A stretch of 64,000 nt of DNA, taken from assembly GCF_002970915.1 (NCBI RefSeq), contig NZ_CP027190.1:1178001-1242000 (forward strand), written 5' to 3'. A program made the position numbers and the translations under genes. The notes below the pieces were generated by a model. It did not search any database, was not told the origin of the DNA, and saw only the letters and a program-made list of their open reading frames with translations. Below are positions 1 to 64,000 of the stretch, piece after piece (the stretch's first letter is position 1; each line of letters begins with the position of its first letter). The stretch is from Lactobacillus sp. CBA3605. GTDB lineage: Bacteria; Bacillota; Bacilli; Lactobacillales; Lactobacillaceae.

Positions 1-823
1 GTCATTGGTTTTGCTGATTGGCTTTGGCACACTGGAAACCACTTTTTTAATCGCTAGTCTGACAAAGTTCATTCATGGTGGCTACCTTACCTTAGGGCTG
101 ACTTTGCTAATCTTTCTCGTGATGGTCACCTGGTATTTTGGCAATCGGCGCCGGTTACAGTACAACCGAGATGAGGAACAGGTCAGCCTACTAGATTATC
201 GTCATCAACTCACTCAGTTAAGTCACGATGACCGCTATCCCTTATTCGCAACCAATCTGGTCTATTTAGCCAAAGTTGATGCGCAATATCGGCTCAAACG
301 AGCGATTTTGTATTCCATCCTAGATAAGCAACCCAAACGGGCGAAAGTTTACTGGTTTATTACGATTAACGAAACTAATCAACCCTATGATTGTAACTAT
401 ACGGTTGATATGTTAGAAACCCGGAATATCGTCGAAGTGCAACTCAATCTTGGCTTCAAGAAATCGCAACATGTTAATATCTATTTGCGACGCATTGTCA
501 CCCACCTGATTGCCAACCGGATTATTGAACCACAACACCCACATTACGGGACCATCAAACACCGTCAAGTCGGTGATTTCAAATTCGTCGTCCAAAATCA
601 ACAACTGATGGATTTAACTAGCTATCCGAAGATGCACCAGCTGGATCGCTTATTAATCGGTGGTCGGGTCTTCTTACAAAACATTACACCCTCACCAGCC
701 GTTTGGTATGGCTTGGAGTTTAGTGATGTTCTTGAAGAAACCATTCCACTTTTCACCACACCTGCAACGGATACCACCCTCACTAATCACACCATTCGCC
801 ACCAGTTAAAACCACCCAAATAG
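1..823 (+). CDS. kup: Kup-family potassium uptake permease, C-terminal part
   Basis: This is the 3' part of a K+ uptake permease of the KUP/HAK family, cut by the left edge of the window; the frame stays open to base 2. About 270 residues remain. They comprise the last transmembrane helices (hydrophobic stretches near visible residues 1-20 and 30-45) followed by the long cytoplasmic C-terminal domain typical of Kup, which carries the pattern [20 protein letters not shown] and ends in a hydrophilic tail. Kup proteins import K+ with H+. A strong bidirectional hairpin follows the stop codon, so this is the last gene of its unit. The family call is firm; the true start lies outside the window. 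Confidence 0.9.
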
Positions 824-860
824 TCCATTTCAACACCTTTAATAACCGATGCAAAAATAG

Positions 861-906
861 TCACTTCAAGAATTTCGTAAGTTCTTGAAGTGACCATTTT
901 CTTTTA
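861..906. terminator. Bidirectional terminator hairpin (CAAGAA family)
   Basis: A 12-bp perfect stem, TCACTTCAAGAA (861-872) with TTCTTGAAGTGA (882-893), is followed by a T-rich tract. It lies between two convergent genes (kup and the AI-2E-family gene). It shares the core CAAGAA...TTCTTG with several other hairpins in the window. Confidence 0.85.
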
Positions 907-948
907 TTCATACTTTTTAAACGTGCTCTGATGGTTAAGGACAACTAA

Positions 949-1980
949 TTACTTTTTAGGTGCCACGCGTTTTTGTTCTGAATCCTGGACGCCAATAATA
1001 TCTAAGAAGAACGCCACAATCGGAATCCCGACAATCAACCCCCAAGCACCTAACAAGCTTTCCATAATAATCAGCGTAATAAAGGTAGCAAAGACGGGTA
1101 AATCAGTCCGATCGGCCATCAACCGTGGATGTAAGAAATAAGACTCAAAAGCATGCACGAGAATGACAAGCACGATAATTTCGGCAACGTAGACAACGCC
1201 TCCCGCGGCAAATGCTAGTAACGTCAACGGAATCATTGATAAGAGCACCCCAGCAACCGGGACTAGTCCTAGAATAAAGACAATGATCGACAGCACTAAA
1301 ATACTAGGCATGCCGATAATAAAGAACCCAACAGTCATTAAAACGGTGTTAATGGTACAAATAATCAATTGGGTCTCAATAATTTTGCCGAGAATTAAAA
1401 TGAATTTATGGGCTAAATAGTAGACATTTTTAAAGAACCGACTGAATTTTGAATTTAAGAACTGTCGGCCAAAGCTCATCATCCGGCCCCGGGTTAACGT
1501 GAAAATAAAGCTTAAAAAGATTGCGAGAATCACGTGTGTGAAGCCGGTCCCGACATGACTGATTTCTTTAACCCCAGTCACTAATAATGACTTGCTATTT
1601 TGAATTAACTCACTACTATGAATCGCTTTATTAATCCAAGTATCAATATTTTTATTCAAAACTGGATGGTGGGTAATCGCCTTTGCCAACATATCTGGAA
1701 TAACTTTTAGCTGTGCAATTAAAGTCGGCGCGGCGTAGGACAACGCCCCAATAAAAATCCCCAGCACCAAGATGTAGACGACAATGACCGCCAACCAATA
1801 CGGGAGATGGGTTTTTAAATTCAACCAATGACTCACTTTCACCCCTAAAAAGGCAAAAATCGTCGTTAATAAAATAACCGTCGCAAAGCCCCGCATTAAG
1901 TAAACGATGATCATTAAAAATATTAATGTTAAATAAAGCGTAATATCATCACGTTTTAAAAAACGACTTATTCGATCCAT
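949..1980 (-). CDS. AI-2E family transporter-like membrane protein
   Basis: A 343-residue polytopic membrane protein of the AI-2E exporter / PerM / YdiK superfamily. Features are an N-terminal helix pair, a long middle soluble segment (about residues 90-180) and a C-terminal block of helices with the family-typical GLVPVAGVLLSMIPLTLLAF and a PRLMADRTDLPVF-like motif. Members have been proposed to export autoinducer-2 or to act as Na+/H+ antiporters, so the substrate here is not known. I chose the ATG at 1980 because GGGGG lies 7 nt upstream; an upstream in-frame start at 2013 has no ribosome site. It stands alone, convergent with kup. The final residues are basic (KRVAPKK). Confidence 0.8.
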   Translation of the reverse strand: MDRISRFLKRDDITLYLTLIFLMIIVYLMRGFATVILLTTIFAFLGVKVSHWLNLKTHLPYWLAVIVVYILVLGIFIGALSYAAPTLIAQLKVIPDMLAKAITHHPVLNKNIDTWINKAIHSSELIQNSKSLLVTGVKEISHVGTGFTHVILAIFLSFIFTLTRGRMMSFGRQFLNSKFSRFFKNVYYLAHKFILILGKIIETQLIICTINTVLMTVGFFIIGMPSILVLSIIVFILGLVPVAGVLLSMIPLTLLAFAAGGVVYVAEIIVLVILVHAFESYFLHPRLMADRTDLPVFATFITLIIMESLLGAWGLIVGIPIVAFFLDIIGVQDSEQKRVAPKK

Positions 1981-2058
1981 GAACGAACCCCCAAATCTTT
2001 TGCTAGTTGTCATTATAGCATTGCCCGAAACTTAACGGGGACCCGGTCACTTCATCAG

Positions 2059-2087
2059 TTGACATTTAGCCCGAAAGCCAGTAAGAT
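2059..2087 (+). promoter_or_regulatory. Promoter of the Met T-box transcript
   Basis: A TTGACA box (2059-2064) is separated by exactly 17 nt from TAAGAT (2082-2087), just upstream of the T-box leader. This is a near-consensus housekeeping promoter. Confidence 0.7.
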
Positions 2088-2105
2088 AAACCATAATATT
2101 AGAGA

Positions 2106-2362
2106 ACGATTAAAAGATGAGTAAATCAGGTGACTGTCCAGCGAGTATCGGGTTGATGAAACGATATCAGGAATCTGTTTGAAGATGGTCTGGTTTAAAA
2201 GTTCGTAGCCTTGGCTACCGACATCACTGCCCGTTAACGCAGTTGCGGATTAATTGTAATCCGATTGAGGAAGTTAGTGCAAGCTAGCTTCGAACTCAGG
2301 TGGTAACCCGACCAACGTCGTCCTGATTGATTTAACGATCAATTAGGACGGCTTTTTTTGTT
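2106..2362 (+). promoter_or_regulatory. T-box leader, methionine specifier
   Basis: A tRNA-sensing T-box riboswitch. It shows a long Stem I, a T-box antiterminator element with AGGTGGTAAC around 2298, and an intrinsic terminator made of a stem starting near 2319 that pairs with the segment ending at 2350, followed by seven T residues. In the 3' side of the Stem I specifier loop, GAAG-ATG-G places an ATG triplet at 2184-2186, so uncharged tRNA-Met is the likely ligand. This fits the downstream methionine-synthase-like gene. The element class is clear; the specifier was assigned by eye. Confidence 0.85.
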
Positions 2363-2398
2363 CAAAAATAATTAATTTATAAGGAGTGTTATTTAATC

Positions 2399-3526
2399 AT
2401 GACAACTTTAACCCAATCAATTCCCTTTCATTACGATGTGGTGGGGAGCCTATTACGCCCAGCCAATCTCAAAAAAGCCCATACGCAACTCGCAGCTGGT
2501 GAAATAACTCCCGCAGCCGAACTAAGCCTACAACAAGCTGAAATTAAACGAATTGTCGCTGAACAGGTCAAACTAGGCTTGAAGGCCGTTACTGACGGTG
2601 AATTTTCGCGTAGCTGGTGGCATTTAGACTTTCTCTGGGGCCTCAACGGTGTTGCTAAATATGACTATCATCAGAGTTACAAGTTCAAAGGTGACCATAC
2701 CCGTACCGATAACGCTGAATTAACTGGTAAAATTGCTTTTAATCCCGACCATCCTTTTTTTGCGGCCTTCAGCTACCTCCAATCAATCGTGCCAACCGGC
2801 GTCTTGGCAAAACAAACGATTCCATCACCAACCATGCTGTTCCGTGATAATCGTAGTGACAATTGGGCGCAATTCTATGATAGCTGGGAAGCCTACCTGA
2901 CCGATTTAGCCCAAGCTTATCACGCCACGCTACAACACTTTTATGACCTGGGCTGTCGCTATATCCAACTTGATGACACCACTTGGGCTTTCTTAATTAG
3001 TAAACTCAATGATGACACTCTGACAGCAAGCGAACAGGCGCACTTCCATAAAATGGCAACCGATGCCGTGCAAGTCATTAACGCCAGTTTGGCTGACTTA
3101 CCGGCTGACTTAACGGTCACGACCCATATCTGTCGTGGCAACTTCAAGTCGACTTACCTCTTCTCGGGGAGTTATCAAGTCGTTGCTAAGTATTTAGGGC
3201 AATTGCATTATGATGGGCTATTCTTGGAATACGACAATGCTCGCGCCGGTAACTTCGATGTCTTAGACCAAATCTGGAACGGCGGTTTGCACAAACAACT
3301 GGTTTTAGGCTTAGTCACCTCAAAGTTTCCAGAACTCGAACAACCAGCCGACTTAATCGCCCGGATTAAGTCAGCGGCTACTAAAGTGCCTCTAACTAAC
3401 TTAGCATTATCAACTCAATGTGGCTTTGCCTCCACTGAAGAAGGTAATGAACTAACTGAAGCTGAACAATGGGCGAAGTTAGCCCTAGTCATTAAAACGG
3501 CTCAAACTGTTTGGACAAAAGCATAA
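2399..3526 (+). CDS. Cobalamin-independent methionine synthase-like protein (YxjG/YxjH family)
   Basis: A 375-residue protein resembling the C-terminal catalytic half of MetE, as in the YxjG/YxjH group. These proteins are thought to transfer a methyl group to homocysteine in methionine synthesis or recycling. Visible family features are the N-terminal DVVGSLLRP, VTDGEFSR, the YIQLDDTTWAFL segment, THICRGN (with the Cys/His expected to bind zinc) and a C-terminal LSTQCGFAS holding the second zinc Cys. The short length, lacking the MetE N-terminal duplicate, is normal for this group. RBS AAGGAG lies 11 nt before the ATG. The gene is single and sits directly behind a Met T-box, so it should be induced on methionine starvation. 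The methyl donor is not evident from the sequence. Confidence 0.85.
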   Translation: MTTLTQSIPFHYDVVGSLLRPANLKKAHTQLAAGEITPAAELSLQQAEIKRIVAEQVKLGLKAVTDGEFSRSWWHLDFLWGLNGVAKYDYHQSYKFKGDHTRTDNAELTGKIAFNPDHPFFAAFSYLQSIVPTGVLAKQTIPSPTMLFRDNRSDNWAQFYDSWEAYLTDLAQAYHATLQHFYDLGCRYIQLDDTTWAFLISKLNDDTLTASEQAHFHKMATDAVQVINASLADLPADLTVTTHICRGNFKSTYLFSGSYQVVAKYLGQLHYDGLFLEYDNARAGNFDVLDQIWNGGLHKQLVLGLVTSKFPELEQPADLIARIKSAATKVPLTNLALSTQCGFASTEEGNELTEAEQWAKLALVIKTAQTVWTKA

Positions 3527-3535
3527 CAATGTTAA

Positions 3536-3586
3536 AGGCATGTTGATTTTGAGTTAATTTTAACTCGCATCAACATGCCTTTTTTA
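3536..3586. terminator. Terminator hairpin
   Basis: A stem of AGGCATGTTGAT with ATCAACATGCCT (ending at 3580) is followed by a T run. It ends the methionine-synthase-like gene and also faces the convergent SMR pair. Confidence 0.85.
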
Positions 3587-3607
3587 TTTTGCTAATCATA
3601 ATTTTCC

Positions 3608-3991
3608 TTAATTGCGGGTCGTCCGTGAACGCCAACGTTTCCGCAGTGGATTGACTGACCGTGAATTGCTTGCTTTGACGGGGGCATTTAAGAGCACCAC
3701 ACCAATAATCACTGCCATGAAACCTAACAACTTCGTGCCACTCAAGACTTCGCCAAATGCGATAATCCCAATTAGCCCGGTAATAGCAGTCCCAACGCCC
3801 GCCCAAATGGCGTAACCCACACTCAGCGGGAGCTGTCGCAACGCCAATGAAAAGCTAAAGACGGCCAAACCGTACAACAACATGCCCGCAATACCAATCC
3901 AAGTATACTCAAACCCATTAGAAAGCTTCAATAAGCTTGTCCCTAAAATTTCAATTCCAATCGCTACTAATAACTGTAACCATGCCCGCAT
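3608..3991 (-). CDS. Small multidrug resistance (SMR) transporter subunit B
   Basis: A 127-residue four-helix SMR protein. The helix-1 glutamate that binds protons and cations is in IGIEILGTSLLKLSNGF, and helix 3 carries the typical WAGVGTAITGLIG. A basic tail of about 20 residues (KRWRSRTTRN end) extends past helix 4. It is the second gene of a pair, 16 nt after the other SMR gene. Such paired SMR genes (as in YkkCD or EbrAB) form heterodimers that export cationic drugs or guanidinium-type compounds driven by H+. No guanidine riboswitch was seen upstream. The substrate is unknown. Confidence 0.85.
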   Translation of the reverse strand: MRAWLQLLVAIGIEILGTSLLKLSNGFEYTWIGIAGMLLYGLAVFSFSLALRQLPLSVGYAIWAGVGTAITGLIGIIAFGEVLSGTKLLGFMAVIIGVVLLNAPVKASNSRSVNPLRKRWRSRTTRN

Positions 3992-4007
3992 CTGCGTCGA
4001 CCCCCTT

Positions 4008-4319
4008 TTAATGATTCAATAAAATTGCCCCGATAATAATTGCTACTAAGCCGCTAATCCGGGCCAAATTCAACCGTTCCCGATACACCACTACCGCTAA
4101 AATCACAGTTGCAAATGTGCCGAAACCAGCCCAAAGTGCATAGGTTATGCCTAATGGTAACGTCTGCATTGCTAACGTTACTAGGACTAACGAACTAAAA
4201 TACCCAATTAAAACCATCACGGTCGGTCCCAAGTTTCGAAACCCGTTCGCCTTTTTCAAGAAAAAGCTCCCAACAACTTCCATCACAATCCCAATAAATA
4301 ACAAACCGTATGCCATCAT
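4008..4319 (-). CDS. Small multidrug resistance (SMR) transporter subunit A
   Basis: The first gene of the SMR pair, about 103 residues with four transmembrane helices. The conserved Glu is in IVMEVVGSFFLKKANGF, and YALWAGFGTFATVILAV is the family signature of helix 3. The ATG at 4319 has GGAGG 5 nt upstream; a second ATG follows immediately, and an upstream TTG is part of the ribosome site. It probably pairs with its neighbour in opposite topology to make one pump. An inverted repeat at 4399-4434 lies about 80 nt upstream and may be the control site. Confidence 0.85.
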   Translation of the reverse strand: MMAYGLLFIGIVMEVVGSFFLKKANGFRNLGPTVMVLIGYFSSLVLVTLAMQTLPLGITYALWAGFGTFATVILAVVVYRERLNLARISGLVAIIIGAILLNH

Positions 4320-4398
4320 TAGCACCTCCAAATTTAAGCTGTCCTACCATTCTAATCGAAAATAATTCGCAAGGCAATCAAAAAGACACACCTGGATG

Positions 4399-4434
4399 AT
4401 TACATTTTGATGACAAACTTGATATCAAAATGTA
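4399..4434. promoter_or_regulatory. Inverted repeat upstream of the SMR operon (putative operator)
   Basis: Perfect arms TTACATTTTGAT (4399-4410) and ATCAAAATGTAA (4423-4434) flank a 12-nt centre. A second palindrome, TTGATATCAA (4418-4427), overlaps it. It lies between hlyIII and the SMR pair, both on the minus strand. It looks like a dimeric repressor site or a pair of alternative RNA hairpins; no regulator gene is adjacent. Confidence 0.4.
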
Positions 4435-4464
4435 AAACTCAAGTTTGACTTTGAAATTGGACGA

Positions 4465-4508
4465 CAAAAAAGCGCCAAGTCACCAAATTAGCTTGGTTAA
4501 CTCGTCGC
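4465..4508 (-). terminator. Terminator after the HlyIII gene
   Basis: An imperfect stem (4470-4485 with 4493-4508) ends in a run of U when read on the minus strand (4465-4470). It ends the HlyIII gene transcript. Confidence 0.65.
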
Positions 4509-4523
4509 TGTATTTTTAGACGT

Positions 4524-5162
4524 TTAAATATAAAAATAAATTGAAAAATACATTAAGGCGGTCCCAATCATCACCGCAACATGCCAGATCACATGTAAGT
4601 ATTTAATGTGGGGAATGCTGTAAAGTAAGGCCCCTAGCGTGAAAGCCACGCCCCCCGCAACTAACAGCCAAAAACCCGTTAGCCCTAAATTCAACCATAA
4701 CTGCCGACCACCAGCTAAACACATCCAGCCCATCAAGACATAAATCACGGTTTCAACCTTGTGTAGCCGGCCCGGCCAAACGGCATTAACCGTGATGCCA
4801 GCTATGGCGAGGCCCCAGATGGTCAACAGAATCGTCCAGCCTAGCCAGCCTTTAATTGCTAACAAACTAAACGGGGTATAGGTGCCCGCAATTAGGACAT
4901 AGACACCACTGTGATCTAAAATTCGAAAGACTTCCCGCGCCCGGGTAAAATACAACCCGTGAAACAACATCGAACACGTATATAATACGACTAACGAACA
5001 CCCATAAATCACAAAGGCCGTCCATTCCAACGCTTGTCCATCGTTATATGCTTTTAACATGAGAAAAACAAACCCAACAATACTTAAAATCAAGCCAATT
5101 CCGTGGGTCACTGAATTCAAAACTTCATTGGTTATTTGATAACGTCGTGATGGTTGTTGCAT
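4524..5162 (-). CDS. Hemolysin III (PAQR) family membrane protein
   Basis: A 212-residue seven-helix protein of the HlyIII/PAQR family. Conserved metal-site motifs are visible: NSVTHGIG in helix 1, SMLFHG, DHSGVYVLIAGTYTPF, and the C-terminal HVIWHVAVMIG with the HxxxH pair. PAQR proteins are membrane metal-dependent hydrolases or receptors; in Firmicutes their role is poorly defined despite the hemolysin name. The ATG at 5162 follows GAGGTG at proper spacing; an upstream GTG lies inside the ribosome site. It is a single gene with its own terminator. Confidence 0.85.
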   Translation of the reverse strand: MQQPSRRYQITNEVLNSVTHGIGLILSIVGFVFLMLKAYNDGQALEWTAFVIYGCSLVVLYTCSMLFHGLYFTRAREVFRILDHSGVYVLIAGTYTPFSLLAIKGWLGWTILLTIWGLAIAGITVNAVWPGRLHKVETVIYVLMGWMCLAGGRQLWLNLGLTGFWLLVAGGVAFTLGALLYSIPHIKYLHVIWHVAVMIGTALMYFSIYFYI

Positions 5163-5253
5163 GCTAATCACCTCAGATTTTCATTGTTTATAGCATACCA
5201 TCATATAGTGTTAATATCAACTTACCTAGTCAGTTAAACTAGATGATAAAAAT

Positions 5254-5598
5254 TTAAAGTTCAGCTTCCTCGGCATGCGCTGCGACCTGCTGAAAAATAC
5301 TAATAATATGTTTATCCGCTAGCTGATAGTGCACATTCCGACCATTGCGAGTCCCGACCACCAACTTTAATTGGCGTAAAACGGACAGTTGGTGTGAAAT
5401 ATTAGATTGGGTTAATTGTAACCCAGTCGCTAATTCACCTACGCTTAGGCTAGAGACGCCCAGCGCATACAGCATACGGGCGCGGGTCGGATCGCCTAAA
5501 GCCTTAAAGATAGCCGTAATACGGGCCAATTCATCGGTTTGAGGAATCAATTGATTTAATTTTGTCACCAGTACATCATGTTTTAATTCTGAATCCAT
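5254..5598 (-). CDS. ArsR/SmtB-family metal-sensing repressor
   Basis: A 114-residue winged-helix repressor. Helix-turn-helix residues lie around 52-78 (LSVGELATGLQLTQSNISHQ). The C-terminal helix carries D95, H97, H108 and E111. That spacing (D-x-H-x10-H-x2-E) matches the alpha-5 Zn/Co site of CzrA, except that the last His is Glu. No alpha-3N cysteine box is present. The protein should release its operator on binding Zn or Co and thereby derepress the divergent CDF exporter. I chose the ATG at 5598 (GGGAG 5 nt upstream); longer starts have no ribosome site and would overlap the operator. Confidence 0.85.
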   Translation of the reverse strand: MDSELKHDVLVTKLNQLIPQTDELARITAIFKALGDPTRARMLYALGVSSLSVGELATGLQLTQSNISHQLSVLRQLKLVVGTRNGRNVHYQLADKHIISIFQQVAAHAEEAEL

Positions 5599-5644
5599 AG
5601 GCACTCCCATTTTCTGATTGTTCTCGACATGTAATGGTGTTACA

Positions 5645-5690
5645 ATACACATGAACAGTCATTCATATGTATCTTCATTCATATTTAATT
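5645..5690. promoter_or_regulatory. SmtB/CzrA-like operator between arsR-type and CDF genes
   Basis: ATGAA (5651-5655), a 6-nt spacer and TTCAT (5662-5666) form the 12-2-12-type inverted repeat used by ArsR/SmtB repressors. A second TCATTCATAT copy follows at about 5675-5684. The site sits midway between the divergent repressor and exporter genes, so both are probably controlled. Confidence 0.65.
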
Positions 5691-5735
5691 ATAGCAATTC
5701 AACTTTCAAATTCAACTAAGTAGGTGGTTTTTATC

Positions 5736-6623
5736 ATGACCCATACTCATCAAGTCCAACAACAAACTAATGCCTTCAAAATCGGCATCAGCTTAAACGC
5801 CATTTTTATTGTTCTAGAAGCCAGTTATGGCTTTTCAAGCGGCTCATTGGCCCTCGTGGCGGATGCTGGGCATAACCTAAGCGATGTTTTAGGTTTGCTC
5901 ATCTCCTGGTTAGCCCTTTGGCTCGGTCAAAAAAGTGCGAACGCTAAGTATACGTATGGTTACAAGAGCTCTTCAATTCTAGCCGCACTATTTAACGCCG
6001 TCTTTCTATTAGTTGCAATTGGCGGTATTTCAGTAGAAGCCATTCAACGCCTCAGCAATCCTGGGCCCGTGGCCGAATGGGATGTGATTATCGTGGCGGC
6101 GATTGGGATTGTCGTCAATGGTTTCACGGCCTTACTATTTATGAAGGGCCAGCAACACGACTTAAATATCAAAGGCGCCTTTTTGCACATGGCAGCGGAT
6201 GCCGGTGTATCGCTTGGCGTGGTACTCGCTGGTTTTGTCATCTTAATGACTGGTTGGTATTGGCTTGACCCCGTGATTTCACTTTTAATCGCCCTCGTCA
6301 TTTTAGTGGGTACTTGGGGCTTATTGCGTGATGCGATGGCTTACTCCTTAGAAGCTGTCCCTAATAATATCGACCAAGCCGCTATTTATACGTATTTGAT
6401 GGCCCAGCCGAGTGTTCGTCAAGTGCACGATCTCCACATCTGGGGGATGAGCACGACGGAAACTGCCATGACCGTCCACCTTTGCCGGGCCACCTTAGCG
6501 GACAATAATGCTTTTCTTGAACAACTGAATAAAGAACTCAGCGACCAGTTCCCACTAACGCACATAACCATTCAAATTGAATTAGGTAAAGTCGATTACG
6601 AAACCACTGATAGTTCGATTTAG
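5736..6623 (+). CDS. Cation diffusion facilitator, zinc/cobalt exporter (CzcD/CzrB type)
   Basis: A 295-residue CDF exporter that moves Zn2+ (or Co2+, Cd2+) out in exchange for H+. The His-containing start (MTHTHQVQQQ) is followed by six transmembrane helices. The metal-site motif ADAGHNLSD is in helix 2 and HMAADAGVSLG in helix 5. A cytoplasmic C-terminal domain contains VRQVHDLHIWGMS, as in CzcD. The ATG at 5736 has AGGTGG 8 nt upstream. It is divergent from the ArsR-type gene across a shared operator, a standard zinc-efflux arrangement. A bidirectional terminator follows. Confidence 0.92.
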   Translation: MTHTHQVQQQTNAFKIGISLNAIFIVLEASYGFSSGSLALVADAGHNLSDVLGLLISWLALWLGQKSANAKYTYGYKSSSILAALFNAVFLLVAIGGISVEAIQRLSNPGPVAEWDVIIVAAIGIVVNGFTALLFMKGQQHDLNIKGAFLHMAADAGVSLGVVLAGFVILMTGWYWLDPVISLLIALVILVGTWGLLRDAMAYSLEAVPNNIDQAAIYTYLMAQPSVRQVHDLHIWGMSTTETAMTVHLCRATLADNNAFLEQLNKELSDQFPLTHITIQIELGKVDYETTDSSI

Positions 6624-6652
6624 ACTCACAATCGAGGGCATCGAACACAACG

Positions 6653-6701
6653 AAAAAATCACTGCAAGAATTAAGTTATATATTCTTGCAGTGATTTTTT
6701 T
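6653..6701. terminator. Bidirectional terminator (CAAGAA family)
   Basis: An 18-bp stem starts with AAAAATCACTGCAAGAAT and pairs with ATTCTTGCAGTGATTTTT. It has T/A tracts on both sides and lies between the convergent CDF gene and the folate operon. Confidence 0.9.
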
Positions 6702-6724
6702 GTCATCATTGAATCACACATACT

Positions 6725-7252
6725 TCAGTCAACTTGAATAATCCCCGCCGCCAATAGAAACATTTGTGTCACCACCGGACCGACAAAGGTAAAATCATGC
6801 CGATGTAAGTCAGCTGCAATGCGTGTCCCTAATGGCGACTGAGTTGGTAACTCATTATCCGGTGCGAGCATATGGAACGGCACCTGCGCTACAAAAGCCC
6901 ATAAATACGCCTCAAAACTCCCATATTGTCGTTGGACTTTAACAATGGCTTGCGCATCTTGAATAATCGCACGTAGCTTACGGCCATTATGCATCACGTT
7001 AGGCGCTTGTAATAACCGCTCTAAGTCGAGGTCATCATAGCCTGCCACCACTTCGACCCGCAGCCCAGCCATCTGCTGCCGTAAAACCGGTAACTGACTT
7101 GCAGCTGCTTGCCAACTTAACCCCACTTGAAAAATGCCAACAATTAGTAATTCAAATAACACATGGTCGTCATGCGTTGGGGTCCCAAAATATTGATGAT
7201 AATCATTAACACCAGTCGCTGCGAAATCATTAAAATCATCACTCGCAATCAT
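6725..7252 (-). CDS. DNA-3-methyladenine glycosylase I (Tag)-like protein
   Basis: A 175-residue protein of the Tag family, aligned through FGTPTHDDHVLFELL, FQVGLSW and the HNGRKLRAIIQDAQA segment. Tag removes 3-methyladenine from alkylated DNA. Several known Tag residues are absent. The position of E. coli Glu38 is Gly39 here, and the zinc Cys at the N-terminus and the C-terminal His/Cys pair are missing; Tyr16/His17 (Y18/H19) and Trp46 (W47) equivalents remain. It overlaps folP by 4 nt (ATGA) and is the last gene of the folate operon. Activity may therefore be altered. The family is clear, the function less so. Confidence 0.7.
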   Translation of the reverse strand: MIASDDFNDFAATGVNDYHQYFGTPTHDDHVLFELLIVGIFQVGLSWQAAASQLPVLRQQMAGLRVEVVAGYDDLDLERLLQAPNVMHNGRKLRAIIQDAQAIVKVQRQYGSFEAYLWAFVAQVPFHMLAPDNELPTQSPLGTRIAADLHRHDFTFVGPVVTQMFLLAAGIIQVD

Positions 7253-8397
7253 TCATCAGCATTTAACCAGTAGCCATTTTCAATCCGATCAAGCAACGTC
7301 ACCATTTGTCGGGTTTCAGCCACATCGTGAACACGTAAAATTCGCCCACCTTTTAAGGCCATCAACGCTTCGGTAACCAAAGTCATTGGTAACCGATCTT
7401 CTTTTTTTAAGCCCAACAAAGCGCCTAAATAACCCTTCCGTGACACGGCTACCATCATTGGCCGCCGCAGATAGTTAAATTCATCAAGGTTCCGCATCAT
7501 CACATAGTCTTGTTCACCATGAGCGACCTTAGCGTAACCAATCCCTTGATCTAAGGCAATCCGTTCTAAATCAATCCCCGCCTGCGTTAAATCAGCCAAA
7601 TTTTGTTCAAAGAATTGCCGCATTTTCCCAGTTAAATCCGTATAGGATTGGGTCCGATTACTATGCATGGTTAAGAGTCCCACCCGACTATCGGCCATTA
7701 AAGCAACCTTACGCGGATCATCCGTGAAAGCATCAACATCATTAATAATACTAATGCCTTCAGTTAAAACGGCTTGCATGACTGGGTACTTATACGTATC
7801 AATTGCTAACACGGCCGTTGGAAATTGTTGTTTGATTGCACGAATATACGGTAAGGTCCGGTCCAATTCAACTGCCGGTGTAACAGCTTTAAATCCCGGT
7901 CGCGTCGTCTGACCGTTCACTTCAATCACATCCGCACCAGCTTGGAGCATCGCTTCCACATGCTTTAATACTGCTGACATCGTTTCATACCGGCCACCAT
8001 CATAAAAAGAGTCTGGTGTAATATTCATAATGCCGTAAAGCATCGGCCGCTTGGTCAAATTAAAACGACGGTCACCAACCTGCCAATAAATATCATATTG
8101 TTTCATAATTTGTGTCAATTGAACTTGAACCAAAGCCTGTTGTTGGAACACTAAGGGCCATTGTTGAGTGAGTTGTCGACCAGCGGTTTGACTAAGTAAG
8201 ACCGTCAAGTGTTCTGGTCTGACTTGCACCACGCCGTCTAACTGCTGACAAAGTGTCGTCAACTTGACCTGTTGTTCCTGGTCATAGCCCCCAAACTGTA
8301 GCACGAGTTGCTGTTGACGTTGCACTTGCGCATTGAGAGCCTGGCTAGCAAAATCAGGCTTGGGCGCAAAAGAACTGGTTATGTCTTGAACAAACAT
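7249..8397 (-). CDS. folP: Dihydropteroate synthase
   Basis: Condenses p-aminobenzoate with hydroxymethyl-dihydropterin pyrophosphate to dihydropteroate, the sulfonamide target step. At 382 residues it is longer than the usual ~280. A ~130-residue N-terminal extension precedes the TIM-barrel signature LYGIMNITPDSFYDGGRY, then VIEVNGQTTRPG, AIDTYK, NDVDAF and the C-terminal RVHDV. The extension begins MFVQDITSSF and has no obvious domain; long FolP proteins are known in lactobacilli. Its ATG directly abuts the stop codon of the preceding gene (TAA then ATG), so translation is coupled within the folate operon. Confidence 0.92.
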   Translation of the reverse strand: MFVQDITSSFAPKPDFASQALNAQVQRQQQLVLQFGGYDQEQQVKLTTLCQQLDGVVQVRPEHLTVLLSQTAGRQLTQQWPLVFQQQALVQVQLTQIMKQYDIYWQVGDRRFNLTKRPMLYGIMNITPDSFYDGGRYETMSAVLKHVEAMLQAGADVIEVNGQTTRPGFKAVTPAVELDRTLPYIRAIKQQFPTAVLAIDTYKYPVMQAVLTEGISIINDVDAFTDDPRKVALMADSRVGLLTMHSNRTQSYTDLTGKMRQFFEQNLADLTQAGIDLERIALDQGIGYAKVAHGEQDYVMMRNLDEFNYLRRPMMVAVSRKGYLGALLGLKKEDRLPMTLVTEALMALKGGRILRVHDVAETRQMVTLLDRIENGYWLNADE

Positions 8398-9009
8398 TTA
8401 TAACACCGACCCTTTCATTTTCGATAGTTGCTGACTTAATTGTTGGGCGGCCTGACCACGGTGCGTACGCGGTAATCGCCAAACATCTGGTAATTCAGCG
8501 AGTGTGCGCCCAGTCGTCGGTACCCAAAAGATGCGATCAAAACCGCCTGAATAATGACCAGCCGGGGTTGTCGCAATATACCCGTTAATCGTCGCTTGCG
8601 CCGTTAACAAGCGTCCATCCGGCCAGGCTGCGGCTAGTATGGCCCGGAGAGTAGCTTGCCGAGCGGCACCCGCAACCGGCTTTAAGGCCGCTAAAATAGC
8701 TTGATTACGAACCCTCCCACTCGCCTCAACCCCTAAATCACGAGCCGTTGTGACCCCTAAGGTTGTCGGCAAGGCCGGAATTTCAATCCCACTATCATCC
8801 GCAATTACTGGCCGTTGCAGCTGTTGCGCTGCAAATTGCGCCTTAGTCACCGCATTTTGCACATAACTCGTAGTTGTTTCACTTGGGAAGCTTAATTTAG
8901 CCGTCTGCGTAAAGTACGGTACCGCAGCAATACCGTAATAGGCTAAACATAATTGTAAATCATGACTTTTAGCGCGATTATTGGATCCAATCAACCAATG
9001 TTTAGTCAT
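8398..9009 (-). CDS. HAM1/RdgB-family nucleoside triphosphate pyrophosphatase in the folate operon
   Basis: A 203-residue HAM1 (XTP/dITP pyrophosphatase) family enzyme. SNNRAKSHD replaces the usual SNNxxKxxE, and VIADDSGIEI and GGFDRIFWVP are the nucleotide-binding motifs. The family hydrolyses non-canonical purine NTPs to NMP and PPi. Its place between folC and folP, overlapping folC by 8 nt, suggests it serves as the dihydroneopterin triphosphate pyrophosphatase otherwise supplied by a Nudix FolQ, which is not present in this cluster. The family call is firm; the folate role is an inference from context. Confidence 0.8.
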   Translation of the reverse strand: MTKHWLIGSNNRAKSHDLQLCLAYYGIAAVPYFTQTAKLSFPSETTTSYVQNAVTKAQFAAQQLQRPVIADDSGIEIPALPTTLGVTTARDLGVEASGRVRNQAILAALKPVAGAARQATLRAILAAAWPDGRLLTAQATINGYIATTPAGHYSGGFDRIFWVPTTGRTLAELPDVWRLPRTHRGQAAQQLSQQLSKMKGSVL

Positions 9010-10336
9010 TAGTTAACCCCAGCCAACCAGCTTGTTGGAGCTCACGCATCACATAAAACGACCCCGCAATAATGATGGCATTGTCACTAGTCTCTCGTTG
9101 TTGTGCTAACGATATGGCTGCTTGAATATCGGTGGCAACTAAAACTTCTGCTTGGGGGCTAATCGCTTTAGCCGCTTTGGCCAACTCAGTGGCTGGTAGC
9201 GCGCGTTTCGGGTTAGCAGGCGTATTAGTAATAACTAACGCTGCCGCTGGTAAAATAGCTGTTAACATCTCAGCATAGGCCTTATCTCGTAAGACACCTA
9301 GTACCCAAATTAATCGTTTCGCTGGGAGTAATTGCTGGACGCTCGTTACCAAGGCGCGCATGCCATCAGGATTATGTGCACCATCCGCCAGCATTAACGG
9401 TTCAGCTTGCAATACGGTTAAACGCCCGGGTAACCGGACTTGCTGTAACCCTTGACGAACGGCTGCATCACTAATCGGTACCGCCTGTTGACGTAAGGTT
9501 GCAACAGCCGTTAACACCAGGCCTAGATTCTGAACCTGATAAGCCCCAATCAATCCTAATTTTAGTTGTGACCATTGGAATAAATCACTCGTCGCATCCA
9601 CAATTGTGCCCTGAATGGTGGCTTGTTGGCTCGCCATCACTAGGTGTTTAGCGGTAATTAAAGGCACCGCTTGGGCCGTCGCCTGCGCTTGTAAGACTGC
9701 CTTGGAAGCTGGATTTTGATCTGCCAATGTCACTACAGTGGTCCGCGGTTTAATAATTTGAGCCTTGTTTTGGGCAATCGCCGTAATTGTAGGCCCTAAA
9801 ATCTGCATGTGATCGAGCGCAATCTTGGTAAAGACCGTTAATTGCGGTGCCGACAACGCATTGGTAGCATCATACTGGCCACCTAAGCCAGCTTCCACAA
9901 CAGCCCATTGGACCTTTTGCTGACGAAACCAGACCATCCCGATCAAAAAATACCATTCAAAAATTGAGATATCAGCCGGGACTAAGCCTAACTCAGTTAG
10001 CGTCGGCACAATGGCTTGATAGGTTGTTACAAAAGCGGCCCGACTAATCCACTGGCTATTGACCTGTAACTGCTCCCGCTCATCATTAATCGCTGGACTA
10101 CTGAAGCGGCCCACACGATAACCTTGTGCTTGTAGAATTTGAGCTAACATCGCCCCCGTCGACCCCTTACCATTGGTACCGGCTAAATGGATCACGTGTA
10201 ACTCACGATCAGGATGTCCGAGCGCCTGCATGATCCGTCGTAGTAACGGGACTCGATCAGTTTCGGTCACTAGCATGGCTTGATTTAAATGGGCCACTAG
10301 GGTCGCATAGCGCTGTTCCATTGTCATTGCTGTCAT
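9002..10336 (-). CDS. folC: Folylpolyglutamate/dihydrofolate synthase
   Basis: A 444-residue Mur-ligase-like enzyme that adds glutamate to dihydropteroate or folates using ATP. Motifs are the P-loop HLAGTNGKGSTGAML near residue 45-60, VGRFSSPAI, VEAGLGGQYDATN, LDHMQILG and the C-terminal LADGAHNPDG. The ATG at 10336 has AGGTG 6 nt upstream. The gene ends overlapping the next one by 8 nt (ATGACTAA). It lies in the folate operon between folE and the HAM1 gene. Confidence 0.92.
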   Translation of the reverse strand: MTAMTMEQRYATLVAHLNQAMLVTETDRVPLLRRIMQALGHPDRELHVIHLAGTNGKGSTGAMLAQILQAQGYRVGRFSSPAINDEREQLQVNSQWISRAAFVTTYQAIVPTLTELGLVPADISIFEWYFLIGMVWFRQQKVQWAVVEAGLGGQYDATNALSAPQLTVFTKIALDHMQILGPTITAIAQNKAQIIKPRTTVVTLADQNPASKAVLQAQATAQAVPLITAKHLVMASQQATIQGTIVDATSDLFQWSQLKLGLIGAYQVQNLGLVLTAVATLRQQAVPISDAAVRQGLQQVRLPGRLTVLQAEPLMLADGAHNPDGMRALVTSVQQLLPAKRLIWVLGVLRDKAYAEMLTAILPAAALVITNTPANPKRALPATELAKAAKAISPQAEVLVATDIQAAISLAQQRETSDNAIIIAGSFYVMRELQQAGWLGLTND

Positions 10337-10348
10337 CTTATCACCTAC

Positions 10349-10918
10349 TTAATTGGCAATTCGTTGTAAAAATTCATGTTTTAAATCTAAATTTTCACGA
10401 AACTGCCCACTATAGTAACTACTCTCAGTCTGAACACCCGGTTTGCTGACACCACGCATTTCCATGCACATATGGCGGGCCGAAATCGAAATGGCAATTC
10501 CCGCTGGATTTAAAATACGCTGTAATTCTTTGGCAATCGTGACCGTTAATCGTTCTTGCACATTCGGTTGTTGACTACAATAATCAATCAATCGTGGGAT
10601 TTTGCTCAGCCCAATAACTTGCTGATTTTGAGGCACATAGGCCACTTGCACCGTGCCAAAAAATGGCAATAAATGATGTTCACACATTGAATAGAATGGA
10701 ATATCTTTTAAAAGGACCATTTCGGTTGGGTCCGTCACGTGAAACAACTTGTAATTATCAAATTCAGGTGCCGTTTTAGTTGCAAAGACTTCGGCATACA
10801 TCCGCGCGACACGATCAGGCGTTTCAACCAATCCAGGCCGATCAGGATCTTCGCCGACCGCTGTTAAAATTTCACGGACCGCTTGGCGAATTTTAGCTTG
10901 CTTCGTTTCATCAATCAT
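10349..10918 (-). CDS. folE: GTP cyclohydrolase I
   Basis: Converts GTP to 7,8-dihydroneopterin triphosphate, the first step of folate synthesis. About 189 residues, with the zinc-site motif FYSMCEHHLLPFFG, VIGLSKIPRLIDY, RLTVTIAKEL, and the C-terminal RHMCMEMRG, whose Cys is the third zinc ligand. I chose the ATG at 10918, which overlaps the end of folK by 8 nt (ATGATTGA) as elsewhere in this operon; a GTG 9 nt upstream is an alternative. It is a type IA enzyme of normal length. Confidence 0.93.
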   Translation of the reverse strand: MIDETKQAKIRQAVREILTAVGEDPDRPGLVETPDRVARMYAEVFATKTAPEFDNYKLFHVTDPTEMVLLKDIPFYSMCEHHLLPFFGTVQVAYVPQNQQVIGLSKIPRLIDYCSQQPNVQERLTVTIAKELQRILNPAGIAISISARHMCMEMRGVSKPGVQTESSYYSGQFRENLDLKHEFLQRIAN

Positions 10919-11420
10919 CTTGTTCACTCACATTTCCTACTTTTTTTATCCAACTTGTATCTGTATTAGCCGCAATCAACCGTTGTACTTGTGGCCCCAC
11001 CCAAGGATCCGTCACAGCAATCTCGGCAATTGGCAATAATACAAAATTACGTTCAGCCGCATGCACATGGGGAATTGTTAAGGTAGCCGTTTGTAATTGC
11101 CGGTTCCCCCAAAAAATAATATCTAAATCAATTGTCCGGGGGCCCCAATGAATCAGCCGTTCTCGATGCAGGCTTTGTTCAATCACATGTAACTGTGCTA
11201 GTAATTGTTCAGGGGTGGCGGTCGTCGTCAAAGCAACCGCCACATTATAAAAATTCGCTTGGTCGCGATTCCCCCATGGTTCCGTTTCATACCAATTAGA
11301 GACTGCTCGCACCGTCACCGTTGGCAGCGCCCGTAATTGAGCGATAGCTTGTTGAATGTTAGCGACGCGCGGGTGAATATTCGCACCAATACTCAGATAC
11401 ACCCGTTCCTCAGCCGACAT
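10911..11420 (-). CDS. folK: HPPK, 6-hydroxymethyl-7,8-dihydropterin pyrophosphokinase
   Basis: Transfers pyrophosphate from ATP to hydroxymethyl-dihydropterin. It is 169 residues from the ATG at 11420, which has GGAAGGTG upstream and overlaps folB by 11 nt. Motifs are YLSIGAN near the start, YETEPWG, and the signature HWGPRTIDLDIIFWG. An upstream in-frame start at 11477 would lie deep inside folB and is unlikely. It sits between folB and folE in the operon. Confidence 0.92.
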   Translation of the reverse strand: MSAEERVYLSIGANIHPRVANIQQAIAQLRALPTVTVRAVSNWYETEPWGNRDQANFYNVAVALTTTATPEQLLAQLHVIEQSLHRERLIHWGPRTIDLDIIFWGNRQLQTATLTIPHVHAAERNFVLLPIAEIAVTDPWVGPQVQRLIAANTDTSWIKKVGNVSEQDD

Positions 11421-11778
11421 GCGGTGCACCTTCCACTTCAATCTCAACGTCATCAAAGATTCCAGGCATCGGGACACTGTATTTACGAATCTTTAAATTA
11501 ATCAGCGTGACCGTCGGGAACTGCGTTAATAGCGTTTGTAATAACTGATTAGCAAGTGACTCAATCAATTTATAAGAATGTGTCGTCACGAACTCATCAG
11601 CGGCAGCCCGAACTTCTGCATAGTTGATGGTTTCATGCACATCATCATGTTGAACTTTAGTTTCAATTGGATACTTAATGGCAATATCTAACGCCAATTG
11701 TTGCCCATTACGACGTTCTTCTGGTAAAACACCATTAAACGTATGGACCCGTAAATTATTAATTCGAATTATTCCCAT
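11410..11778 (-). CDS. folB: Dihydroneopterin aldolase
   Basis: Cleaves dihydroneopterin to hydroxymethyl-dihydropterin and glycolaldehyde. It is 122 residues, the normal size, with the N-terminal INNLRVHTFNGVLPEER (the catalytic Glu region), a Tyr in INYAEV, and the conserved late lysine in LINLKIRKYSVPMPG. The ATG at 11778 follows GAGGG. It is the first gene of the folate operon; a palindrome and possible -10 box lie just upstream. Confidence 0.92.
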   Translation of the reverse strand: MGIIRINNLRVHTFNGVLPEERRNGQQLALDIAIKYPIETKVQHDDVHETINYAEVRAAADEFVTTHSYKLIESLANQLLQTLLTQFPTVTLINLKIRKYSVPMPGIFDDVEIEVEGAPHVG

Positions 11779-11790
11779 CAAAATCCCTCT

Positions 11791-11821
11791 TATGCTATTT
11801 TTTAACTATAATCATAGCATG
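11791..11821 (-). promoter_or_regulatory. Probable folate-operon promoter/5' leader palindrome
   Basis: Arms TATGCTAT (11791-11798) and ATAGCAT (11814-11820) flank an A+T centre that, on the minus strand, holds TATAGT. With TTGGGG 17 nt upstream this makes a weak promoter. The palindrome may be an operator or a leader hairpin. Weak evidence only. Confidence 0.35.
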
Positions 11822-11893
11822 AAGCCCCCCCAAGTGATAGTAATCCGACAAATATCCCTTTGAACGGACCTAAATGTTTGGAATTAACATATT

Positions 11894-11922
11894 AAAAAAG
11901 AGCTTAGGGTTCTCCCAAGCTC
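11894..11922 (-). terminator. Terminator after cvpA
   Basis: The stem GAGCTTAGGG (11900-11909) pairs with CCCAAGCTC (11914-11922). Read on the minus strand it ends in six U residues, closing the cvpA transcript before the folate operon. Confidence 0.8.
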
Positions 11923-11938
11923 TAGACCGTTCAATAAT

Positions 11939-12460
11939 TTAGGAATCTGTTTCAAATTTAAAAAGTTGACTTAAATATTGACTCGTTAAACCAGGCGTTT
12001 GTTTGACAATAAACGTGGCAACTGGTGATTGTGTCATCTGTGTTTGAATAAAAGTCGTATTAAATAGGTTCGCCAAGGATAAGCCGATAAAAATAACCAG
12101 GTATGAAATCACAAACGCCACGACCCCACCAGCCAGGCTATTGACTTGCTTAATCACCGGTAACCACGTGATACTCCGTGAAAGCCGTGCTAGCATTCGA
12201 ATCACTGCCCAACCAATGGACGTTAAGATGAAGAAAGCAATCAAATTAATCACTAGCAGACTCACAGTACTAGGATCCAATAGATGTAAATTAGTCATTA
12301 AGTTACTGATGACGGTGCCGAGTGGTTGATAAAGCAAGCGTGCAAAAATCAACACCACAATCGTCCCAACTAAGTGAAGCATTTCAATTACAAAACCGCG
12401 GTGAAAGCCACGCATAACTGCAGTTACTAACCACAATATAATAATAATCGTAAAAATCAT
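11939..12460 (-). CDS. cvpA: CvpA family membrane protein
   Basis: A 173-residue protein with four predicted membrane helices and the CvpA-family start (GFHRGFVIEMLHLVG). CvpA was named for colicin V production and is linked to envelope homeostasis; its biochemical role is not settled. It is a single gene on the minus strand with its own terminator, not next to mutS2 as in many Firmicutes. Confidence 0.8.
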   Translation of the reverse strand: MIFTIIIILWLVTAVMRGFHRGFVIEMLHLVGTIVVLIFARLLYQPLGTVISNLMTNLHLLDPSTVSLLVINLIAFFILTSIGWAVIRMLARLSRSITWLPVIKQVNSLAGGVVAFVISYLVIFIGLSLANLFNTTFIQTQMTQSPVATFIVKQTPGLTSQYLSQLFKFETDS

Positions 12461-12553
12461 CGAGTTTCCCCCTTTAGTGTCATACTAGTAGTTTAGCAGG
12501 TCTATCCGCTTGATGATAGTTGTCCGCTAAAAAGTTAAGCTTTCTTTAGGGAC

Positions 12554-12599
12554 TTGACTTACATGTATTTTTTGGTTAAAGTTAAACAGTAATAATTAC
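12554..12599 (+). promoter_or_regulatory. Promoter with Zur-like box
   Basis: TTGACT (12554-12559), a 17-nt spacer and TAAAGT (12577-12582) form a promoter. Just downstream is the perfect palindrome GTAAT-A-ATTAC (12589-12599), the core of the Gram-positive Zur box (GTAATnATTAC). A repressor there would block transcription of the metal-binding lipoprotein gene when zinc is plentiful. Confidence 0.55.
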
Positions 12600-12625
12600 C
12601 ATTTAAAAAAGAACGGAGTAGTGGC

Positions 12626-13534
12626 ATGCCTTTCAAAAAAATATGGGTCGGCTTAGCATTACTAATTGGACTTAGTAGTCTGCTTGCCGGTTGTCAAAAT
12701 AAGACCAGCTCACAAACAACGACTAACGGCAAGATTAAAATTATAGCTAGTTTAGACTTTTATGGTCAAACTGCTAAAAAAGTGGCGGGTAAATATGGGG
12801 ACGTTACGGCCGTAATTAATCGGCCTAGCGTTGACCCCCATGACTTCGAGCCCACTGTCCAAACTGCGAAAGTCGCTAGCAGTGCAGACTTACTCATCTA
12901 TAACGGCCTTGGTTATGACGATTGGATGACTAAGCTCATCACCAATAAAGCGGCTAACGCGAAAGTCATTCAAGTTGGCACAACCGTTGCTGGCCAAAAA
13001 AACGGCGCTAATGAACATGTTTGGTATGATCCAACGACCATGCCCAAGCTGGCTACTGAAATTGCCCAGCAATTGGGTCGATTACAGCCAGCGCACAAAG
13101 CCTATTTTTTAAAACAGGCTAAACAATATCAAGCCAGTTTAAAGCCATTAACGACTGAAGTTAACAAGCTCAAACAAGGTGCCAAAGGTCAAAATGTTGC
13201 GGTCAGTGAACCAGTTTTTGATTACTCATTAAAGGCCATGGGCTACCATATCAGCAACCGTCATTTTGCACTGGCGATTGAAGAAGGTTCCGATCCATCA
13301 CCAAAAGATATTAAGCAGATGCAAGCGGCAATCAAACAACATAAAATTGCTTTCTTTGTTGAAAATACGCAAACAGATAGCAATATCGTGGATAATATGG
13401 TTAAACTGGCTAAAAAATCCGGTGTGCCCGTCTTAAAAGTTACTGAAACTTTACCTGCCAATCAAACTTATCAACAATGGATGTTATCACAGTATCAACA
13501 ACTGGCAAAGATCCAAGCTGCCACTACCAATTAA
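12626..13534 (+). CDS. Metal ABC transporter substrate-binding lipoprotein (ZnuA/PsaA family)
   Basis: A 302-residue cluster A-I solute-binding lipoprotein. The signal peptide ends in the lipobox LLAGC (Cys23). Predicted metal ligands lie in VDPHDFEP, NEHVWYDP and a Glu in VAVSEPVFDY, plus an acidic residue near FVENTQTDSN. There is no His-rich acidic loop, so zinc versus manganese cannot be decided from the protein. The Zur-like box upstream favours zinc. It is an orphan: no ATPase or permease gene is adjacent, so it must use subunits encoded elsewhere. RBS GGAG lies before the ATG, and a bidirectional terminator follows. Confidence 0.88.
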   Translation: MPFKKIWVGLALLIGLSSLLAGCQNKTSSQTTTNGKIKIIASLDFYGQTAKKVAGKYGDVTAVINRPSVDPHDFEPTVQTAKVASSADLLIYNGLGYDDWMTKLITNKAANAKVIQVGTTVAGQKNGANEHVWYDPTTMPKLATEIAQQLGRLQPAHKAYFLKQAKQYQASLKPLTTEVNKLKQGAKGQNVAVSEPVFDYSLKAMGYHISNRHFALAIEEGSDPSPKDIKQMQAAIKQHKIAFFVENTQTDSNIVDNMVKLAKKSGVPVLKVTETLPANQTYQQWMLSQYQQLAKIQAATTN

Positions 13535-13570
13535 AACGCCGGCAAACGCACAAACTGCTTTTTGATGCTA

Positions 13571-13617
13571 AATAGACCCTTCAAGAATTCACAAAATTCT
13601 TGAAGGGTCTATTTTTA
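13571..13617. terminator. Bidirectional terminator (CAAGAA family)
   Basis: The arm AATAGACCCTTCAAGAATT pairs with its complement AATTCTTGAAGGGTCTATT, with a T tract at the 3' side. It lies between the convergent lipoprotein and MFS genes. Confidence 0.9.
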
Positions 13618-13621
13618 ACGC

Positions 13622-15034
13622 TTATTTAGACTGCCGTTCATCACGTAAGAGTAATGCTAAAACTAAACCGACAATTTCAATGCCAAGCATCGTTAAAAAG
13701 ACCACATGGTAGCCATGCAAATTAGCAGCTAGTGTGGGCACCCCAGCTTTAAGTTGGCTGGCTGTGACATTTGACAGTAGCAAGGTTGCAACAGCTACCC
13801 CAGCCGATCCCAAAATCTGACGGACTGTGGTAATGACCGCTGTACCATGCGAAATCAGCTGATCTGGTAAGGAGTTCGCCCCTAAAGTAACGGCTGGCAT
13901 CATAACAAAGGCATTCCCACCTTCAATAATCGCCGCAATCAGAATCATCGTCACCAGATTGAGTTTAGTGGTAAGCACCGCTAAGCCTAACCAACCGACG
14001 ACAATCATCGTCATCCCAATCAGCATAATCCGCTTATAGCCAATTTTTTCAGCCAACTTACCCGTTAAGGGATTTAAAATACTTAAGAAGACCGCACCAG
14101 GCACTAATGAGAGGCCTGAAATAAATGGTGAGACTTTCAAAATTCCCTGATAATACAATGGAAAGATAATCGTGACTACAATTAAAGCCACATATGAAAT
14201 CGCCGTTAAAAAGATAGCTAAATCATAATTAAATGTTTTGAGCACTCGTAATTCTAGGAGCGGTGTCGTTAATTGAAATTGACGGTAAGCAAAATAAACA
14301 ACTGCTAAAATCGACACAATCAATAATAGCCAGCCCCATGCCCAATTAACATTCGGCTTACCAATTTCGTTGACCACATATAAAATCCCAGCAAACCCAA
14401 GTAACATAATAATAGAAATTAAATCCAGCTTCGATGGTTTGCTAACCAATACATCTTGAATCGTGATAAAGCTCAATAAAATCAAGATTGTGGCAACTGT
14501 AATAAAGACCAAGAACAGGCCATGCCAATCAGTAAATTTTAAAACTACACCGGAAATAATTGGCCCTGATGCCAACGCAGAGCCCATGACCAAGCCAGCG
14601 ATGCCCATAGTGGACCCACGCTTTGTTTCAGGCGTAATTGTCAATAGGATTGATTGGTATGATGGAAACAGTACCCCTACAGCAGCAGCTTTCACTAACC
14701 GCCCCACCATCATTACCGGAAAACTAGGTGCAAAGTAAATAATAATTGAACCGACATCGAACAAGACCAAGACTGTTAAGAATAATTTCTTGAAACCGAT
14801 ATTGTTTAATAGCCATGGACTAATTGGCATCATGACAACCATGGTCAACATAAAGCCTGTGGTTAACCATTGAACAGTTGACGCTGAAATACCGAAATCA
14901 CGCATGAACGTTGGATACACCGTTGACAAAGATGATTGACTAATTGACATCGTCCAAGTCCCCATGAGTAACGTAAAAATAAACCAGAACCGTCGGCGTC
15001 CACTTAACTGGAGCGTCGCTTTGGTTTGTGACAT
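13622..15034 (-). CDS. MFS multidrug exporter, DHA2 family (14 helices)
   Basis: A 470-residue drug/H+ antiporter of the EmrB/QacA type with 14 predicted helices. Typical motifs are GTWTMSISQSSLSTVYPTFMRDF in helix 1, VQWLTTGFMLTM, and the helix-4 GRLVKAAAVGVLFPSYQS. The ATG at 15034 follows GAGGGG; an earlier in-frame start has no ribosome site. Likely exports lipophilic drugs such as lincosamide-type compounds, as LmrB homologues do, but the substrate cannot be read from sequence. It is a single gene. Confidence 0.88.
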   Translation of the reverse strand: MSQTKATLQLSGRRRFWFIFTLLMGTWTMSISQSSLSTVYPTFMRDFGISASTVQWLTTGFMLTMVVMMPISPWLLNNIGFKKLFLTVLVLFDVGSIIIYFAPSFPVMMVGRLVKAAAVGVLFPSYQSILLTITPETKRGSTMGIAGLVMGSALASGPIISGVVLKFTDWHGLFLVFITVATILILLSFITIQDVLVSKPSKLDLISIIMLLGFAGILYVVNEIGKPNVNWAWGWLLLIVSILAVVYFAYRQFQLTTPLLELRVLKTFNYDLAIFLTAISYVALIVVTIIFPLYYQGILKVSPFISGLSLVPGAVFLSILNPLTGKLAEKIGYKRIMLIGMTMIVVGWLGLAVLTTKLNLVTMILIAAIIEGGNAFVMMPAVTLGANSLPDQLISHGTAVITTVRQILGSAGVAVATLLLSNVTASQLKAGVPTLAANLHGYHVVFLTMLGIEIVGLVLALLLRDERQSK

Positions 15035-15183
15035 TATAAATCCCCTCTCCCACTTTAGAACTGTTATCAACTAACGATTCTATTGTACCTATTTAATACC
15101 ATGATGTACAGGTTTGACCACATATTCTTCAAATTAGTTGGACGACTAACAATAGCCGCACTGACCAGTAACCATTGCTACTC

Positions 15184-15214
15184 AAAAAAAGGAGTTTGGG
15201 ATTATCCCAAACTC
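15184..15214 (-). terminator. Terminator after DUF2187 gene
   Basis: The stem GAGTTTGGGA (15192-15201) pairs with TCCCAAACTC (15205-15214). On the minus strand seven U follow (15184-15190). Confidence 0.85.
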
Positions 15215-15266
15215 GGGCTTTATACTTCTAATACCCACAGATTTTGTTACATAACATAATTTACCC

Positions 15267-15527
15267 TTATTCCGCTAACATTGCTGGGCTAACTGCTCGC
15301 ATTTGTGCTTTTTCTTGCGCACTAGGTTCCGCTAGTTGCATCTTTTTCAGCGCAATCACTGCCCGATATTGTAATTCGACCACGTTAACATCATCTCGCT
15401 GATCATAATGCGTAATGGTTACATAGGCCGCATGCTCATATATTTTTTCAACTTTAGCAAAAAAATCATAATCAGTATTACCGTTTTTTTGACACTTAAC
15501 CCTATCACCAACTGTAATTTCAGCCAT
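15267..15527 (-). CDS. DUF2187-like small protein
   Basis: An 86-residue soluble protein starting MAEITVGDRVKCQKNG. The first ~50 residues (VGDRVKCQKNG...FAKVEKIYEHAAYVTI) resemble the KOW-like DUF2187 domain of Firmicutes, whose function is unknown. The C-terminal 35 residues are Ala/Glu-rich. The ATG at 15527 has GGAG 8 nt upstream. It is transcribed alone, ending at a good terminator, just beyond the rRNA operon. Confidence 0.7.
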   Translation of the reverse strand: MAEITVGDRVKCQKNGNTDYDFFAKVEKIYEHAAYVTITHYDQRDDVNVVELQYRAVIALKKMQLAEPSAQEKAQMRAVSPAMLAE

Positions 15528-15641
15528 GCCTATCACTCCACTTCATAAAATATGCTAATAACATAGCACTGAATTACGGGAATAACAATTATTGACCCTA
15601 ATTAGTTCTCTCACTCAACAATCAAAACTAAGTTTAAACGC

Positions 15642-15670
15642 AAAAAAAAGGAATCGAATTAATCGATTCC
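15642..15670 (-). terminator. rRNA operon terminator
   Basis: The stem GGAATCGA (15650-15657) pairs with TCGATTCC (15663-15670). On the minus strand eight U follow, directly downstream of the 5S gene. Confidence 0.85.
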
Positions 15671-15677
15671 TTCGTTT

Positions 15678-15794
15678 GCATGGCAACGTCCTACCCTCGC
15701 AGGGAGCGATCCCCCAACTACTCTCGGCGCTAAGAAGCTTAACTTCTGTGTTCGACATGGGAACAGGTGTATCCTTCTTGCCATCGTCGCCACA
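15678..15794 (-). rRNA. rrf: 5S ribosomal RNA
   Basis: The 117-nt sequence read on the minus strand starts TGTGGCGACGATGGCAAG and contains the CCTGTTCCCATGTCGAACAC conserved block. It ends GTAGGACGTTGCCATGC. It follows the 23S gene by about 70 nt and is followed by the operon terminator; no tRNA gene lies after it. Confidence 0.95.
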
Positions 15795-15862
15795 CTATTG
15801 AGAAACTTGTGCTCTCAAAACTAGCTAATATCAAATTGTATTTTTCATCTTACCGGAACACC

Positions 15863-20566
<4,704 letters not shown>

Positions 20567-20751
20567 TTAATGATGAGTTCTAAAAAAGCTCATTTAGTAC
20601 TTGATTTAAAAATTGTTTGTTTACGAATTGACTTCGCAAATGTTTGCTACCAATTCAAGAATTGATAGACCCTACACATTTGATTTGTCGAAACTTTGTT
20701 CAGTTTTCAAAGGTCTAATTTGTTGGTTGATTACCTCAACGCAACTTAATT

Positions 20752-20780
20752 ATCTTAACATCTTGATTTCTTTTTGTCAA
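20752..20780 (-). promoter_or_regulatory. rRNA operon promoter, proximal
   Basis: On the minus strand TTGACA (20775-20780), a 17-nt spacer and TAAGAT (20752-20757). It is the closest of three evenly spaced promoters upstream of 16S. Confidence 0.75.
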
Positions 20781-20842
20781 CTTCTTTTTTTAAAAGAATT
20801 AACAATCTCAAGCTGTCAGTTGCCGTTGCGACAACAGGAATA

Positions 20843-20871
20843 ATCATATCAATTACTGAAGCAGTTGTCAA
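20843..20871 (-). promoter_or_regulatory. rRNA operon promoter, middle
   Basis: On the minus strand TTGACA (20866-20871), a 17-nt spacer and TATGAT (20843-20848). Confidence 0.75.
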
Positions 20872-20927
20872 CAACTAATTTCAATATTGTTTTCGTATTC
20901 CTTGCCGCCGTAGCAGCAACGTGTACT

Positions 20928-20956
20928 AATATACCAACCACAGCTGAAACTGTCAA
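20928..20956 (-). promoter_or_regulatory. rRNA operon promoter, distal
   Basis: On the minus strand TTGACA (20951-20956), a 17-nt spacer and TATATT (20928-20933). Flanking bases resemble the middle promoter (GTTGTTGACA before, GTTG..GC.ACGGC after), suggesting a tandem duplication. Confidence 0.7.
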
Positions 20957-21050
20957 CAACTTTTTTCATCTTTTTTTATCGCGATGGCTTATCAACCAGT
21001 TCTTTCTTATAATAGAACTTAGCAAACTTAAACTAAGGAGCAACCAATCA

Positions 21051-21569
21051 ATGCAACCTACTTGGTACCCATTTCTACTATTAACAGGTCTCATCTTAAT
21101 AATTACCATCCACGTCGGCCGTCAAGCCCCGAATTGGCTGATACGATTAAAGCGTCTCAGCTTGCTCGCCTTTCTCTGGATACTCACGGCTTTTTGTTAC
21201 ACACCAACTGCTTATGACTTTGGGAGCAACGTGGTCTTGCACTATATCCAATGGGGACCCGTTAAATTAATTTTGAATCCTTTTCGACACCTCGACATTG
21301 AGTTTTGGCTCAACGTCGTCTTAACCATGCCACTCGGCTTCTTGCTTGGCTGGAACTTCCCACACTATTCTTGGCGTCGCATCATTGTCCTTGGTTTGAT
21401 CACTGGCCTATCCCTTGAAACTGGACAATTCATTTTAGATTGGTTAGTTCACCTCAATCGTTGGGTTGAAGTTGATGACGTCTTAACTAATTGGGCGGGT
21501 GTCATCATCGGATTTGGTAGTTTTCAACTACTAAGCCGACTGCCAGGCGGACGTTGGCTAAAAAATTGA
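21051..21569 (+). CDS. VanZ family membrane protein
   Basis: A 172-residue protein with about five helices and the VanZ-like signature: LILNPFRHL, then FWLNVVLTMPLGFLLGW, ETGQFILDW and the C-terminal EVDDVLTNWAGVIIG. VanZ relatives are linked to low-level teicoplanin resistance or lipid II-related envelope functions; most chromosomal members are uncharacterised. The ATG at 21051 follows AAGGAG. A longer reading frame would run back through the rRNA promoter region and is rejected. TATAAT at 21008-21013 is a possible -10 box. It is divergent from the rRNA operon. Confidence 0.85.
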   Translation: MQPTWYPFLLLTGLILIITIHVGRQAPNWLIRLKRLSLLAFLWILTAFCYTPTAYDFGSNVVLHYIQWGPVKLILNPFRHLDIEFWLNVVLTMPLGFLLGWNFPHYSWRRIIVLGLITGLSLETGQFILDWLVHLNRWVEVDDVLTNWAGVIIGFGSFQLLSRLPGGRWLKN

Positions 21570-21580
21570 CTGTCGTACCT

Positions 21581-21617
21581 AAAAACCACGTTGGCTAAAT
21601 TCGCCAGCGTGGTTTTT
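21581..21617. terminator. Bidirectional terminator
   Basis: The arm AAAAACCACGTTGGC (21581-21595) pairs with GCCAGCGTGGTTTTT (21603-21617) between the convergent VanZ and serine hydrolase genes. Confidence 0.9.
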
Positions 21618-21630
21618 GCTCTAAGACAAT

Positions 21631-22614
21631 CTATTCTTCAAAAAATAAGTCAAAAATATGTTGACGATCTTGATTCCAAACCTGATTATCACTCGTCGGA
21701 TAAACGCGATTGGTCAAAACGACCAATCCGAGTTGGCGATCCAAATCAAACGCAATCGCCGGTCCGGTGTAGCCGGTATGCAGATACTGATGTTTGCCTT
21801 GGCGTCGCTCCCAACCTAGCGTCCGGCCTTCAACATCATGCTCACCTAACCAATCAAAAACATTCTCATCCAAGACACGCTTACCTTGGTACTCACCAAA
21901 ATTCAACATCATTTCAACAAAAACCGTTAAATCAGTTAAAGTTGAGAATAAACCGGCATGACCGCTCTCACCATTTAGCAAGAAAGCCTTATAATCATGG
22001 ACCTGGCCTTGAATTTGACCGCGACGTGGATCAAATTCCGTTGGGACAAACCGAATTTTGGGCCGATTCAAATTATAGCCTGTATTCGTCATTGCCAACG
22101 GGTATAAGATATGATCTTGCACACTGCGCGCTAATGACCCATCCACTGTCCGAATAATCCATCCTAAGATAATGTAACCCAAGTCTGAATAAACGACCTT
22201 TTCACCAGGAGCCTGTTGTAACTTAGCGTCATAAACTGCCGTAATCAAATCTTCTCGATTCATTCCAGATAGATTCTCGATATCACTTGGCAAGCCACTC
22301 GTATGTAACAACAATTGCTTAATCGTTAATTGAGAATGTGCAAAACCAGGTAAGAAACGGGCCACCGAGTCATCCAATCGAATCGTATGGTCTGACAATA
22401 GTTGAAAGATTCGTGTCGTCGTGCCAACTACTTTCGTTACTGATGCCAAATCATAAATCATAGAAGCGTCTAGTCCGACTGCAAACTCACCATTGCCTTG
22501 AACACCGTGGTAATACTGGTTAATCCCTTGTGGTGTAATCACACTAAATGACGCCCCATAAATATCACCAGCAGCAATACACTTATCAATATATTGTTCT
22601 ATTTTTTCAATCAC
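21631..22614 (-). CDS. Serine hydrolase, beta-lactamase/class C-like
   Basis: A 327-residue penicillin-recognising fold enzyme. The SxxK nucleophile is in DLASVTKVVG (Ser58, Lys61), the second motif is YSDLG (YxN position degenerate), and YLHTGYTGPAI provides the third HTG motif. There is no signal peptide, so it is probably cytoplasmic and acts as an esterase or peptidase rather than a true beta-lactamase. The start is a GTG at 22614 with AAAGGTAGG upstream. It is a single gene convergent with VanZ. Confidence 0.85.
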   Translation of the reverse strand: MIEKIEQYIDKCIAAGDIYGASFSVITPQGINQYYHGVQGNGEFAVGLDASMIYDLASVTKVVGTTTRIFQLLSDHTIRLDDSVARFLPGFAHSQLTIKQLLLHTSGLPSDIENLSGMNREDLITAVYDAKLQQAPGEKVVYSDLGYIILGWIIRTVDGSLARSVQDHILYPLAMTNTGYNLNRPKIRFVPTEFDPRRGQIQGQVHDYKAFLLNGESGHAGLFSTLTDLTVFVEMMLNFGEYQGKRVLDENVFDWLGEHDVEGRTLGWERRQGKHQYLHTGYTGPAIAFDLDRQLGLVVLTNRVYPTSDNQVWNQDRQHIFDLFFEE

Positions 22615-22739
22615 TTGTCACGAGCCTACCTTTCGTCATTGTACGCCCTTAGCTTTTAGGCTTTTCATACCCTTTTATCATAACGAAATTCCGAATAAAA
22701 GCAACGGCAAACATTTTTTAAAAATTAGAGACTTTTCTA

Positions 22740-22768
22740 TTGCAAGCGCTTACTTAGTCTGGTAGTAT
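22740..22768 (+). promoter_or_regulatory. Promoter with overlapping cre site for the ncRNA
   Basis: TTGCAA (22740-22745), a 17-nt spacer and TAGTAT (22763-22768). The bases 22740-22754 (TTGCAAGCGCTTACT) fit the cre consensus WTGNAANCGNWNNCW at every position, so CcpA should cover the -35 box and repress. Confidence 0.75.
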
Positions 22769-22774
22769 ATTAAG

Positions 22775-23309
22775 TGAGGAAAGGTTATAACCCTCATTAG
22801 CAAGCTTCTCAATGAGTTTTGGTTGTCGCCATCACATTAGACAACTAGTCTTAACGTTTGGTCGTTACCGAAACCAGTCAGACGTCGTTAAGCGTTATCG
22901 GTCCAGTTAATTGTATTGGATGCCTGAACGTTGACCCTTCGATAAACGGTAACCGTTATTTGAACCAGCAGTAAGTAATATCAGTACAGTTAGTTCCAAA
23001 TTTCGACTCAGGTTGTAAAAATTTAAGCGGAGGTGCTGTCTGTCACGAAGACATTACCAAGTTTTAAGCGTAAGTTCGACTTTCGTTAGAATCCGTTTGA
23101 CGAGTCATGAATCAAGTAAAAATTACTTTTGATCGACTAAAGCAGATCGCTACAGGAAATACGGGTTAGTCCGTTAGAAGTTGGACACACGTAAAATTGA
23201 ATAGCATGAAGGTGTAACGTATTAAGAACACAGTACAATTAGTAATTGCTAATCAGGATTATTCCTCATAAGTAGGACTCAAGTTGAGAAGCCTTGAGCC
23301 CTATTTTTT
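22775..23309 (+). ncRNA. Candidate large structured non-coding RNA (~535 nt)
   Basis: The region has a clean promoter upstream, an intrinsic terminator at its end and no coding potential: stops are frequent in all forward frames. It is rich in local helices. Examples are GGTTATAACC (22783-22792), GTTGTC with GACAAC (22822/22840), CTTAACG with CGTTAAG (22850/22886), AACGG with CCGTT near 22945, an ATCAAGTAA arm (23111) pairing with TTACTTTTGAT inside an AGTC/GACT clamp, and TACG..GTCC with GGAC..CGTA (23160-23193). The 5' end GTGAGGAA (22774-22781) can pair with TTCCTCAT (23262-23269), closing the whole molecule. Size and layout recall ornate large RNAs such as ROOL or GOLLD, but I cannot assign a family. 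It is not tmRNA, RNase P, SRP or 6S RNA by visible motifs. Confidence 0.65.
23275..23309 (+). terminator. Terminator of the candidate ncRNA
   Basis: The stem GGACTCAAG (23275-23283) pairs with CTTGAGCCC (23293-23301) with one mismatch, then TATTTTTT. It separates the ncRNA from the aldo/keto reductase promoter. Confidence 0.8.
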
Positions 23310-23320
23310 GTCGTATGCAA

Positions 23321-23348
23321 TTGAAATCGTTTACACTACTAATATGAA
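23321..23348 (+). promoter_or_regulatory. Promoter with cre site for the aldo/keto reductase
   Basis: TTGAAA (23321-23326), a 16-nt spacer and TATGAA (23343-23348). Bases 23321-23335 (TTGAAATCGTTTACA) match the cre consensus at every defined position, so CcpA repression is expected. Confidence 0.7.
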
Positions 23349-23382
23349 CTCGTATACTTGAGTCAAAATAGGAGGTCTTCCT

Positions 23383-24303
23383 TTGAAAAAAATTAATTTA
23401 GGCCAAAGTGGCATGCAAGCATCCGCAGTTGCTCTTGGCATTATGCGCATGAACGCCCTCAACGTTGCCCAAGCAACCCAAGTCTTGGAATCGGCAGTCG
23501 ACTTAGGCATCAACTATATCGATGCAGCTGACATTTACGGTGGCGGTCAGTCATCAACCATTTTCGGTCAGGCTTTAAAACAGACGACCATCACCCGTGA
23601 CCAACTCTACATTCAAACTAAAGGCGGTATCGTTCCCGGTCAACGGTATGACTTCTCCAAACAACATCTCATTGATGCCGTTGACGGCGAGCTCAAGCGC
23701 TTGGGTATTGACTATCTAGATAGCTTTCTCCTCCATCGACCGGATCCACTGATGGAACCTACTGAAGTGGCGGCGGCTTTCAACGACTTACAACGCAATG
23801 GTAAAGTACGCCATTTTGGGGTATCTAACTTCAATCCGATGCAAGTCGAATTATTGCAAGCCGCTTTAAATCAACGCTTAATGATCAATCAGCTTCAATT
23901 CGGCGTCATGCACACTGGTCCAATCGACTTTGGCCTGCACACTAATATGCAAGACGACCGTAGCATTAACCATGATGGTGAAATCATTGAATATTCCCGT
24001 TTACACCATATGACAATTCAAGCCTGGTCACCTTATCAATATGGTAACTTTGCCGGGATTTTCTTGGACAATCCTAAATTTCCAAAGCTAAACGCAGTAA
24101 TGCAGACCCTCGCCGATACTAAGCAAGTCACTAAGAGTGCCATTGCAACTGCTTGGATTTTGCGCCATCCAGCACAAATCCAAGTGATTTTAGGGACAAT
24201 GAATCCAAAACATCTGGCAGAAAATGCTGCCGGAACAGCAATCGACCTGACCCGTCAAGAATGGTACGATATCTACTTTGCAGCCGGCAATGACCTACCA
24301 TAA
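23383..24303 (+). CDS. Aldo/keto reductase (YdhF-like)
   Basis: A 306-residue NADPH-dependent oxidoreductase with the (beta/alpha)8 AKR fold. Catalytic tetrad motifs are IDAADIYGGG (Asp and Tyr), IQTKGG (Lys) and LLHRPDPLM (His); the cofactor end carries VILGTMNPKHL. It resembles E. coli YdhF. The substrate is unknown; sugar-derived carbonyls are plausible given the cre-overlapped promoter. The start is TTG at 23383, with AGGAGG 7 nt upstream. A CAAGAAT-type hairpin follows. Confidence 0.87.
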   Translation: MKKINLGQSGMQASAVALGIMRMNALNVAQATQVLESAVDLGINYIDAADIYGGGQSSTIFGQALKQTTITRDQLYIQTKGGIVPGQRYDFSKQHLIDAVDGELKRLGIDYLDSFLLHRPDPLMEPTEVAAAFNDLQRNGKVRHFGVSNFNPMQVELLQAALNQRLMINQLQFGVMHTGPIDFGLHTNMQDDRSINHDGEIIEYSRLHHMTIQAWSPYQYGNFAGIFLDNPKFPKLNAVMQTLADTKQVTKSAIATAWILRHPAQIQVILGTMNPKHLAENAAGTAIDLTRQEWYDIYFAAGNDLP

Positions 24304-24346
24304 ACCACGTTCGTTATCTTTTCAGCCTCAATAAAGTGACCTAAAC

Positions 24347-24394
24347 AAATAATTGCTGTAAGAATCTTATCGATTCTTGTCGCAATTATTTTCT
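24347..24394. terminator. Terminator hairpin (AAGAATC variant)
   Basis: A two-part stem: AAATAATTGC pairs with GCAATTATTT, and the inner AAGAATC pairs with GATTCTT. A T-rich tract follows. It is related to the CAAGAA hairpins. Confidence 0.75.
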
Positions 24395-24595
24395 TTTGGT
24401 CCCATCACGATCAGGTGTTTCAAGCTTCAACCCTCATTTTCTTTAAATTTACCGTAAGAACAGTGAAAACCCAATAAATTCAAGCTTTTATATTTCGAAT
24501 TTTAGTAAAAATGCGCTATCATTAATACAATGAGTTCTATTTTATGAAATAAATCAACTAATGATACCAATTGTACTTATTAAGGGAGCCCTGCT

Positions 24596-25015
24596 ATGTC
24601 AAAATTCAACATTACACTCATCAACGCGGACCGCGCTAAGGCAATGCTGACGGAATATAAAGAACAACGTAACCAGTCAATTCCGCGGTTAGCCCATCCG
24701 GGTCGTTACATTTTATCAGATTACAAATTAACGCGGCGGCGGGCGGCTTTCAAAATCGTTAAGCATACCTTTTTAACCCCGCACTATAAATCTTACGTTG
24801 CAATGGACTCTGATAACGGTCATACGTTATGGTTTCACAATTTCGGTTCATTAACCGAAGCCTTGTTTTGGTTAGAAACGGGCCTTAAAACTGGTGATAC
24901 TGATTCACACTCTAACTATAAAGAATGGACCACTAAACATACTGACGAAATCGATACCTTTAAAGAAGATTTGCGTCAACATAAAAAGGCTCATCCCAAA
25001 AAGAAAACCAAATAA
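24596..25015 (+). CDS. Hypothetical protein, basic, soluble
   Basis: A 139-residue protein I do not recognise. It is rich in Lys/Arg/His, with a basic tail HKKAHPKKKTK. A middle segment, KSYVAMDSDNGHTLWFHNF, has alternating hydrophobic residues as in beta strands, followed by an amphipathic stretch SLTEALFWLETGL. No signal peptide or membrane helix is present. The ATG at 24596 has GGGAG upstream. It is a single gene closed by a very strong hairpin. A nucleic-acid-binding role would fit the charge but is only a guess. Confidence 0.6.
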   Translation: MSKFNITLINADRAKAMLTEYKEQRNQSIPRLAHPGRYILSDYKLTRRRAAFKIVKHTFLTPHYKSYVAMDSDNGHTLWFHNFGSLTEALFWLETGLKTGDTDSHSNYKEWTTKHTDEIDTFKEDLRQHKKAHPKKKTK

Positions 25016-25020
25016 GCTTA

Positions 25021-25086
25021 AACAACCTAAGCCTCGGTCCCTCAAACTGTTTTAGTCTGGTGGGCCGAGGCTTAGGTTGTTTTTTA
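25021..25086. terminator. Strong terminator hairpin
   Basis: The 17-bp perfect arm AACAACCTAAGCCTCGG (25021-25037) pairs with 25065-25081, and T7 follows. Confidence 0.9.
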
Positions 25087-25089
25087 TTA

Positions 25090-25125
25090 AATCAGGGTTT
25101 GAGACGGTGGTCTCAAACCCTGATT
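25090..25125. terminator. Second hairpin, end of the BCCT gene
   Basis: The 16-bp perfect arm AATCAGGGTTTGAGAC (25090-25105) pairs with 25110-25125. It probably serves the convergent BCCT gene on the minus strand, although the U tract on that side is broken. Confidence 0.7.
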
Positions 25126-25168
25126 GTTATTTCATATTTTCATGTACTATCTTATAGAAGACATTTTA

Positions 25169-26833
25169 TCAATCTGTTTCTTGGGCTGATTTTCGAGTGC
25201 GCTTGTCACTAGCGTAGTCCGTCTTAGTCGAAATCTCAACATCGCGGGCAATCGCAGTTCGCCGCGCGATCACTGCCGCTTTAGCATTAGCCTTCGCCGC
25301 TGCTTTGACCGGATCGGCTGTTAAATCGTGATACAGCGAGTACAACAGGATCAAACAAACCGCAATCAGTGGAAAACCAGACATTGCACAAATCGACTGA
25401 ATCGCTTTAAAGCCCCCGACTGTCACTAATCCTAGCGAGAATAGTAAGAAAATAACGACCCAGCTCATACGATTGAATCGACTCGGTTGTTGTCCAACTG
25501 ACAATTCTTTACTGGTAAATGAAGCCGTGATAAAGGCGAATGAAGAAACGGTCGTTGCTAAAAAGATAAAACATGATAGACAATATAACGCCAACATAAT
25601 CATCTTAAATGGTAACGTTGTTAAAACGGCCGCAATCACCGCAGCTTGACCTTGGGTATTCAAAATGTGCACCAGATTGACAATCCCCATCTTTTGTAAA
25701 TACAAGGCGTAACCACCCAAAACGGCGTAAAAACTAACACAGCCAAGTGAGCCCCACAATAACATGCCACCTAAAACTTGGCGAATAGTCCGACCACGTG
25801 AAATCCGGGCAATAAATAACCCCATCACTGGCATAAAGGATAACCACCAACCCCAATAAAAAATCGTCTGACTCTGCATTGCAGTCATCGCACCATTGGG
25901 AGCTGAGTTAAAGCTCAAACTGACAAACTTATTAATAAATAAACCGATACTACTTGTTTCTGAATTCAAAATATAAAAGGTTGGTCCCACGACTAGCACG
26001 ACGACTAAAAAGCCGATTGCAAGCCAAATATGGGCAGAACTCAAGCGACCAATCCCACGCTTTAACCCATTGAAGACCGCCATCGCAAAAATCACGAAGA
26101 GAATGGCAAACAGTCCCAACTTTAAAGTCATAGTATCAGCAATCCCAGTAACTTCACTCAACACTTTTGAAATAACTGGGATTTCCATCCCGACTGAGGT
26201 CCCAACTCCTCCCATAATCCCAATGATTACTAAGAAATCAATGACATTACGTGCAAGTCGTTTCCCCATCCCAGGACCCGCTAAAACAGAAATGGCGGCA
26301 CTAAGCCGTTGCACTTTGACGTGTTTCACATACATGGCATACGAAATTCCAATGGTGGCTGGCGCAAACATCATCCACGCCATTGGTCCCCAATTGAATT
26401 GCCCGAGCATGTGTGCATAATTGTAAGCCGAAGCTGAAAACGGCTTTACTCCAAATGAAGGACTCTGTAAATAACGTAAGGGATCCACGATACTCAACAT
26501 TAAAATACTGGCATCGATCCCCGTGGCATAAACCATGCTGCCCCAATGGAACGTTGAAAATTCCGGCTTGTCTTTGGGACCGCCTAATTTGGTTTTACCT
26601 AATTTACTTAAGCCTAAGTAAATGAAAAAGATAAAGTTGATGACATAAACGAGCATGTATAGCCAGCTCATGTTACCGGTCAACCAGTTGAGGATTGACC
26701 CCAAGCCGGTCTCTAACGACTTACCCCCGACTAACAGAAACACCGAAGCCGCGGCGAATAAGCCAATCGTCGGCAAATACACCCACCAATCAATATTCTT
26801 ACTTTTTAAAATAATAAACCTGCTACTGAACAT
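25169..26833 (-). CDS. BCCT-family betaine/choline/carnitine transporter
   Basis: A 554-residue secondary transporter with 12 predicted helices. The BCCT signature is in FYWGWWLSFMPVMGLFIARI followed by SRGRTIRQ, and the early HWGSMVYATGID segment is typical. A charged C-terminal tail of about 60 residues (AKANAKAAVIARR...) could be an osmosensory domain as in BetP. Imports quaternary amines with Na+ or exchanges them. The ATG at 26833 has only a weak ribosome site (AGAAAG). It is single, and the ~800 bp upstream contain no intact gene. Confidence 0.88.
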   Translation of the reverse strand: MFSSRFIILKSKNIDWWVYLPTIGLFAAASVFLLVGGKSLETGLGSILNWLTGNMSWLYMLVYVINFIFFIYLGLSKLGKTKLGGPKDKPEFSTFHWGSMVYATGIDASILMLSIVDPLRYLQSPSFGVKPFSASAYNYAHMLGQFNWGPMAWMMFAPATIGISYAMYVKHVKVQRLSAAISVLAGPGMGKRLARNVIDFLVIIGIMGGVGTSVGMEIPVISKVLSEVTGIADTMTLKLGLFAILFVIFAMAVFNGLKRGIGRLSSAHIWLAIGFLVVVLVVGPTFYILNSETSSIGLFINKFVSLSFNSAPNGAMTAMQSQTIFYWGWWLSFMPVMGLFIARISRGRTIRQVLGGMLLWGSLGCVSFYAVLGGYALYLQKMGIVNLVHILNTQGQAAVIAAVLTTLPFKMIMLALYCLSCFIFLATTVSSFAFITASFTSKELSVGQQPSRFNRMSWVVIFLLFSLGLVTVGGFKAIQSICAMSGFPLIAVCLILLYSLYHDLTADPVKAAAKANAKAAVIARRTAIARDVEISTKTDYASDKRTRKSAQETD

Positions 26834-26869
26834 ATACTTTCTATATAACTATTCGTGCTTCATCCTACC

Positions 26870-27310
26870 ATGACTGGTAGTCCCCACGCGTTAATTTCCG
26901 ACTAGCAATCGGTACACCCCTCCGAGTAAAATTCCTGCTCGAAGCACTCAACACCCTCATCATAAGGTTTAAACGGCCTTGCATGACGAACTCTGTTTTT
27001 GCTAACTCAAAATCAGTAGCAGAATTTCCTTCTTTCCGTTGGTGAGTTCATCATGCGCCATGTTGACATAAAACTGGACGTGAATCCGTCTTAAATTAAT
27101 TGCCTCATCTACGTTGGCGTTCACCATATCTTTAGCGCTGATAGCTAGTACCGATGCCGACTGATCTCGTCATCATCGGTACACCACGTAACGATTAATT
27201 GTTACATTATCTTGCTAATGGATAACCCCCTTGAACTCAGATAAGTTGTTTTTTGGTTAGCGGCCGATCTTCACAAAAACTGGCCTCATCATACACAAAA
27301 AAATCGCACG
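26870..27310 (-). pseudogene. Decayed coding region (probable pseudogene)
   Basis: On the minus strand protein-like stretches occur in different frames broken by stops. The clearest runs from about 27175 to 27002 and reads ...SVLAISAKDMVNANVDEA, INLRRIHVQFYVNMAHDEL, then TNGKKEIL before a stop. A +1-type shift there continues as TDFELAKTEFVMQGRLNLMM. Upstream VYDEASFCEDRPLTKKQL is open in another frame. The composition looks coding, but no intact frame exists. I cannot name the parent protein. The region also forms hairpins, for example around 27147-27182 and 27312-27335, so a structured RNA is the alternative. Confidence 0.4.
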
Positions 27311-27500
27311 ACAGGGTAACAAGTTACCACCTGTACAGCGCGAGCGTCTTATACAAATGCTGATTTCAGTATTTATTCTGATATCTGATGTTCATGTATT
27401 AGTATACTAGTATAATACGATATGTAAAATAAGCACGTTTGCGGACGTTTAAGCCTATCATGTTAGGGTTAACTCGGTTTTTAATGCGCTAAAAAGCCTC

Positions 27501-27535
27501 AATTTGCAGAAAATTAATTCTTTTTTCTGCAAATT
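27501..27535. promoter_or_regulatory. A+T-rich perfect inverted repeat
   Basis: The arm AATTTGCAGAAAA (27501-27513) pairs with TTTTCTGCAAATT (27523-27535), a 13-bp perfect stem 110 nt upstream of the P-type ATPase. It could be a terminator for a leftward or rightward transcript, or a regulator site. Confidence 0.45.
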
Positions 27536-27547
27536 ATTAGTTTTTAT

Positions 27548-27562
27548 TTAGAATCATTCTTA
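27548..27562. promoter_or_regulatory. PerR/Fur-like box
   Basis: TTAGAATCATTCTTA contains the perfect palindrome AGAAT-C-ATTCT and differs by one base from TTAGAATNATTCTAA, a common PerR box form. It lies about 85 nt upstream of the ATPase start, consistent with peroxide or iron control. Confidence 0.5.
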
Positions 27563-27646
27563 TCTATTTAAATATGTTCATTTTAATGATAAGCTGTTAC
27601 TATCAATAAAGAGAACGGTTGCATACCGGTGGAGGAGGAGTTTAAC

Positions 27647-29440
27647 ATGCGTCATTATTACAAATTAATTTTAACCATTAGTATTGGTGTCGTTGCTTTA
27701 GTTCTACAATTTGGGTTACAACTGCCGTTGGCCGCCCAAGTTATCATTACATTAATGGGAACCATCATGGCCCTATCAATGCTCGTGGAAATGATCAAAA
27801 CATTGCGTACTGGTAAATATGGTGTTGATTTGCTGGCCATCACTGCAATTGTCGCAACGCTGGCTGTCGGGGAATATTGGGCCAGCTTAGTCGTCTTAAT
27901 CATGTTGACCGGTGGAGACTCCCTAGAGGATTTCGCTGCTAAGCGTGCCAACACAGAACTAAAAGCCCTACTTGATAACTCACCCCAAGTTGCCCACCGT
28001 TTAAGTGCCGGACAATTAACTGATGTTACCGTCAATGCAGTTGCGGTGGGGGATCAATTAGTCGTTAAACCTGGCGAATTAGTGCCCGTCGATGGGCATT
28101 TAATTCAAGGAACAGCGTTATTCGATGAATCTTCATTAACGGGGGAATCCAAGCCCATTGAAAAACAAGTTGGCGATGACTTAATGTCCGGCGCCGTAAA
28201 TGGGGATAGTGCGGTGACTATGTTAGTTGATAAACGCGCCGCTGATAGTCAGTATCAACAGTTAGTCAAGCTAGTCAAAGAATCCGAAGCGCGACCAGCC
28301 AAATTTGTCCGGCTAGCCGATCGGTATGCGGTCCCCTTTACACTCGTGGCCTACGTCATTGCCGGAGTTGCGTGGTTATTGAGCGGCGATCCGCATCGCT
28401 TTGCAGAAGTCCTAGTGGTCGCCTCGCCTTGTCCATTAATTCTAGCCGCACCAGTCGCATTAGTCTCCGGCATGAGTCGCACTAGTCGGAACGGGATTGT
28501 CGTAAAAACCGGTGACATGTTGGAAAAATTAGCAACCGCAAAGTCGGCCGCCTTTGATAAGACAGGCACCATCACCAGCGGCCAGCTAACCGTAAATTCG
28601 ATTGTGCCACAAGAAACCTTTACCGCGGCGACCGTTTTACATTTGGCCGCCAGCGCGGAACAAAATTCTAGTCATATTTTGGCTCGTTCGATTGTCAAAT
28701 ACGCTAATAAAACACCGCTAAGTCCAGTCACTGATTTAGAAGAAGTCACTGGTAATGGTGTCACAGCGACCGTCGATGGTCATACCGTTAAGGTCGGTAA
28801 GCTAAAATTCGTGGCCCCGACAACGACCCAAACGCCATTGACGACAACTGCAATTTATGTGGCAATCGACGAGCACTACGCCGGCTATATTACTTTTATT
28901 GACAACGTGCGACCAGAAGCAGCGGCGACCCTCCAGGCCTTACATGCGGGCGGTATTAAAAATATTATGATGCTCTCCGGTGATCAACGTGCGATTGCAG
29001 ACCGGATTGCCGCTGAAGTCGGGATTGATACCGTTAAAGCCGATTTATTACCGGCCGATAAAATCAAAAATTTACAAGCACTGCCTAAAACCGAACGTCC
29101 AGTCATTATGGTCGGTGATGGCGTGAACGATGCGCCCTCACTGGCGGTAGCCGATGTCGGTATTGCGATGGGCGCCCATGGCTCAACCGCAGCCAGTGAA
29201 TCGGCTGATGTGGTTATTTTGAAAGATGACCTCAGCCGTGTCGTCACCGCCGTTCAGATTTCAAAGGACACGATGCAAGTTGCCAAACAAGCTGTTTGGA
29301 TTGGGATTGCCATTTGTACCATCCTAATGCTAATCGCCAGTACCGGGATTATCCCAGCACTATTTGGGGCGATGCTGCAAGAAGTTGTCGACACGGTCTC
29401 AATCTTATGGGCCTTACGGGCGCTCCGTGACCGCCCTTAA
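27647..29440 (+). CDS. P1B-type heavy-metal-exporting ATPase with SPC motif
   Basis: A 597-residue metal-transporting P-type ATPase without an N-terminal metal-binding domain. The phosphorylated Asp (about residue 304) is in AAFDKTGTITSG, with TGES before it and GDGVNDAPSLA after. The helix-6 ion motif is VASPCPLI (SPC near residue 260-262), as in the PfeT/ZosA (P1B-4) group that exports Fe2+, Co2+ or Zn2+, rather than the CPC/CPH of Cu/Cd pumps. The last helix reads LQEVVDTVSILWALRAL instead of the HEGG[ST] usual in P1B-4. Start at ATG 27647 behind GGAGGAGG. The PerR-like box upstream supports an iron/peroxide link. A small membrane protein follows 27 nt downstream. Confidence 0.85.
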   Translation: MRHYYKLILTISIGVVALVLQFGLQLPLAAQVIITLMGTIMALSMLVEMIKTLRTGKYGVDLLAITAIVATLAVGEYWASLVVLIMLTGGDSLEDFAAKRANTELKALLDNSPQVAHRLSAGQLTDVTVNAVAVGDQLVVKPGELVPVDGHLIQGTALFDESSLTGESKPIEKQVGDDLMSGAVNGDSAVTMLVDKRAADSQYQQLVKLVKESEARPAKFVRLADRYAVPFTLVAYVIAGVAWLLSGDPHRFAEVLVVASPCPLILAAPVALVSGMSRTSRNGIVVKTGDMLEKLATAKSAAFDKTGTITSGQLTVNSIVPQETFTAATVLHLAASAEQNSSHILARSIVKYANKTPLSPVTDLEEVTGNGVTATVDGHTVKVGKLKFVAPTTTQTPLTTTAIYVAIDEHYAGYITFIDNVRPEAAATLQALHAGGIKNIMMLSGDQRAIADRIAAEVGIDTVKADLLPADKIKNLQALPKTERPVIMVGDGVNDAPSLAVADVGIAMGAHGSTAASESADVVILKDDLSRVVTAVQISKDTMQVAKQAVWIGIAICTILMLIASTGIIPALFGAMLQEVVDTVSILWALRALRDRP

Positions 29441-29467
29441 CCTAACTTAACTAATGGAGATGTTAAC

Positions 29468-29641
29468 ATGCCCCAATGGCTTTTGAACTGGTCTCAAGAA
29501 TCTTTAATTTTCATTGTTGTCCTTACCTTTGTCGCTGTCGTTCTTTTAAAATTACCCTTACGAACTGCCATCTTAGTCGACTTTGGCTATATGATTATGG
29601 TATTCCCATTTACTCGGAAAAAGCGACATCGGCATCAATAA
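29468..29641 (+). CDS. Small single-span membrane protein in ATPase operon
   Basis: A 57-residue protein. The sequence begins MPQWLLNWSQES, has one strong transmembrane segment (LIFIVVLTFVAVVLLKL) and ends in a basic tail (FTRKKRHRHQ). The ATG at 29468 has GGAG 8 nt upstream. It is only 27 nt after the P1B ATPase and before their shared terminator, so it is co-transcribed. It may be an accessory peptide of the pump; the His/Arg-rich cytoplasmic tail could touch metal or lipid. I do not recognise a family. Confidence 0.7.
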   Translation: MPQWLLNWSQESLIFIVVLTFVAVVLLKLPLRTAILVDFGYMIMVFPFTRKKRHRHQ

Positions 29642-29642
29642 A

Positions 29643-29697
29643 CCAAACCAAAAAGAACGCGCGCAATTTCAAGTTGCGCGCGTTCTTTTTGGTTTGG
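29643..29697. terminator. Very strong bidirectional terminator
   Basis: A 24-bp perfect stem beginning CCAAACCAAAAAGAACGCGC, loop of seven, T and A tracts inside the outer stem. It separates the ATPase operon from the convergent adenine deaminase. Confidence 0.9.
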
Positions 29698-29704
29698 CAC
29701 CCAT

Positions 29705-31381
29705 TTAGTGCCGTTCGACTGGAATAAATTTAAATTGATCGTAATCAAACAACCCACGATCAGTTAATTTTAAAGTTGGAATAACTGGTAACGTTAAAAA
29801 TGACAATGTTATAAAAGGATCAAACGCAATTGGCGTTGCGCATAGCTGATTATAAGCAACCTTAATCGCCGCTAATTGTTGGGCAGCAACCGTATATGAG
29901 GCCGTTGACAGTAACCCGCCAATCGCCAATGGCATCATCGCTAAGGACTGTTCAGCGGTTGCCACCGCAATGCCACCATTTGTTTTTGTTAATTGATTAA
30001 TCGCTTGTAAAATAGCGGCATCCGACGTACCAACTGCCACAATATTATGAGCATCATGCGCCACCGATCCCGCCACAGCGCCTTGTTGTAACTGAAAGCC
30101 ATGGACCAAGCCCACGCCGACCCGGCCCGTCTGATGATGGCGTTCCACCACCACCATTTTCAAAACATCTTGAGTCAAATCAGCTTGAAATCCGCCAGCC
30201 ACGACTGGCACTTGCTTCACTAAATGATCTGTTTCAATGTGATTTGGTTGTACCCCAATCACGTTCACATTGCCCGTCGTTAACGGCAACTGCAAATCGG
30301 CTAAGGTCGTTTGATGTTGTAGCCGGGTAGCAGTAAATGGCAATGGCTGCGTGGCAGCGGCCGTCGTAACCCAGGTCCCCTTTTTCATGGTACGGGCAAT
30401 CTGCACCTTTTTTACATCCGTCAATACCACTAAATCAGCCAATTGACCTGGTGTTAAGCTACCACGGTCATTTAACCGATGGGCTTTAGCAGCATGATAA
30501 CTCGCCATGGTATAGGCTAACGCTGGCCGAATACCACTCGCAATCGCCAGCTTAACGTTGTAATCAATCGAGCCCTCAGTAATTAAGTCAGCAATCGTTT
30601 TGTCATCCGTACAAAAAGCAAATCGACCAGCATTAGCTTCGGTCACCGCACCAATCGTCGCTTGCACATCACGTTCGACCGTTCCCTCCCGTAAAAAGAC
30701 CCACATACCAGCTTTTACCCGTTCTAAGGCTTCGGTCACCGTGGTACATTCGTGATCCGTGTCCAAACCAGCATTGCGCATGACGCCCAATTGATGAGCA
30801 TTTAATCCGGCCGCATGCCCATCTGCATGGTAACCATGGGCTAATGCATCATGAATCTTAGCCATCGTGTCGGCATCACCGCGCGCAACTGCCCCGTAAT
30901 CCATCACTTCAGCCAAGCCGTGAACTTCGGGTTCCGCATACAACGGCCGTAAATCAGCCGCATGTAAAGTCGCGCCATTATCATCAAAGGGCACACAGGG
31001 TACCGAAGATGGGAGCATAAAACAAACATCCAATAACGTTTGGCGCGCATCGTCAATGAGATACTTTATGCCGGCAACTCCGGCCACATTTGCCAACTCA
31101 TGCGGGTCAGTCGCCACCGTGGTCACACCATGTTTAAGAAGCACTTTACCAAATTCACTCGGGGCAACCATCGCACTTTCCATATGCACATGCGCATCAA
31201 TTAGCCCAGGAACCACCCACTGACCGGTCGCATCAACGTGTTGACGTGCTTGATAAGGTTCATTCTTTAGGTTACTGATAATGTGCCCCTGATCAATCCA
31301 CAAACTGGTCAGTTCAAACTCCCGGGTAAAGACATTCAACACTTTGGCGCCCGTAATTACCATATCCACTGTTTTTGTCAC
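29705..31381 (-). CDS. ade: Adenine deaminase
   Basis: A 558-residue amidohydrolase that deaminates adenine to hypoxanthine in purine salvage. Metal motifs are PGLIDAHVHMES (HxH), TTVATDPHELANV, HGLAEVMDYGAV, YHADGHAAGL and FCTDDKTIADL, with a C-terminal AdeC domain containing VAHDAHNIVAVG. The start is the GTG at 31381 with AAGGAG 7 nt upstream. Longer frames would begin inside the upstream riboswitch. It is single and controlled by the purine riboswitch leader at 31382-31532. Confidence 0.93.
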   Translation of the reverse strand: MTKTVDMVITGAKVLNVFTREFELTSLWIDQGHIISNLKNEPYQARQHVDATGQWVVPGLIDAHVHMESAMVAPSEFGKVLLKHGVTTVATDPHELANVAGVAGIKYLIDDARQTLLDVCFMLPSSVPCVPFDDNGATLHAADLRPLYAEPEVHGLAEVMDYGAVARGDADTMAKIHDALAHGYHADGHAAGLNAHQLGVMRNAGLDTDHECTTVTEALERVKAGMWVFLREGTVERDVQATIGAVTEANAGRFAFCTDDKTIADLITEGSIDYNVKLAIASGIRPALAYTMASYHAAKAHRLNDRGSLTPGQLADLVVLTDVKKVQIARTMKKGTWVTTAAATQPLPFTATRLQHQTTLADLQLPLTTGNVNVIGVQPNHIETDHLVKQVPVVAGGFQADLTQDVLKMVVVERHHQTGRVGVGLVHGFQLQQGAVAGSVAHDAHNIVAVGTSDAAILQAINQLTKTNGGIAVATAEQSLAMMPLAIGGLLSTASYTVAAQQLAAIKVAYNQLCATPIAFDPFITLSFLTLPVIPTLKLTDRGLFDYDQFKFIPVERH

Positions 31382-31532
31382 AACGTTCTCCTTCTGCCTA
31401 TTGGAGAAAGCAAACGGGTCACCACGGCAAAAAGAGCTGTGATGACCCATCGACTCAATTCGCTTATAGTCCAGCATTTACGGTGCTGGGTAGAAACTCG
31501 CCATCCTTATCATGGCATTATATAGGCAATTC
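31382..31532 (-). promoter_or_regulatory. Purine riboswitch, guanine-type, with expression platform
   Basis: On the minus strand the aptamer (about 31532-31462) has P2 GCCAT/ATGGC, J2/3 GAGTTTCTACC, P3 CAGCA/TGCTG with loop CCGTAAA, and J3/1 GACTAT. The specificity base (position 74 in xpt numbering) is C, which marks guanine/hypoxanthine recognition; adenine aptamers have T. Downstream, GGGTCATCAC pairs with GTGGTGACCC, then TTCTCC can pair with GGAGAA covering the ribosome site, so control may be by termination or RBS masking. Confidence 0.88.
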
Positions 31533-31611
31533 GTTTATTTTATAAATTTGTTTGTCAGTAACCTTAGCAGACTTCGATTTCAAATGCAACCGCCGCAAGT
31601 CTGACTAAGCA

Positions 31612-31640
31612 TTGCTTTACTAACTGGAAGCGTTTATGCT
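31612..31640 (+). promoter_or_regulatory. Possible promoter of the SIS gene
   Basis: TTGCTT (31612-31617), a 17-nt spacer and TATGCT (31635-31640), about 50 nt before the start codon. Confidence 0.45.
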
Positions 31641-31690
31641 ATTAGCAACAGCCAACCTGGCTCATCAAAAAATGTAAGGAGTTCCCTGTC

Positions 31691-32773
31691 ATGAATAATC
31701 CAACGATGCTATCTTATATTCGCCGTGAACAAACGGTGCTCGGCCAATTATTGACCGGCTATACCGATCAGACCGACGCCGCCTTGGCACCAGCCCCCAC
31801 CGAAACCACCCACTGGCTTATTTTAGCAACGGCCTCTAGTTTAAATGCCGCTCGCAGTGCGCAAGGCTACATCCAAAAAATAGCTGCCGTACAAGTAGAA
31901 GTGGTCGATGCTGAACACTATCTGAATTATGTGCCCGTCAATCCATTGATTGACACCGTCATTGGGATTTCGCTCAACGGTGAAGATGCCGCCGTCCTCG
32001 CTGCGATTCAAAAAGTCAAAGCCCAAACCAACGTCTTTGTTTTAGCTTTGACGAGTCAATTGGACACCTCACTCGTTACATTAGCCGATGCGAACTTCGA
32101 TCTTTTAACCGGTCACGAAACGAGTCCCTATATCACATTAAGTTATCAAGCCATTTTGCTAAGTCTGATGTTCTTAGGCCTTCGAAGTGCAACTAATCGC
32201 CAACTCATCACGCCCTTCTTCGCCAACCAAGAACTAGATGAATTTGGCTTACTAATTGAACACATTAATGAAACCAGCCAACGAGCCAGTGATTTCTACC
32301 GTAAATTCACAATTGACTTCGGCTTAGCCCCACAATTTACCAGTATTGGATCCAGTGTGTTAGCTGGCACGCTAGCTGAAGTTCAAACAAAATTCACTGA
32401 AATTGTGCGTGTTCCCACCCATGGCTATACCTTAAACGCTTTCACTACTGGCGGTTATCTAGGGACCCATGACAATCATCGACAGTTCTATATTGAACTC
32501 AATACGACCCCAAATGTCATGGCAACCTTGCAAGCGGTCAAGACGTATGAATCCCGTCTAACGCCACATATCTATACGATTAGCTTAACTGGTGAACAAC
32601 CAACTTTAAATGACGAACAAACCTTGCAACTGCATCAAGTTGATGATGCGCTAAAAGCACCTTTATTAGCAATTATCCCGTTCCAAATTCTAGCTTGGTA
32701 TATTGCTAAAGCTAAGGGTATTAACCTTGCTCATCCAATTTTCACTGACTTTCAAGCTAGTTTACCAAAATAA
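31691..32773 (+). CDS. SIS-domain phosphosugar isomerase/deglycase-like protein
   Basis: A 360-residue protein with two SIS domains, similar to the isomerase half of GlmS and to AgaS/FrlB-type proteins. LATASSLNAARSAQGYI near residue 45 occupies the phosphosugar-binding Ser/Thr loop, and TSIGSSVLAGTLAEVQTKFTE begins the second domain. It lacks the glutaminase domain. It probably isomerises or deaminates an amino-sugar phosphate or cleaves a fructosamine phosphate; the substrate is not evident because no sugar genes adjoin it. RBS AAGGAG precedes the ATG. A terminator follows. Confidence 0.75.
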   Translation: MNNPTMLSYIRREQTVLGQLLTGYTDQTDAALAPAPTETTHWLILATASSLNAARSAQGYIQKIAAVQVEVVDAEHYLNYVPVNPLIDTVIGISLNGEDAAVLAAIQKVKAQTNVFVLALTSQLDTSLVTLADANFDLLTGHETSPYITLSYQAILLSLMFLGLRSATNRQLITPFFANQELDEFGLLIEHINETSQRASDFYRKFTIDFGLAPQFTSIGSSVLAGTLAEVQTKFTEIVRVPTHGYTLNAFTTGGYLGTHDNHRQFYIELNTTPNVMATLQAVKTYESRLTPHIYTISLTGEQPTLNDEQTLQLHQVDDALKAPLLAIIPFQILAWYIAKAKGINLAHPIFTDFQASLPK

Positions 32774-32785
32774 TTAGTTGCTACT

Positions 32786-32816
32786 AGCGGTTGGGCCAAA
32801 CCCCAACCGCTTTTTT
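32786..32816. terminator. Terminator hairpin
   Basis: The stem AGCGGTTGGG (32786-32795) pairs with CCCAACCGCT (32102 offset: 32802-32811), followed by T6. Confidence 0.9.
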
Positions 32817-32821
32817 ACCCG

Positions 32822-34252
32822 CTAATCCATGTTATCCGCTGGCTTTAACGACGCTTTAATCTTGGTCGTTTGACCGACATGGGCTAATCCCAGTCCGGTA
32901 AACCCACTGATTAATGACATCACTGGACAAAGTAAACTGAAAAACGCAAATGGCAAGTATTGGATTGTGGGTACGCCCAGGGTAGTCGTTAAAAAGACCC
33001 CGCCGACGCCCCATGGGACTAAGTAATTAATAACGGTCCCGCCATCTTCAAGTACCCGGCCCAGTGCCTGATCTGCTAGACCGCCAGCATTAAACGCTTG
33101 GCGAAAAGCGCGGCCTGGTAAAATAATGGACAAGAACTGTTCCCCAACTAACACATTAACGCCGATACAAGTGACGATGCCCGCCGTGACCAGCTTACCA
33201 TCACTAGTTAACCGCTTGGCTAAAGGCGTCATCACCTGGCCAATCAACCCAAACTTCATTAAGAGACCACCTAGTGACAACGTCACCACAATTAGGGCTA
33301 CCATACTCATCATGCTGACAATTCCACCACGTGACAACAAGGTATCGACACTTTGATTACCCGTTTTGGAGACAAAGCCTGTATTAATAATCGCCGTTAA
33401 TTTGGTCATGGAGAGCGTCGGTTGTTCAACCAAAATCAACCCTGCTGATACAAAAATATTCAGTAACATCGTTGGAATTGCCGGCATTTTGAACCCTGCA
33501 CAGATAAAAACCAACACAATTGGCAACAAAGCCAACGCTGAAATACTAAAGTGATGCGTCAAAACCGTCACCGTTTCATTAATTTTCGTCAAACTAGTGC
33601 TGCCCGTCGCATGCCCTAAAATGGCAAATAAAATCAGACTGATTCCACCAGCTGGTAAAGTACTCCACAGTAAGTGCTTAATGTGAGCAAATAAATCCGT
33701 GGCTACCACGGCTGAAGCCAAATTATTCGTTTCTGACAATGGCGATAATTTGTCGCCGAAAATCCCACCACTAATAATGGCACCGGCCACTAAGGCTGGA
33801 TTCAAATTCATCGTCACGCCCATGCCGAAGAAGGCAATCCCAACCGTGGAAGTCACCGTAAAAGCGCTCCCCACTGCGGCGCCGACTAACGTACAAACAA
33901 TGAAAACAGAGGGCAAAAACCAATGGATGTTGATTAACCGAAAACCGATAACCATCAACGTTGGAATCGTCCCTGCTGCAATCCAAGTCGAAATCATCGC
34001 GCCAATCAGAATAAAAATAAAAATTGGGATGATACCTTGATCAATGCCTTCTTTAATCCCAGCATTCACGGCGACCCACGGAAAACCTCGGAGCATCGCC
34101 CAAGCAGTCACGGCACTCATGGCTAGTAAAACTGGCACTTGTGGTGACAAACCCAGCCCAATTACCCCAAGGCTCATAATTCCTAAGACAACTAACAAGA
34201 CAATCACTGCTTCAAGCGTACTAATTTTAGGCATTGTATTCGTTTTTTTCAT
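32822..34252 (-). CDS. NhaC-family antiporter, candidate amino acid (tyrosine) transporter
   Basis: A 476-residue, ~12-helix transporter of the NhaC family, with GAAVGSAFTVTSTVGIAFFG, IISGGIFGDKLSPLSETNNLAS and ALGRVLEDGGTVINYLVPWG segments. NhaC proteins exchange Na+ for H+, but several lactobacillar paralogues behind T-boxes have been predicted to carry amino acids. Here the leader is a T-box with an apparent Tyr codon, so tyrosine or a related substrate is more likely than plain Na+/H+ exchange. The ATG at 34252 follows AGGAGTGGG. No decarboxylase gene is adjacent. Confidence 0.8.
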   Translation of the reverse strand: MKKTNTMPKISTLEAVIVLLVVLGIMSLGVIGLGLSPQVPVLLAMSAVTAWAMLRGFPWVAVNAGIKEGIDQGIIPIFIFILIGAMISTWIAAGTIPTLMVIGFRLINIHWFLPSVFIVCTLVGAAVGSAFTVTSTVGIAFFGMGVTMNLNPALVAGAIISGGIFGDKLSPLSETNNLASAVVATDLFAHIKHLLWSTLPAGGISLILFAILGHATGSTSLTKINETVTVLTHHFSISALALLPIVLVFICAGFKMPAIPTMLLNIFVSAGLILVEQPTLSMTKLTAIINTGFVSKTGNQSVDTLLSRGGIVSMMSMVALIVVTLSLGGLLMKFGLIGQVMTPLAKRLTSDGKLVTAGIVTCIGVNVLVGEQFLSIILPGRAFRQAFNAGGLADQALGRVLEDGGTVINYLVPWGVGGVFLTTTLGVPTIQYLPFAFFSLLCPVMSLISGFTGLGLAHVGQTTKIKASLKPADNMD

Positions 34253-34307
34253 TTTTCCCACTCCTAATCTCATCTGCTGTAACGACCATCGTTAAAGTCA
34301 AAAAAAT

Positions 34308-34540
34308 CGTCCCTATTGTTCGTTAGAACAACAGGGACGATTAGACTAGTCGCGGTACCACCCAGATTGAGACTATTCGAAAAGCCTCCACTCACTAGAA
34401 GATAACGGCTCTAGTTATTATCCGTTCAGTCTGAAACTCGGTTACCGTATTTCGAACACAACCCCTGATCGGTTCGCAGCACCCACCGACTTCCTGACAC
34501 TCAGACTTGCTTCTACTTGATGTAACGTTTAACGTTCATT
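34308..34540 (-). promoter_or_regulatory. T-box leader, tyrosine specifier
   Basis: On the minus strand a T-box element with GGTGGTACCGCG (about 34362-34351) precedes a terminator whose arms (near 34345-34330 and 34323-34313) end in seven U. Stem I contains AGTAGAAGCAAG and, on the 3' side of the specifier loop, GAAA-TAC-GG, putting TAC (Tyr) at 34449-34447. TTGACG and TAATGT on the minus strand near 34580-34555 are a plausible promoter. The T-box class is certain; the Tyr call is by eye. Confidence 0.85.
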
Positions 34541-34605
34541 TATTAAGTTGTGGTTAACATTACCACTTACAATTCTAATCGTCAAGCAATTATTTTAATG
34601 TGGTT

Positions 34606-35595
34606 TTAATCTTTCGGCTCAACTGGCGCTTTGACCCCATTAACGACGGCTTGAGGCGCCTGTCCGTTTAAAACCGCAATCGCATTCATAGTCACAATTT
34701 TAGCCATCGCATCACGTGCTTCCACCGTGGCATTACCAATATGTGGGGTTAAAACCACGTTCTTTAGCGCTGCGAATCCTGGGGTTAACTGTGGTTCTAA
34801 TTCATACACATCTAACGCAGCCCCAGCTAATTGCTTGGTTTGTAACTGCGCTAGCAACGCCTTTTCATCCAATAATGGCCCACGAGCTGCATTGATCAAG
34901 TAAGCACTTGGACGCATTAAATTAAGTTGTTCAGCACCTAATAAATGTGTCGTCTCAGCAGTCAAAGGCGCATGTAGACTCACAACATCGGCTGTCTTTA
35001 GTAACTCTGGTAGCGTTAAATACGTCGCATCTGTCTTACTAGCCGTAAAAACATCTAAGGGTTGGCGTTGATAATACACGATCCGCATGCCAAATGCATG
35101 CAATCGTTTCGCAACGGCCTGACCAATGGCTCCCATCCCAATAATTCCCAGCGTCTTGCCGGCAAGTTCGTGGCCCAAGAAGAAACAAGGGGCCCAACCA
35201 TCAAAGCCCGTCGTTCGCATCACCTGATCACCTTCGACAATCCGGTGCGTCACGGCTAAAATCAATCCAACCGTCACTTCGGCAGTGCTAGCCGTCGAAA
35301 CTCCGGGCGTATTAGTCACCGCAATCGCCTTGACGGCGGCATAATTCACATCAATGTTATTAAAGCCAGCACCAAAATTAGCAATTAATTTTAACTGAGG
35401 CGCTTGATCAATAACCGTTTGATCAACCTTGGTTGATAACGGCGTAATCAGCACCTCAGCATCCGCCACACCGGCAATTAAGTCGGCTTGGCTAATTAGC
35501 CCTGGCCCTTGATACATCTCGGGTTGATACCCAGCTGCTTTTAAAGCTTCAATCCCACTCGCTGGAATAACTGCTGAAATAAAAATTTTTGCCAT
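34606..35595 (-). CDS. D-isomer-specific 2-hydroxyacid dehydrogenase
   Basis: A 329-residue NAD(P)-dependent dehydrogenase related to glyoxylate/hydroxypyruvate reductase. The nucleotide motif is LGIIGMGAIGQAVAKR. Catalytic residues are the Arg in INAARGPLLDE, the Glu in YELEP, and the His in LTPHIGNAT. The ATG at 35595 has AAGGAAG 9 nt upstream. The substrate (branched 2-ketoacid, hydroxypyruvate or glyoxylate) cannot be told apart. It is the gene immediately upstream of the T-box leader and is transcribed in the same direction. Confidence 0.87.
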   Translation of the reverse strand: MAKIFISAVIPASGIEALKAAGYQPEMYQGPGLISQADLIAGVADAEVLITPLSTKVDQTVIDQAPQLKLIANFGAGFNNIDVNYAAVKAIAVTNTPGVSTASTAEVTVGLILAVTHRIVEGDQVMRTTGFDGWAPCFFLGHELAGKTLGIIGMGAIGQAVAKRLHAFGMRIVYYQRQPLDVFTASKTDATYLTLPELLKTADVVSLHAPLTAETTHLLGAEQLNLMRPSAYLINAARGPLLDEKALLAQLQTKQLAGAALDVYELEPQLTPGFAALKNVVLTPHIGNATVEARDAMAKIVTMNAIAVLNGQAPQAVVNGVKAPVEPKD

Positions 35596-35679
35596 GGTTG
35601 GCAACTTCCTTTCTACAACGAAAGGGCCTCGCTTAGTTTAGCGCTGACCCTTTAAAAATCGACTACTGACTATCCTTTA

Positions 35680-36573
35680 TCACCACAAAAATGAAATCAT
35701 GGATTTTGCCACTTGGGGATTCTGGTTTAGCGCACAATGAGCCGCCGTGGCTCCACTATAGAAGTCTTCTTGATATTGTGCTAATTTATTCCGTAATAAA
35801 TAACTAACCGAGCGGGCCGAAGCCACCGAAACAAAGCCGTCATTGTTGAAGCCATTATCCGTATCTCCAATAACATTCAATAGCTTGACGTGTTGCGGAA
35901 AATTTTGTCGCTGCTTCAACATCGCTGCAAAATGTTGTGAAAACCGGACCGGCTTTGCGGCAACGGTCTGAGTTTGTGCCTCAGTCTCAGCATTCAGATA
36001 ACCTGTCAAACCATCAAAAGGCCCCGCAATCGTGACAACTTTCTGTAAGGTAGGCAACGCCTGATCAGTACCATACTTCAGGGCCTGATTCACAATATCA
36101 TTGGCACCTAACGAATGACCCACAGCATTATAGCTAGTCACGCCATATTTTGTTTTCAATTGAACTAACACTTGGTGTAGCCAATAAATCTGTGTTTTTT
36201 GCGGCGCATGATTATCTTGAAAGACCACCTGAACCATCGGATTCTTAATGGACTTGTGCCAGTAACCCTTAAACGCCATCACCCCATCTTTATAAACGTG
36301 GACGACCAACGCTTTTTGAGCCGCTCCCGCTTGTTCAGCCTGCTTAATCAAATAATTAGTCGATCCTGCACCACCATTATAACCATGTAAAAAGACAGTT
36401 GCCGTGCGCGACTTTTGGTAGCGTTGATTTAAACCGACCGCAGCTGTTGGTTGTACTTGACTGGTCACCTTTGTGATTTTAGTCTGATTACCACCAGCCC
36501 CAATGAGCACAACCGTTGCACCGATTACAAACGCCAACAGTAAAAATTGAACGGCCGTTCTAAATCGCTTCAC
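35680..36573 (-). CDS. DUF915 cell-surface alpha/beta hydrolase
   Basis: A ~297-residue hydrolase with an N-terminal signal-anchor helix (VQFLLLAFVIGATVVLIGAGG) and an extracellular alpha/beta fold. The oxyanion region is VFLHGYNGG, the nucleophile is in AVGHSLGAND (Ser about 154), acidic residues lie in GDTDNGFNNDGFVS, and a late His is in TAAHCALNQ. DUF915 proteins are common in lactobacilli with unknown substrates, possibly esters. The start is ambiguous: GTG at 36573 (chosen, GGTG upstream) or TTG at 36576. Confidence 0.82.
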   Translation of the reverse strand: MKRFRTAVQFLLLAFVIGATVVLIGAGGNQTKITKVTSQVQPTAAVGLNQRYQKSRTATVFLHGYNGGAGSTNYLIKQAEQAGAAQKALVVHVYKDGVMAFKGYWHKSIKNPMVQVVFQDNHAPQKTQIYWLHQVLVQLKTKYGVTSYNAVGHSLGANDIVNQALKYGTDQALPTLQKVVTIAGPFDGLTGYLNAETEAQTQTVAAKPVRFSQHFAAMLKQRQNFPQHVKLLNVIGDTDNGFNNDGFVSVASARSVSYLLRNKLAQYQEDFYSGATAAHCALNQNPQVAKSMISFLW

Positions 36574-36796
36574 CAAAAGTCACCGCTTCCCCCATCATCA
36601 TTTATCAGTCCTATTCTTATGATTGCTTAATTAATATTGTAATGTTTCCATTATGCCACAAAACGACACCACTGTGTCACTTGCAGTTGAGTGCTGAAAC
36701 CCTTTAATACCGTTTTATTAGTAATAACCGTATAATTAATTTTGACGGCTAAGCACGTTCGCTTAACCAACATTTTAATTATCATTGGAGGGCATT

Positions 36797-37297
36797 ATGT
36801 ATAATAAAGCATTTAAATATCCTGATAAAGCCGCCTACGAATTTGTCATTAAAGCGCTGGCCGCTAAGGGCATTACTTATAAAGAAATTGCGCAAATTAC
36901 TTTTAATTTACAAATTAAGTATGTCCCAGAACTAACCATCGCCGAATGTGAAACAGAAGCCCAAGAAGTCTTGCATAAGCGCGAGCTCCTCAACAACGCA
37001 ATGGTCGCCTTGGAATTAGATCGGTTAGCTACTGAAGGTCAGCTCAAAGAACCCCTTCAATCCATCGTCGCTAATGATGCTGGTGTTTTTGGCGTCGATG
37101 AAGGCTTAGCCCTCAACATGGCCAATATTTACGGAACCATCGGTGTCACTAATTATGGCTATGTGGATAAAGTTAAAGAAGGCGTTATTAAACAGCTAGA
37201 TACTGATAAATCCGGCGTTGTTAATACCTTTATTGACGACCTTGTTGGGGCCATCGCCGCCGCTGTAGCCGCCAAAATTGCCCATAAATACGCTTAA
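36797..37297 (+). CDS. Phosphatidylglycerophosphatase A-like protein (PgpA/YutG family)
   Basis: A 166-residue soluble protein. KALAAKGITYKEIAQITFNLQ, ALELDRLATEGQL, then VANDAGVFGVDEGLALNMANIYGTIG match the Firmicute PgpA/YutG group, which removes phosphate from phosphatidylglycerophosphate. The Firmicute form lacks the membrane helices of E. coli PgpA. Helices near the C-terminus (LVGAIAAAVAAKIAHKYA) may associate with the membrane. The ATG at 36797 directly follows GGAGGGC. It is single and followed by a very strong terminator. Confidence 0.8.
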   Translation: MYNKAFKYPDKAAYEFVIKALAAKGITYKEIAQITFNLQIKYVPELTIAECETEAQEVLHKRELLNNAMVALELDRLATEGQLKEPLQSIVANDAGVFGVDEGLALNMANIYGTIGVTNYGYVDKVKEGVIKQLDTDKSGVVNTFIDDLVGAIAAAVAAKIAHKYA

Positions 37298-37315
37298 TTT
37301 CATAAAAAAAGAGTA

Positions 37316-37366
37316 AGAGCCGCTAACTGTCATCATCAGTTTATGATGACAGTTAGCGGCTCTTTA
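37316..37366. terminator. Strong bidirectional terminator
   Basis: A 22-bp perfect stem beginning AAGAGCCGCTAACTGTCATC pairs with its complement ending TTAGCGGCTCTT at 37364, with T- and A-rich flanks. It lies between the convergent PgpA-like and Spx genes. Confidence 0.9.
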
Positions 37367-37421
37367 TTTAATTTTTTTCAGGATGCCCCAAATCAATCCA
37401 ATTGGTTGGAACTGGTTCGCT

Positions 37422-37826
37422 TTAAGCCATTTGGTGTTCTGATAATGATTTCATCTTTAGATACCGTTGTTCACGTGGAATAAACATCCGAATTTCATCT
37501 TGGTTGAACCCACAAAGTAAGCGATGGTCATCAAAAATAATTGGCCGCCGTAATAATTGTGGTGTCTGGCTCAACACATGGACTGCTTCACTTAACGGCA
37601 TATCTTCAATTGGTGTCGTCTTACTTAATTGCCGATAAGCATTGGACTTAGTACTGATTAAATCATCAATGCCATTGTAAGTGTACTGCAACAAATGTTT
37701 AATTTCGACTTCGGTCAAAGGCTGGGCATTCATATTGCGTTCATGGAACGGAATCCGATGCTCTAATAACCAGCGATGGGCTTTGCGACAACTTGCGGTA
37801 CTTGGTAACACACATAAGTTTATCAT
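37422..37826 (-). CDS. spx: Spx/ArsC-family regulator, single-Cys type
   Basis: A 134-residue Spx paralogue. Spx binds the RNA polymerase alpha C-terminal domain to redirect transcription during thiol stress. Conserved parts are CRKAHRWLLEHRIPFHERN, the Gly-containing NGIDDLISTKS (alpha-CTD contact), and LLRRPIIFDDHRLLCGFNQDEIR. The redox CxxC is reduced to TASC: the first Cys is Thr, so no intramolecular disulfide can form at this site. Extra Cys residues exist (LCVLP near the start, LLCGF). The ATG at 37826 has GGGG upstream. It is single. Confidence 0.85.
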   Translation of the reverse strand: MINLCVLPSTASCRKAHRWLLEHRIPFHERNMNAQPLTEVEIKHLLQYTYNGIDDLISTKSNAYRQLSKTTPIEDMPLSEAVHVLSQTPQLLRRPIIFDDHRLLCGFNQDEIRMFIPREQRYLKMKSLSEHQMA

Positions 37827-38034
37827 ATTATTTTCCCCAATCTTGCTTGCCTCACAGTGCAACCCCCATTATTGTGCACTGTAATAGTTGACGTCATTAA
37901 TTAACGTCTTAATCATAGCAAAATTTATATCCAATTACTAGCTTTTACGGGAAAATAAATTAAATAATTTAATTACCGCAGTTTAGCTGCCGTTATATTC
38001 CAAATTTATCAGCGCACCTATCAATTTTTTTATA

Positions 38035-38409
38035 TTAATCAGTGGGACGACCACCTGGTTGCATCAAATAGTCCTTCAACACAATTGCTTGATTATAACG
38101 CTCGTCCTTGGCGCCATAGAGCAAAATGACGTTGTTTTTTTTAAGTTCATTATTGACAAGGTGACAAAAGTCCGAGCTTAGTGGGTTATTTTCAAGTTCA
38201 CTTAAGTAACGTTTTTTAAACGCTGGATATTTTTCGGGCTCATGATTGAACCATTGCCGTAATTCCGTTGACGGCGCAATCGTTTTCACCCAATCATCTA
38301 ACTGGGCATTAATTTTAGAAATACCGCGTGGCCATAATCGATCCACCAAAATTCGATACCCATCCAAGTCTACTGGTTTAGTATAAATACGTTCTACTTT
38401 TAATTTCAC
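38035..38409 (-). CDS. DUF488 family protein (YeaO-like)
   Basis: A 124-residue soluble protein with the DUF488 pattern: VERIYTKPVDLDGYRILVDRLWPRG near the start, WVKTIAPSTELRQWFNHEP in the middle and VILLYGAKDERYNQAIVLKDYL near the end. The function is unknown. The GTG at 38409 has AAGGGAG 9 nt upstream; a TTG further up overlaps the ribosome site. TATAAT on the minus strand at 38458-38463 is a likely -10 box. Confidence 0.82.
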   Translation of the reverse strand: MKLKVERIYTKPVDLDGYRILVDRLWPRGISKINAQLDDWVKTIAPSTELRQWFNHEPEKYPAFKKRYLSELENNPLSSDFCHLVNNELKKNNVILLYGAKDERYNQAIVLKDYLMQPGGRPTD

Positions 38410-38586
38410 CCTGCACAACTCCCTTGATTAGTCGGTTTAGCGGCTGCGACTAACCCTATTATAACGCATCATTTTGATGAAATAATGTAACCGAAACCAA
38501 TACTTTGAATAAAGCTGGCAACTGTTGGATAAGGGCCCTTTTATCCCTCTTGGTAGGTCTAAAAAAGTGAACGAGATAAACGAAAA

Positions 38587-38627
38587 AAGCAGGCGCTGCA
38601 AGTTGTGAATTCTTGCAGCGCCTGCTT
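38587..38627. terminator. Bidirectional hairpin (CAAG...CTTG family)
   Basis: The 16-bp perfect arm AAGCAGGCGCTGCAAG (38587-38602) pairs with CTTGCAGCGCCTGCTT (38612-38627). It lies in a 330-nt stretch without genes, between two leftward genes (DUF488 and an unknown). The rest of that stretch shows only the DUF488 promoter. Confidence 0.75.
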
Positions 38628-38739
38628 GGCATCGGTCATCAGGGGACGCCGAAATGTGCACCAAAAATCAATTTGTTTTGCTTTCATGTTAATGCTTGCA
38701 AACTATTCGACTTTTGGCTCACTCTTTTTTATCATCAGA

Positions 38740-39063
38740 TTACCCTTCCCCAACCACTACTTCAACCTGACCACGTTTCGGCACAAAGTTAATGTTATAG
38801 ATTGGTTCGCGTAATACTTTTTCATATTCATCTAATACATCCGCTGGTAACGGGGTGTGCGCCGACAACGCCTGCATGAGATCATCGACAGAATAAACCT
38901 CCGCCATATTAATAAAAATCCGCATATTGCCAATCACATCATTTAACAATTCTGTTAAAATTGCGTTTGGTTTACCATTGCCATCCGTGACGACCACTTG
39001 GTTACTGTCAATTTCATTGTGATTAATTCTCGTTAGTTTAACGATATCAAATACATTTAGCAT
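38740..39063 (-). CDS. Hypothetical protein
   Basis: A 107-residue acidic soluble protein I do not recognise. It begins MLNVFDIVKLTRINHNEID, contains NAILTELLNDVIGNMRIFIN and VYSVDDLMQALSAHTPLPADVLDEYEK, and ends with a short beta-like tail VPKRGQVEVVVGEG. The ATG at 39063 follows GGAGGG. It is transcribed in the same direction as mutY upstream, with a 117-nt gap. No motif suggests function. Confidence 0.6.
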   Translation of the reverse strand: MLNVFDIVKLTRINHNEIDSNQVVVTDGNGKPNAILTELLNDVIGNMRIFINMAEVYSVDDLMQALSAHTPLPADVLDEYEKVLREPIYNINFVPKRGQVEVVVGEG

Positions 39064-39180
39064 CCTGTCACCCTCCATTAAGTCGTGCGTTTGTCGTCAC
39101 GATTAACGCCAAACAACCCTTAGTTTGCTAATAGTTTACCACAAATAACCTTAACTAAAACGGAGGAGCCGTTGAATCAC

Positions 39181-40287
39181 TTATTTTTCCCGCTGCGCAT
39201 AGCGGTCCCAAATTTTGGCCTGCACTTTCGGTGTGGGCAATTGGGTTAAGGCATTCGTCGTTACCAGCTTCCCAGCAAAATACGCTAAATCAGTCGACTC
39301 GGTAGTCCCAGCCAATAACTGAATCGTCCATTTTTGATGGGTAAAGGTATGGGTCACCGGTCGCACAGACAATGGCGCCACGGTCACTTTAAGCTGATAC
39401 TCTTGTTGAAAATACAGCTGAACGGCCGTTATTAATTCAGTAGGCGTATACGCATCCGCTAATGCCAAATCCGCTACTTTAATCAGTGGGACCGTCCATA
39501 AATTAGCCAACATGCCTTGACTGGGACGCTGGGTCATTAGCCACTGATCCGCTTGTTTCACCACGACAGCCACATACGCTACCGGTTGTGGCCGTGGCTT
39601 TTTTGTCTTAACGGGATAATCCAATTCTTTGCCATCTAAATAAGCCTGATTAAATCGTTTGACCGGTGAATGGGCCGTATCCGGTTGACGAGCCGTCATA
39701 TAACTCGCGCCTAAATCCATAATCGCTTGATTAAAATCGCCTGGGCGTGTCGGTGAAATTATCTTTGTAATCGCCCGTTCAAAAATCAAGCGGGTTTGCG
39801 GCTTAGCAATATCAGCATCAATTTCTAATAAGCGACTAAAAACCCGATAAGCATTACCATCCACCGCTGGTACGGGTTCATTAAAGGCAATACTTGCAAT
39901 AGCACCTGCCGTGTAAGGCCCAATGCCAACCAGCTCGACTAATTCCGCAGCTGTTCGCGGCCATTGCCCCTCGTAATCAGCCAATAATTGGCGCGCACAA
40001 CGTTGCATATTGCGTACCCGCGAATAATAGCCTAAGCCCTCCCAGGCCTTTAATAGCCGGTCTTCCGGTGCGGTTGCTAACGCATCAATCGTCGGAAACC
40101 AAGTCATGAACCGCTCATAATATGGGATTACCGTTTGAACCTGCGTTTGCTGTAACATAATCTCTGAAACCCAGATATGATATGGGTCGTGATCATGGCG
40201 CCAAGGCAAATCTCGACCGGCTTCATCAAACCAGGCTAACAACGTCGTTTGAAAATCACTAATCGTTGCCGCTGACCACTCAATCAT
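39181..40287 (-). CDS. mutY: A/G-specific adenine glycosylase, lacking Fe-S ligands
   Basis: A 368-residue MutY that removes adenine mispaired with 8-oxoguanine. Catalytic Glu42 is in VSEIMLQQTQ, the HhH motif is LVGIGPYTAGAIAS, and catalytic Asp143 is in AVDGNAYRVF. The C-terminal ~140 residues form the NUDIX-like 8-oxoG recognition domain. The four cysteines of the [4Fe-4S] loop, expected around residues 195-215 (MTARQPDTAHSPVKRF), are all absent. Cluster-free MutY is known from some lactic acid bacteria. RBS AGGAGG lies just downstream of a hairpin at 40302-40346. Confidence 0.93.
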   Translation of the reverse strand: MIEWSAATISDFQTTLLAWFDEAGRDLPWRHDHDPYHIWVSEIMLQQTQVQTVIPYYERFMTWFPTIDALATAPEDRLLKAWEGLGYYSRVRNMQRCARQLLADYEGQWPRTAAELVELVGIGPYTAGAIASIAFNEPVPAVDGNAYRVFSRLLEIDADIAKPQTRLIFERAITKIISPTRPGDFNQAIMDLGASYMTARQPDTAHSPVKRFNQAYLDGKELDYPVKTKKPRPQPVAYVAVVVKQADQWLMTQRPSQGMLANLWTVPLIKVADLALADAYTPTELITAVQLYFQQEYQLKVTVAPLSVRPVTHTFTHQKWTIQLLAGTTESTDLAYFAGKLVTTNALTQLPTPKVQAKIWDRYAQREK

Positions 40288-40301
40288 GTAGACGACCTCC
40301 T

Positions 40302-40346
40302 AAAAACGCCACGTAACTCCGTTAAGGGGTCCGTGGCGTCCATTTT
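40302..40346. terminator. Hairpin with T/A tracts upstream of mutY
   Basis: ACGCCACG (40306-40313) pairs with CGTGGCGT (40332-40339). U runs occur on both strands. It ends 14 nt before the mutY start on the minus strand, so it separates mutY from the upstream small gene or acts as an attenuator. Confidence 0.7.
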
Positions 40347-40350
40347 TTAT

Positions 40351-40719
40351 TTAATCTAAAGTTCCAGCCAAATCAACTAATGTTTTTTCATAATGATCCG
40401 TAACACTTGAGTCTTGAAAATCAGCGTTAAAGACAGCTAAGGTTAAATATTCTGGATACTTATTAATAACTGCCGCCAAGCGCGTATTCATTTCTGGATA
40501 TTTATGATCTTCATTGTTCAAAATATCGAGACTAGCCTGATAACAAACATTAGCTAGAAACAAATAATCAACAAAATAGTTAAAGCCTAATTGATTTTTT
40601 AGTTTAAAATGCGCATCAGCATCCACCGTTTCATGAATATTCGTTAAATACTTAGAAACAATTTCCTGATATTGACGCAACAACTCTTGTTTAGCTTGTG
40701 CATGCACTTCTGTCGCCAT
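40351..40719 (-). CDS. Hypothetical protein, helical
   Basis: A 122-residue predicted helical soluble protein, not recognised. It starts MATEVHAQAKQELLRQYQEIV and contains LGFNYFVDYLFLANVCYQASLDIL and NTRLAAVINKYPEYLTLAVFN. The ATG at 40719 follows GGTGGG. It lies 31 nt after the Imm5-like gene and is probably co-transcribed with it. Its Tyr/Phe-rich helices suggest a bundle; function unknown. Confidence 0.55.
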   Translation of the reverse strand: MATEVHAQAKQELLRQYQEIVSKYLTNIHETVDADAHFKLKNQLGFNYFVDYLFLANVCYQASLDILNNEDHKYPEMNTRLAAVINKYPEYLTLAVFNADFQDSSVTDHYEKTLVDLAGTLD

Positions 40720-40750
40720 TTCATTCCCACCTAACTTACTCCTGTGAGAA

Positions 40751-41257
40751 TTATAGCATATGACGCAATCCTAAATTAATGTTTTCAACTAATTCAGCCA
40801 ATTGCTGATATTGCCAATGACGCTCAGCGGTTACCGCAGCTTGATCATTAGGTGCCGTCAAATTAACTAACTTAATCCCTTGATCTGCAGCCCGTAAGGC
40901 ATTTTCATCGACATACGCCGATGCAATTGCCCAACTGATACATTCCAAAGCCGCCGCGCCAATTGAACTGGTACTGTTGGCAATCATCGCCTCAACCTTG
41001 GCACTGGCTTGCCGCACTTGATAAACACTTGCCAAATTAACTTGCCATAATTCATTCGCATCAATAGCCAATCGTAATTGGCGATCGTGCTTCTGATTAT
41101 CATCGACATATTGCATCGCTTTTTTGGCAATTACTAACGCCCATTTGGCGAGTTGTTGTTGTGAGAGTTCACCGGTTAATCCTTCGATTTGGGACCGTAT
41201 TCCAGGGTCATCATCAATCGATATTTTAGGGTGACTCGGTCTAAAACCTTCCGTCAT
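40751..41257 (-). CDS. Putative Imm5-like immunity-type protein
   Basis: A 168-residue, mostly helical protein. RQLRLAIDANELWQVNLASVYQVRQASAKVEAMI and AALECISWAIASAYVDENALRAADQGIKL give the alanine-rich repeating helices of the Imm5-like (putative immunity protein) family, a group also found far from toxins. No toxin gene is nearby. The ATG at 41257 has AGGA upstream. It is probably the first gene of a two-gene unit with the 40351-40719 gene. Family assignment is by pattern only. Confidence 0.5.
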   Translation of the reverse strand: MTEGFRPSHPKISIDDDPGIRSQIEGLTGELSQQQLAKWALVIAKKAMQYVDDNQKHDRQLRLAIDANELWQVNLASVYQVRQASAKVEAMIANSTSSIGAAALECISWAIASAYVDENALRAADQGIKLVNLTAPNDQAAVTAERHWQYQQLAELVENINLGLRHML

Positions 41258-41601
41258 CACGCATTCCTACTTTCTACTAATCCTACGACTGTTCCAAATA
41301 CTTATTAACGCCACCTCAACGAAAATGGCTAATCGCCAATAATCGATGTTGGCGCCTTATCCTGTGGTTACAACAATTTACTTGCTCGCCAGTCACAATG
41401 TGTTGCCAAATGTAAAAGCGACTCCCGCTAGTCCTATATTGACCCAGCGTAACCACATTTGGAAACACAAGCGAACTACCGATATTGATAAATTGTAACA
41501 GAAAATAGGCCAATAAGTACCAATCAACTATCAAATTATTGAAAATCTTTAACTCTAGTAGTTGAACCTGCGATTTAGCACTATAGTACGCCCCCAAGCC
41601 G
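41258..41601. other. Intergenic stretch without a supported gene
   Basis: About 340 bases. The only longish frame (minus strand) starts inside the hsp20 terminator and has no ribosome site or family resemblance, so I left it out. A promoter for the leftward unknown genes presumably lies here. Confidence 0.5.
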
Positions 41602-41641
41602 AAAAAACGGTAGTCCAAGTCTAACAACTCGGACCACCGTT
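41602..41641 (-). terminator. Terminator after hsp20
   Basis: AACGGTAGTCC (41606-41616) pairs with GGACCACCGTT (41631-41641) with one mismatch. On the minus strand it is followed by a U run. Confidence 0.8.
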
Positions 41642-41655
41642 AAGGTGTTAGCAAA

Positions 41656-42099
41656 TTATTGAATCTCAATGTGTTGCGTATCCGCTGCGGCTTTCTTTGG
41701 CAACGTTAACTTCAAGACCCCATTCTCATAATGGGCTTCAATCTTCGTCGCATCCACATCAGGCAACGTGTATTCACGACCAAAGTGTCCGGTTTGCCGT
41801 TCACTAGTAATGACATTACCATCTTTATCGCTTTCGTCACTAATACTTTCACGTTTAGCTGTAATGGACAACTTACCATCACGATATTTTAGCGCCAAAT
41901 CTTTTTTCTCAATCCCTGGAACATCAACTTGCATCTCATATTGTTCATCGGTTTCTTTAATATCGGTCTTCAAAATTGCATTGCTGGTCGTGCCATTCAA
42001 GAAAGAACGACCTAATCCGTTCACCAAGTCATCGACCTTCGTTAAATCATTGAACCGATCAAATAAATCATTGTGCCAATTTGTCATATCATTAGCCAT
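41656..42099 (-). CDS. Small heat shock protein, Hsp20/alpha-crystallin family
   Basis: A 147-residue ATP-independent chaperone that holds unfolding proteins. The alpha-crystallin domain (about residues 40-140) shows YEMQVDVPGIEKKDLALKYRDGKLSI and the C-terminal YENGVLKLTLPKK; the tail IEIQ provides the I-x-I motif for oligomers. The ATG at 42099 has AAAGGG upstream. A perfect CIRCE element lies at 42166-42192 just above the -35 box, so HrcA should repress it until heat stress. Confidence 0.93.
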   Translation of the reverse strand: MANDMTNWHNDLFDRFNDLTKVDDLVNGLGRSFLNGTTSNAILKTDIKETDEQYEMQVDVPGIEKKDLALKYRDGKLSITAKRESISDESDKDGNVITSERQTGHFGREYTLPDVDATKIEAHYENGVLKLTLPKKAAADTQHIEIQ

Positions 42100-42165
42100 A
42101 TGCAATCACCCTTTCAACTTGTTTACATCTTTAATCTTAATCGTTTGTGACCTAATTGCAAGAAT

Positions 42166-42192
42166 TTAGCACTCTTAATCAGCGAGTGCTAA
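42166..42192 (-). promoter_or_regulatory. CIRCE element (HrcA operator) and hsp20 promoter region
   Basis: TTAGCACTC (42166-42174), a 9-nt spacer and GAGTGCTAA (42184-42192) match the CIRCE consensus perfectly. Just downstream on the minus strand TTGCAA, a 16-nt spacer and TAAGAT form the likely promoter. Confidence 0.95.
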
Positions 42193-42196
42193 AATA

Positions 42197-42535
42197 TTAA
42201 TCCACGCGATAAGCCTGCATATCAACTGGAATCAGCCGTACCACTTTATGGGGAGAAATTGTTAAGTTCTTAGTGGTCGCTGATTGCGGCCACTCCGCCT
42301 TAGGTCGGTCCGCCAATTCCAAGCCCACCAACATCCGAATCCGATCCAAAATATCTGGCACTGCAAATGCGTTATCGCCCTGATTAAACGACGTTTGTAA
42401 GGTCGTCATTTCGACTTGCAGATGGTGCTCCCGAAAAATAAACGTGACCGGAACCTCAACCATCTCAGTCGATTGCGGTGATGCTTGTGCCAGGGTTTGG
42501 TCCAATGTCGTAATAAAAGTTGTAAATTCATCCAT
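42197..42535 (-). CDS. Hypothetical protein
   Basis: A 112-residue soluble protein, not recognised: MDEFTTFITTLDQTLAQASPQ, then MVEVPVTFIFREHHLQVEMTTLQTSF, and ending RLIPVDMQAYRVD. The strand-like middle and helical ends suggest a small alpha/beta fold. The ATG at 42535 has AGGGGG 8 nt upstream. It is 4 nt from the CIRCE arm, so it ends almost at the hsp20 control site and may be read through into hsp20. Confidence 0.55.
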   Translation of the reverse strand: MDEFTTFITTLDQTLAQASPQSTEMVEVPVTFIFREHHLQVEMTTLQTSFNQGDNAFAVPDILDRIRMLVGLELADRPKAEWPQSATTKNLTISPHKVVRLIPVDMQAYRVD

Positions 42536-42592
42536 TGATGTCACCCCCTCTAGTTAGAGTACATTATACTGCAACCGCTTACTAACGGCATC

Positions 42593-42620
42593 AAAAAAAG
42601 AGTTATGACCGTAGCCATAA
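42593..42620 (-). terminator. Terminator of the 47-residue gene
   Basis: On the minus strand GTTATGG...TCATAAC forms a short stem followed by seven U (42593-42599). Confidence 0.65.
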
Positions 42621-42639
42621 CCCTTTAACTGTCAAAATA

Positions 42640-42783
42640 TTAGTTATTAGATAATTTTTTTGCATCTTCGTCGATCGTTTCAAAACCGGAAACGCCGCTC
42701 TTCTTCTTTGGATGCTTTGCACGTTCTTCTTCAGCCTTTTGAATCATAGCTTTTTTCTGTTCCTTGCTAAGCTTTTGTGCCAT
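42640..42783 (-). CDS. Small lysine-rich protein (47 residues)
   Basis: A 47-residue basic protein beginning MAQKLSKEQKKAMIQKAEEE, then RAKHPKKKSGVSGFETIDED and ending AKKLSNN. The ATG at 42783 is preceded by AGAGGCGATTATC, and a hairpin terminator follows. Highly charged and probably helical in the first half; I do not know a family. The ribosome site, clean frame and terminator make it a credible gene. Confidence 0.7.
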   Translation of the reverse strand: MAQKLSKEQKKAMIQKAEEERAKHPKKKSGVSGFETIDEDAKKLSNN

Positions 42784-42949
42784 GATAATCGCCTCTTTTA
42801 TATTGGTAAACGAAGCCTCGCCTCGTTACTTATTCATTATAGTGCTATTTTGTCCGAATAGCGCACTTTTAGATCAAAAATTTTCAAAACCGTTCGCTTG
42901 TATTCTGTAATAATAAGATTTACAGTTAAATTATTCAGGAGGGGATACC

Positions 42950-43588
42950 ATGACAAAAGTACTTATCTTAGGGGCTGCCGGTCAAATCGCCCGGTTAGCT
43001 GAACAACAATTTTTAAACGACACACAAGTAGAACTCACACTTTACTTACGAAATGCACAACGGGTTAACGACTTAAAATCAGATCGTGTCACCATCATTG
43101 ACGGTGATACAACTGACGTAACCAAGCTGACCCAAGCGATGCAAGGTCAAGATGTGGTCTACGCTAACTTAGCTGGCCAAAATATTAAGGCGCAAGCCGA
43201 GACCGTTGTGACTGCGATGCATACCGCCGGACTCAAACGCCTCATTTGGATTTCAACGTTAGGTATTTATGATGAAGTTCCTGGTAAATTTGGCGAATGG
43301 AACAATGCCACTTTAGGTAGCTACCTGACTCATTACTTTGATGCCGCCCAAGTCCTAGAACAATCTGACTTAGATTACACCATTATTCGGCCAGCTTGGT
43401 TAACGAACAAAGCCGAAACCGATTATGAATTGACTCAACGCCATGATGCCTTTAAAGGTACTGAAGTTTCACGCCAAAGTATCGCCGCGTTAGTCGTCCA
43501 ATTAGTTCAAAATCCAACCACACACTTACGAACATCCTTAGGGGTTAATAAGCCCAATACCGATGGCGATAAGCCAGCTTGGTATTAA
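42950..43588 (+). CDS. NAD(P)-binding atypical SDR (NmrA/YwnB-like)
   Basis: A 212-residue Rossmann protein. The dinucleotide loop LILGAAGQIARLAEQ is at the N-terminus, LIWISTLGIYDEVPG occupies the central strand, and YTIIRPAWLTNK is the typical SDR_a5 segment. Such proteins act as redox sensors or flavin/quinone reductases; the substrate is unknown. RBS AGGAGGGG precedes the ATG. It is single, with a strong terminator. Confidence 0.85.
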   Translation: MTKVLILGAAGQIARLAEQQFLNDTQVELTLYLRNAQRVNDLKSDRVTIIDGDTTDVTKLTQAMQGQDVVYANLAGQNIKAQAETVVTAMHTAGLKRLIWISTLGIYDEVPGKFGEWNNATLGSYLTHYFDAAQVLEQSDLDYTIIRPAWLTNKAETDYELTQRHDAFKGTEVSRQSIAALVVQLVQNPTTHLRTSLGVNKPNTDGDKPAWY

Positions 43589-43592
43589 TAGC

Positions 43593-43642
43593 AACGTGGA
43601 TCAAATGACAAAACAGTTCCAGTCATTTGATCCACGTTTTTT
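43593..43642. terminator. Terminator hairpin
   Basis: The arm AACGTGGATCAAATGAC (43593-43609) pairs with 43622-43638, and a T run follows. Confidence 0.9.
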
Positions 43643-43789
43643 AATGCTTTTTTCATTTTAAACCCGCTTAAATCAAGCTTCATAATTCATGGACCTTCCA
43701 AGTTGACGCCATTTAAATGTGGTGTTAAATTGTAAACTTAATTTGAAAATAACCAGGTTTTCTGACCTAGTTTTCCAGGAGGCTGCACA

Positions 43790-44248
43790 TTGAATTTGAA
43801 ATGGTATGTTAAACAATTTTCCGGTCTAACGACGATTCAATTACACGATATTTATCAACTCCGCGCAAAAAGTTTCGTCCAAGAACAAGCCCGGAGTTAT
43901 CAAGACCCTGATGATACCGATTTTGACGCTCGTCATATTTTTGCTTACGATAATGGTCACTTAGTCGCCTATGCACGGATTTATGAACATGCTGGGGTCG
44001 TGACTTTTGGCCGTATCACAACTGATAGTACGTATCGCGGCACTGGTCTCGGTAAACAGCTCATGAACCATGTCATGGCAATTTTGAAAGTTCATTATGC
44101 CGATGCTCAGATTGAAATTGACGCTCAAACCCAAGTTCAAAAGTTTTACGAAAAATTCGGCCTAACAACCCAAGGGGACCCCTTTACCGATTTAGGCGCC
44201 GAAGTTATCAAAATGCAAGCACCCGTTCAAGCTTTGGTAATGGCTTGA
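43790..44248 (+). CDS. GNAT acetyltransferase, ElaA-like
   Basis: A 152-residue N-acetyltransferase. The N-terminal LHDIYQLRAKSFVQEQARSYQDPDDTDFDARH is typical of ElaA-type proteins, and RITTDSTYRGTGLGKQLMNHV holds the acetyl-CoA loop (R-x-x-G-x-G). The substrate is unknown. The start is TTG at 43790 with AGGAGG 8 nt upstream. It is a single gene. Confidence 0.87.
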   Translation: MNLKWYVKQFSGLTTIQLHDIYQLRAKSFVQEQARSYQDPDDTDFDARHIFAYDNGHLVAYARIYEHAGVVTFGRITTDSTYRGTGLGKQLMNHVMAILKVHYADAQIEIDAQTQVQKFYEKFGLTTQGDPFTDLGAEVIKMQAPVQALVMA

Positions 44249-44275
44249 CGAACGCAATGAAACCTGGATAAAAGA

Positions 44276-44315
44276 AAATAGTCGCCCCAAGAATAAATTC
44301 TTGAAGCGGCTATTT
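44276..44315. terminator. Bidirectional terminator (CAAGAA family)
   Basis: AAATAGTCGCCCCAAGAAT pairs with ATTCTTGAAGCGGCTATTT (two mismatches). It serves both the GNAT gene and the convergent lactose operon. Confidence 0.8.
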
Positions 44316-44384
44316 AGTATCTGTCATTACGGTACCAAAACAGGTATCCAAAAGCAGTTTCGTTCGCTCTCATTTTTGAGTTAA

Positions 44385-46334
44385 TTATTTTTTGAATGTA
44401 ACGGCCATGACCGTATCGCCGTGTTTGACTGTCGTTGAAATAATGGGCTGAACCGGATTTAAACACCCTGGTTGTGTAAAGAATGTAATCACCGCATCAT
44501 TATACCCACTTTGTCGAATCAAATCCCGATCAAAGGTTAATAATAAGTCACCCGCTTGAACTTGCTGACCATCTTGGTAATAGGTCGTAAAACCGGCACC
44601 ACGAAGATTGACCGTATCAATGCCCGCATGAATAATGGTTTCTAACCCCGACGCTGATACAATACCAAAAGTATGTTTCGTTGAGAACGTAAACTTAATC
44701 GTCCCGTCAAACGGTGCATAAATTCGACCGTCGCTCGGTTGAATAGCGAAACCAGTTCCTGGCAAGCCAGCTTGGTTAACGCCATTATCAACGTCAGCAA
44801 GTGCTAACATTTTACCGCTTACTGGGGCCAATACCGTGGTAGAAGTTGCTTCAATCGGCTTATCATCCGCACTAATCGTCATTTCACCCTGTGCTAATTT
44901 TGCCTGTAGTTCATCCACAATTTCAGCATGCGTCTTTTCTGTAATCTTCACTTTAAACATAAAGACAACTAGGGCTAAAATCGAACAAACTAATGGGGTA
45001 TAAAAAGCTAACAGTTCAAACATGTGAATATTATGCGCCGAAATATCGGCAGCCGTAGCACTGCCAGTCATTCCTGCAAGAATGGCAATTGATCCGACAA
45101 TTCCATTTGAAAATGCACCAGTAATTTTATCTAACATGGGGCGCACCGCCAAAACTACGGCCTCATTTCGATTACCATTTTTTAATTGCCCATATTCAAT
45201 TGAATCAGTAAGTGATAATACTACGACCAATTGTGCAAAAGTAAAGTTGAATAAAATCAGACCTACAATTAACAATGGTAGATTAGTCTTAGCTGTAATA
45301 AAAATCACATATGATAAAATCATCGCAACTTGTCCGACAGCAAATAAAATTTTTCGTGGAATAAATCGATTTAAAATTGGATACAATGGTGCCGTGCCAA
45401 ACCCAACTACTGTTGCTACTGCACCGGCAATCCAAAATTCACCAGGTTGACCGATTACAAATTTGAACAAATAGAAGAGTACCCCATTCGTAACCACATA
45501 GGCTAACGAATAAAGTAGATATGATAAGCTAATCCATAAGATTTGATCATTTTTAGCAATACCAACAAAAACGTCTTTAATTGAAGTTTTTTGCTTTGCT
45601 GCTTGTCGAATCACATTATTTTTTTCGGTGGTGCCAAAAGCCACTGCCAAAGATGACAACACTGCCACGATAGCAACAATGATTGCAAATGCCAACCAAC
45701 CTTGCGGGCCTTGCGTATGTTTTCCAGTCGCTACAAAGGTAAAATAAGTTGTAATCGGCACAACAACCATTGTTAATCCGTTCCAACCGATTGAACCGGT
45801 AAAACTTCCTAGCGCTGTAAAGATCCCCCGTGCATGACTATCTTCACTAATCGCTGGTACCATCCCCCAGTATGAGACATCTGCAAATGAATAAAACACG
45901 TCCAATAGAATGAATAGAATTACGAATATAATTGCAAATAATACCCAATTAACTTTAGCTAATCCAAAGATTCCAGTAAAAATAATCACAAGTAAAATCG
46001 AACTCACAACGCTCCCAATTACTTGCCAAGGTTTAAATTTTCCCCATCGAGTCTCAGTGTTATCTACGATATTCCCCAGAATTGGATCAACCACCACTTC
46101 AGCTAACCGAATCACAACAACTAATCCCGTAATTAGCCCAATCAGTCGATTAGCAATAGCGGTCGGAACTCCTGTAAACATGCCACTAGTGACATAGACA
46201 ATAAAATACGTACTTAAAGCCCCATAAAAGGCTGAATGACCAAGATTACCTAAAGCAAAGGCAATCCCCTCGTTAATTTGGCGCCAAGATAATGCTTTTT
46301 TAGGTGCTACTGGTTGTTTTACATGTTCTTCCAT
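44385..46334 (-). CDS. lacS: Lactose/galactoside permease with C-terminal EIIA domain
   Basis: A 649-residue GPH-family sugar symporter. Twelve helices occupy about residues 15-460 (RLAEVVVDPILGNIVDNTETRWGKFKPW is the family signature), and a PTS EIIA-Glc-like domain follows from about 490. The phosphorylatable His (about 569) is in ETIIHAGIDT. In LacS, HPr-P phosphorylates this His and tunes lactose uptake or lactose/galactose exchange. It is 25 nt downstream of the GH42 gene in one operon. GGGGTG lies 8 nt before the ATG. The region is A+T-richer by eye than its flanks. Confidence 0.92.
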   Translation of the reverse strand: MEEHVKQPVAPKKALSWRQINEGIAFALGNLGHSAFYGALSTYFIVYVTSGMFTGVPTAIANRLIGLITGLVVVIRLAEVVVDPILGNIVDNTETRWGKFKPWQVIGSVVSSILLVIIFTGIFGLAKVNWVLFAIIFVILFILLDVFYSFADVSYWGMVPAISEDSHARGIFTALGSFTGSIGWNGLTMVVVPITTYFTFVATGKHTQGPQGWLAFAIIVAIVAVLSSLAVAFGTTEKNNVIRQAAKQKTSIKDVFVGIAKNDQILWISLSYLLYSLAYVVTNGVLFYLFKFVIGQPGEFWIAGAVATVVGFGTAPLYPILNRFIPRKILFAVGQVAMILSYVIFITAKTNLPLLIVGLILFNFTFAQLVVVLSLTDSIEYGQLKNGNRNEAVVLAVRPMLDKITGAFSNGIVGSIAILAGMTGSATAADISAHNIHMFELLAFYTPLVCSILALVVFMFKVKITEKTHAEIVDELQAKLAQGEMTISADDKPIEATSTTVLAPVSGKMLALADVDNGVNQAGLPGTGFAIQPSDGRIYAPFDGTIKFTFSTKHTFGIVSASGLETIIHAGIDTVNLRGAGFTTYYQDGQQVQAGDLLLTFDRDLIRQSGYNDAVITFFTQPGCLNPVQPIISTTVKHGDTVMAVTFKK

Positions 46335-46359
46335 CTTAAATTCACCCCACTATGATTTT

Positions 46360-48414
46360 TTATTTCTTTTCAGAAAAAATCTGGACCCCATAAGCCGCTA
46401 ATGATTGTTTACCTTGAACATTTTGGTTGCCATGCAAGACATTCATCAGCTTGGTCGCAAACTGAATTTGCGTCGCTTGATGACTAAAATTAATGACAAA
46501 ATAATATCGCATTGTGGCATTTTCACGGATTTGAATCGAAACATTAGAGGTTTCTTTTTTTATTGGTAGCATTGATTTTAGCTGTAATTTCGTTGCCACT
46601 CGTTGGTAAAAATCATGGTGTAACGCCGATTCGCCACGACCAGCCAGATAATAAGCCGTCCCCTGACCAAGTACATGTTTCGTTAAAGCTGCTGAACCGG
46701 CATAGAAATCTTGACCATAAGTCCCTAAGACTTCTGCATCCGAAATGGTCAAAATATCACTATAATCCCGACTTTCATAGGTATTACCAAACGCCTTAAT
46801 TTGATTATGCTGTCCAGGATAATACGTATCTGTTTCGGTGACAGCTAGCCCATAAGTTGCTTGTAAATCAGGTAACCAGCTACCTTGATAGGCAAGAAAA
46901 TTGGAATCAACAAGTCCAGTAATATAGGTTCCAACTAAGGTACCACCTTGCGCTACATACGTTTTAAGCTTAGCTGCAAAACCCTTACTCATCATAAAAT
47001 GCATTGGATCAATGACTAGTTTATAGGCCGCCAAATCCACATCAGTTCCGACAACATCGACTGGAATATCATGCTCCCAAAAGTATTGATATTGATTTTG
47101 AATCGTGACCCAATATTGCTTAGTTGCATTTGCATAGTTACGTGCATCATCCAGCGCCCACATATTATCGTAGTCAAACACAATTGCTACTTCTGCAATA
47201 CGATGCGTCGTTGCATGAATCGCTTGCATAGCCTCTAAATCAGCGCCAACGGTCGTAACATCTTTAAAAACACGGGTCTGATCACTAAGATTATTCGTAA
47301 TAACAGCACCATGAAACATCTCAGAAGCGCCTCGGGACTGATGCAATTGGAAATACATAATAGAATCAGCACCATGAGCAATTTCTTGTAAGCTTGCCAT
47401 TTCATGCATACCAGGTCGCTTAGCGCGATTATACGGGTGCCAATTAACCTGCGATGGGGTGTTCTCCATAATTAAGTAATTATCTTGTTTTAAGCTCCGC
47501 ATCATATCATTCATTAAAGCTGTTTTCATCGCTAGCTTAGCGGTAGACTCATAACCATTAGCCCAGTTAGGATAGGAATCCCAACTCACAATATCAACGT
47601 GAGTTGCAAACTTTTGATAGTCTAAATCATAAAAGACATGAGATTCTGGTGGATTTCCGCCCATAAAGTTAGTCGTTACCGGAATGTTAGGTGTTAATTC
47701 TCGGAACGGTTTAATTTCAGTCTCAAAAAAGTCAATCGTCCGATCAGTTACAAAACGTTTCCAATCCAAATTAAGACCCATCACATTTTGATCACCATGT
47801 GGATTAGGCGCTTGAATTTGTTGCCAATCAGTATAGGCATGCGCCCAAAAGCCATTCCAATAGGCGTGATTTAGTTGCGTTAATGTTTGATATTTAGCCT
47901 TCAACCAATCACGAAAAGCTGCTTGACATAAGTCACAATAGCACTGACCACCATACTCATTAGAAACATGCCATAAAATTAAATTATCACGTTGACCATA
48001 TCGTTCAGCTAACTTGCGATTAATCAATTGCACTTTTTTGCGATAAATTGGAGACGTATAGCAATGATTATGCCGTTCACCAAACTCATTTCGGTGTCCA
48101 TTCTCATCCACACGTAAAACCTCTGAATATTTAGCTGCCAACCAACGTGGTCGAGCACCACTAGGTGTTGATAAGATCACTTGCATATTTTGAGCAGCAG
48201 CACGATCAAAAATATCGTCTAACCAACCAAAATTATAATGACCCTCACTTGGTTCTAATTTTGCCCATGAAAAAATCCCAACCGTAATGGTGTTTAATTT
48301 AGCACTTTTGAATAATTCAAAATCATTATCAATTACAGCTGGTTGATCCAACCATTGATCGGGGTTGTAATCCCCACCGTGAAGAAATTGAGTTGTACTT
48401 AGTGGATTTGTCAT
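46360..48414 (-). CDS. Beta-galactosidase, GH42 family
   Basis: A 684-residue glycoside hydrolase that splits lactose or galacto-oligosaccharides in the cytoplasm. The acid/base Glu153 is in HVSNEYGG and the nucleophile Glu317 in LIMENTPSQVNW. C118, C158, C160 and C163 form the zinc cluster seen in GH42 enzymes. The trimerisation domain and C-terminal small domain are complete. It is the first gene of the operon with lacS, divergent from a LacI-type regulator. The ribosome site is weak (GCGAG). Confidence 0.93.
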   Translation of the reverse strand: MTNPLSTTQFLHGGDYNPDQWLDQPAVIDNDFELFKSAKLNTITVGIFSWAKLEPSEGHYNFGWLDDIFDRAAAQNMQVILSTPSGARPRWLAAKYSEVLRVDENGHRNEFGERHNHCYTSPIYRKKVQLINRKLAERYGQRDNLILWHVSNEYGGQCYCDLCQAAFRDWLKAKYQTLTQLNHAYWNGFWAHAYTDWQQIQAPNPHGDQNVMGLNLDWKRFVTDRTIDFFETEIKPFRELTPNIPVTTNFMGGNPPESHVFYDLDYQKFATHVDIVSWDSYPNWANGYESTAKLAMKTALMNDMMRSLKQDNYLIMENTPSQVNWHPYNRAKRPGMHEMASLQEIAHGADSIMYFQLHQSRGASEMFHGAVITNNLSDQTRVFKDVTTVGADLEAMQAIHATTHRIAEVAIVFDYDNMWALDDARNYANATKQYWVTIQNQYQYFWEHDIPVDVVGTDVDLAAYKLVIDPMHFMMSKGFAAKLKTYVAQGGTLVGTYITGLVDSNFLAYQGSWLPDLQATYGLAVTETDTYYPGQHNQIKAFGNTYESRDYSDILTISDAEVLGTYGQDFYAGSAALTKHVLGQGTAYYLAGRGESALHHDFYQRVATKLQLKSMLPIKKETSNVSIQIRENATMRYYFVINFSHQATQIQFATKLMNVLHGNQNVQGKQSLAAYGVQIFSEKK

Positions 48415-48481
48415 ACTTATATTTACTCGCTTTCATTTGTGTCTAATTATTACTAATCGCTGGTCTCATCATATGATATTA

Positions 48482-48530
48482 AGTATAGATATGTAAGCGG
48501 TTTAATAAATTAATTACTAAAGATTAGTAA
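48482..48530 (-). promoter_or_regulatory. Lactose operon promoter with cre-like site and operator
   Basis: On the minus strand TTTATT (48509-48504), a 16-nt spacer and TATACT (48487-48482). A cre-like ATGTAAGCGG begins at 48491 between the boxes. Upstream is the perfect repeat TTACTAA-AGA-TTAGTAA (48514-48530), a likely LacI-family operator. Confidence 0.6.
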
Positions 48531-48564
48531 CGCTTGTTTAGGCTCGTTTACTACCGATCTTAGC

Positions 48565-48592
48565 TTTACATTCGCAAATGTAAGCGTATTAT
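48565..48592 (+). promoter_or_regulatory. Promoter of the LacI-family gene with palindrome and cre-like site
   Basis: TTTACA (48565-48570), 16 nt, TATTAT (48587-48592). The perfect palindrome TTACATT-CGCA-AATGTAA (48566-48583) and a cre-like site (48578-48592, one mismatch) overlap it. A GTTTACTA/TAGTAAAC pair flanks the region. Confidence 0.55.
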
Positions 48593-48653
48593 TAGTTTCT
48601 GATAGTAACAATCGTTATTTTTTTAGTAAACATGGTTATTAGGAGGCAGTCCA

Positions 48654-49670
48654 TTGACTACTATTAGAGAAATTGCTGCGCAAGCAGGTTACTCGCCAGC
48701 AACTGTTTCACGTTTATTAAACAATGATCCGACATTTTCAATTTCGGATACTGCTCGTAAGCGAATTCTAAAAACAGTTCAAAGTTTGAATTATCAACGT
48801 CCAAATACGACCCACGGCTTAGCTTATAAAATTGCCGTAATTTTTTCTGTTCAACCTCAAAAAGAACTGGCAGATGTTTACTATAGTAATTTACGTAAAA
48901 GCATCATTGATCATGGTGACAAAGCTAACTTGGTGTTAACCTTTTATCACAATATCGAAGCAGTTCCTACCCCGATTGATGGCCTGATTGCGGTTGGTCA
49001 ATTCCGACCAAATCAACTACAACAATTACAATCCTTATCACCACATCGAATCTTCGTGGATGCTAACCCTGACCCTCACCACTTTAGTTCCGTACAACCC
49101 AATCTAATGGCTATGACTGAACGAGCTATTAATTTATTTCGTCAACAACATCGAACTCCCATCGGCTTTATCGGTGGCGGTTACTGGAATACACAACAAT
49201 CTGATACGGGCCATCTAGATGATCGACGTAAATTTTTTGAAAGCTATATGCGTGAATTGAACCTATATGATGATCGTTTTGTCTTCATTGGTAAAGACTT
49301 CTCAGTCGAAAGCGGTTATGCCCTAGGCCAAAAGATAGTCGCTTCTCAATCAGATCAGTCCCTTCCCAAGGGCTTTTTAATTGCTTCGGATTCTTTATCT
49401 GTTGGGGTCCTACAAGCCTTCAATGAAAATAAGATTACCGTGCCAACAGACACAACTATTATCAGCATTAATGACATTGACATTGCACGTTACGTTTCAC
49501 CACCATTAACAACTTTCCGAATTGATACCAACGAACTAGGACGTGTTGCTATTGACACTTTAAAAGCCGCCTTAATTTTTAAGACAACCGATAACCGTAC
49601 CATTCTGTTAGATGCCAATTTAATTTATCGCAAAAGTTTTCCCAAACTTGGAACTCAAGCCACAAATTAG
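48654..49670 (+). CDS. LacI/GalR-family transcriptional regulator
   Basis: A 338-residue repressor. The helix-turn-helix TTIREIAAQAGYSPATVSRLLN is at the N-terminus, the hinge follows near residue 50, and the rest is a periplasmic-binding-like effector domain (FIGGGYWN, ASDSLSVGVLQAF, IISINDIDIARY, LTTFRID). It probably senses galactose, lactose or a derivative and controls the divergent GH42-lacS operon and itself. The start is TTG at 48654 with AGGAGG upstream. Confidence 0.9.
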   Translation: MTTIREIAAQAGYSPATVSRLLNNDPTFSISDTARKRILKTVQSLNYQRPNTTHGLAYKIAVIFSVQPQKELADVYYSNLRKSIIDHGDKANLVLTFYHNIEAVPTPIDGLIAVGQFRPNQLQQLQSLSPHRIFVDANPDPHHFSSVQPNLMAMTERAINLFRQQHRTPIGFIGGGYWNTQQSDTGHLDDRRKFFESYMRELNLYDDRFVFIGKDFSVESGYALGQKIVASQSDQSLPKGFLIASDSLSVGVLQAFNENKITVPTDTTIISINDIDIARYVSPPLTTFRIDTNELGRVAIDTLKAALIFKTTDNRTILLDANLIYRKSFPKLGTQATN

Positions 49671-49725
49671 ACCATTACATCTACAGAACTTTGGTATCAC
49701 ATTTATACATTTAAGGCATTAAAGC

Positions 49726-49737
49726 CTGATTAATCAG
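49726..49737. promoter_or_regulatory. Short perfect palindrome between lacI-type and ADH genes
   Basis: CTGATTAATCAG, 12 bp, within GCCTGATTAATCAGC. It could be a weak terminator stem or a protein site; there is no T tract. Confidence 0.3.
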
Positions 49738-49781
49738 CATTCATACCCAGCATTTAATTCTTCAAATCGGCTTGATTGAAT

Positions 49782-49821
49782 TTGTGAGTTGTGTAACAAT
49801 AGCAATTGTAAGCGTTTTACA
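49782..49821 (+). promoter_or_regulatory. Rex-like box and cre-like site upstream of alcohol dehydrogenase
   Basis: TTGTGA-N6-TAACAA (49782-49799) differs in one base from the Rex box TTGTGA-N6-TCACAA. TTGTAAGCGTTTTACA (49806-49821) is a near-palindromic cre-like sequence one base longer than usual. Both lie within 70 nt of the start codon. Confidence 0.45.
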
Positions 49822-49848
49822 TACTAATGAAGTGAGGTACTAATTATT

Positions 49849-50970
49849 ATGAAAATTAAAGCAGCAGTTGTTGATCAATTTAATGATCCATTCGTCATTA
49901 AAGACGATATTGAATTGGCTGAAATGGGACCAACTGATTTACAAGTTAAACTAGTTGCGAGTGGAATTTGCCACTCGGATGAAGCGATTCGTAAAGGGGA
50001 CGCTTCCCTAGGTTATCCGGTTATTCTCGGTCATGAAGGTTCTGGGATTATTGAAAAAGTTGGTCCTCAAGTGAAAGATTTTAGCGTAGGCGATCATATT
50101 GTCATGTCTTTTTACGCCGATGGCACTTGTGACAATTGTTTAAAAGGGATGCCAACTAAATGCCGCCACTATGCCGACTATAATTTGAGCGGCACACGGC
50201 CAGATGGATCCGATCATTTCCAAGAAAACGGCACCCATGTCAGTGATATGTTTGACCAATCCTCATTCACAACTCATACGGTTATTGACCAGCGCAATGC
50301 CGTTAAAGTCGACAAAACCTTAGATTTACGGCGCTTAGGACCTTTAGGCTGTGGCTATGTCACTGGCAGTGGCACCGTTTTGAACAGTCTACAACCACGT
50401 CCCGGCCAAACGATCGCCGTCTTTGGGACTGGTGCGGTTGGTTTAGCAGCAATGATGGCTGGTAAAATTTCTGGTTGTACCGAAGTTATTGCGGTCGACA
50501 TCGTGGATTCTCGCTTAGCCTTAGCGAAAGAACTAGGTGCAACTCACACGATTAACAGTAAAACGGAAGATCCAGTGGCAGCCATCAAAAAGTTAACCAA
50601 TGGCTACGGTGTTGATTTCACTGTTGATACGACTGGGGTAGAACCCGTAATGGTCGCTGCTATTCATGCCTTGGCTCAAGGTGGGACTGCCGCTTTAATT
50701 GCTGTTACGTCTAAGAATATTACTATCAGTTCATGGAATGACCTCTGTGTTGATGATAAAAAAGTTATCGGGGTTAACATGGGGGATGCCATTCCTCAAG
50801 TCGACGTGCCACGCCTCATTGACTTCTATCAACATGGTATGTTCCCATTTGAAAAGACCGAAAAGTTCTACAAGTTTGCGGATATTAATCAAGCCAATGC
50901 AGACTCAGTGAGTGGTAAAACCATCAAGCCCGTCCTAATTATTGACGAAGACTATCAACCTGAAGCTTAA
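49849..50970 (+). CDS. Zinc-dependent alcohol dehydrogenase (aryl/benzyl-alcohol type)
   Basis: A 373-residue medium-chain dehydrogenase. Catalytic zinc ligands are in SGICHSD, the GHEGSG His, and PLGCGYVTG. The NAD loop is VFGTGAVGLAA. The structural zinc loop is DGTCDNCLKGMPTKC: the first of the usual four Cys is Asp. It resembles the aryl-alcohol branch that oxidises or reduces benzyl-type and other alcohols. The ribosome site is GAGG at 12 nt, rather far. Rex-like and cre-like sites upstream suit redox and carbon control. A perfect terminator follows. Confidence 0.87.
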   Translation: MKIKAAVVDQFNDPFVIKDDIELAEMGPTDLQVKLVASGICHSDEAIRKGDASLGYPVILGHEGSGIIEKVGPQVKDFSVGDHIVMSFYADGTCDNCLKGMPTKCRHYADYNLSGTRPDGSDHFQENGTHVSDMFDQSSFTTHTVIDQRNAVKVDKTLDLRRLGPLGCGYVTGSGTVLNSLQPRPGQTIAVFGTGAVGLAAMMAGKISGCTEVIAVDIVDSRLALAKELGATHTINSKTEDPVAAIKKLTNGYGVDFTVDTTGVEPVMVAAIHALAQGGTAALIAVTSKNITISSWNDLCVDDKKVIGVNMGDAIPQVDVPRLIDFYQHGMFPFEKTEKFYKFADINQANADSVSGKTIKPVLIIDEDYQPEA

Positions 50971-50981
50971 TTTAGCTCAAA

Positions 50982-51025
50982 CACAAAAAGCGGTCACAAT
51001 TTTAAAATTGCGACCGCTTTTTGTG
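50982..51025. terminator. Bidirectional terminator
   Basis: A 14-bp arm CACAAAAAGCGGTC (50982-50995) pairs with 51012-51025. It lies between the convergent alcohol dehydrogenase and EamA genes. Confidence 0.9.
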
Positions 51026-51039
51026 TTACTGCGATAACG

Positions 51040-51957
51040 TTAATCTAACGTTGATTTACTACGATAATGCTGCAAAATATAAATAGCAAAAACGACTAAG
51101 ATTGAGCCAATAATTTCAACGATGCTAACTTTTAGATTCAAGAAAATAATACTCAATATGAATGTCACCACCGGTTGCACAGCATCAACAATACTAACAA
51201 CCGCAGAAGGCGCGTATTGTAAGCTATGCAATAATGCTGAAAACGCAAAGATCGTCCCAATTAAGACAACGGCGCCAATTGAAACCACTAATCTTGGCGT
51301 AATAGTTGGGGCACCACGCCAAAGTGGATGATAGAGATTGAATAGAATCCCGGCAATTAAAGTCCCCCAACCCAAAACGATAATTGGGGAGTTTTCAGCA
51401 ACAATTCGCCGGGGCAAGACCACGTACAAGGCCGCCGTAACCCCCGACAAAATTCCCCAAATGAGCGCATTCATCGGAATCGCTAATTCATGAATATTCC
51501 CCCGCGTAATCGCCAAAAAGACACCTAACAGCGAAACCCCAAAAGCAATCATATCGGTACGCAAAGGCCATTCACGCTTGAACACTAACGTTCCCAGCAC
51601 AATAAATAGCGGACTTAGATACTGTAGAATTGTCGCTGACGCTGCACTTCCTTCTTCAATACTAACGTAAAAGGTATACATATTCGCCATCAGCCCAACT
51701 GTGGCATACGCCAACAGTTGCCCAGCTGAACGCCAACTCTTAAAAATCTTAAAAATACCCATGCCACGTTGCATAAACCCAATTGCCAGTAGAATAATCC
51801 CGGCAGATAGTGTCCGTACTGATAAGAACCAGTCTGCTGGAATCGCTTGGTTTTGCGAAATGAACTGCATGACCGTGCCAGAAATCCCCCAAAGGGTTGA
51901 GGCCAACATGGCCCACATAATACCTTTCATATAACGGTTAGTTGTGGTTGTTTTCAA
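51040..51957 (-). CDS. EamA/DMT-family transporter
   Basis: A 305-residue ten-helix drug/metabolite transporter with two EamA repeats (ASTLWGISGTVMQF and WGILSGVTAALYVVLPRRI). Members export amino acids or other metabolites; the substrate is unknown. The start is TTG at 51957 with GGGG about 11 nt upstream; an internal ATG nine residues in lacks a ribosome site. It is single and convergent with the alcohol dehydrogenase. Confidence 0.85.
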   Translation of the reverse strand: MKTTTTNRYMKGIMWAMLASTLWGISGTVMQFISQNQAIPADWFLSVRTLSAGIILLAIGFMQRGMGIFKIFKSWRSAGQLLAYATVGLMANMYTFYVSIEEGSAASATILQYLSPLFIVLGTLVFKREWPLRTDMIAFGVSLLGVFLAITRGNIHELAIPMNALIWGILSGVTAALYVVLPRRIVAENSPIIVLGWGTLIAGILFNLYHPLWRGAPTITPRLVVSIGAVVLIGTIFAFSALLHSLQYAPSAVVSIVDAVQPVVTFILSIIFLNLKVSIVEIIGSILVVFAIYILQHYRSKSTLD

Positions 51958-52086
51958 TTTTTAATTACCCCAGTTTTTAGATTAATGGCAATATTATACC
52001 GGGGCATGATTAAAACTCACTGAAAATTGACCGCATATTTCCAATAAAAAAATAACAGATTTCAACCTTTTTTACGACACCCACGC

Positions 52087-52785
52087 TTAAAATAACGTCC
52101 CAATATAATAATGAATAAACATTGTAATAATACCCACAATCACATTACGTGTAACGGCCGTTTTAACGTTCCCTTTACCAAGTACCGCTGATAAATAACC
52201 GGTTAACGCCACTGACAAAGATACGGCCAGAATTGTTCCAGGCCATTTTAAAGCTGTCGGTAAAAAAGTCATGGCTACCAATGGGAAGACGCCACCTGCT
52301 GAAGCTGAAAATAATGACGAAAAGGCCGCATCCCAAGGATTCATATAATGGCCTAATTGAATGTCATACTTGATACTCGCCATGGTCTTCAAGGGCTGCT
52401 TTGCTAACAAATCTTCCGCAATCGCCTGTGATGTCTGTTCCGTCACCCCTAAAGCCCGATAATGGCGTTTAACTGCGGCTAGTTCATCATCAAAGTTGGT
52501 CTCTAACAACTGCCGTTCCCGTTCAACGACTGACTTTTCCGTATCTTTTTGAGTACTGACCGACGCATACTCGCCAGAAGCCATCGAAAAAGCACAAGCC
52601 AATAGATCCGATAGTCCCGCAATAAAAATTGTAAACTGATTACTAGTCGCTGCGGCGACACTAAAAAGCACCCCGACAACGGTTAAAATCCCATCATTTG
52701 ACCCTAATACACCAGCTCGCAACGTATTCAACTTTTCGTCCATGGTCTGTTGCGTTTTTTTTGATTTTGTCTTTGTTCTCAACAT
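52087..52785 (-). CDS. VIT1/CCC1-family Fe2+/Mn2+ transporter, second copy
   Basis: A 232-residue member of the VIT family with an N-terminal GVLGSNDGILTVVG, helices near both ends and a cytoplasmic charged domain (about residues 75-145: EKSVVERERQLLETNFDDE) that carries metal in the plant homologue. It may move Fe or Mn out of the cytoplasm. It is 25 nt downstream of its paralogue and certainly co-transcribed. GAGGGGG lies 10 nt before the ATG. Confidence 0.87.
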   Translation of the reverse strand: MLRTKTKSKKTQQTMDEKLNTLRAGVLGSNDGILTVVGVLFSVAAATSNQFTIFIAGLSDLLACAFSMASGEYASVSTQKDTEKSVVERERQLLETNFDDELAAVKRHYRALGVTEQTSQAIAEDLLAKQPLKTMASIKYDIQLGHYMNPWDAAFSSLFSASAGGVFPLVAMTFLPTALKWPGTILAVSLSVALTGYLSAVLGKGNVKTAVTRNVIVGIITMFIHYYIGTLF

Positions 52786-52810
52786 CTTGTTGTTTCCCCC
52801 TCAACTAAAA

Positions 52811-53488
52811 CTACGCAAATAAATGACCAATAAAATACGTTACAATCATCGTTAATAATCCCGAGACGACATTCCGTAAAACCCCATGCTTACGATCAGA
52901 ATTACCCAAGACCGCAGCAATGTAACCGGTAATGGCTAATGCCACAGCGACCGCTACCACCGTCGCTAAAATCTTAATCCGTGCTGGGAAAAAGGTTATT
53001 GAGACTAACGGTAAGATTGATCCCGTTGGAAATGCAATCATGGATGCAATTCCGGCCGCATAGGGACTGATAAACTCGCTTGGATTAAAACCGTAACGTT
53101 CCCGTACTGTCGTAATCAAGGCATCTTCTTGCATCATTTCTTTAGTTGCCTGGGCCGCTAATGGCGCACTAATCCCTTGATCAACATACTTTTTAGTTAC
53201 CATCGCAACTTCATCGTCGTAATGCTGCGATAACGCTGTTTTTTGACGTTGAATCGCCATTTTTTGCGCATCTTTTTGGGTATTAACTGAAACATATTCA
53301 CCCATCGCCATCGAAATTGTTCCGGCCAACATGCCAGCTAACCCAGAAATTAAGATTGAAAAACTATTCGTTGTGGCACCAGCAACCCCGACAACAATCC
53401 CCGCAACTGATAAGATACCATCATTAGCGCCCATGACACTAGCGCGCAAAATATTAACCCGTTGTGCTAAGGTCATTTTTTGTTTCAT
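52811..53488 (-). CDS. VIT1/CCC1-family Fe2+/Mn2+ transporter, first copy
   Basis: A 225-residue VIT-family protein very similar in plan to the following gene (SVMGANDGILSVAGIVVG, MAMGEYVSVNTQKDAQKMA). The two genes arose by tandem duplication and may form a heterodimeric pump. GGGGG lies 9 nt before the ATG at 53488. No Fur-type box was evident upstream by eye. Confidence 0.87.
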   Translation of the reverse strand: MKQKMTLAQRVNILRASVMGANDGILSVAGIVVGVAGATTNSFSILISGLAGMLAGTISMAMGEYVSVNTQKDAQKMAIQRQKTALSQHYDDEVAMVTKKYVDQGISAPLAAQATKEMMQEDALITTVRERYGFNPSEFISPYAAGIASMIAFPTGSILPLVSITFFPARIKILATVVAVAVALAITGYIAAVLGNSDRKHGVLRNVVSGLLTMIVTYFIGHLFA

Positions 53489-53650
53489 TATTTCTAACCC
53501 CCGTTGCTACTTTATAATCACTATTACTTAATAGATGTTATTCCTTTGTCTTTTAAAATGCAAGCTCTGCTAAGCATTTTAAGTTATGCTCACCTAAACA
53601 TAATTATAGTGTACCATCAAATTGAATTTTCTGTTAATCGAATCAGTGAC

Positions 53651-53681
53651 CAAAAAGGCGCTGAGAACTTGCTCAGCGCCT
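53651..53681 (-). terminator. Terminator after the choloylglycine hydrolase gene
   Basis: AGGCGCTGAG (53656-53665) pairs perfectly with CTCAGCGCCT (53672-53681). On the minus strand five U follow. Confidence 0.85.
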
Positions 53682-53698
53682 ACTTGTATCTGTAAATT

Positions 53699-54685
53699 TT
53701 AATTAACTGCTTTAAATTGTTGACTTGTTGCTAATGGGAATTCAGCTGGTTCAGCAGCGTTCATTAAGTCGGCCGTTAAAGCAACCCGCGTGATGGTTTG
53801 ATCATTATACGGTTGCATATAAAAAGCTGGTTCGTTCATACTCATATAAGCACGATACTGCGTATAATCAGCAGAGCCATCATCTTTAATCTTAACACCC
53901 TTAGGAATTTCAACAGAATTTAACATGTGTGACAAAGCGTTTACGGCCGCAGCATCCGTAGTGACAGCTTCCGTATGCGTCCGCATAAAGACTGTCCGGA
54001 TAAAGCGTGATGGTGACGTATAATCGCCAGGCATCCCTAAAGCCCCAGTACCGGGACCAAAAGCTTTGACTTCTAAATCGCCATATTGTCGATTAACATG
54101 TGATTCTGGTTGCAATTCAACGTAGTTACTGAGGTTCTTCAAGTGCCAATCAAAATCTGGTGAATTCGTCATAACGCCCACTGGATTCTTCATGAAATGA
54201 ATGCCATCAGCTTCTTGCTCTAAAACATAGGTTGCCCCACTACGATCACTGATGATCCAATGCAATGGTACTACGATGTTCAATAAAGGCGCTGCAGCTT
54301 CTGTAATGTGCAACCCATCTAAGCGGTCACCTAATTCAGCAGCACTCTTTAAATTACCTAAGAGCCACATGACAAGTTCATGTGGGGCTAAATTAGTCTT
54401 ACCGTCAACCGGTTCTGCGGCATAATGCGCTTGACCGGAAAAATACAACGCCGCTGCGCTCACACCAAATTCATTGACACCATCAACGAGCACGTAACCG
54501 TTCAAATCACGGCCAGTACCCACAAAACTATAAGGGGCATCAAAACCGGTCGCGTTGGTCACGCTGGTAAAGTGATGGTGCCGTGGAATAGCCACTGGCC
54601 GACCACCGAGTTCAAATCCAAAATCCATTGTCCGGGCTAAGAATTGATCACCACCCGTGGTTTGATACGTTAAACTTGTACACAT
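53699..54685 (-). CDS. Choloylglycine hydrolase family (bile salt hydrolase / penicillin V acylase-like)
   Basis: A 328-residue Ntn hydrolase. The nucleophile Cys2 becomes the N-terminus after Met removal; R18 and D21 are in FLARTMDFG, and the Asn-containing VMTNSPDFDWHL and RFIRTVF segments complete the active site. The family deconjugates bile salts or cleaves penicillin V or acyl-homoserine lactones. The FELGGRP start resembles the acylase-like branch rather than the main plantarum Bsh1, so bile activity is uncertain. The gene is single with its own terminator. Confidence 0.87.
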   Translation of the reverse strand: MCTSLTYQTTGGDQFLARTMDFGFELGGRPVAIPRHHHFTSVTNATGFDAPYSFVGTGRDLNGYVLVDGVNEFGVSAAALYFSGQAHYAAEPVDGKTNLAPHELVMWLLGNLKSAAELGDRLDGLHITEAAAPLLNIVVPLHWIISDRSGATYVLEQEADGIHFMKNPVGVMTNSPDFDWHLKNLSNYVELQPESHVNRQYGDLEVKAFGPGTGALGMPGDYTSPSRFIRTVFMRTHTEAVTTDAAAVNALSHMLNSVEIPKGVKIKDDGSADYTQYRAYMSMNEPAFYMQPYNDQTITRVALTADLMNAAEPAEFPLATSQQFKAVN

Positions 54686-54776
54686 GGGACTTCACTTCCT
54701 TGATTTAAGTACTCCCATCTTAGCACCTAAATCAATTCGATACACGTATTTACACAATTAATTTACCCTAATCAGT

Positions 54777-56861
54777 TTAATCTTTAATCCGTAAGGTCAT
54801 CGCATTAATCGCCACGATTACAGTACTAAGTGACATCACAACCGCCCCAACCATTGGATTTAAGATAAAACCGATTGGTGCTAATACCCCGGCGGCCAAC
54901 GGAATCGTAATCACGTTATATCCTGCACCCCACCATAGGTTCTGCGTCATCTTGCGCGTTGTTTGCCGTGCAAGTTCGAGGAATTCAACCACATCGTTGG
55001 GATTACTCTTAACTAAAACGATATCTGCCGAATCAATCGCCACATCCGTCCCAGAACCAATCGCAACCCCGATATCCGCACTGGCTAAGCTAGGCGCATC
55101 GTTAACCCCATCACCAATCATCATGACATGGCTACCGTCGGCTTGATATTTTTTAACTAATTTCGCCTTATCTTCTGGTAATAGACTCGCATGAACGGTC
55201 GTAATGCCAAGTTGTTTAGCGACCACTTGCGCACTTTGTTCATTATCCCCAGTTAACATAACCGGTGTGATGTGTTGCGCGATTAAGCTATCAATCAAGT
55301 TCTTCGCTTCTGGCTTAATCTGATCCCCTTGTGCCACATAACCTAAGACTTGGTCAGCTTGAATTAAGAAGCTAACTGAGTTTCCGGCCGAGGCTAACCG
55401 ATTGAATGTCGCTTGATCATAAGCTAATTTTTTGCGATCCAAGTAAGCCGCTGAAACGATTTGAACCGTTTTTTCGGCCACGGTCCCACTAAGACCAACC
55501 CCGGTAATTTGATGCACATCACTCGCTGTTGCTGGCGTTAATTGCTGCGCTTTAGCTGCTTTCAAAATTCCGACCGCTAACGGATGACTTGACCCATTTT
55601 CCAGCCCCGCCATAATCGCTAAAACATCATCTGCTTTAAGTGACTCAGTGGTACTTTGATAGTCAGCCACCTTGAAGTTTCCGGCAGTTAACGTCCCCGT
55701 TTTATCCATTAACGCATAATTCAATTTTTTCACTTGTTCCATGGCATCCCGATTTCGCATTAACAATCCATGACTGGCCGCAATCGCTGTACTCCGTGCA
55801 ACCACTAGTGGTACCGCTAAACCTAATGCATGGGGGCAGGCAATGACTAAGACAGTCACTGCAATGGATAAAGCTAACGCAAGGTTACCAAAAATCATCC
55901 AAACGATAAAGGCGACAATCGCCACGGTTAACGCCGCGTAGAACAATAATCCGGCCACACGATCGGCCATATTTTCTTGCGATGATTTAGCCGCTTGCGC
56001 ATCAGTGACCAATTTCATGACTTGCGCCAAGTAACCCGTCTCACCAGTCCCAGTAACCCGCATTTCAAAGGTTCCTTCACCATTGACCGAACCGCCGACG
56101 ACCTTGGCATCAGTTTGCTTTTCAACTAAGCGCGCTTCACCAGTAACCATCGCTTCATTAACACTGCTGGCACCACTAGTAATCACCCCGTCAGCTGGAA
56201 TCTTTTCACCAGCGCGAACTTGAACATGATCATCAGCAACTAATTCTGAAATCTTAACGTCTTTAGTTTCTCCAGCCACTACTTTGTGCGCTGTACTTGG
56301 TAACAACTTGGCCAAGTTATCCACCGCGGAACCGGCGTTCATTACAGTATTCATTTCAATCCAGTGACCGAGTAACATGATATCGATCAATGTAGCTAAC
56401 TCCCAGAAAAAGTCAGTGACCATTGGGGTGACTTGTAATAAGTTGTTAGCAACGACCGCATAAATACTGTACACGTATGCCACGCCAATCCCCATCGCAA
56501 TCAACATCATCATCGCTGGTTTACGGTTGGCCCATTCGGCTTTGGCCCCACTAAAGAATGGCTGACCCCCATAGATGAAGATGATCGTCCCTAAAATTGC
56601 GACCAGATAATCCGACCATGGCCGGAAAACAACTTGAAACGGTAAGCTGACGCCCATCATAGGACTCATAATAATGAGCGGTATCGTTAAAATTAATGAG
56701 ACCCAGAACTTCCGCTTTAAGTTCCCCATATGCATCATCTGGCCACCGCCCATATCCATGTCCATATCATGCATGTCCATTTTACTCATATCCATATCTT
56801 GCATATCCTGCTTTGAATCAGCATTCATATCGGTCATATTGCCCATATCTGCTTTTTTCAT
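54777..56861 (-). CDS. copB: Copper-exporting P1B ATPase, CopB type
   Basis: A 694-residue copper pump. The N-terminal ~50 residues are Met/His/Asp-rich (MDMSKMDMHDMDMDMGGGQMM). The ion motif is CPH at about 342-344 (VIACPHALGLAVP), the phosphorylated Asp386 is in LMDKTGTLTAG, and GDGVNDAPSLA follows. CPH marks the CopB branch, which exports Cu+ or Cu2+. The ATG at 56861 has GGGAGG 8 nt upstream. Two cop boxes lie upstream, and the CopY repressor gene is the next gene above with its own promoter and terminator. Confidence 0.93.
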   Translation of the reverse strand: MKKADMGNMTDMNADSKQDMQDMDMSKMDMHDMDMDMGGGQMMHMGNLKRKFWVSLILTIPLIIMSPMMGVSLPFQVVFRPWSDYLVAILGTIIFIYGGQPFFSGAKAEWANRKPAMMMLIAMGIGVAYVYSIYAVVANNLLQVTPMVTDFFWELATLIDIMLLGHWIEMNTVMNAGSAVDNLAKLLPSTAHKVVAGETKDVKISELVADDHVQVRAGEKIPADGVITSGASSVNEAMVTGEARLVEKQTDAKVVGGSVNGEGTFEMRVTGTGETGYLAQVMKLVTDAQAAKSSQENMADRVAGLLFYAALTVAIVAFIVWMIFGNLALALSIAVTVLVIACPHALGLAVPLVVARSTAIAASHGLLMRNRDAMEQVKKLNYALMDKTGTLTAGNFKVADYQSTTESLKADDVLAIMAGLENGSSHPLAVGILKAAKAQQLTPATASDVHQITGVGLSGTVAEKTVQIVSAAYLDRKKLAYDQATFNRLASAGNSVSFLIQADQVLGYVAQGDQIKPEAKNLIDSLIAQHITPVMLTGDNEQSAQVVAKQLGITTVHASLLPEDKAKLVKKYQADGSHVMMIGDGVNDAPSLASADIGVAIGSGTDVAIDSADIVLVKSNPNDVVEFLELARQTTRKMTQNLWWGAGYNVITIPLAAGVLAPIGFILNPMVGAVVMSLSTVIVAINAMTLRIKD

Positions 56862-56893
56862 TCTAATTACCTCCCAAATGTTTACACTTCGTT

Positions 56894-56931
56894 TACATCT
56901 GTAATTCATAATCAAGTTTACAATCGTAAAC
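56894..56931 (-). promoter_or_regulatory. Cop boxes upstream of copB
   Basis: TACATCTGTA (56894-56903) is a perfect TACANNTGTA cop box. GTTTAC-AATC-GTAAAC (56916-56931) is a second palindrome, the same type as the one before copY. Confidence 0.8.
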
Positions 56932-57001
56932 GATAATTGTCAAGTAACAGCCTCATTATTTAAACGATTATTTTAAATACCGGTCGGTAATTAAAGCATA
57001 T

Positions 57002-57039
57002 AAAAAAGTAGTGTGTCAGGCAAACACGACGCACTACTT
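57002..57039 (-). terminator. Terminator after copY
   Basis: A 12-bp stem, AAGTAGTGTGTC (57006-57017) with GACGCACTACTT (57028-57039), is followed on the minus strand by six U. Confidence 0.85.
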
Positions 57040-57067
57040 CACTCGCTTAACTTTCAAATTACTTTTC

Positions 57068-57502
57068 CTAACAAGTCGCCTCATCACCAGGCAAACAATC
57101 ACAGTCCACGGTGACTGGTGCGGTGGCCGCCTTACGCGCCAACTCCGCTTGTAATTTCGTAATATCGGCTTGACTAAGCGTTAACTTACCGACTAGATCA
57201 GTTAACGTTTGACCGACACGCATCTGACAAAGGTGGCCAAACAACGTCTCAACCGCTTCATCCATCGACGGTTGTTCTGCAACCGTTGGATAGTACGTAA
57301 ACGCCCGGCCATTCTTTTCGGCCCGTAAGGCACCCTTTTTAATCAACCGCCCTAGCAAAGTCTTAACTGTAGCCGGCTTCCAGCCCATCTTTTCAGCCAT
57401 GATTTCGGCCATTTGACTACTGGTCACATGACCCAACGTCCAAGTTACCCGCATTACTTCCCATTCAGCGTCACTAATTTCAATTTTTGTTTGTGCTTCC
57501 AT
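57068..57502 (-). CDS. copY: CopY/TcrY-family copper-responsive repressor
   Basis: A 144-residue BlaI/CopY winged-helix repressor. DNA-binding residues are in VTSSQMAEIMAEKMGWKPAT followed by VKTLLGRLIKKG. The C-terminal tail ends CDCLPGDEATC. The usual CopY tail is CxCxxxxCxC, so the last pair is spread and the final CxC is a single Cys. The ATG at 57502 has AAGGGTGG upstream. A palindrome at 57541-57556 implies autoregulation. It controls copB through cop boxes. Confidence 0.9.
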   Translation of the reverse strand: MEAQTKIEISDAEWEVMRVTWTLGHVTSSQMAEIMAEKMGWKPATVKTLLGRLIKKGALRAEKNGRAFTYYPTVAEQPSMDEAVETLFGHLCQMRVGQTLTDLVGKLTLSQADITKLQAELARKAATAPVTVDCDCLPGDEATC

Positions 57503-57540
57503 TTGATTAACCACCCTTCTACATTTAATAATCCACTATA

Positions 57541-57556
57541 GTTTACATTCGTAAAC
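57541..57556 (-). promoter_or_regulatory. Cop-box-like palindrome upstream of copY
   Basis: GTTTAC-ATTC-GTAAAC, perfect 6-4-6, centred about 46 nt before the copY start. It is the same form as the upstream copB box. Confidence 0.75.
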
Positions 57557-57699
57557 AATAAAAAGCAACTTTCTTTTCCTTTACACTAGCGTATATGACT
57601 ATTTTACCGCTAACCATCGGAATCCGGTTCGACTTATTGAACCAATTATAATTCTATACTACAATGTTGATAAATAGATTTATTTAGGAGGAGATTGTT

Positions 57700-58350
57700 A
57701 TCTATAAATTCTTTGTTCAGCCACAAGTTAATGAGCAAGATCATTCCATTTATGGTTATGAAGTTTTATTACGGGAACAGCAAAATGATACTTGGACTTT
57801 ACCCACCAACTTTTCTGAAATTCCATTAAAGGAACAAGCCAAGCTGTTAAAACAAACTGCAACCGCACTTAAAACTTCACTCACTAATAAGGTCATTGCA
57901 TTTAATCTAGACCACGAACAAGTGATTAACCCTCTAACCTTGGGCACGATTGTTGCATTGAAAAAACAGATTAATCCTTCAGCCTTAACCATCGAATTCA
58001 CCGATGCGCCAACTCTAGAAGAAGTCCAACAATACAGCATTCTTCTCCATCAAAATGGCATGCAATTAGTCCTAGACGATGTCGGCACCGGCACTAACAC
58101 CTATGAGAATATCAAAGACATGTTACCTTACGTTGATCAGATTAAATTTTCGATGCAAAACTTGCGTATGAGCGGTGAAGCCAATAAGATACCAGAGCTA
58201 CTCGCTTTTTGGAGTAAGATTGCTCGTGACTATCGGTTAACCATGATTCTTGAAGGCGTCGAGGATCAACATGACCAGGCCTTAGCTGCTAAGTTTGGCA
58301 TTACGATTCATCAAGGGTACTTATATGGTAAGCCCACATTGCCAGCTTAA
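57700..58350 (+). CDS. EAL-domain protein (c-di-GMP phosphodiesterase) with apparent AUC start
   Basis: A ~216-residue stand-alone EAL domain. The sequence YKFFVQPQVNEQDHSIYGYEVLLREQ contains the EAL-equivalent EVL; further motifs are the Asn/Glu strands (AFNLDHEQ, LTIEFTD), LDDVGTG, ILEGVEDQ and HQGYLYGKP. No ATG, GTG or TTG occurs at the natural start: AGGAGG (57686-57691) is spaced 8 nt before ATC at 57700, exactly where a Met codon is expected. The first standard start downstream (GTG 57922) would remove the EVL motif. Followed 23 nt later by a GGDEF gene. Confidence 0.8.
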   Translation: MYKFFVQPQVNEQDHSIYGYEVLLREQQNDTWTLPTNFSEIPLKEQAKLLKQTATALKTSLTNKVIAFNLDHEQVINPLTLGTIVALKKQINPSALTIEFTDAPTLEEVQQYSILLHQNGMQLVLDDVGTGTNTYENIKDMLPYVDQIKFSMQNLRMSGEANKIPELLAFWSKIARDYRLTMILEGVEDQHDQALAAKFGITIHQGYLYGKPTLPA

Positions 58351-58373
58351 CTTCATTTGGGGGTCCGATTAAT

Positions 58374-59504
58374 ATGACACTTGCGCATTGGTACGTGCCA
58401 TCACTAATAACCAGTATTTTTTTCTTGCTCGGTATGATTACCTTATATTGGCTACTGGCTGATCGTGCTATCCATTACTTCGAACAACGTAATCATACCG
58501 TTAATCAAGAACACGTCCGCACTGTGGTTGGCATAGGTTACATGGCTATTTTTATTTTGTGTTTGCAATTACTCGTTAGTCATCAACAAAATAGCTGGGT
58601 TTTCATGAATTTTCAACTCTTTGCAGTCGTCTTCGTCAGTTACTTCTTATTATTAAATATCAAGTTATGGCAATGGGGACTAACGGCCGTTTTGTTCATG
58701 ATTATTAATGGCACGATTTTTGAATCTTTATCCTGGCTATATACATTAATTTTGATTGTTTTCTTCTTCATCATGAAACTTTTAAAACGACATAAGCAGT
58801 ACAATCATTGGGATTTTATCAACTACTTAGTCATCACAATGGGATTTGCAGCAATTCTCTGGGGGATTGTCGCTTGGCGGTTACAACTATCGCCTAAGCT
58901 AGTTGGCGCTGAATTAGGCTATATGTTAATTATGTTAACTATCGTCTACTTTTATATCAACTTACTTTATCGCGATGCCGCCACGTTGGCCCAACTCACT
59001 TACAGTACTAATTTTGATGAATTAACTCATGCTAAAAATTATTTTGCTTTTCGAACTAACTTTGGACATGACTTTGAAGATGACCGTACGCAACAGCGAC
59101 CATTTACCATTATGCTGTTTGATATTGATCACTTCAAAACCATCAACGATACTTACGGCCATTTGGCTGGTGATTATGTGCTAACCCGATTAGCGGGCCT
59201 GATTGAAACTTACTTACATGAACTCGATTCAGACTTAGTCCTCTACCGAACGGGCGGTGAGGAGTTCACGATTCTGTTCAATAACTATCCACTAGCCACG
59301 ACACTCCCGCAGGCGCAAACCATTGCCGAACTGATTCGTACCGCAGACTTTAATTATGACCATCAAACGATTCATGTTAGTATTTCCGTGGGATTAACAC
59401 AACAACGGGTGACGGATGATGATAGTACCGCCTTATACAAGCGGGCTGACACCTACCTTTATCAGTCTAAGAATCATGGCCGTGACCAAGTTACTGCCAA
59501 ATAA
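58374..59504 (+). CDS. Membrane GGDEF diguanylate cyclase
   Basis: A 376-residue protein with about six or seven helices in the first ~205 residues, then a GGDEF domain. The substrate motif FDIDHFKTINDTYGHLAGD and the active site YRTGGEEFTIL are intact. The I-site position (RxxD before GGEEF) reads LDSD, so product inhibition is doubtful. It makes c-di-GMP, probably in response to a membrane signal. It forms an operon with the EAL gene, giving a matched synthesis/degradation pair. Confidence 0.9.
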   Translation: MTLAHWYVPSLITSIFFLLGMITLYWLLADRAIHYFEQRNHTVNQEHVRTVVGIGYMAIFILCLQLLVSHQQNSWVFMNFQLFAVVFVSYFLLLNIKLWQWGLTAVLFMIINGTIFESLSWLYTLILIVFFFIMKLLKRHKQYNHWDFINYLVITMGFAAILWGIVAWRLQLSPKLVGAELGYMLIMLTIVYFYINLLYRDAATLAQLTYSTNFDELTHAKNYFAFRTNFGHDFEDDRTQQRPFTIMLFDIDHFKTINDTYGHLAGDYVLTRLAGLIETYLHELDSDLVLYRTGGEEFTILFNNYPLATTLPQAQTIAELIRTADFNYDHQTIHVSISVGLTQQRVTDDDSTALYKRADTYLYQSKNHGRDQVTAK

Positions 59505-59519
59505 ATCTGATTTCAACTT

Positions 59520-59562
59520 AAAACCGGTGGTCCAGAGATAACATCTCTCGGCCACCGGTTTT
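59520..59562. terminator. Terminator hairpin
   Basis: AAACCGGTGG pairs with CCACCGGTTT, and an inner AGAGA/TCTCT stem continues it. It lies between the GGDEF gene and a convergent unknown gene. Confidence 0.85.
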
Positions 59563-59578
59563 GGCATTAAATCACGAT

Positions 59579-59854
59579 TTAGTTCACTTGCTGACTAAAA
59601 CGAGTTAATAAAATCATTAACGTTGGCACTGTAGTTGGATAATCAGTCGCATGGGCTAATAAATAACTTTCTAATTTACTTTGATACAACGTTATAGTTG
59701 TTATTTGACCGTTGGTTTGTAATAACGTCCGTCGAAATTCATTCAATAATTGTTGTAACTCGGCTTGAACTGAATCCGAGCGATCTAAGGTTAATGCCGC
59801 CCGACTAATGGCGTCCACGACCATCACGGGTGTAATTGTTGCGCTAGTTGTCAT
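59579..59854 (-). CDS. Hypothetical small helical protein
   Basis: A 91-residue helical protein: MTTSATITPVMVVDAISRAA, then VQAELQQLLNEFRRTLLQTNG and ITTITLYQSKLESYLLAHAT. The four-helix layout resembles small bacteriocin-immunity proteins (EntA_Immun fold), but no bacteriocin gene lies nearby and no specific motif confirms this. The ATG at 59854 has GGGGGCC 8 nt upstream. A bidirectional hairpin follows. Confidence 0.5.
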   Translation of the reverse strand: MTTSATITPVMVVDAISRAALTLDRSDSVQAELQQLLNEFRRTLLQTNGQITTITLYQSKLESYLLAHATDYPTTVPTLMILLTRFSQQVN

Positions 59855-59994
59855 TTTTAATTGGCCCCCGCCCTTTTTAGAATAACCTCCAGTATACACC
59901 GCCCGCTGAAAAAAGTTAGCACTAAGTCCGGAAATTGCCGGGGTGATTGAAATATGTTAGGATATTCCATTACCTAACTATGGAGGTTTTTCGA

Positions 59995-60411
59995 TTGAAA
60001 CCAAACTCAAAACTTTTTATGCGGCTACAAGCCTTTATGCGCGGCCGTTATGGTCAAAACGACACGCTTAATCGCGTTTTAAATAACACTGCGTTATTAC
60101 TTATCTTAGTGGGTATCTTCACCCGTCTAACTTGGTTAACTTTAATCGCCTTAATCCTATTAGTCGTTAGCTATTGGCGCCTTTTTTCTAAAAAAATCTA
60201 TCGGCAAGTTGCCATTAACCGCACTTTTCAACGTTTCTGGCGACCCTTGGTGCGGCCGTTCACTCGCATGGGTTACCGCATTAAACAGCGGTGGCATTAC
60301 CGTTTCTTTCATTGTGCGCAATGTCAGCAACGGATTCGGGTCCCACGTCATCACGGCCATGTAAGGGTCACTTGTCCAAAATGTGGGCATCAATTTAAGG
60401 CTCGAACTTAA
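59995..60411 (+). CDS. Membrane protein with C-terminal zinc ribbon
   Basis: A 138-residue protein with two adjacent transmembrane helices (LNRVLNNTALLLILVGIF and LTWLTLIALILLVVSYW), then a basic linker, then a zinc ribbon with FHCAQCQQ and TCPKCGHQF. The start is TTG at 59995, because GGAGG lies 8 nt upstream; an ATG at 59980 is part of the ribosome site. Function unknown. It ends at a hairpin overlapping the stop codon. Confidence 0.75.
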   Translation: MKPNSKLFMRLQAFMRGRYGQNDTLNRVLNNTALLLILVGIFTRLTWLTLIALILLVVSYWRLFSKKIYRQVAINRTFQRFWRPLVRPFTRMGYRIKQRWHYRFFHCAQCQQRIRVPRHHGHVRVTCPKCGHQFKART

Positions 60412-60442
60412 TTTCTGAAAAGCTAAAAAAAATTTCAGAAAT
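60411..60442. terminator. Inverted repeat at the zinc-ribbon gene end
   Basis: ATTTCTGAAA (60411-60420) pairs with TTTCAGAAAT (60433-60442). There is no T run after it; an A run fills the loop. Confidence 0.5.
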
Positions 60443-60516
60443 CGCTTACGAAAACAACGCTTTTCTGTTACAGTGACCTATTGTGGTTACTGTTTCAAAA
60501 AAGGAGATCTCGTTTT

Positions 60517-61947
60517 ATGCAAACCAAGTCACACAGTAACCCAACCTTAATCATGATTGGGTTATTACTCGGGGGCTTTGTGGGAATGTTCAGTGAAACG
60601 GCTTTGAACATTGCCCTCCCTCAATTAGAACAACAATTACATGTTAATACCGGGACCATTCAATGGCTCGTGACGGGCTACTTACTAATGGTCGGCATCG
60701 TCTTACCGCTATCAAGCATGTTAACGAAACATTTTACTACGCGCCAACTAATCATCTTTGCCTTAGTTGATTTCATGGTTGGGGCAATTGTTTCGGCGTT
60801 AGCACAAACTTTCGTCCTATTATTAATCGGCCGGATGATTCAGGGGATTGCCACTGGACTCATCTTACCCTTAATTTTCATTGTTTTGTTAGCGGTTTAT
60901 CCACCACAAAAACGTGGTGCCGCCATGGGATTAGTCGGGTTAGTCATTATGTTCGCACCGGCCCTCGGACCAACTATTGCGGGGATTATTCTGGGAAGTC
61001 TCTCTTGGCATTGGATTTTTTGGTTATTCGTACCTTTACTTGCAGTTGCCCTCATTATTTCAATTATTTTTATGCAAAATGTTTCCGAAGTCACCAAGCC
61101 TAAAATTGATGGCTTATCAATTATCTTATCATCGGTTGGATTTGGTGGGTTAGTCGTTGGTGCCAGCTTAGCCGGTGATCGCGGTTGGGGTAATCCGTTA
61201 GTGCTCATCGCCCTTACTATCGGGATTGTCGCACTATACTTCTACTGTCACCGCCAACTACACTTGGAAACGCCAATTTTAAACTTACGCGCCTTTAGCT
61301 TTAAAAAATTCAGCGTCGGGACCGTCTTAGTCATGATTGACTTCGGCATCATCATGTCATCTATGTATCTCTTACCCATGTATTGGCAAAAGGGCTTGCT
61401 CGCACCCGTTGCGATGACAGGGATTTTGATGTTACCTGGTGGGATTATCAATGCGGTCATTTCGGCAACTTCTGGTCATCTCTTTGACAGTTATGGGGCT
61501 CGCTACTTAACTCGTGGTGGCTTTGCGTTAACCTTTATTGGCGCATTAATGCTTATCTTCACGACGACACACTCGAGTTATTGGTACGTTGTTTTAGCCC
61601 ACGTCATTCTCATGATTGGCGCCCCATTAGCCATGTCCCCTGCTCAAACTTATGGGTTAAATGCTTTACGGGGACCCGTTGCCGCTGATGGCAGTACCAT
61701 TCTTAACACCTTGCAACAAATCCTTGGCGCCCTAGCAACCGCAATCGCCACTAGTCTATTGGGCATCGGCCAAAGTGCGAGTCACGCGACTGGTGCAACT
61801 GCCTTTGTCCATGGCGTTCACTACGGATTTTGGTTCACACTAGCGTTGTCAGTATTAGGCTTTATCATCTCCCTAATGGTCAGCAATCAGCCTGAAAAAT
61901 CAATTGATCCGTTGGCTGACAAATCGGCTGCTACGGCCAAACAATAA
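60517..61947 (+). CDS. MFS multidrug exporter, DHA2 family (14 helices)
   Basis: A 476-residue drug/H+ antiporter. SETALNIALPQLEQQL, VQWLVTGYLLMVGIVLP and GRMIQGIATGLILPLIF are the helix 1, 2 and 4 signatures of the EmrB/LmrB group. It belongs to the same family as the pump at 13622-15034. The substrate is unknown. The ATG at 60517 follows AAAGGAGAT. A terminator follows. Confidence 0.88.
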   Translation: MQTKSHSNPTLIMIGLLLGGFVGMFSETALNIALPQLEQQLHVNTGTIQWLVTGYLLMVGIVLPLSSMLTKHFTTRQLIIFALVDFMVGAIVSALAQTFVLLLIGRMIQGIATGLILPLIFIVLLAVYPPQKRGAAMGLVGLVIMFAPALGPTIAGIILGSLSWHWIFWLFVPLLAVALIISIIFMQNVSEVTKPKIDGLSIILSSVGFGGLVVGASLAGDRGWGNPLVLIALTIGIVALYFYCHRQLHLETPILNLRAFSFKKFSVGTVLVMIDFGIIMSSMYLLPMYWQKGLLAPVAMTGILMLPGGIINAVISATSGHLFDSYGARYLTRGGFALTFIGALMLIFTTTHSSYWYVVLAHVILMIGAPLAMSPAQTYGLNALRGPVAADGSTILNTLQQILGALATAIATSLLGIGQSASHATGATAFVHGVHYGFWFTLALSVLGFIISLMVSNQPEKSIDPLADKSAATAKQ

Positions 61948-61978
61948 CTACAATTAACGCTACTTTGATGCGCTGCTT

Positions 61979-62012
61979 AAGTGCCTAACCACCCAATATG
62001 GTTAGGCACTTT
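61979..62012 (+). terminator. Terminator hairpin
   Basis: The 13-bp arm AAGTGCCTAACCA pairs with TGGTTAGGCACTT. The U tract is short (TTCTAT). Confidence 0.8.
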
Positions 62013-62176
62013 CTATATCCGAAATATTAGCCATGCTTTACATAACGTGAACTACTCGGCCTTGAATGATCGAGCTTTTGAGAACACTGCTAACTTACAC
62101 AATAGTGCGAGCACTATGCCCAGCGGTTACAGCTATTCATCACGTCTTTAAAAGAACGTGTTTCCTCGCCTAATTT
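62013..62176. other. Intergenic stretch with no clear feature
   Basis: About 160 bases after the MFS terminator and before the next gene's terminator. I see no frame, promoter or strong hairpin. Confidence 0.5.
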
Positions 62177-62222
62177 AAAAAATGTTGCAAGTAATCAAGC
62201 TAACGGCTTCATTACTCGCAAC
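62177..62222 (-). terminator. Terminator after the 178-residue membrane protein gene
   Basis: GTTGCAAGTAAT pairs with ATTACTCGCAAC (one mismatch), with an inner GCC/GGC pair region. On the minus strand six U follow. Confidence 0.75.
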
Positions 62223-62268
62223 AAGATTATAAGACACTAACATCACTGATACGCAGAATAAATCTATT

Positions 62269-62805
62269 TTAAGCATTTAAGAAATACAAAATTAGCTTCG
62301 TCAATAATTGTAAGAATTGTGTGTGAAAAATAGCTGGTAATAACCAGATACATACCATTAATACCGTAATTATTGTTCGCAAGACAAGAATCTTCGTAAA
62401 GTTTGCTTTCGAAATTAACGTTAAATATGGTATAGGATAATTAGTACAATACTTATATTTGAAACTCGGCATAAGGACACCTAGAAACATATATAGTCCA
62501 GATGCCACAGCTAATAATATTAGGCACAAGATATAGTGCTTAAGGGCTTCGGAAATAACTGCGCTCCAGCCAATAATCAGAGCAAGTAAGCCACCATAAA
62601 TCGTTATTCTATAAAGTTTGTTCTTTTTATACTCATAAGCAGTTCCAAGATTGATTTTTTTCTTTATCGTTCTCTTTTGAGAGTAGCTTATTTTTTTGTC
62701 AAACTGGAAAATATTTGGCATAAAGATTGTAATTAAAATAACAACAGCCAGACCTATCAATAAAATGATCCAAATTAATAACAGAAAAATTAAATTTAGT
62801 GACAT
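62269..62805 (-). CDS. Hypothetical multi-span membrane protein, A+T-rich
   Basis: A 178-residue protein, not recognised, with about four helices: LIFLLLIWIILLIGLAVVIL near the start, a basic loop KKISYSQKRTIKKKINLG, then three more, ending LQLLTKLILYFLNA. The gene is visibly A+T-richer than its neighbours (many Ile/Lys/Asn codons with A or T), which may indicate transfer. The ATG has GGAAAGGG upstream. It is single. Confidence 0.6.
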   Translation of the reverse strand: MSLNLIFLLLIWIILLIGLAVVILITIFMPNIFQFDKKISYSQKRTIKKKINLGTAYEYKKNKLYRITIYGGLLALIIGWSAVISEALKHYILCLILLAVASGLYMFLGVLMPSFKYKYCTNYPIPYLTLISKANFTKILVLRTIITVLMVCIWLLPAIFHTQFLQLLTKLILYFLNA

Positions 62806-62937
62806 TAGTTTTCCCTTTCCTTTTCTAAATAAAACCGGTCGATTATTTGAACCGACCGTTTAAGATTACCACTTAAAACAGTACTTCACTATAAAAATAA
62901 TTTGCCTAGCCTTTTACGCAATCGCACGTATGAGAAA

Positions 62938-62979
62938 GCCCCATGTTTATAGGGTCAAAACTTCACATGGCGTTTTTTT
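62938..62979 (+). terminator. Rightward terminator with no gene in front (possible small RNA)
   Basis: GCC(C)CATGT (62938-62946) pairs with ACATGGC (62965-62971), then T7. No gene on this strand precedes it for 1 kb. TATAAA (62890-62895), with TTACCA 18 nt upstream, could be the promoter of a ~75-nt RNA. Confidence 0.5.
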
Positions 62980-63044
62980 GATTGCACTTTCTACTAATTT
63001 CCCGCACAATGATTATGAATCGAGTGATAAGGAGTTTTATCTTA

Positions 63045-63236
63045 ATGGCAATTACAATTAATTTAATCATTGGGACCAGTGTTATCTTAGCCTTACTTTG
63101 TTGGGGGTTGGCCGCTTATTATTTTCGGGCCACTCAAAAGCTCGTCCCCCTCATCTGGCTGATTGCTGGTCTAGCTTCGGCGGGATTAGCCGGCTTCTTC
63201 ATCTGGGCCGCCATTCCGCTTTGGACAAGTATTTAA
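63045..63236 (+). CDS. Small two-span membrane protein
   Basis: A 63-residue protein with two helices (LIIGTSVILALLCWGLAAYYF and LIWLIAGLASAGLAGFFIWA). The ATG at 63045 follows AAGGAG at 10 nt. It lies 11 nt before the HMA_2-like gene and is surely co-transcribed. No family recognised; probably an accessory subunit. Confidence 0.65.
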   Translation: MAITINLIIGTSVILALLCWGLAAYYFRATQKLVPLIWLIAGLASAGLAGFFIWAAIPLWTSI

Positions 63237-63247
63237 GGAGGTCAATT

Positions 63248-63541
63248 ATGGATTCATCAGGACTTTTTAAAAAGTATCTCACAAAGTACCACATCACGAT
63301 GCAACATCCAGAACACGGGTTAATTATGCTAACCTCTGAAGTTTGGCTCAAGCATCCGGAACTTCAAACTGCTATTTTAGAAAATTTACAAGATTTAACT
63401 GGCGTACAACAAGTGACAGTCAATAGTCCCGAACAACTCGTCATGCGTTATAATTCCGCTCAACTGCGACAACTTAATCCTGTGGCGTTATTTGCCATTG
63501 AACGCAAGCTCAGCCGGCAATATCGCGAAGCCGGTTACTGA
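63248..63541 (+). CDS. HMA_2-like small domain protein
   Basis: A 97-residue soluble protein with a ferredoxin-like pattern, HPEHGLIMLTSEVWLKHPEL, then LENLQDLTGVQQVTVNSPEQ and LVMRYNSAQL. This resembles the HMA_2 family, which has the heavy-metal-associated fold without a CxxC. AGGAGG lies 6 nt before the ATG. The function is unknown; the adjacent membrane peptide suggests a membrane partner. A strong terminator follows. Confidence 0.6.
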   Translation: MDSSGLFKKYLTKYHITMQHPEHGLIMLTSEVWLKHPELQTAILENLQDLTGVQQVTVNSPEQLVMRYNSAQLRQLNPVALFAIERKLSRQYREAGY

Positions 63542-63545
63542 TTTC

Positions 63546-63588
63546 AAAAAGGTCAGCCGATTATCATGACAATCGGCTGACCTTTTTT
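63546..63588. terminator. Bidirectional terminator
   Basis: A 17-bp perfect arm, AAAAAGGTCAGCCGATT (63546-63562), pairs with 63571-63587. Confidence 0.9.
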
Positions 63589-63597
63589 GTGAACCAG

Positions 63598-63981
63598 TTA
63601 GAATTTAATGGTTGCTAAAATCTTACCTTCATCGCCACTAAAATTGATGACGTTACGTTTCAAATTAGCCGTCCAAGCTTGGCAACCGGCTGCGGCTAAT
63701 TGCTTAACAGCTGTGGCTAAATCAAGCTTTCCCGCTACGTAATCAGTCCCAACTTGGGTGACTGTTGCAGCTGATTCTTCCCGCGCAACTCGGGTTGCCA
63801 GCCCGTTAGTCCGGCGTTCAACTAGATAGCCATCTTCACCAAAATAAGTCGTGGCACCCGTGGCAACATCATATTGAAAATGTTGGACCCCTAAGTCCGC
63901 TTCTTTTTGACCAATGGTGGCAAAATCAACGTGTTCACCCAATTCAGCCAAAACTTTATCAATTGCTGCTAATTTAAACAT
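63598..63981 (-). CDS. DUF1398 family protein (YbcV-like)
   Basis: A 127-residue protein. QHFQYDVATGATTYFGEDGYL near residue 35 and GCQAWTANLKRNVINFSGDEGKIL at the end match the DUF1398 family of unknown function. AAAAGGAG lies before the ATG at 63981. It is single, with no clear link to neighbours. Confidence 0.8.
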   Translation of the reverse strand: MFKLAAIDKVLAELGEHVDFATIGQKEADLGVQHFQYDVATGATTYFGEDGYLVERRTNGLATRVAREESAATVTQVGTDYVAGKLDLATAVKQLAAAGCQAWTANLKRNVINFSGDEGKILATIKF

Positions 63982-64000
63982 GGTATTACACTCCTTTTAA

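Follow-up and report, generated by a model that had tools for sequence, protein, structure and literature searches.

A large non-coding RNA gene of Lactiplantibacillus with a cre-type promoter and doubly tied ends, and its candidate relatives in the Lactobacillales

Two small RNAs of Enterococcus, Ern0160 of E. faecium and Ref19C of E. faecalis, are reported at the queA/Ca-ATPase position of their chromosomes (PMC12870237). Ref19C is the same RNA as EF0869_EF0871, which is 474 nt in length, is listed among stationary-phase sRNAs with array signals of 2655 versus 47287, was specifically seen by Northern analysis after 24 h of starvation, and was high in urine and serum (PMC3166299). Ern0160 was described as sRNA_0160, an RNA of 370 nt that had the highest count of the nine sRNAs in Table 2 of that study and accumulated at later growth stages; both it and 6S RNA fell under daptomycin in E. 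faecium (PMC5593968). Overexpression of Ern0160 is reported to lower two LysM-protein mRNAs, an effect that disappears when a 13-nt pairing region is missing (PMC12870237). In its main text, that paper makes no mention of CcpA, of any word beginning with Lactobacill-, or of a terminator, and CcpA is likewise unmentioned in PMC3166299 and PMC8631354.

Several other RNAs invite comparison. ROOL and GOLLD, which are RNAs of phages and prophages, have conserved kissing loops that proved to be intermolecular (PMC12286853). In approximately a third of lactic acid bacterial (LAB) species the 6S RNA gene is reported to have a cre site overlapping its -35 box, and CcpA repression of 6S RNA is argued from site position and, in L. 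lactis, from a ccpA deletion (PMC8414754). The L. plantarum supermotifs (LPSM; Wels 2009) are described as 800-1000 nt in length, present in many copies and not found in other Lactobacillus species, and a 520-nt lncRNA of the L. salivarius megaplasmid is reported as species-specific (PMC5643018).

The RNA described here is encoded within a window of 64,000 nucleotides (the whole stretch of DNA analysed) from Lactobacillus sp. CBA3605. It resembles ROOL, GOLLD and OLE in size class, complex fold and loop-loop pairings, but differs in being chromosomal, in its putative cre-controlled promoter, in its ends, and in having no Rfam match. The sequence-only reading of this locus had offered two options, a chromosomal member of a known ornate class or a new class. 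When all families of Rfam 15, with ROOL, GOLLD, OLE, HEARO and 6S among them, were searched against the window RNA, none reached its gathering score, so the first option was dropped and the second fits; the six matches in the region at E<=10 were chance-like (snoRNAs, a CRISPR repeat, SL2, a piece of RMST, and RAGATH-25). The RNAs at 39 further loci (10 firm, 29 diverged or candidate) also gave no family match, and the sole Rfam match around these loci was a tRNA near L218. Elsewhere in the window, an ordinary purine riboswitch (RF00167, 73.1 bits) is located at 31447-31545 on the minus strand. The LPSM are likewise large, intergenic, structured RNAs of L. plantarum, but the window RNA occurs once per genome and in several genera, a distinction drawn from the published description of LPSM. 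The L. salivarius lncRNA is similar in length and is also a long RNA of a lactobacillus, but it is megaplasmid-borne, whereas the window RNA had no match in the plasmid collection.

The RNA gene and its promoter

The gene and its signals are located as follows.
22774..23309, plus strand: large non-coding RNA of approximately 535 nt, from genus-wide conservation, structure, covariation and the lack of a conserved ORF
22740..22754, plus strand: cre box (putative CcpA site) TTGCAAGCGCTTACT over the -35 hexamer TTGCAA (22740-22745), by consensus match
22760..22768, plus strand: extended -10 element, TG (22760-22761) and hexamer TAGTAT (22763-22768), from the sequence
23270..23309, plus strand: intrinsic terminator, a hairpin (23270-23306) and T run to 23309, from the fold; conserved, with one double-changed pair (helix 23 of the consensus structure)

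Positions 22774-23309 are a stand-alone large non-coding RNA gene surrounded by ribosomal RNA and metabolic genes. It is considered stand-alone because its flanking genes vary from genus to genus and differ at two loci within the genus. The promoter consists of TTGCAA and TAGTAT separated by 17 nt, with the RNA start expected at approximately 22774. This promoter, the cre box over its -35 hexamer and the terminator were all found where the sequence-only reading had placed them. A scan for consensus promoters and terminators listed neither the promoter of the window RNA (its hexamers match 4+4 of 12 positions; the cut was 9) nor its terminator, and the two are therefore called from their conservation and not from how well they match a consensus. 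In 22 of 22 aligned members the TG of the extended -10 element does not vary, nor do the T, the A and the last T of its hexamer. The cre box TTGYAANCGNTNNC occurs once in the 64-kb window, counting both strands, and it is located 15-24 nt upstream in 36 of the 37 places that were matched by the cre-free pattern GTGAGGAAAG..CTTCTC, which argues that its presence at the promoter is more than chance. A second cre-like box, TTGAAATCGTTTACA, is found at 23321-23335 over the -35 hexamer of a promoter-like TTTACA-17-TATACT (23330-23358) that precedes an aldo/keto reductase gene, and from this box the reductase gene may be under the same control as the window RNA.

No ORF above 38 codons is present on the plus strand of the window RNA, and no start column with at least 20 codons was common to at least 12 of 19 relatives. 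A protein-coding gene was rejected because the longest ORFs are not common to relatives, and the earlier claim of no open frame held.

Paired ends and conserved structure

The window RNA was predicted to fold at -139 kcal/mol, with a z-score of -3.24 against dinucleotide shuffles (1 of 100 shuffles was as good). The elements discussed below are the following.
22774..22781, plus strand: 5' strand of helix P1, GUGAGGAA, pairing with 23262-23269
23262..23269, plus strand: 3' strand of P1, UUCCUCAU, pairing with 22774-22781
22792..22803, plus strand: 5' strand of helix P2, CCU.AUUAGCAA, from cognate versus swapped arms
23246..23257, plus strand: 3' strand of P2, UUGCUAAU.AGG, from cognate versus swapped arms
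22804..22812, plus strand: 5' pseudoknot strand, GCUUCUCAA, complementary to the terminator loop
23284..23292, plus strand: terminator-loop pseudoknot strand, UUGAGAAGC, complementary to the 5' strand
23193..23219, plus strand: conserved core, AAAAUUGAAUA..UGAAGGUGUAACG, from comparison of representatives and model R3

In DNA letters, P1 joins GTGAGGAA at 22774-22781 to TTCCTCAT at 23262-23269. This end-joining helix had been proposed from the window alone; it is invariant in all 19 aligned genus sequences, and in diverged relatives its arms change in step (GUGAGGAA/UUCCUCAU, GCGGAAAGG/CCUUUCCG and GUAGAAAGG/CCUUUCUAC). Directly inside P1 is P2, a second helix whose sequence varies by lineage. 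Cognate P2 arms paired with a mean of -15.3 kcal/mol versus -8.4 kcal/mol for swapped arms, and none of 20000 permutations reached the cognate mean in a set of 12 representatives, which were picked from 33 RNAs (four Lactiplantibacillus, three Pediococcus, two Furfurilactobacillus, two Secundilactobacillus and one Paucilactobacillus) and are not independent of one another. In the same set, the pseudoknot between the 5' element and the terminator loop was equalled in 14 of 20000 permutations. With 22 more widely drawn representatives the corresponding counts were 0 for P1, 0 for P2 and 2 for the pseudoknot, and in the P1 test the Lp, Furf, g51, g43 and f3g59 arms paired better with 10-13 of 21 foreign arms than with their own.

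All 22 of the aligned members have the same CUUCUC in the 5' pseudoknot strand, and in some diverged lineages the two strands of the pseudoknot change together. The pair is GCUUCUCAA/UUGAGAAGC in the window RNA, CUUCUCAAAG/CUUUGAGAAG in the Pediococcus damnosus group, GCCUUCUC/GAGAAGGC in Furfurilactobacillus, CUUCUCGCAA/UUGCGAGAAG in g11, CUCCUCGGU/ACUGAGGAG in g51, and UCUCGA/UCGAGA in f3. In other lineages (g5x, f3g59, g36 and g43) the pseudoknot was not found, with mismatched loops and own-loop pairing worse than that with 12-20 of 21 foreign loops; it is weak in g13, and lineages that share the common GAGAAG are indistinguishable in the swap test. In the window RNA the 5' CUUCUC-type element is complementary to the terminator loop, and the two ends are thus doubly tied. 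The covarying P2, the CUUCUC/GAGAAG pairing and the second cre-like box at the promoter of the next gene were all absent from the sequence-only reading.

Using blastn, the window RNA was found in 21 of 21 genus genomes, each with a single match (as also with the 5'-end sequence model R1 at E<=5e-4); outside the genus, only one of 39 genomes (G024) gave a match, which was alike at the two ends only. When 20 genus sequences were aligned together with one from Pediococcus, the near-invariant parts were the 5' GTGAGGAAAG, CTTCTCAA, TTCCTCAT and the terminator loop. In 16 of 22 representatives the core, seen as AAUUGAAU..GAAGGUGU, was found at a distance of 97-130 nt from the 3' end, one of the 16 having only its second half.

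Covariation within the genus was examined in alignment A4, which holds 19 of the 21 genus RNAs (L018 was omitted because of its tandem copies, and L011 was not included). The consensus structure has 174 pairs, of which 15 pairs, in 60 cells, changed on both sides, versus shuffled means of 8.9 pairs and 19.8 cells and slid versions with 2-6 pairs and 3-7 cells; this structure was derived from the alignment on which it was tested, and related sequences can exceed shuffles. The proportion of cells paired was 96.7% versus 95.5% when shuffled, and further pair types showed no excess in the genus alignment (70 versus 73.1 shuffled). In a hold-out comparison, the structure obtained from one half of the set paired 95-96% of cells in the other half and contained 13-16 double-changed pairs, versus 1-7 when slid. 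The single-sequence fold of the window RNA, placed on its relatives, paired 80.8% of cells with 12 double-changed pairs versus 6-10 when slid. The covariation that the earlier reading had asked homologues to show is therefore present, with 15 of 174 pairs double-changed within the genus and with P1, P2 and the pseudoknot changing between lineages. The omitted RNA, L018:678-1815, carries its 5' half (query 76-216) in four tandem copies, the last of them partial, giving an RNA of approximately 1.1 kb; it is a natural domain expansion.

Relatives in the Lactobacillaceae and in Enterococcus

The pattern GTGAGGAAAG plus CTTCTC matched at 37 places, which belong to 36 of 397 family genomes and to 6 of 40 genera; the one place without a cre box upstream, L084 in genome G216, was set aside as a chance match. 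When genome_contigs was scanned for a cre box together with GTGAGGAAAG, 36 stretches were obtained, of which 27 were judged to be members: Lactiplantibacillus (including L. plantarum EGD-AQ4), one MAG of an uncultured Lactobacillus sp., six species of Pediococcus, Furfurilactobacillus, Paucilactobacillus wasatchensis, and Secundilactobacillus malefermentans with two copies. All 27 have CTTCTC 30-40 nt further on and GAG[AG]AG in the terminator, neither of which was in the query. The other nine were judged to be chance matches as they had no CTTCTC within 60 nt, and L099, which passed a loose 3' test, was dropped for the same lack.

At E<=5e-4, R1 matched 121 of the 397 family genomes and 19 of the 40 genera. 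Of the 134 matches in the family, 40 loci (39 genomes, five genera) scored at least 49.6 bits and the remaining 94 were weaker, the next score being 41.5. Because those five genera supplied the training sequences of R1, their high scores are in part built in, and R1 also picks up the cre promoters of ordinary genes. A further 69 places were tested, comprising 57 of the 94 weaker matches (mainly the higher-scoring), three strong ones (L182-L184) and nine outside family f1, and five more of the weaker matches were inspected by eye only. Of these 69 places, 64 run without a long ORF to an intrinsic terminator, the exception being L224 with 123 codons; L185 and L215 are truncated at the end of a contig, and L227, L232 and L235, where ORFs of 232-506 codons begin, were excluded from the class. 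In 39 of the places tested no more than 3 of 300 shuffles equalled the end pairing, and in 49 no more than 15 of 300 did; the g36 group and most short types among them had no clear end pairing. RNA lengths across the class range from 347 to 1104 nt, with 500-1100 nt in lactobacilli; in L114, which represents L. plantarum, GTG and T run delimit 614 nt.

Five Pediococcus (g5) genomes carry a second paralogue with GAGGAAGGG..TTCTTCTCA (L185, L187, L192, L193 and L194), the main copy being elsewhere in the genome. Short non-coding stretches of approximately 250-340 nt, with the same cre-type promoter and a GTGxGGAAG-like start, were seen at L188, L198, L199, L210, L212, L213, L216, L218, L224, L228, L234, L240 and L241, and four of these (L212, L216, L218 and L224) have a common 3' end like AGCAAAGTGGC.AGATTCTTTCCG. 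The short stretches are perhaps a sister class. Near the window RNA, positions 24596-25015 encode a 139-aa protein with no Pfam match, homologues of which (57-64% identity) are located near the RNA in Pediococcus; it was the sole one of three window neighbours tested to be near the RNA in both genera.

The plasmid collection gave no blastn match for the window RNA, L144 or L104, the phage collection gave none for the window RNA, and viral_contigs gave no match by pattern. A phage or plasmid RNA was therefore rejected for the window RNA, which in these searches does not share the phage or prophage location of ROOL and GOLLD. L144 did match two unverified records named 'Listeria phage' (OR848199.1 and OR846762.1; L251/L252), but these carry tgt, queA-like and P-type-ATPase-like genes, as named from their translations, and are thus probably mislabelled bacterial chromosomal contigs.

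Matches to R1 were also found in family f3, which we infer to be Enterococcaceae, with E 1.7e-5 to 1.4e-4 per genome, where they start non-coding RNAs with joined ends. In seven of eight such loci no more than 3 of 300 shuffles equalled the end pairing, and in L142 6 of 300 did. Within 1.5-kb flanks, queA and/or a Ca P-type ATPase gene is present at seven of the eight loci (not L138), and on a wastewater contig with a 76% match the RNA lies between the ATPase gene and queA, in that order, and is encoded on the opposite strand. These relatives have the cre-type promoter and the end closure, and in part the complement between 5' element and terminator loop. The core model R3 matched five of 11 loci from families f3 and f5 (L134/L156 being f5) at E 0.002-0.02, two of them near-duplicates, and missed the locus when run genome-wide in G552 and G683 at E<=1, which weighs against the link to Enterococcus drawn below.

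Since the position of the f3 loci beside queA and/or the Ca-ATPase gene matches that published for Ern0160 and Ref19C, a link to the Enterococcus RNAs was drawn, and on architecture and position it is probable that Ern0160 and Ref19C belong to the same class. They too are stand-alone and non-coding, at 370 and 474 nt, and for both, expression late in growth or in starvation has been reported, the pattern expected of a CcpA-repressed gene. The differences are that blastn cannot bridge the divergence, so that the comparison was made by way of relatives at the locus, and that the long types of Lactobacillaceae are mostly longer.

Interpretation and alternative readings

The window RNA has a gene of its own, with a cre-type promoter and a terminator; P1 and P2 join its ends, and it contains a conserved core. 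It shares with its relatives the cre box over the -35 hexamer, the covarying P1 and P2 and, except in some diverged lineages, the 5' element complementary to the terminator loop. The comparative evidence supports the earlier proposal of a large RNA closed by end pairing and putatively under catabolite control. We consider it reasonably likely that these RNAs form an unrecognised, Lactobacillales-wide class of CcpA-repressed, end-locked and probably trans-acting RNAs, of which the window RNA is the Lactiplantibacillus member. Expression in lactobacilli, CcpA binding and the function of the RNA we infer. In the presence of glucose, CcpA on the cre box over the -35 hexamer would block transcription, and on exhaustion of the preferred sugar the RNA would be made; induction on sugar exhaustion is proposed because a cre site in this position is expected to repress in lactic acid bacteria. 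The locked ends would keep exonucleases off, allowing the RNA to accumulate. By analogy to Ern0160, for which mRNA pairing was reported in one overexpression paper, the lactobacillar RNA would then most likely act in trans, through exposed loops that pair with mRNAs, although a structural role would also be compatible with the large conserved core.

It is possible, though doubtful, that the following joint reading applies: an ancient, order-wide class would be the second CcpA-governed global RNA of LAB beside 6S, its terminator loop would dock on the 5' end so that only the complete, correctly terminated RNA is locked, stable and active, and its core would be an RNA or RNP machine rather than a simple antisense.

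A structural, RNA-only machine, perhaps a homo-oligomer in which CUUCUC and GAGAAG pair between molecules as the kissing loops of GOLLD and ROOL do, with mRNA pairing incidental, is an unlikely alternative. The length in lactobacilli, the strongly constrained core, the many covarying helices and the loop pairing conserved over genera would suit it, as would the intermolecular loops reported for GOLLD and ROOL (PMC12286853). However, no Rfam family was matched, the plasmid, phage and viral_contigs searches were empty, in contrast to the phage and prophage origin of ROOL and GOLLD, and lengths of 347 to 1104 nt suit a fixed assembly poorly.

It seems improbable that the RNA, CcpA-repressed as proposed, acts like 6S RNA on RNA polymerase or the ribosome and not on mRNAs. 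The promoter logic is that of LAB 6S RNA, with cre over the -35 hexamer and CcpA repression expected, and sRNA_0160 fell together with 6S RNA under daptomycin (PMC5593968). The genome, however, has a 6S candidate at a separate locus (G000:C1:601571-601759; 38.2 bits, below the family cut-off, and the genome's one RF00013 match, to a model of length 187), and the consensus structure of the window RNA folds differently, without a long rod and central bubble. Identity with 6S RNA itself, which had also been denied from visible motifs, was rejected given this candidate and the lack of an Rfam match on the window RNA.

It is very improbable that the RNA serves the aldo/keto reductase gene as a long, conditionally terminated 5' leader. 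That gene follows the RNA on the same strand at 23383 and is within the examined flank of 19 of 21 genus loci, but it has its own promoter-like element and cre-like box, and it is outside the flanks of L020, L021 and the 11 loci of other genera tested; on this synteny the leader was largely refuted. The earlier reading had looked to homologues between a serine hydrolase gene and the reductase gene in other Lactiplantibacillus genomes; the serine hydrolase was found within the examined flank of eight of 21 genus loci (neither gene at L020 and L021), and the class extends beyond Lactiplantibacillus. Virtually no weight is given to a decayed gene or chance foldable intergenic DNA, in favour of which nothing was found and which is refuted for the structure by conservation, compensatory changes and ends invariant over genera.

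In the open-licence literature, where absence is not proof, we found no paper that links these RNAs or describes those of the Lactobacillaceae. Judged from the literature found and from Rfam, the Enterococcus RNAs were already known singly; neither the class as a whole nor the cre control, end-locked structure or lactobacillar members proposed for it appeared in these sources. Isolated sRNAs of Enterococcus and intergenic DNA of food and gut lactobacilli are thereby joined into one testable class, in which the Enterococcus sRNAs gain CcpA as a likely regulator, together with a structure and a broad phylogenetic range, and the function can be worked out in L. plantarum and P. pentosaceus, which are harmless species of the laboratory. 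A terminator loop docked on the RNA's own 5' end would be a directly testable route to a stable long bacterial RNA.
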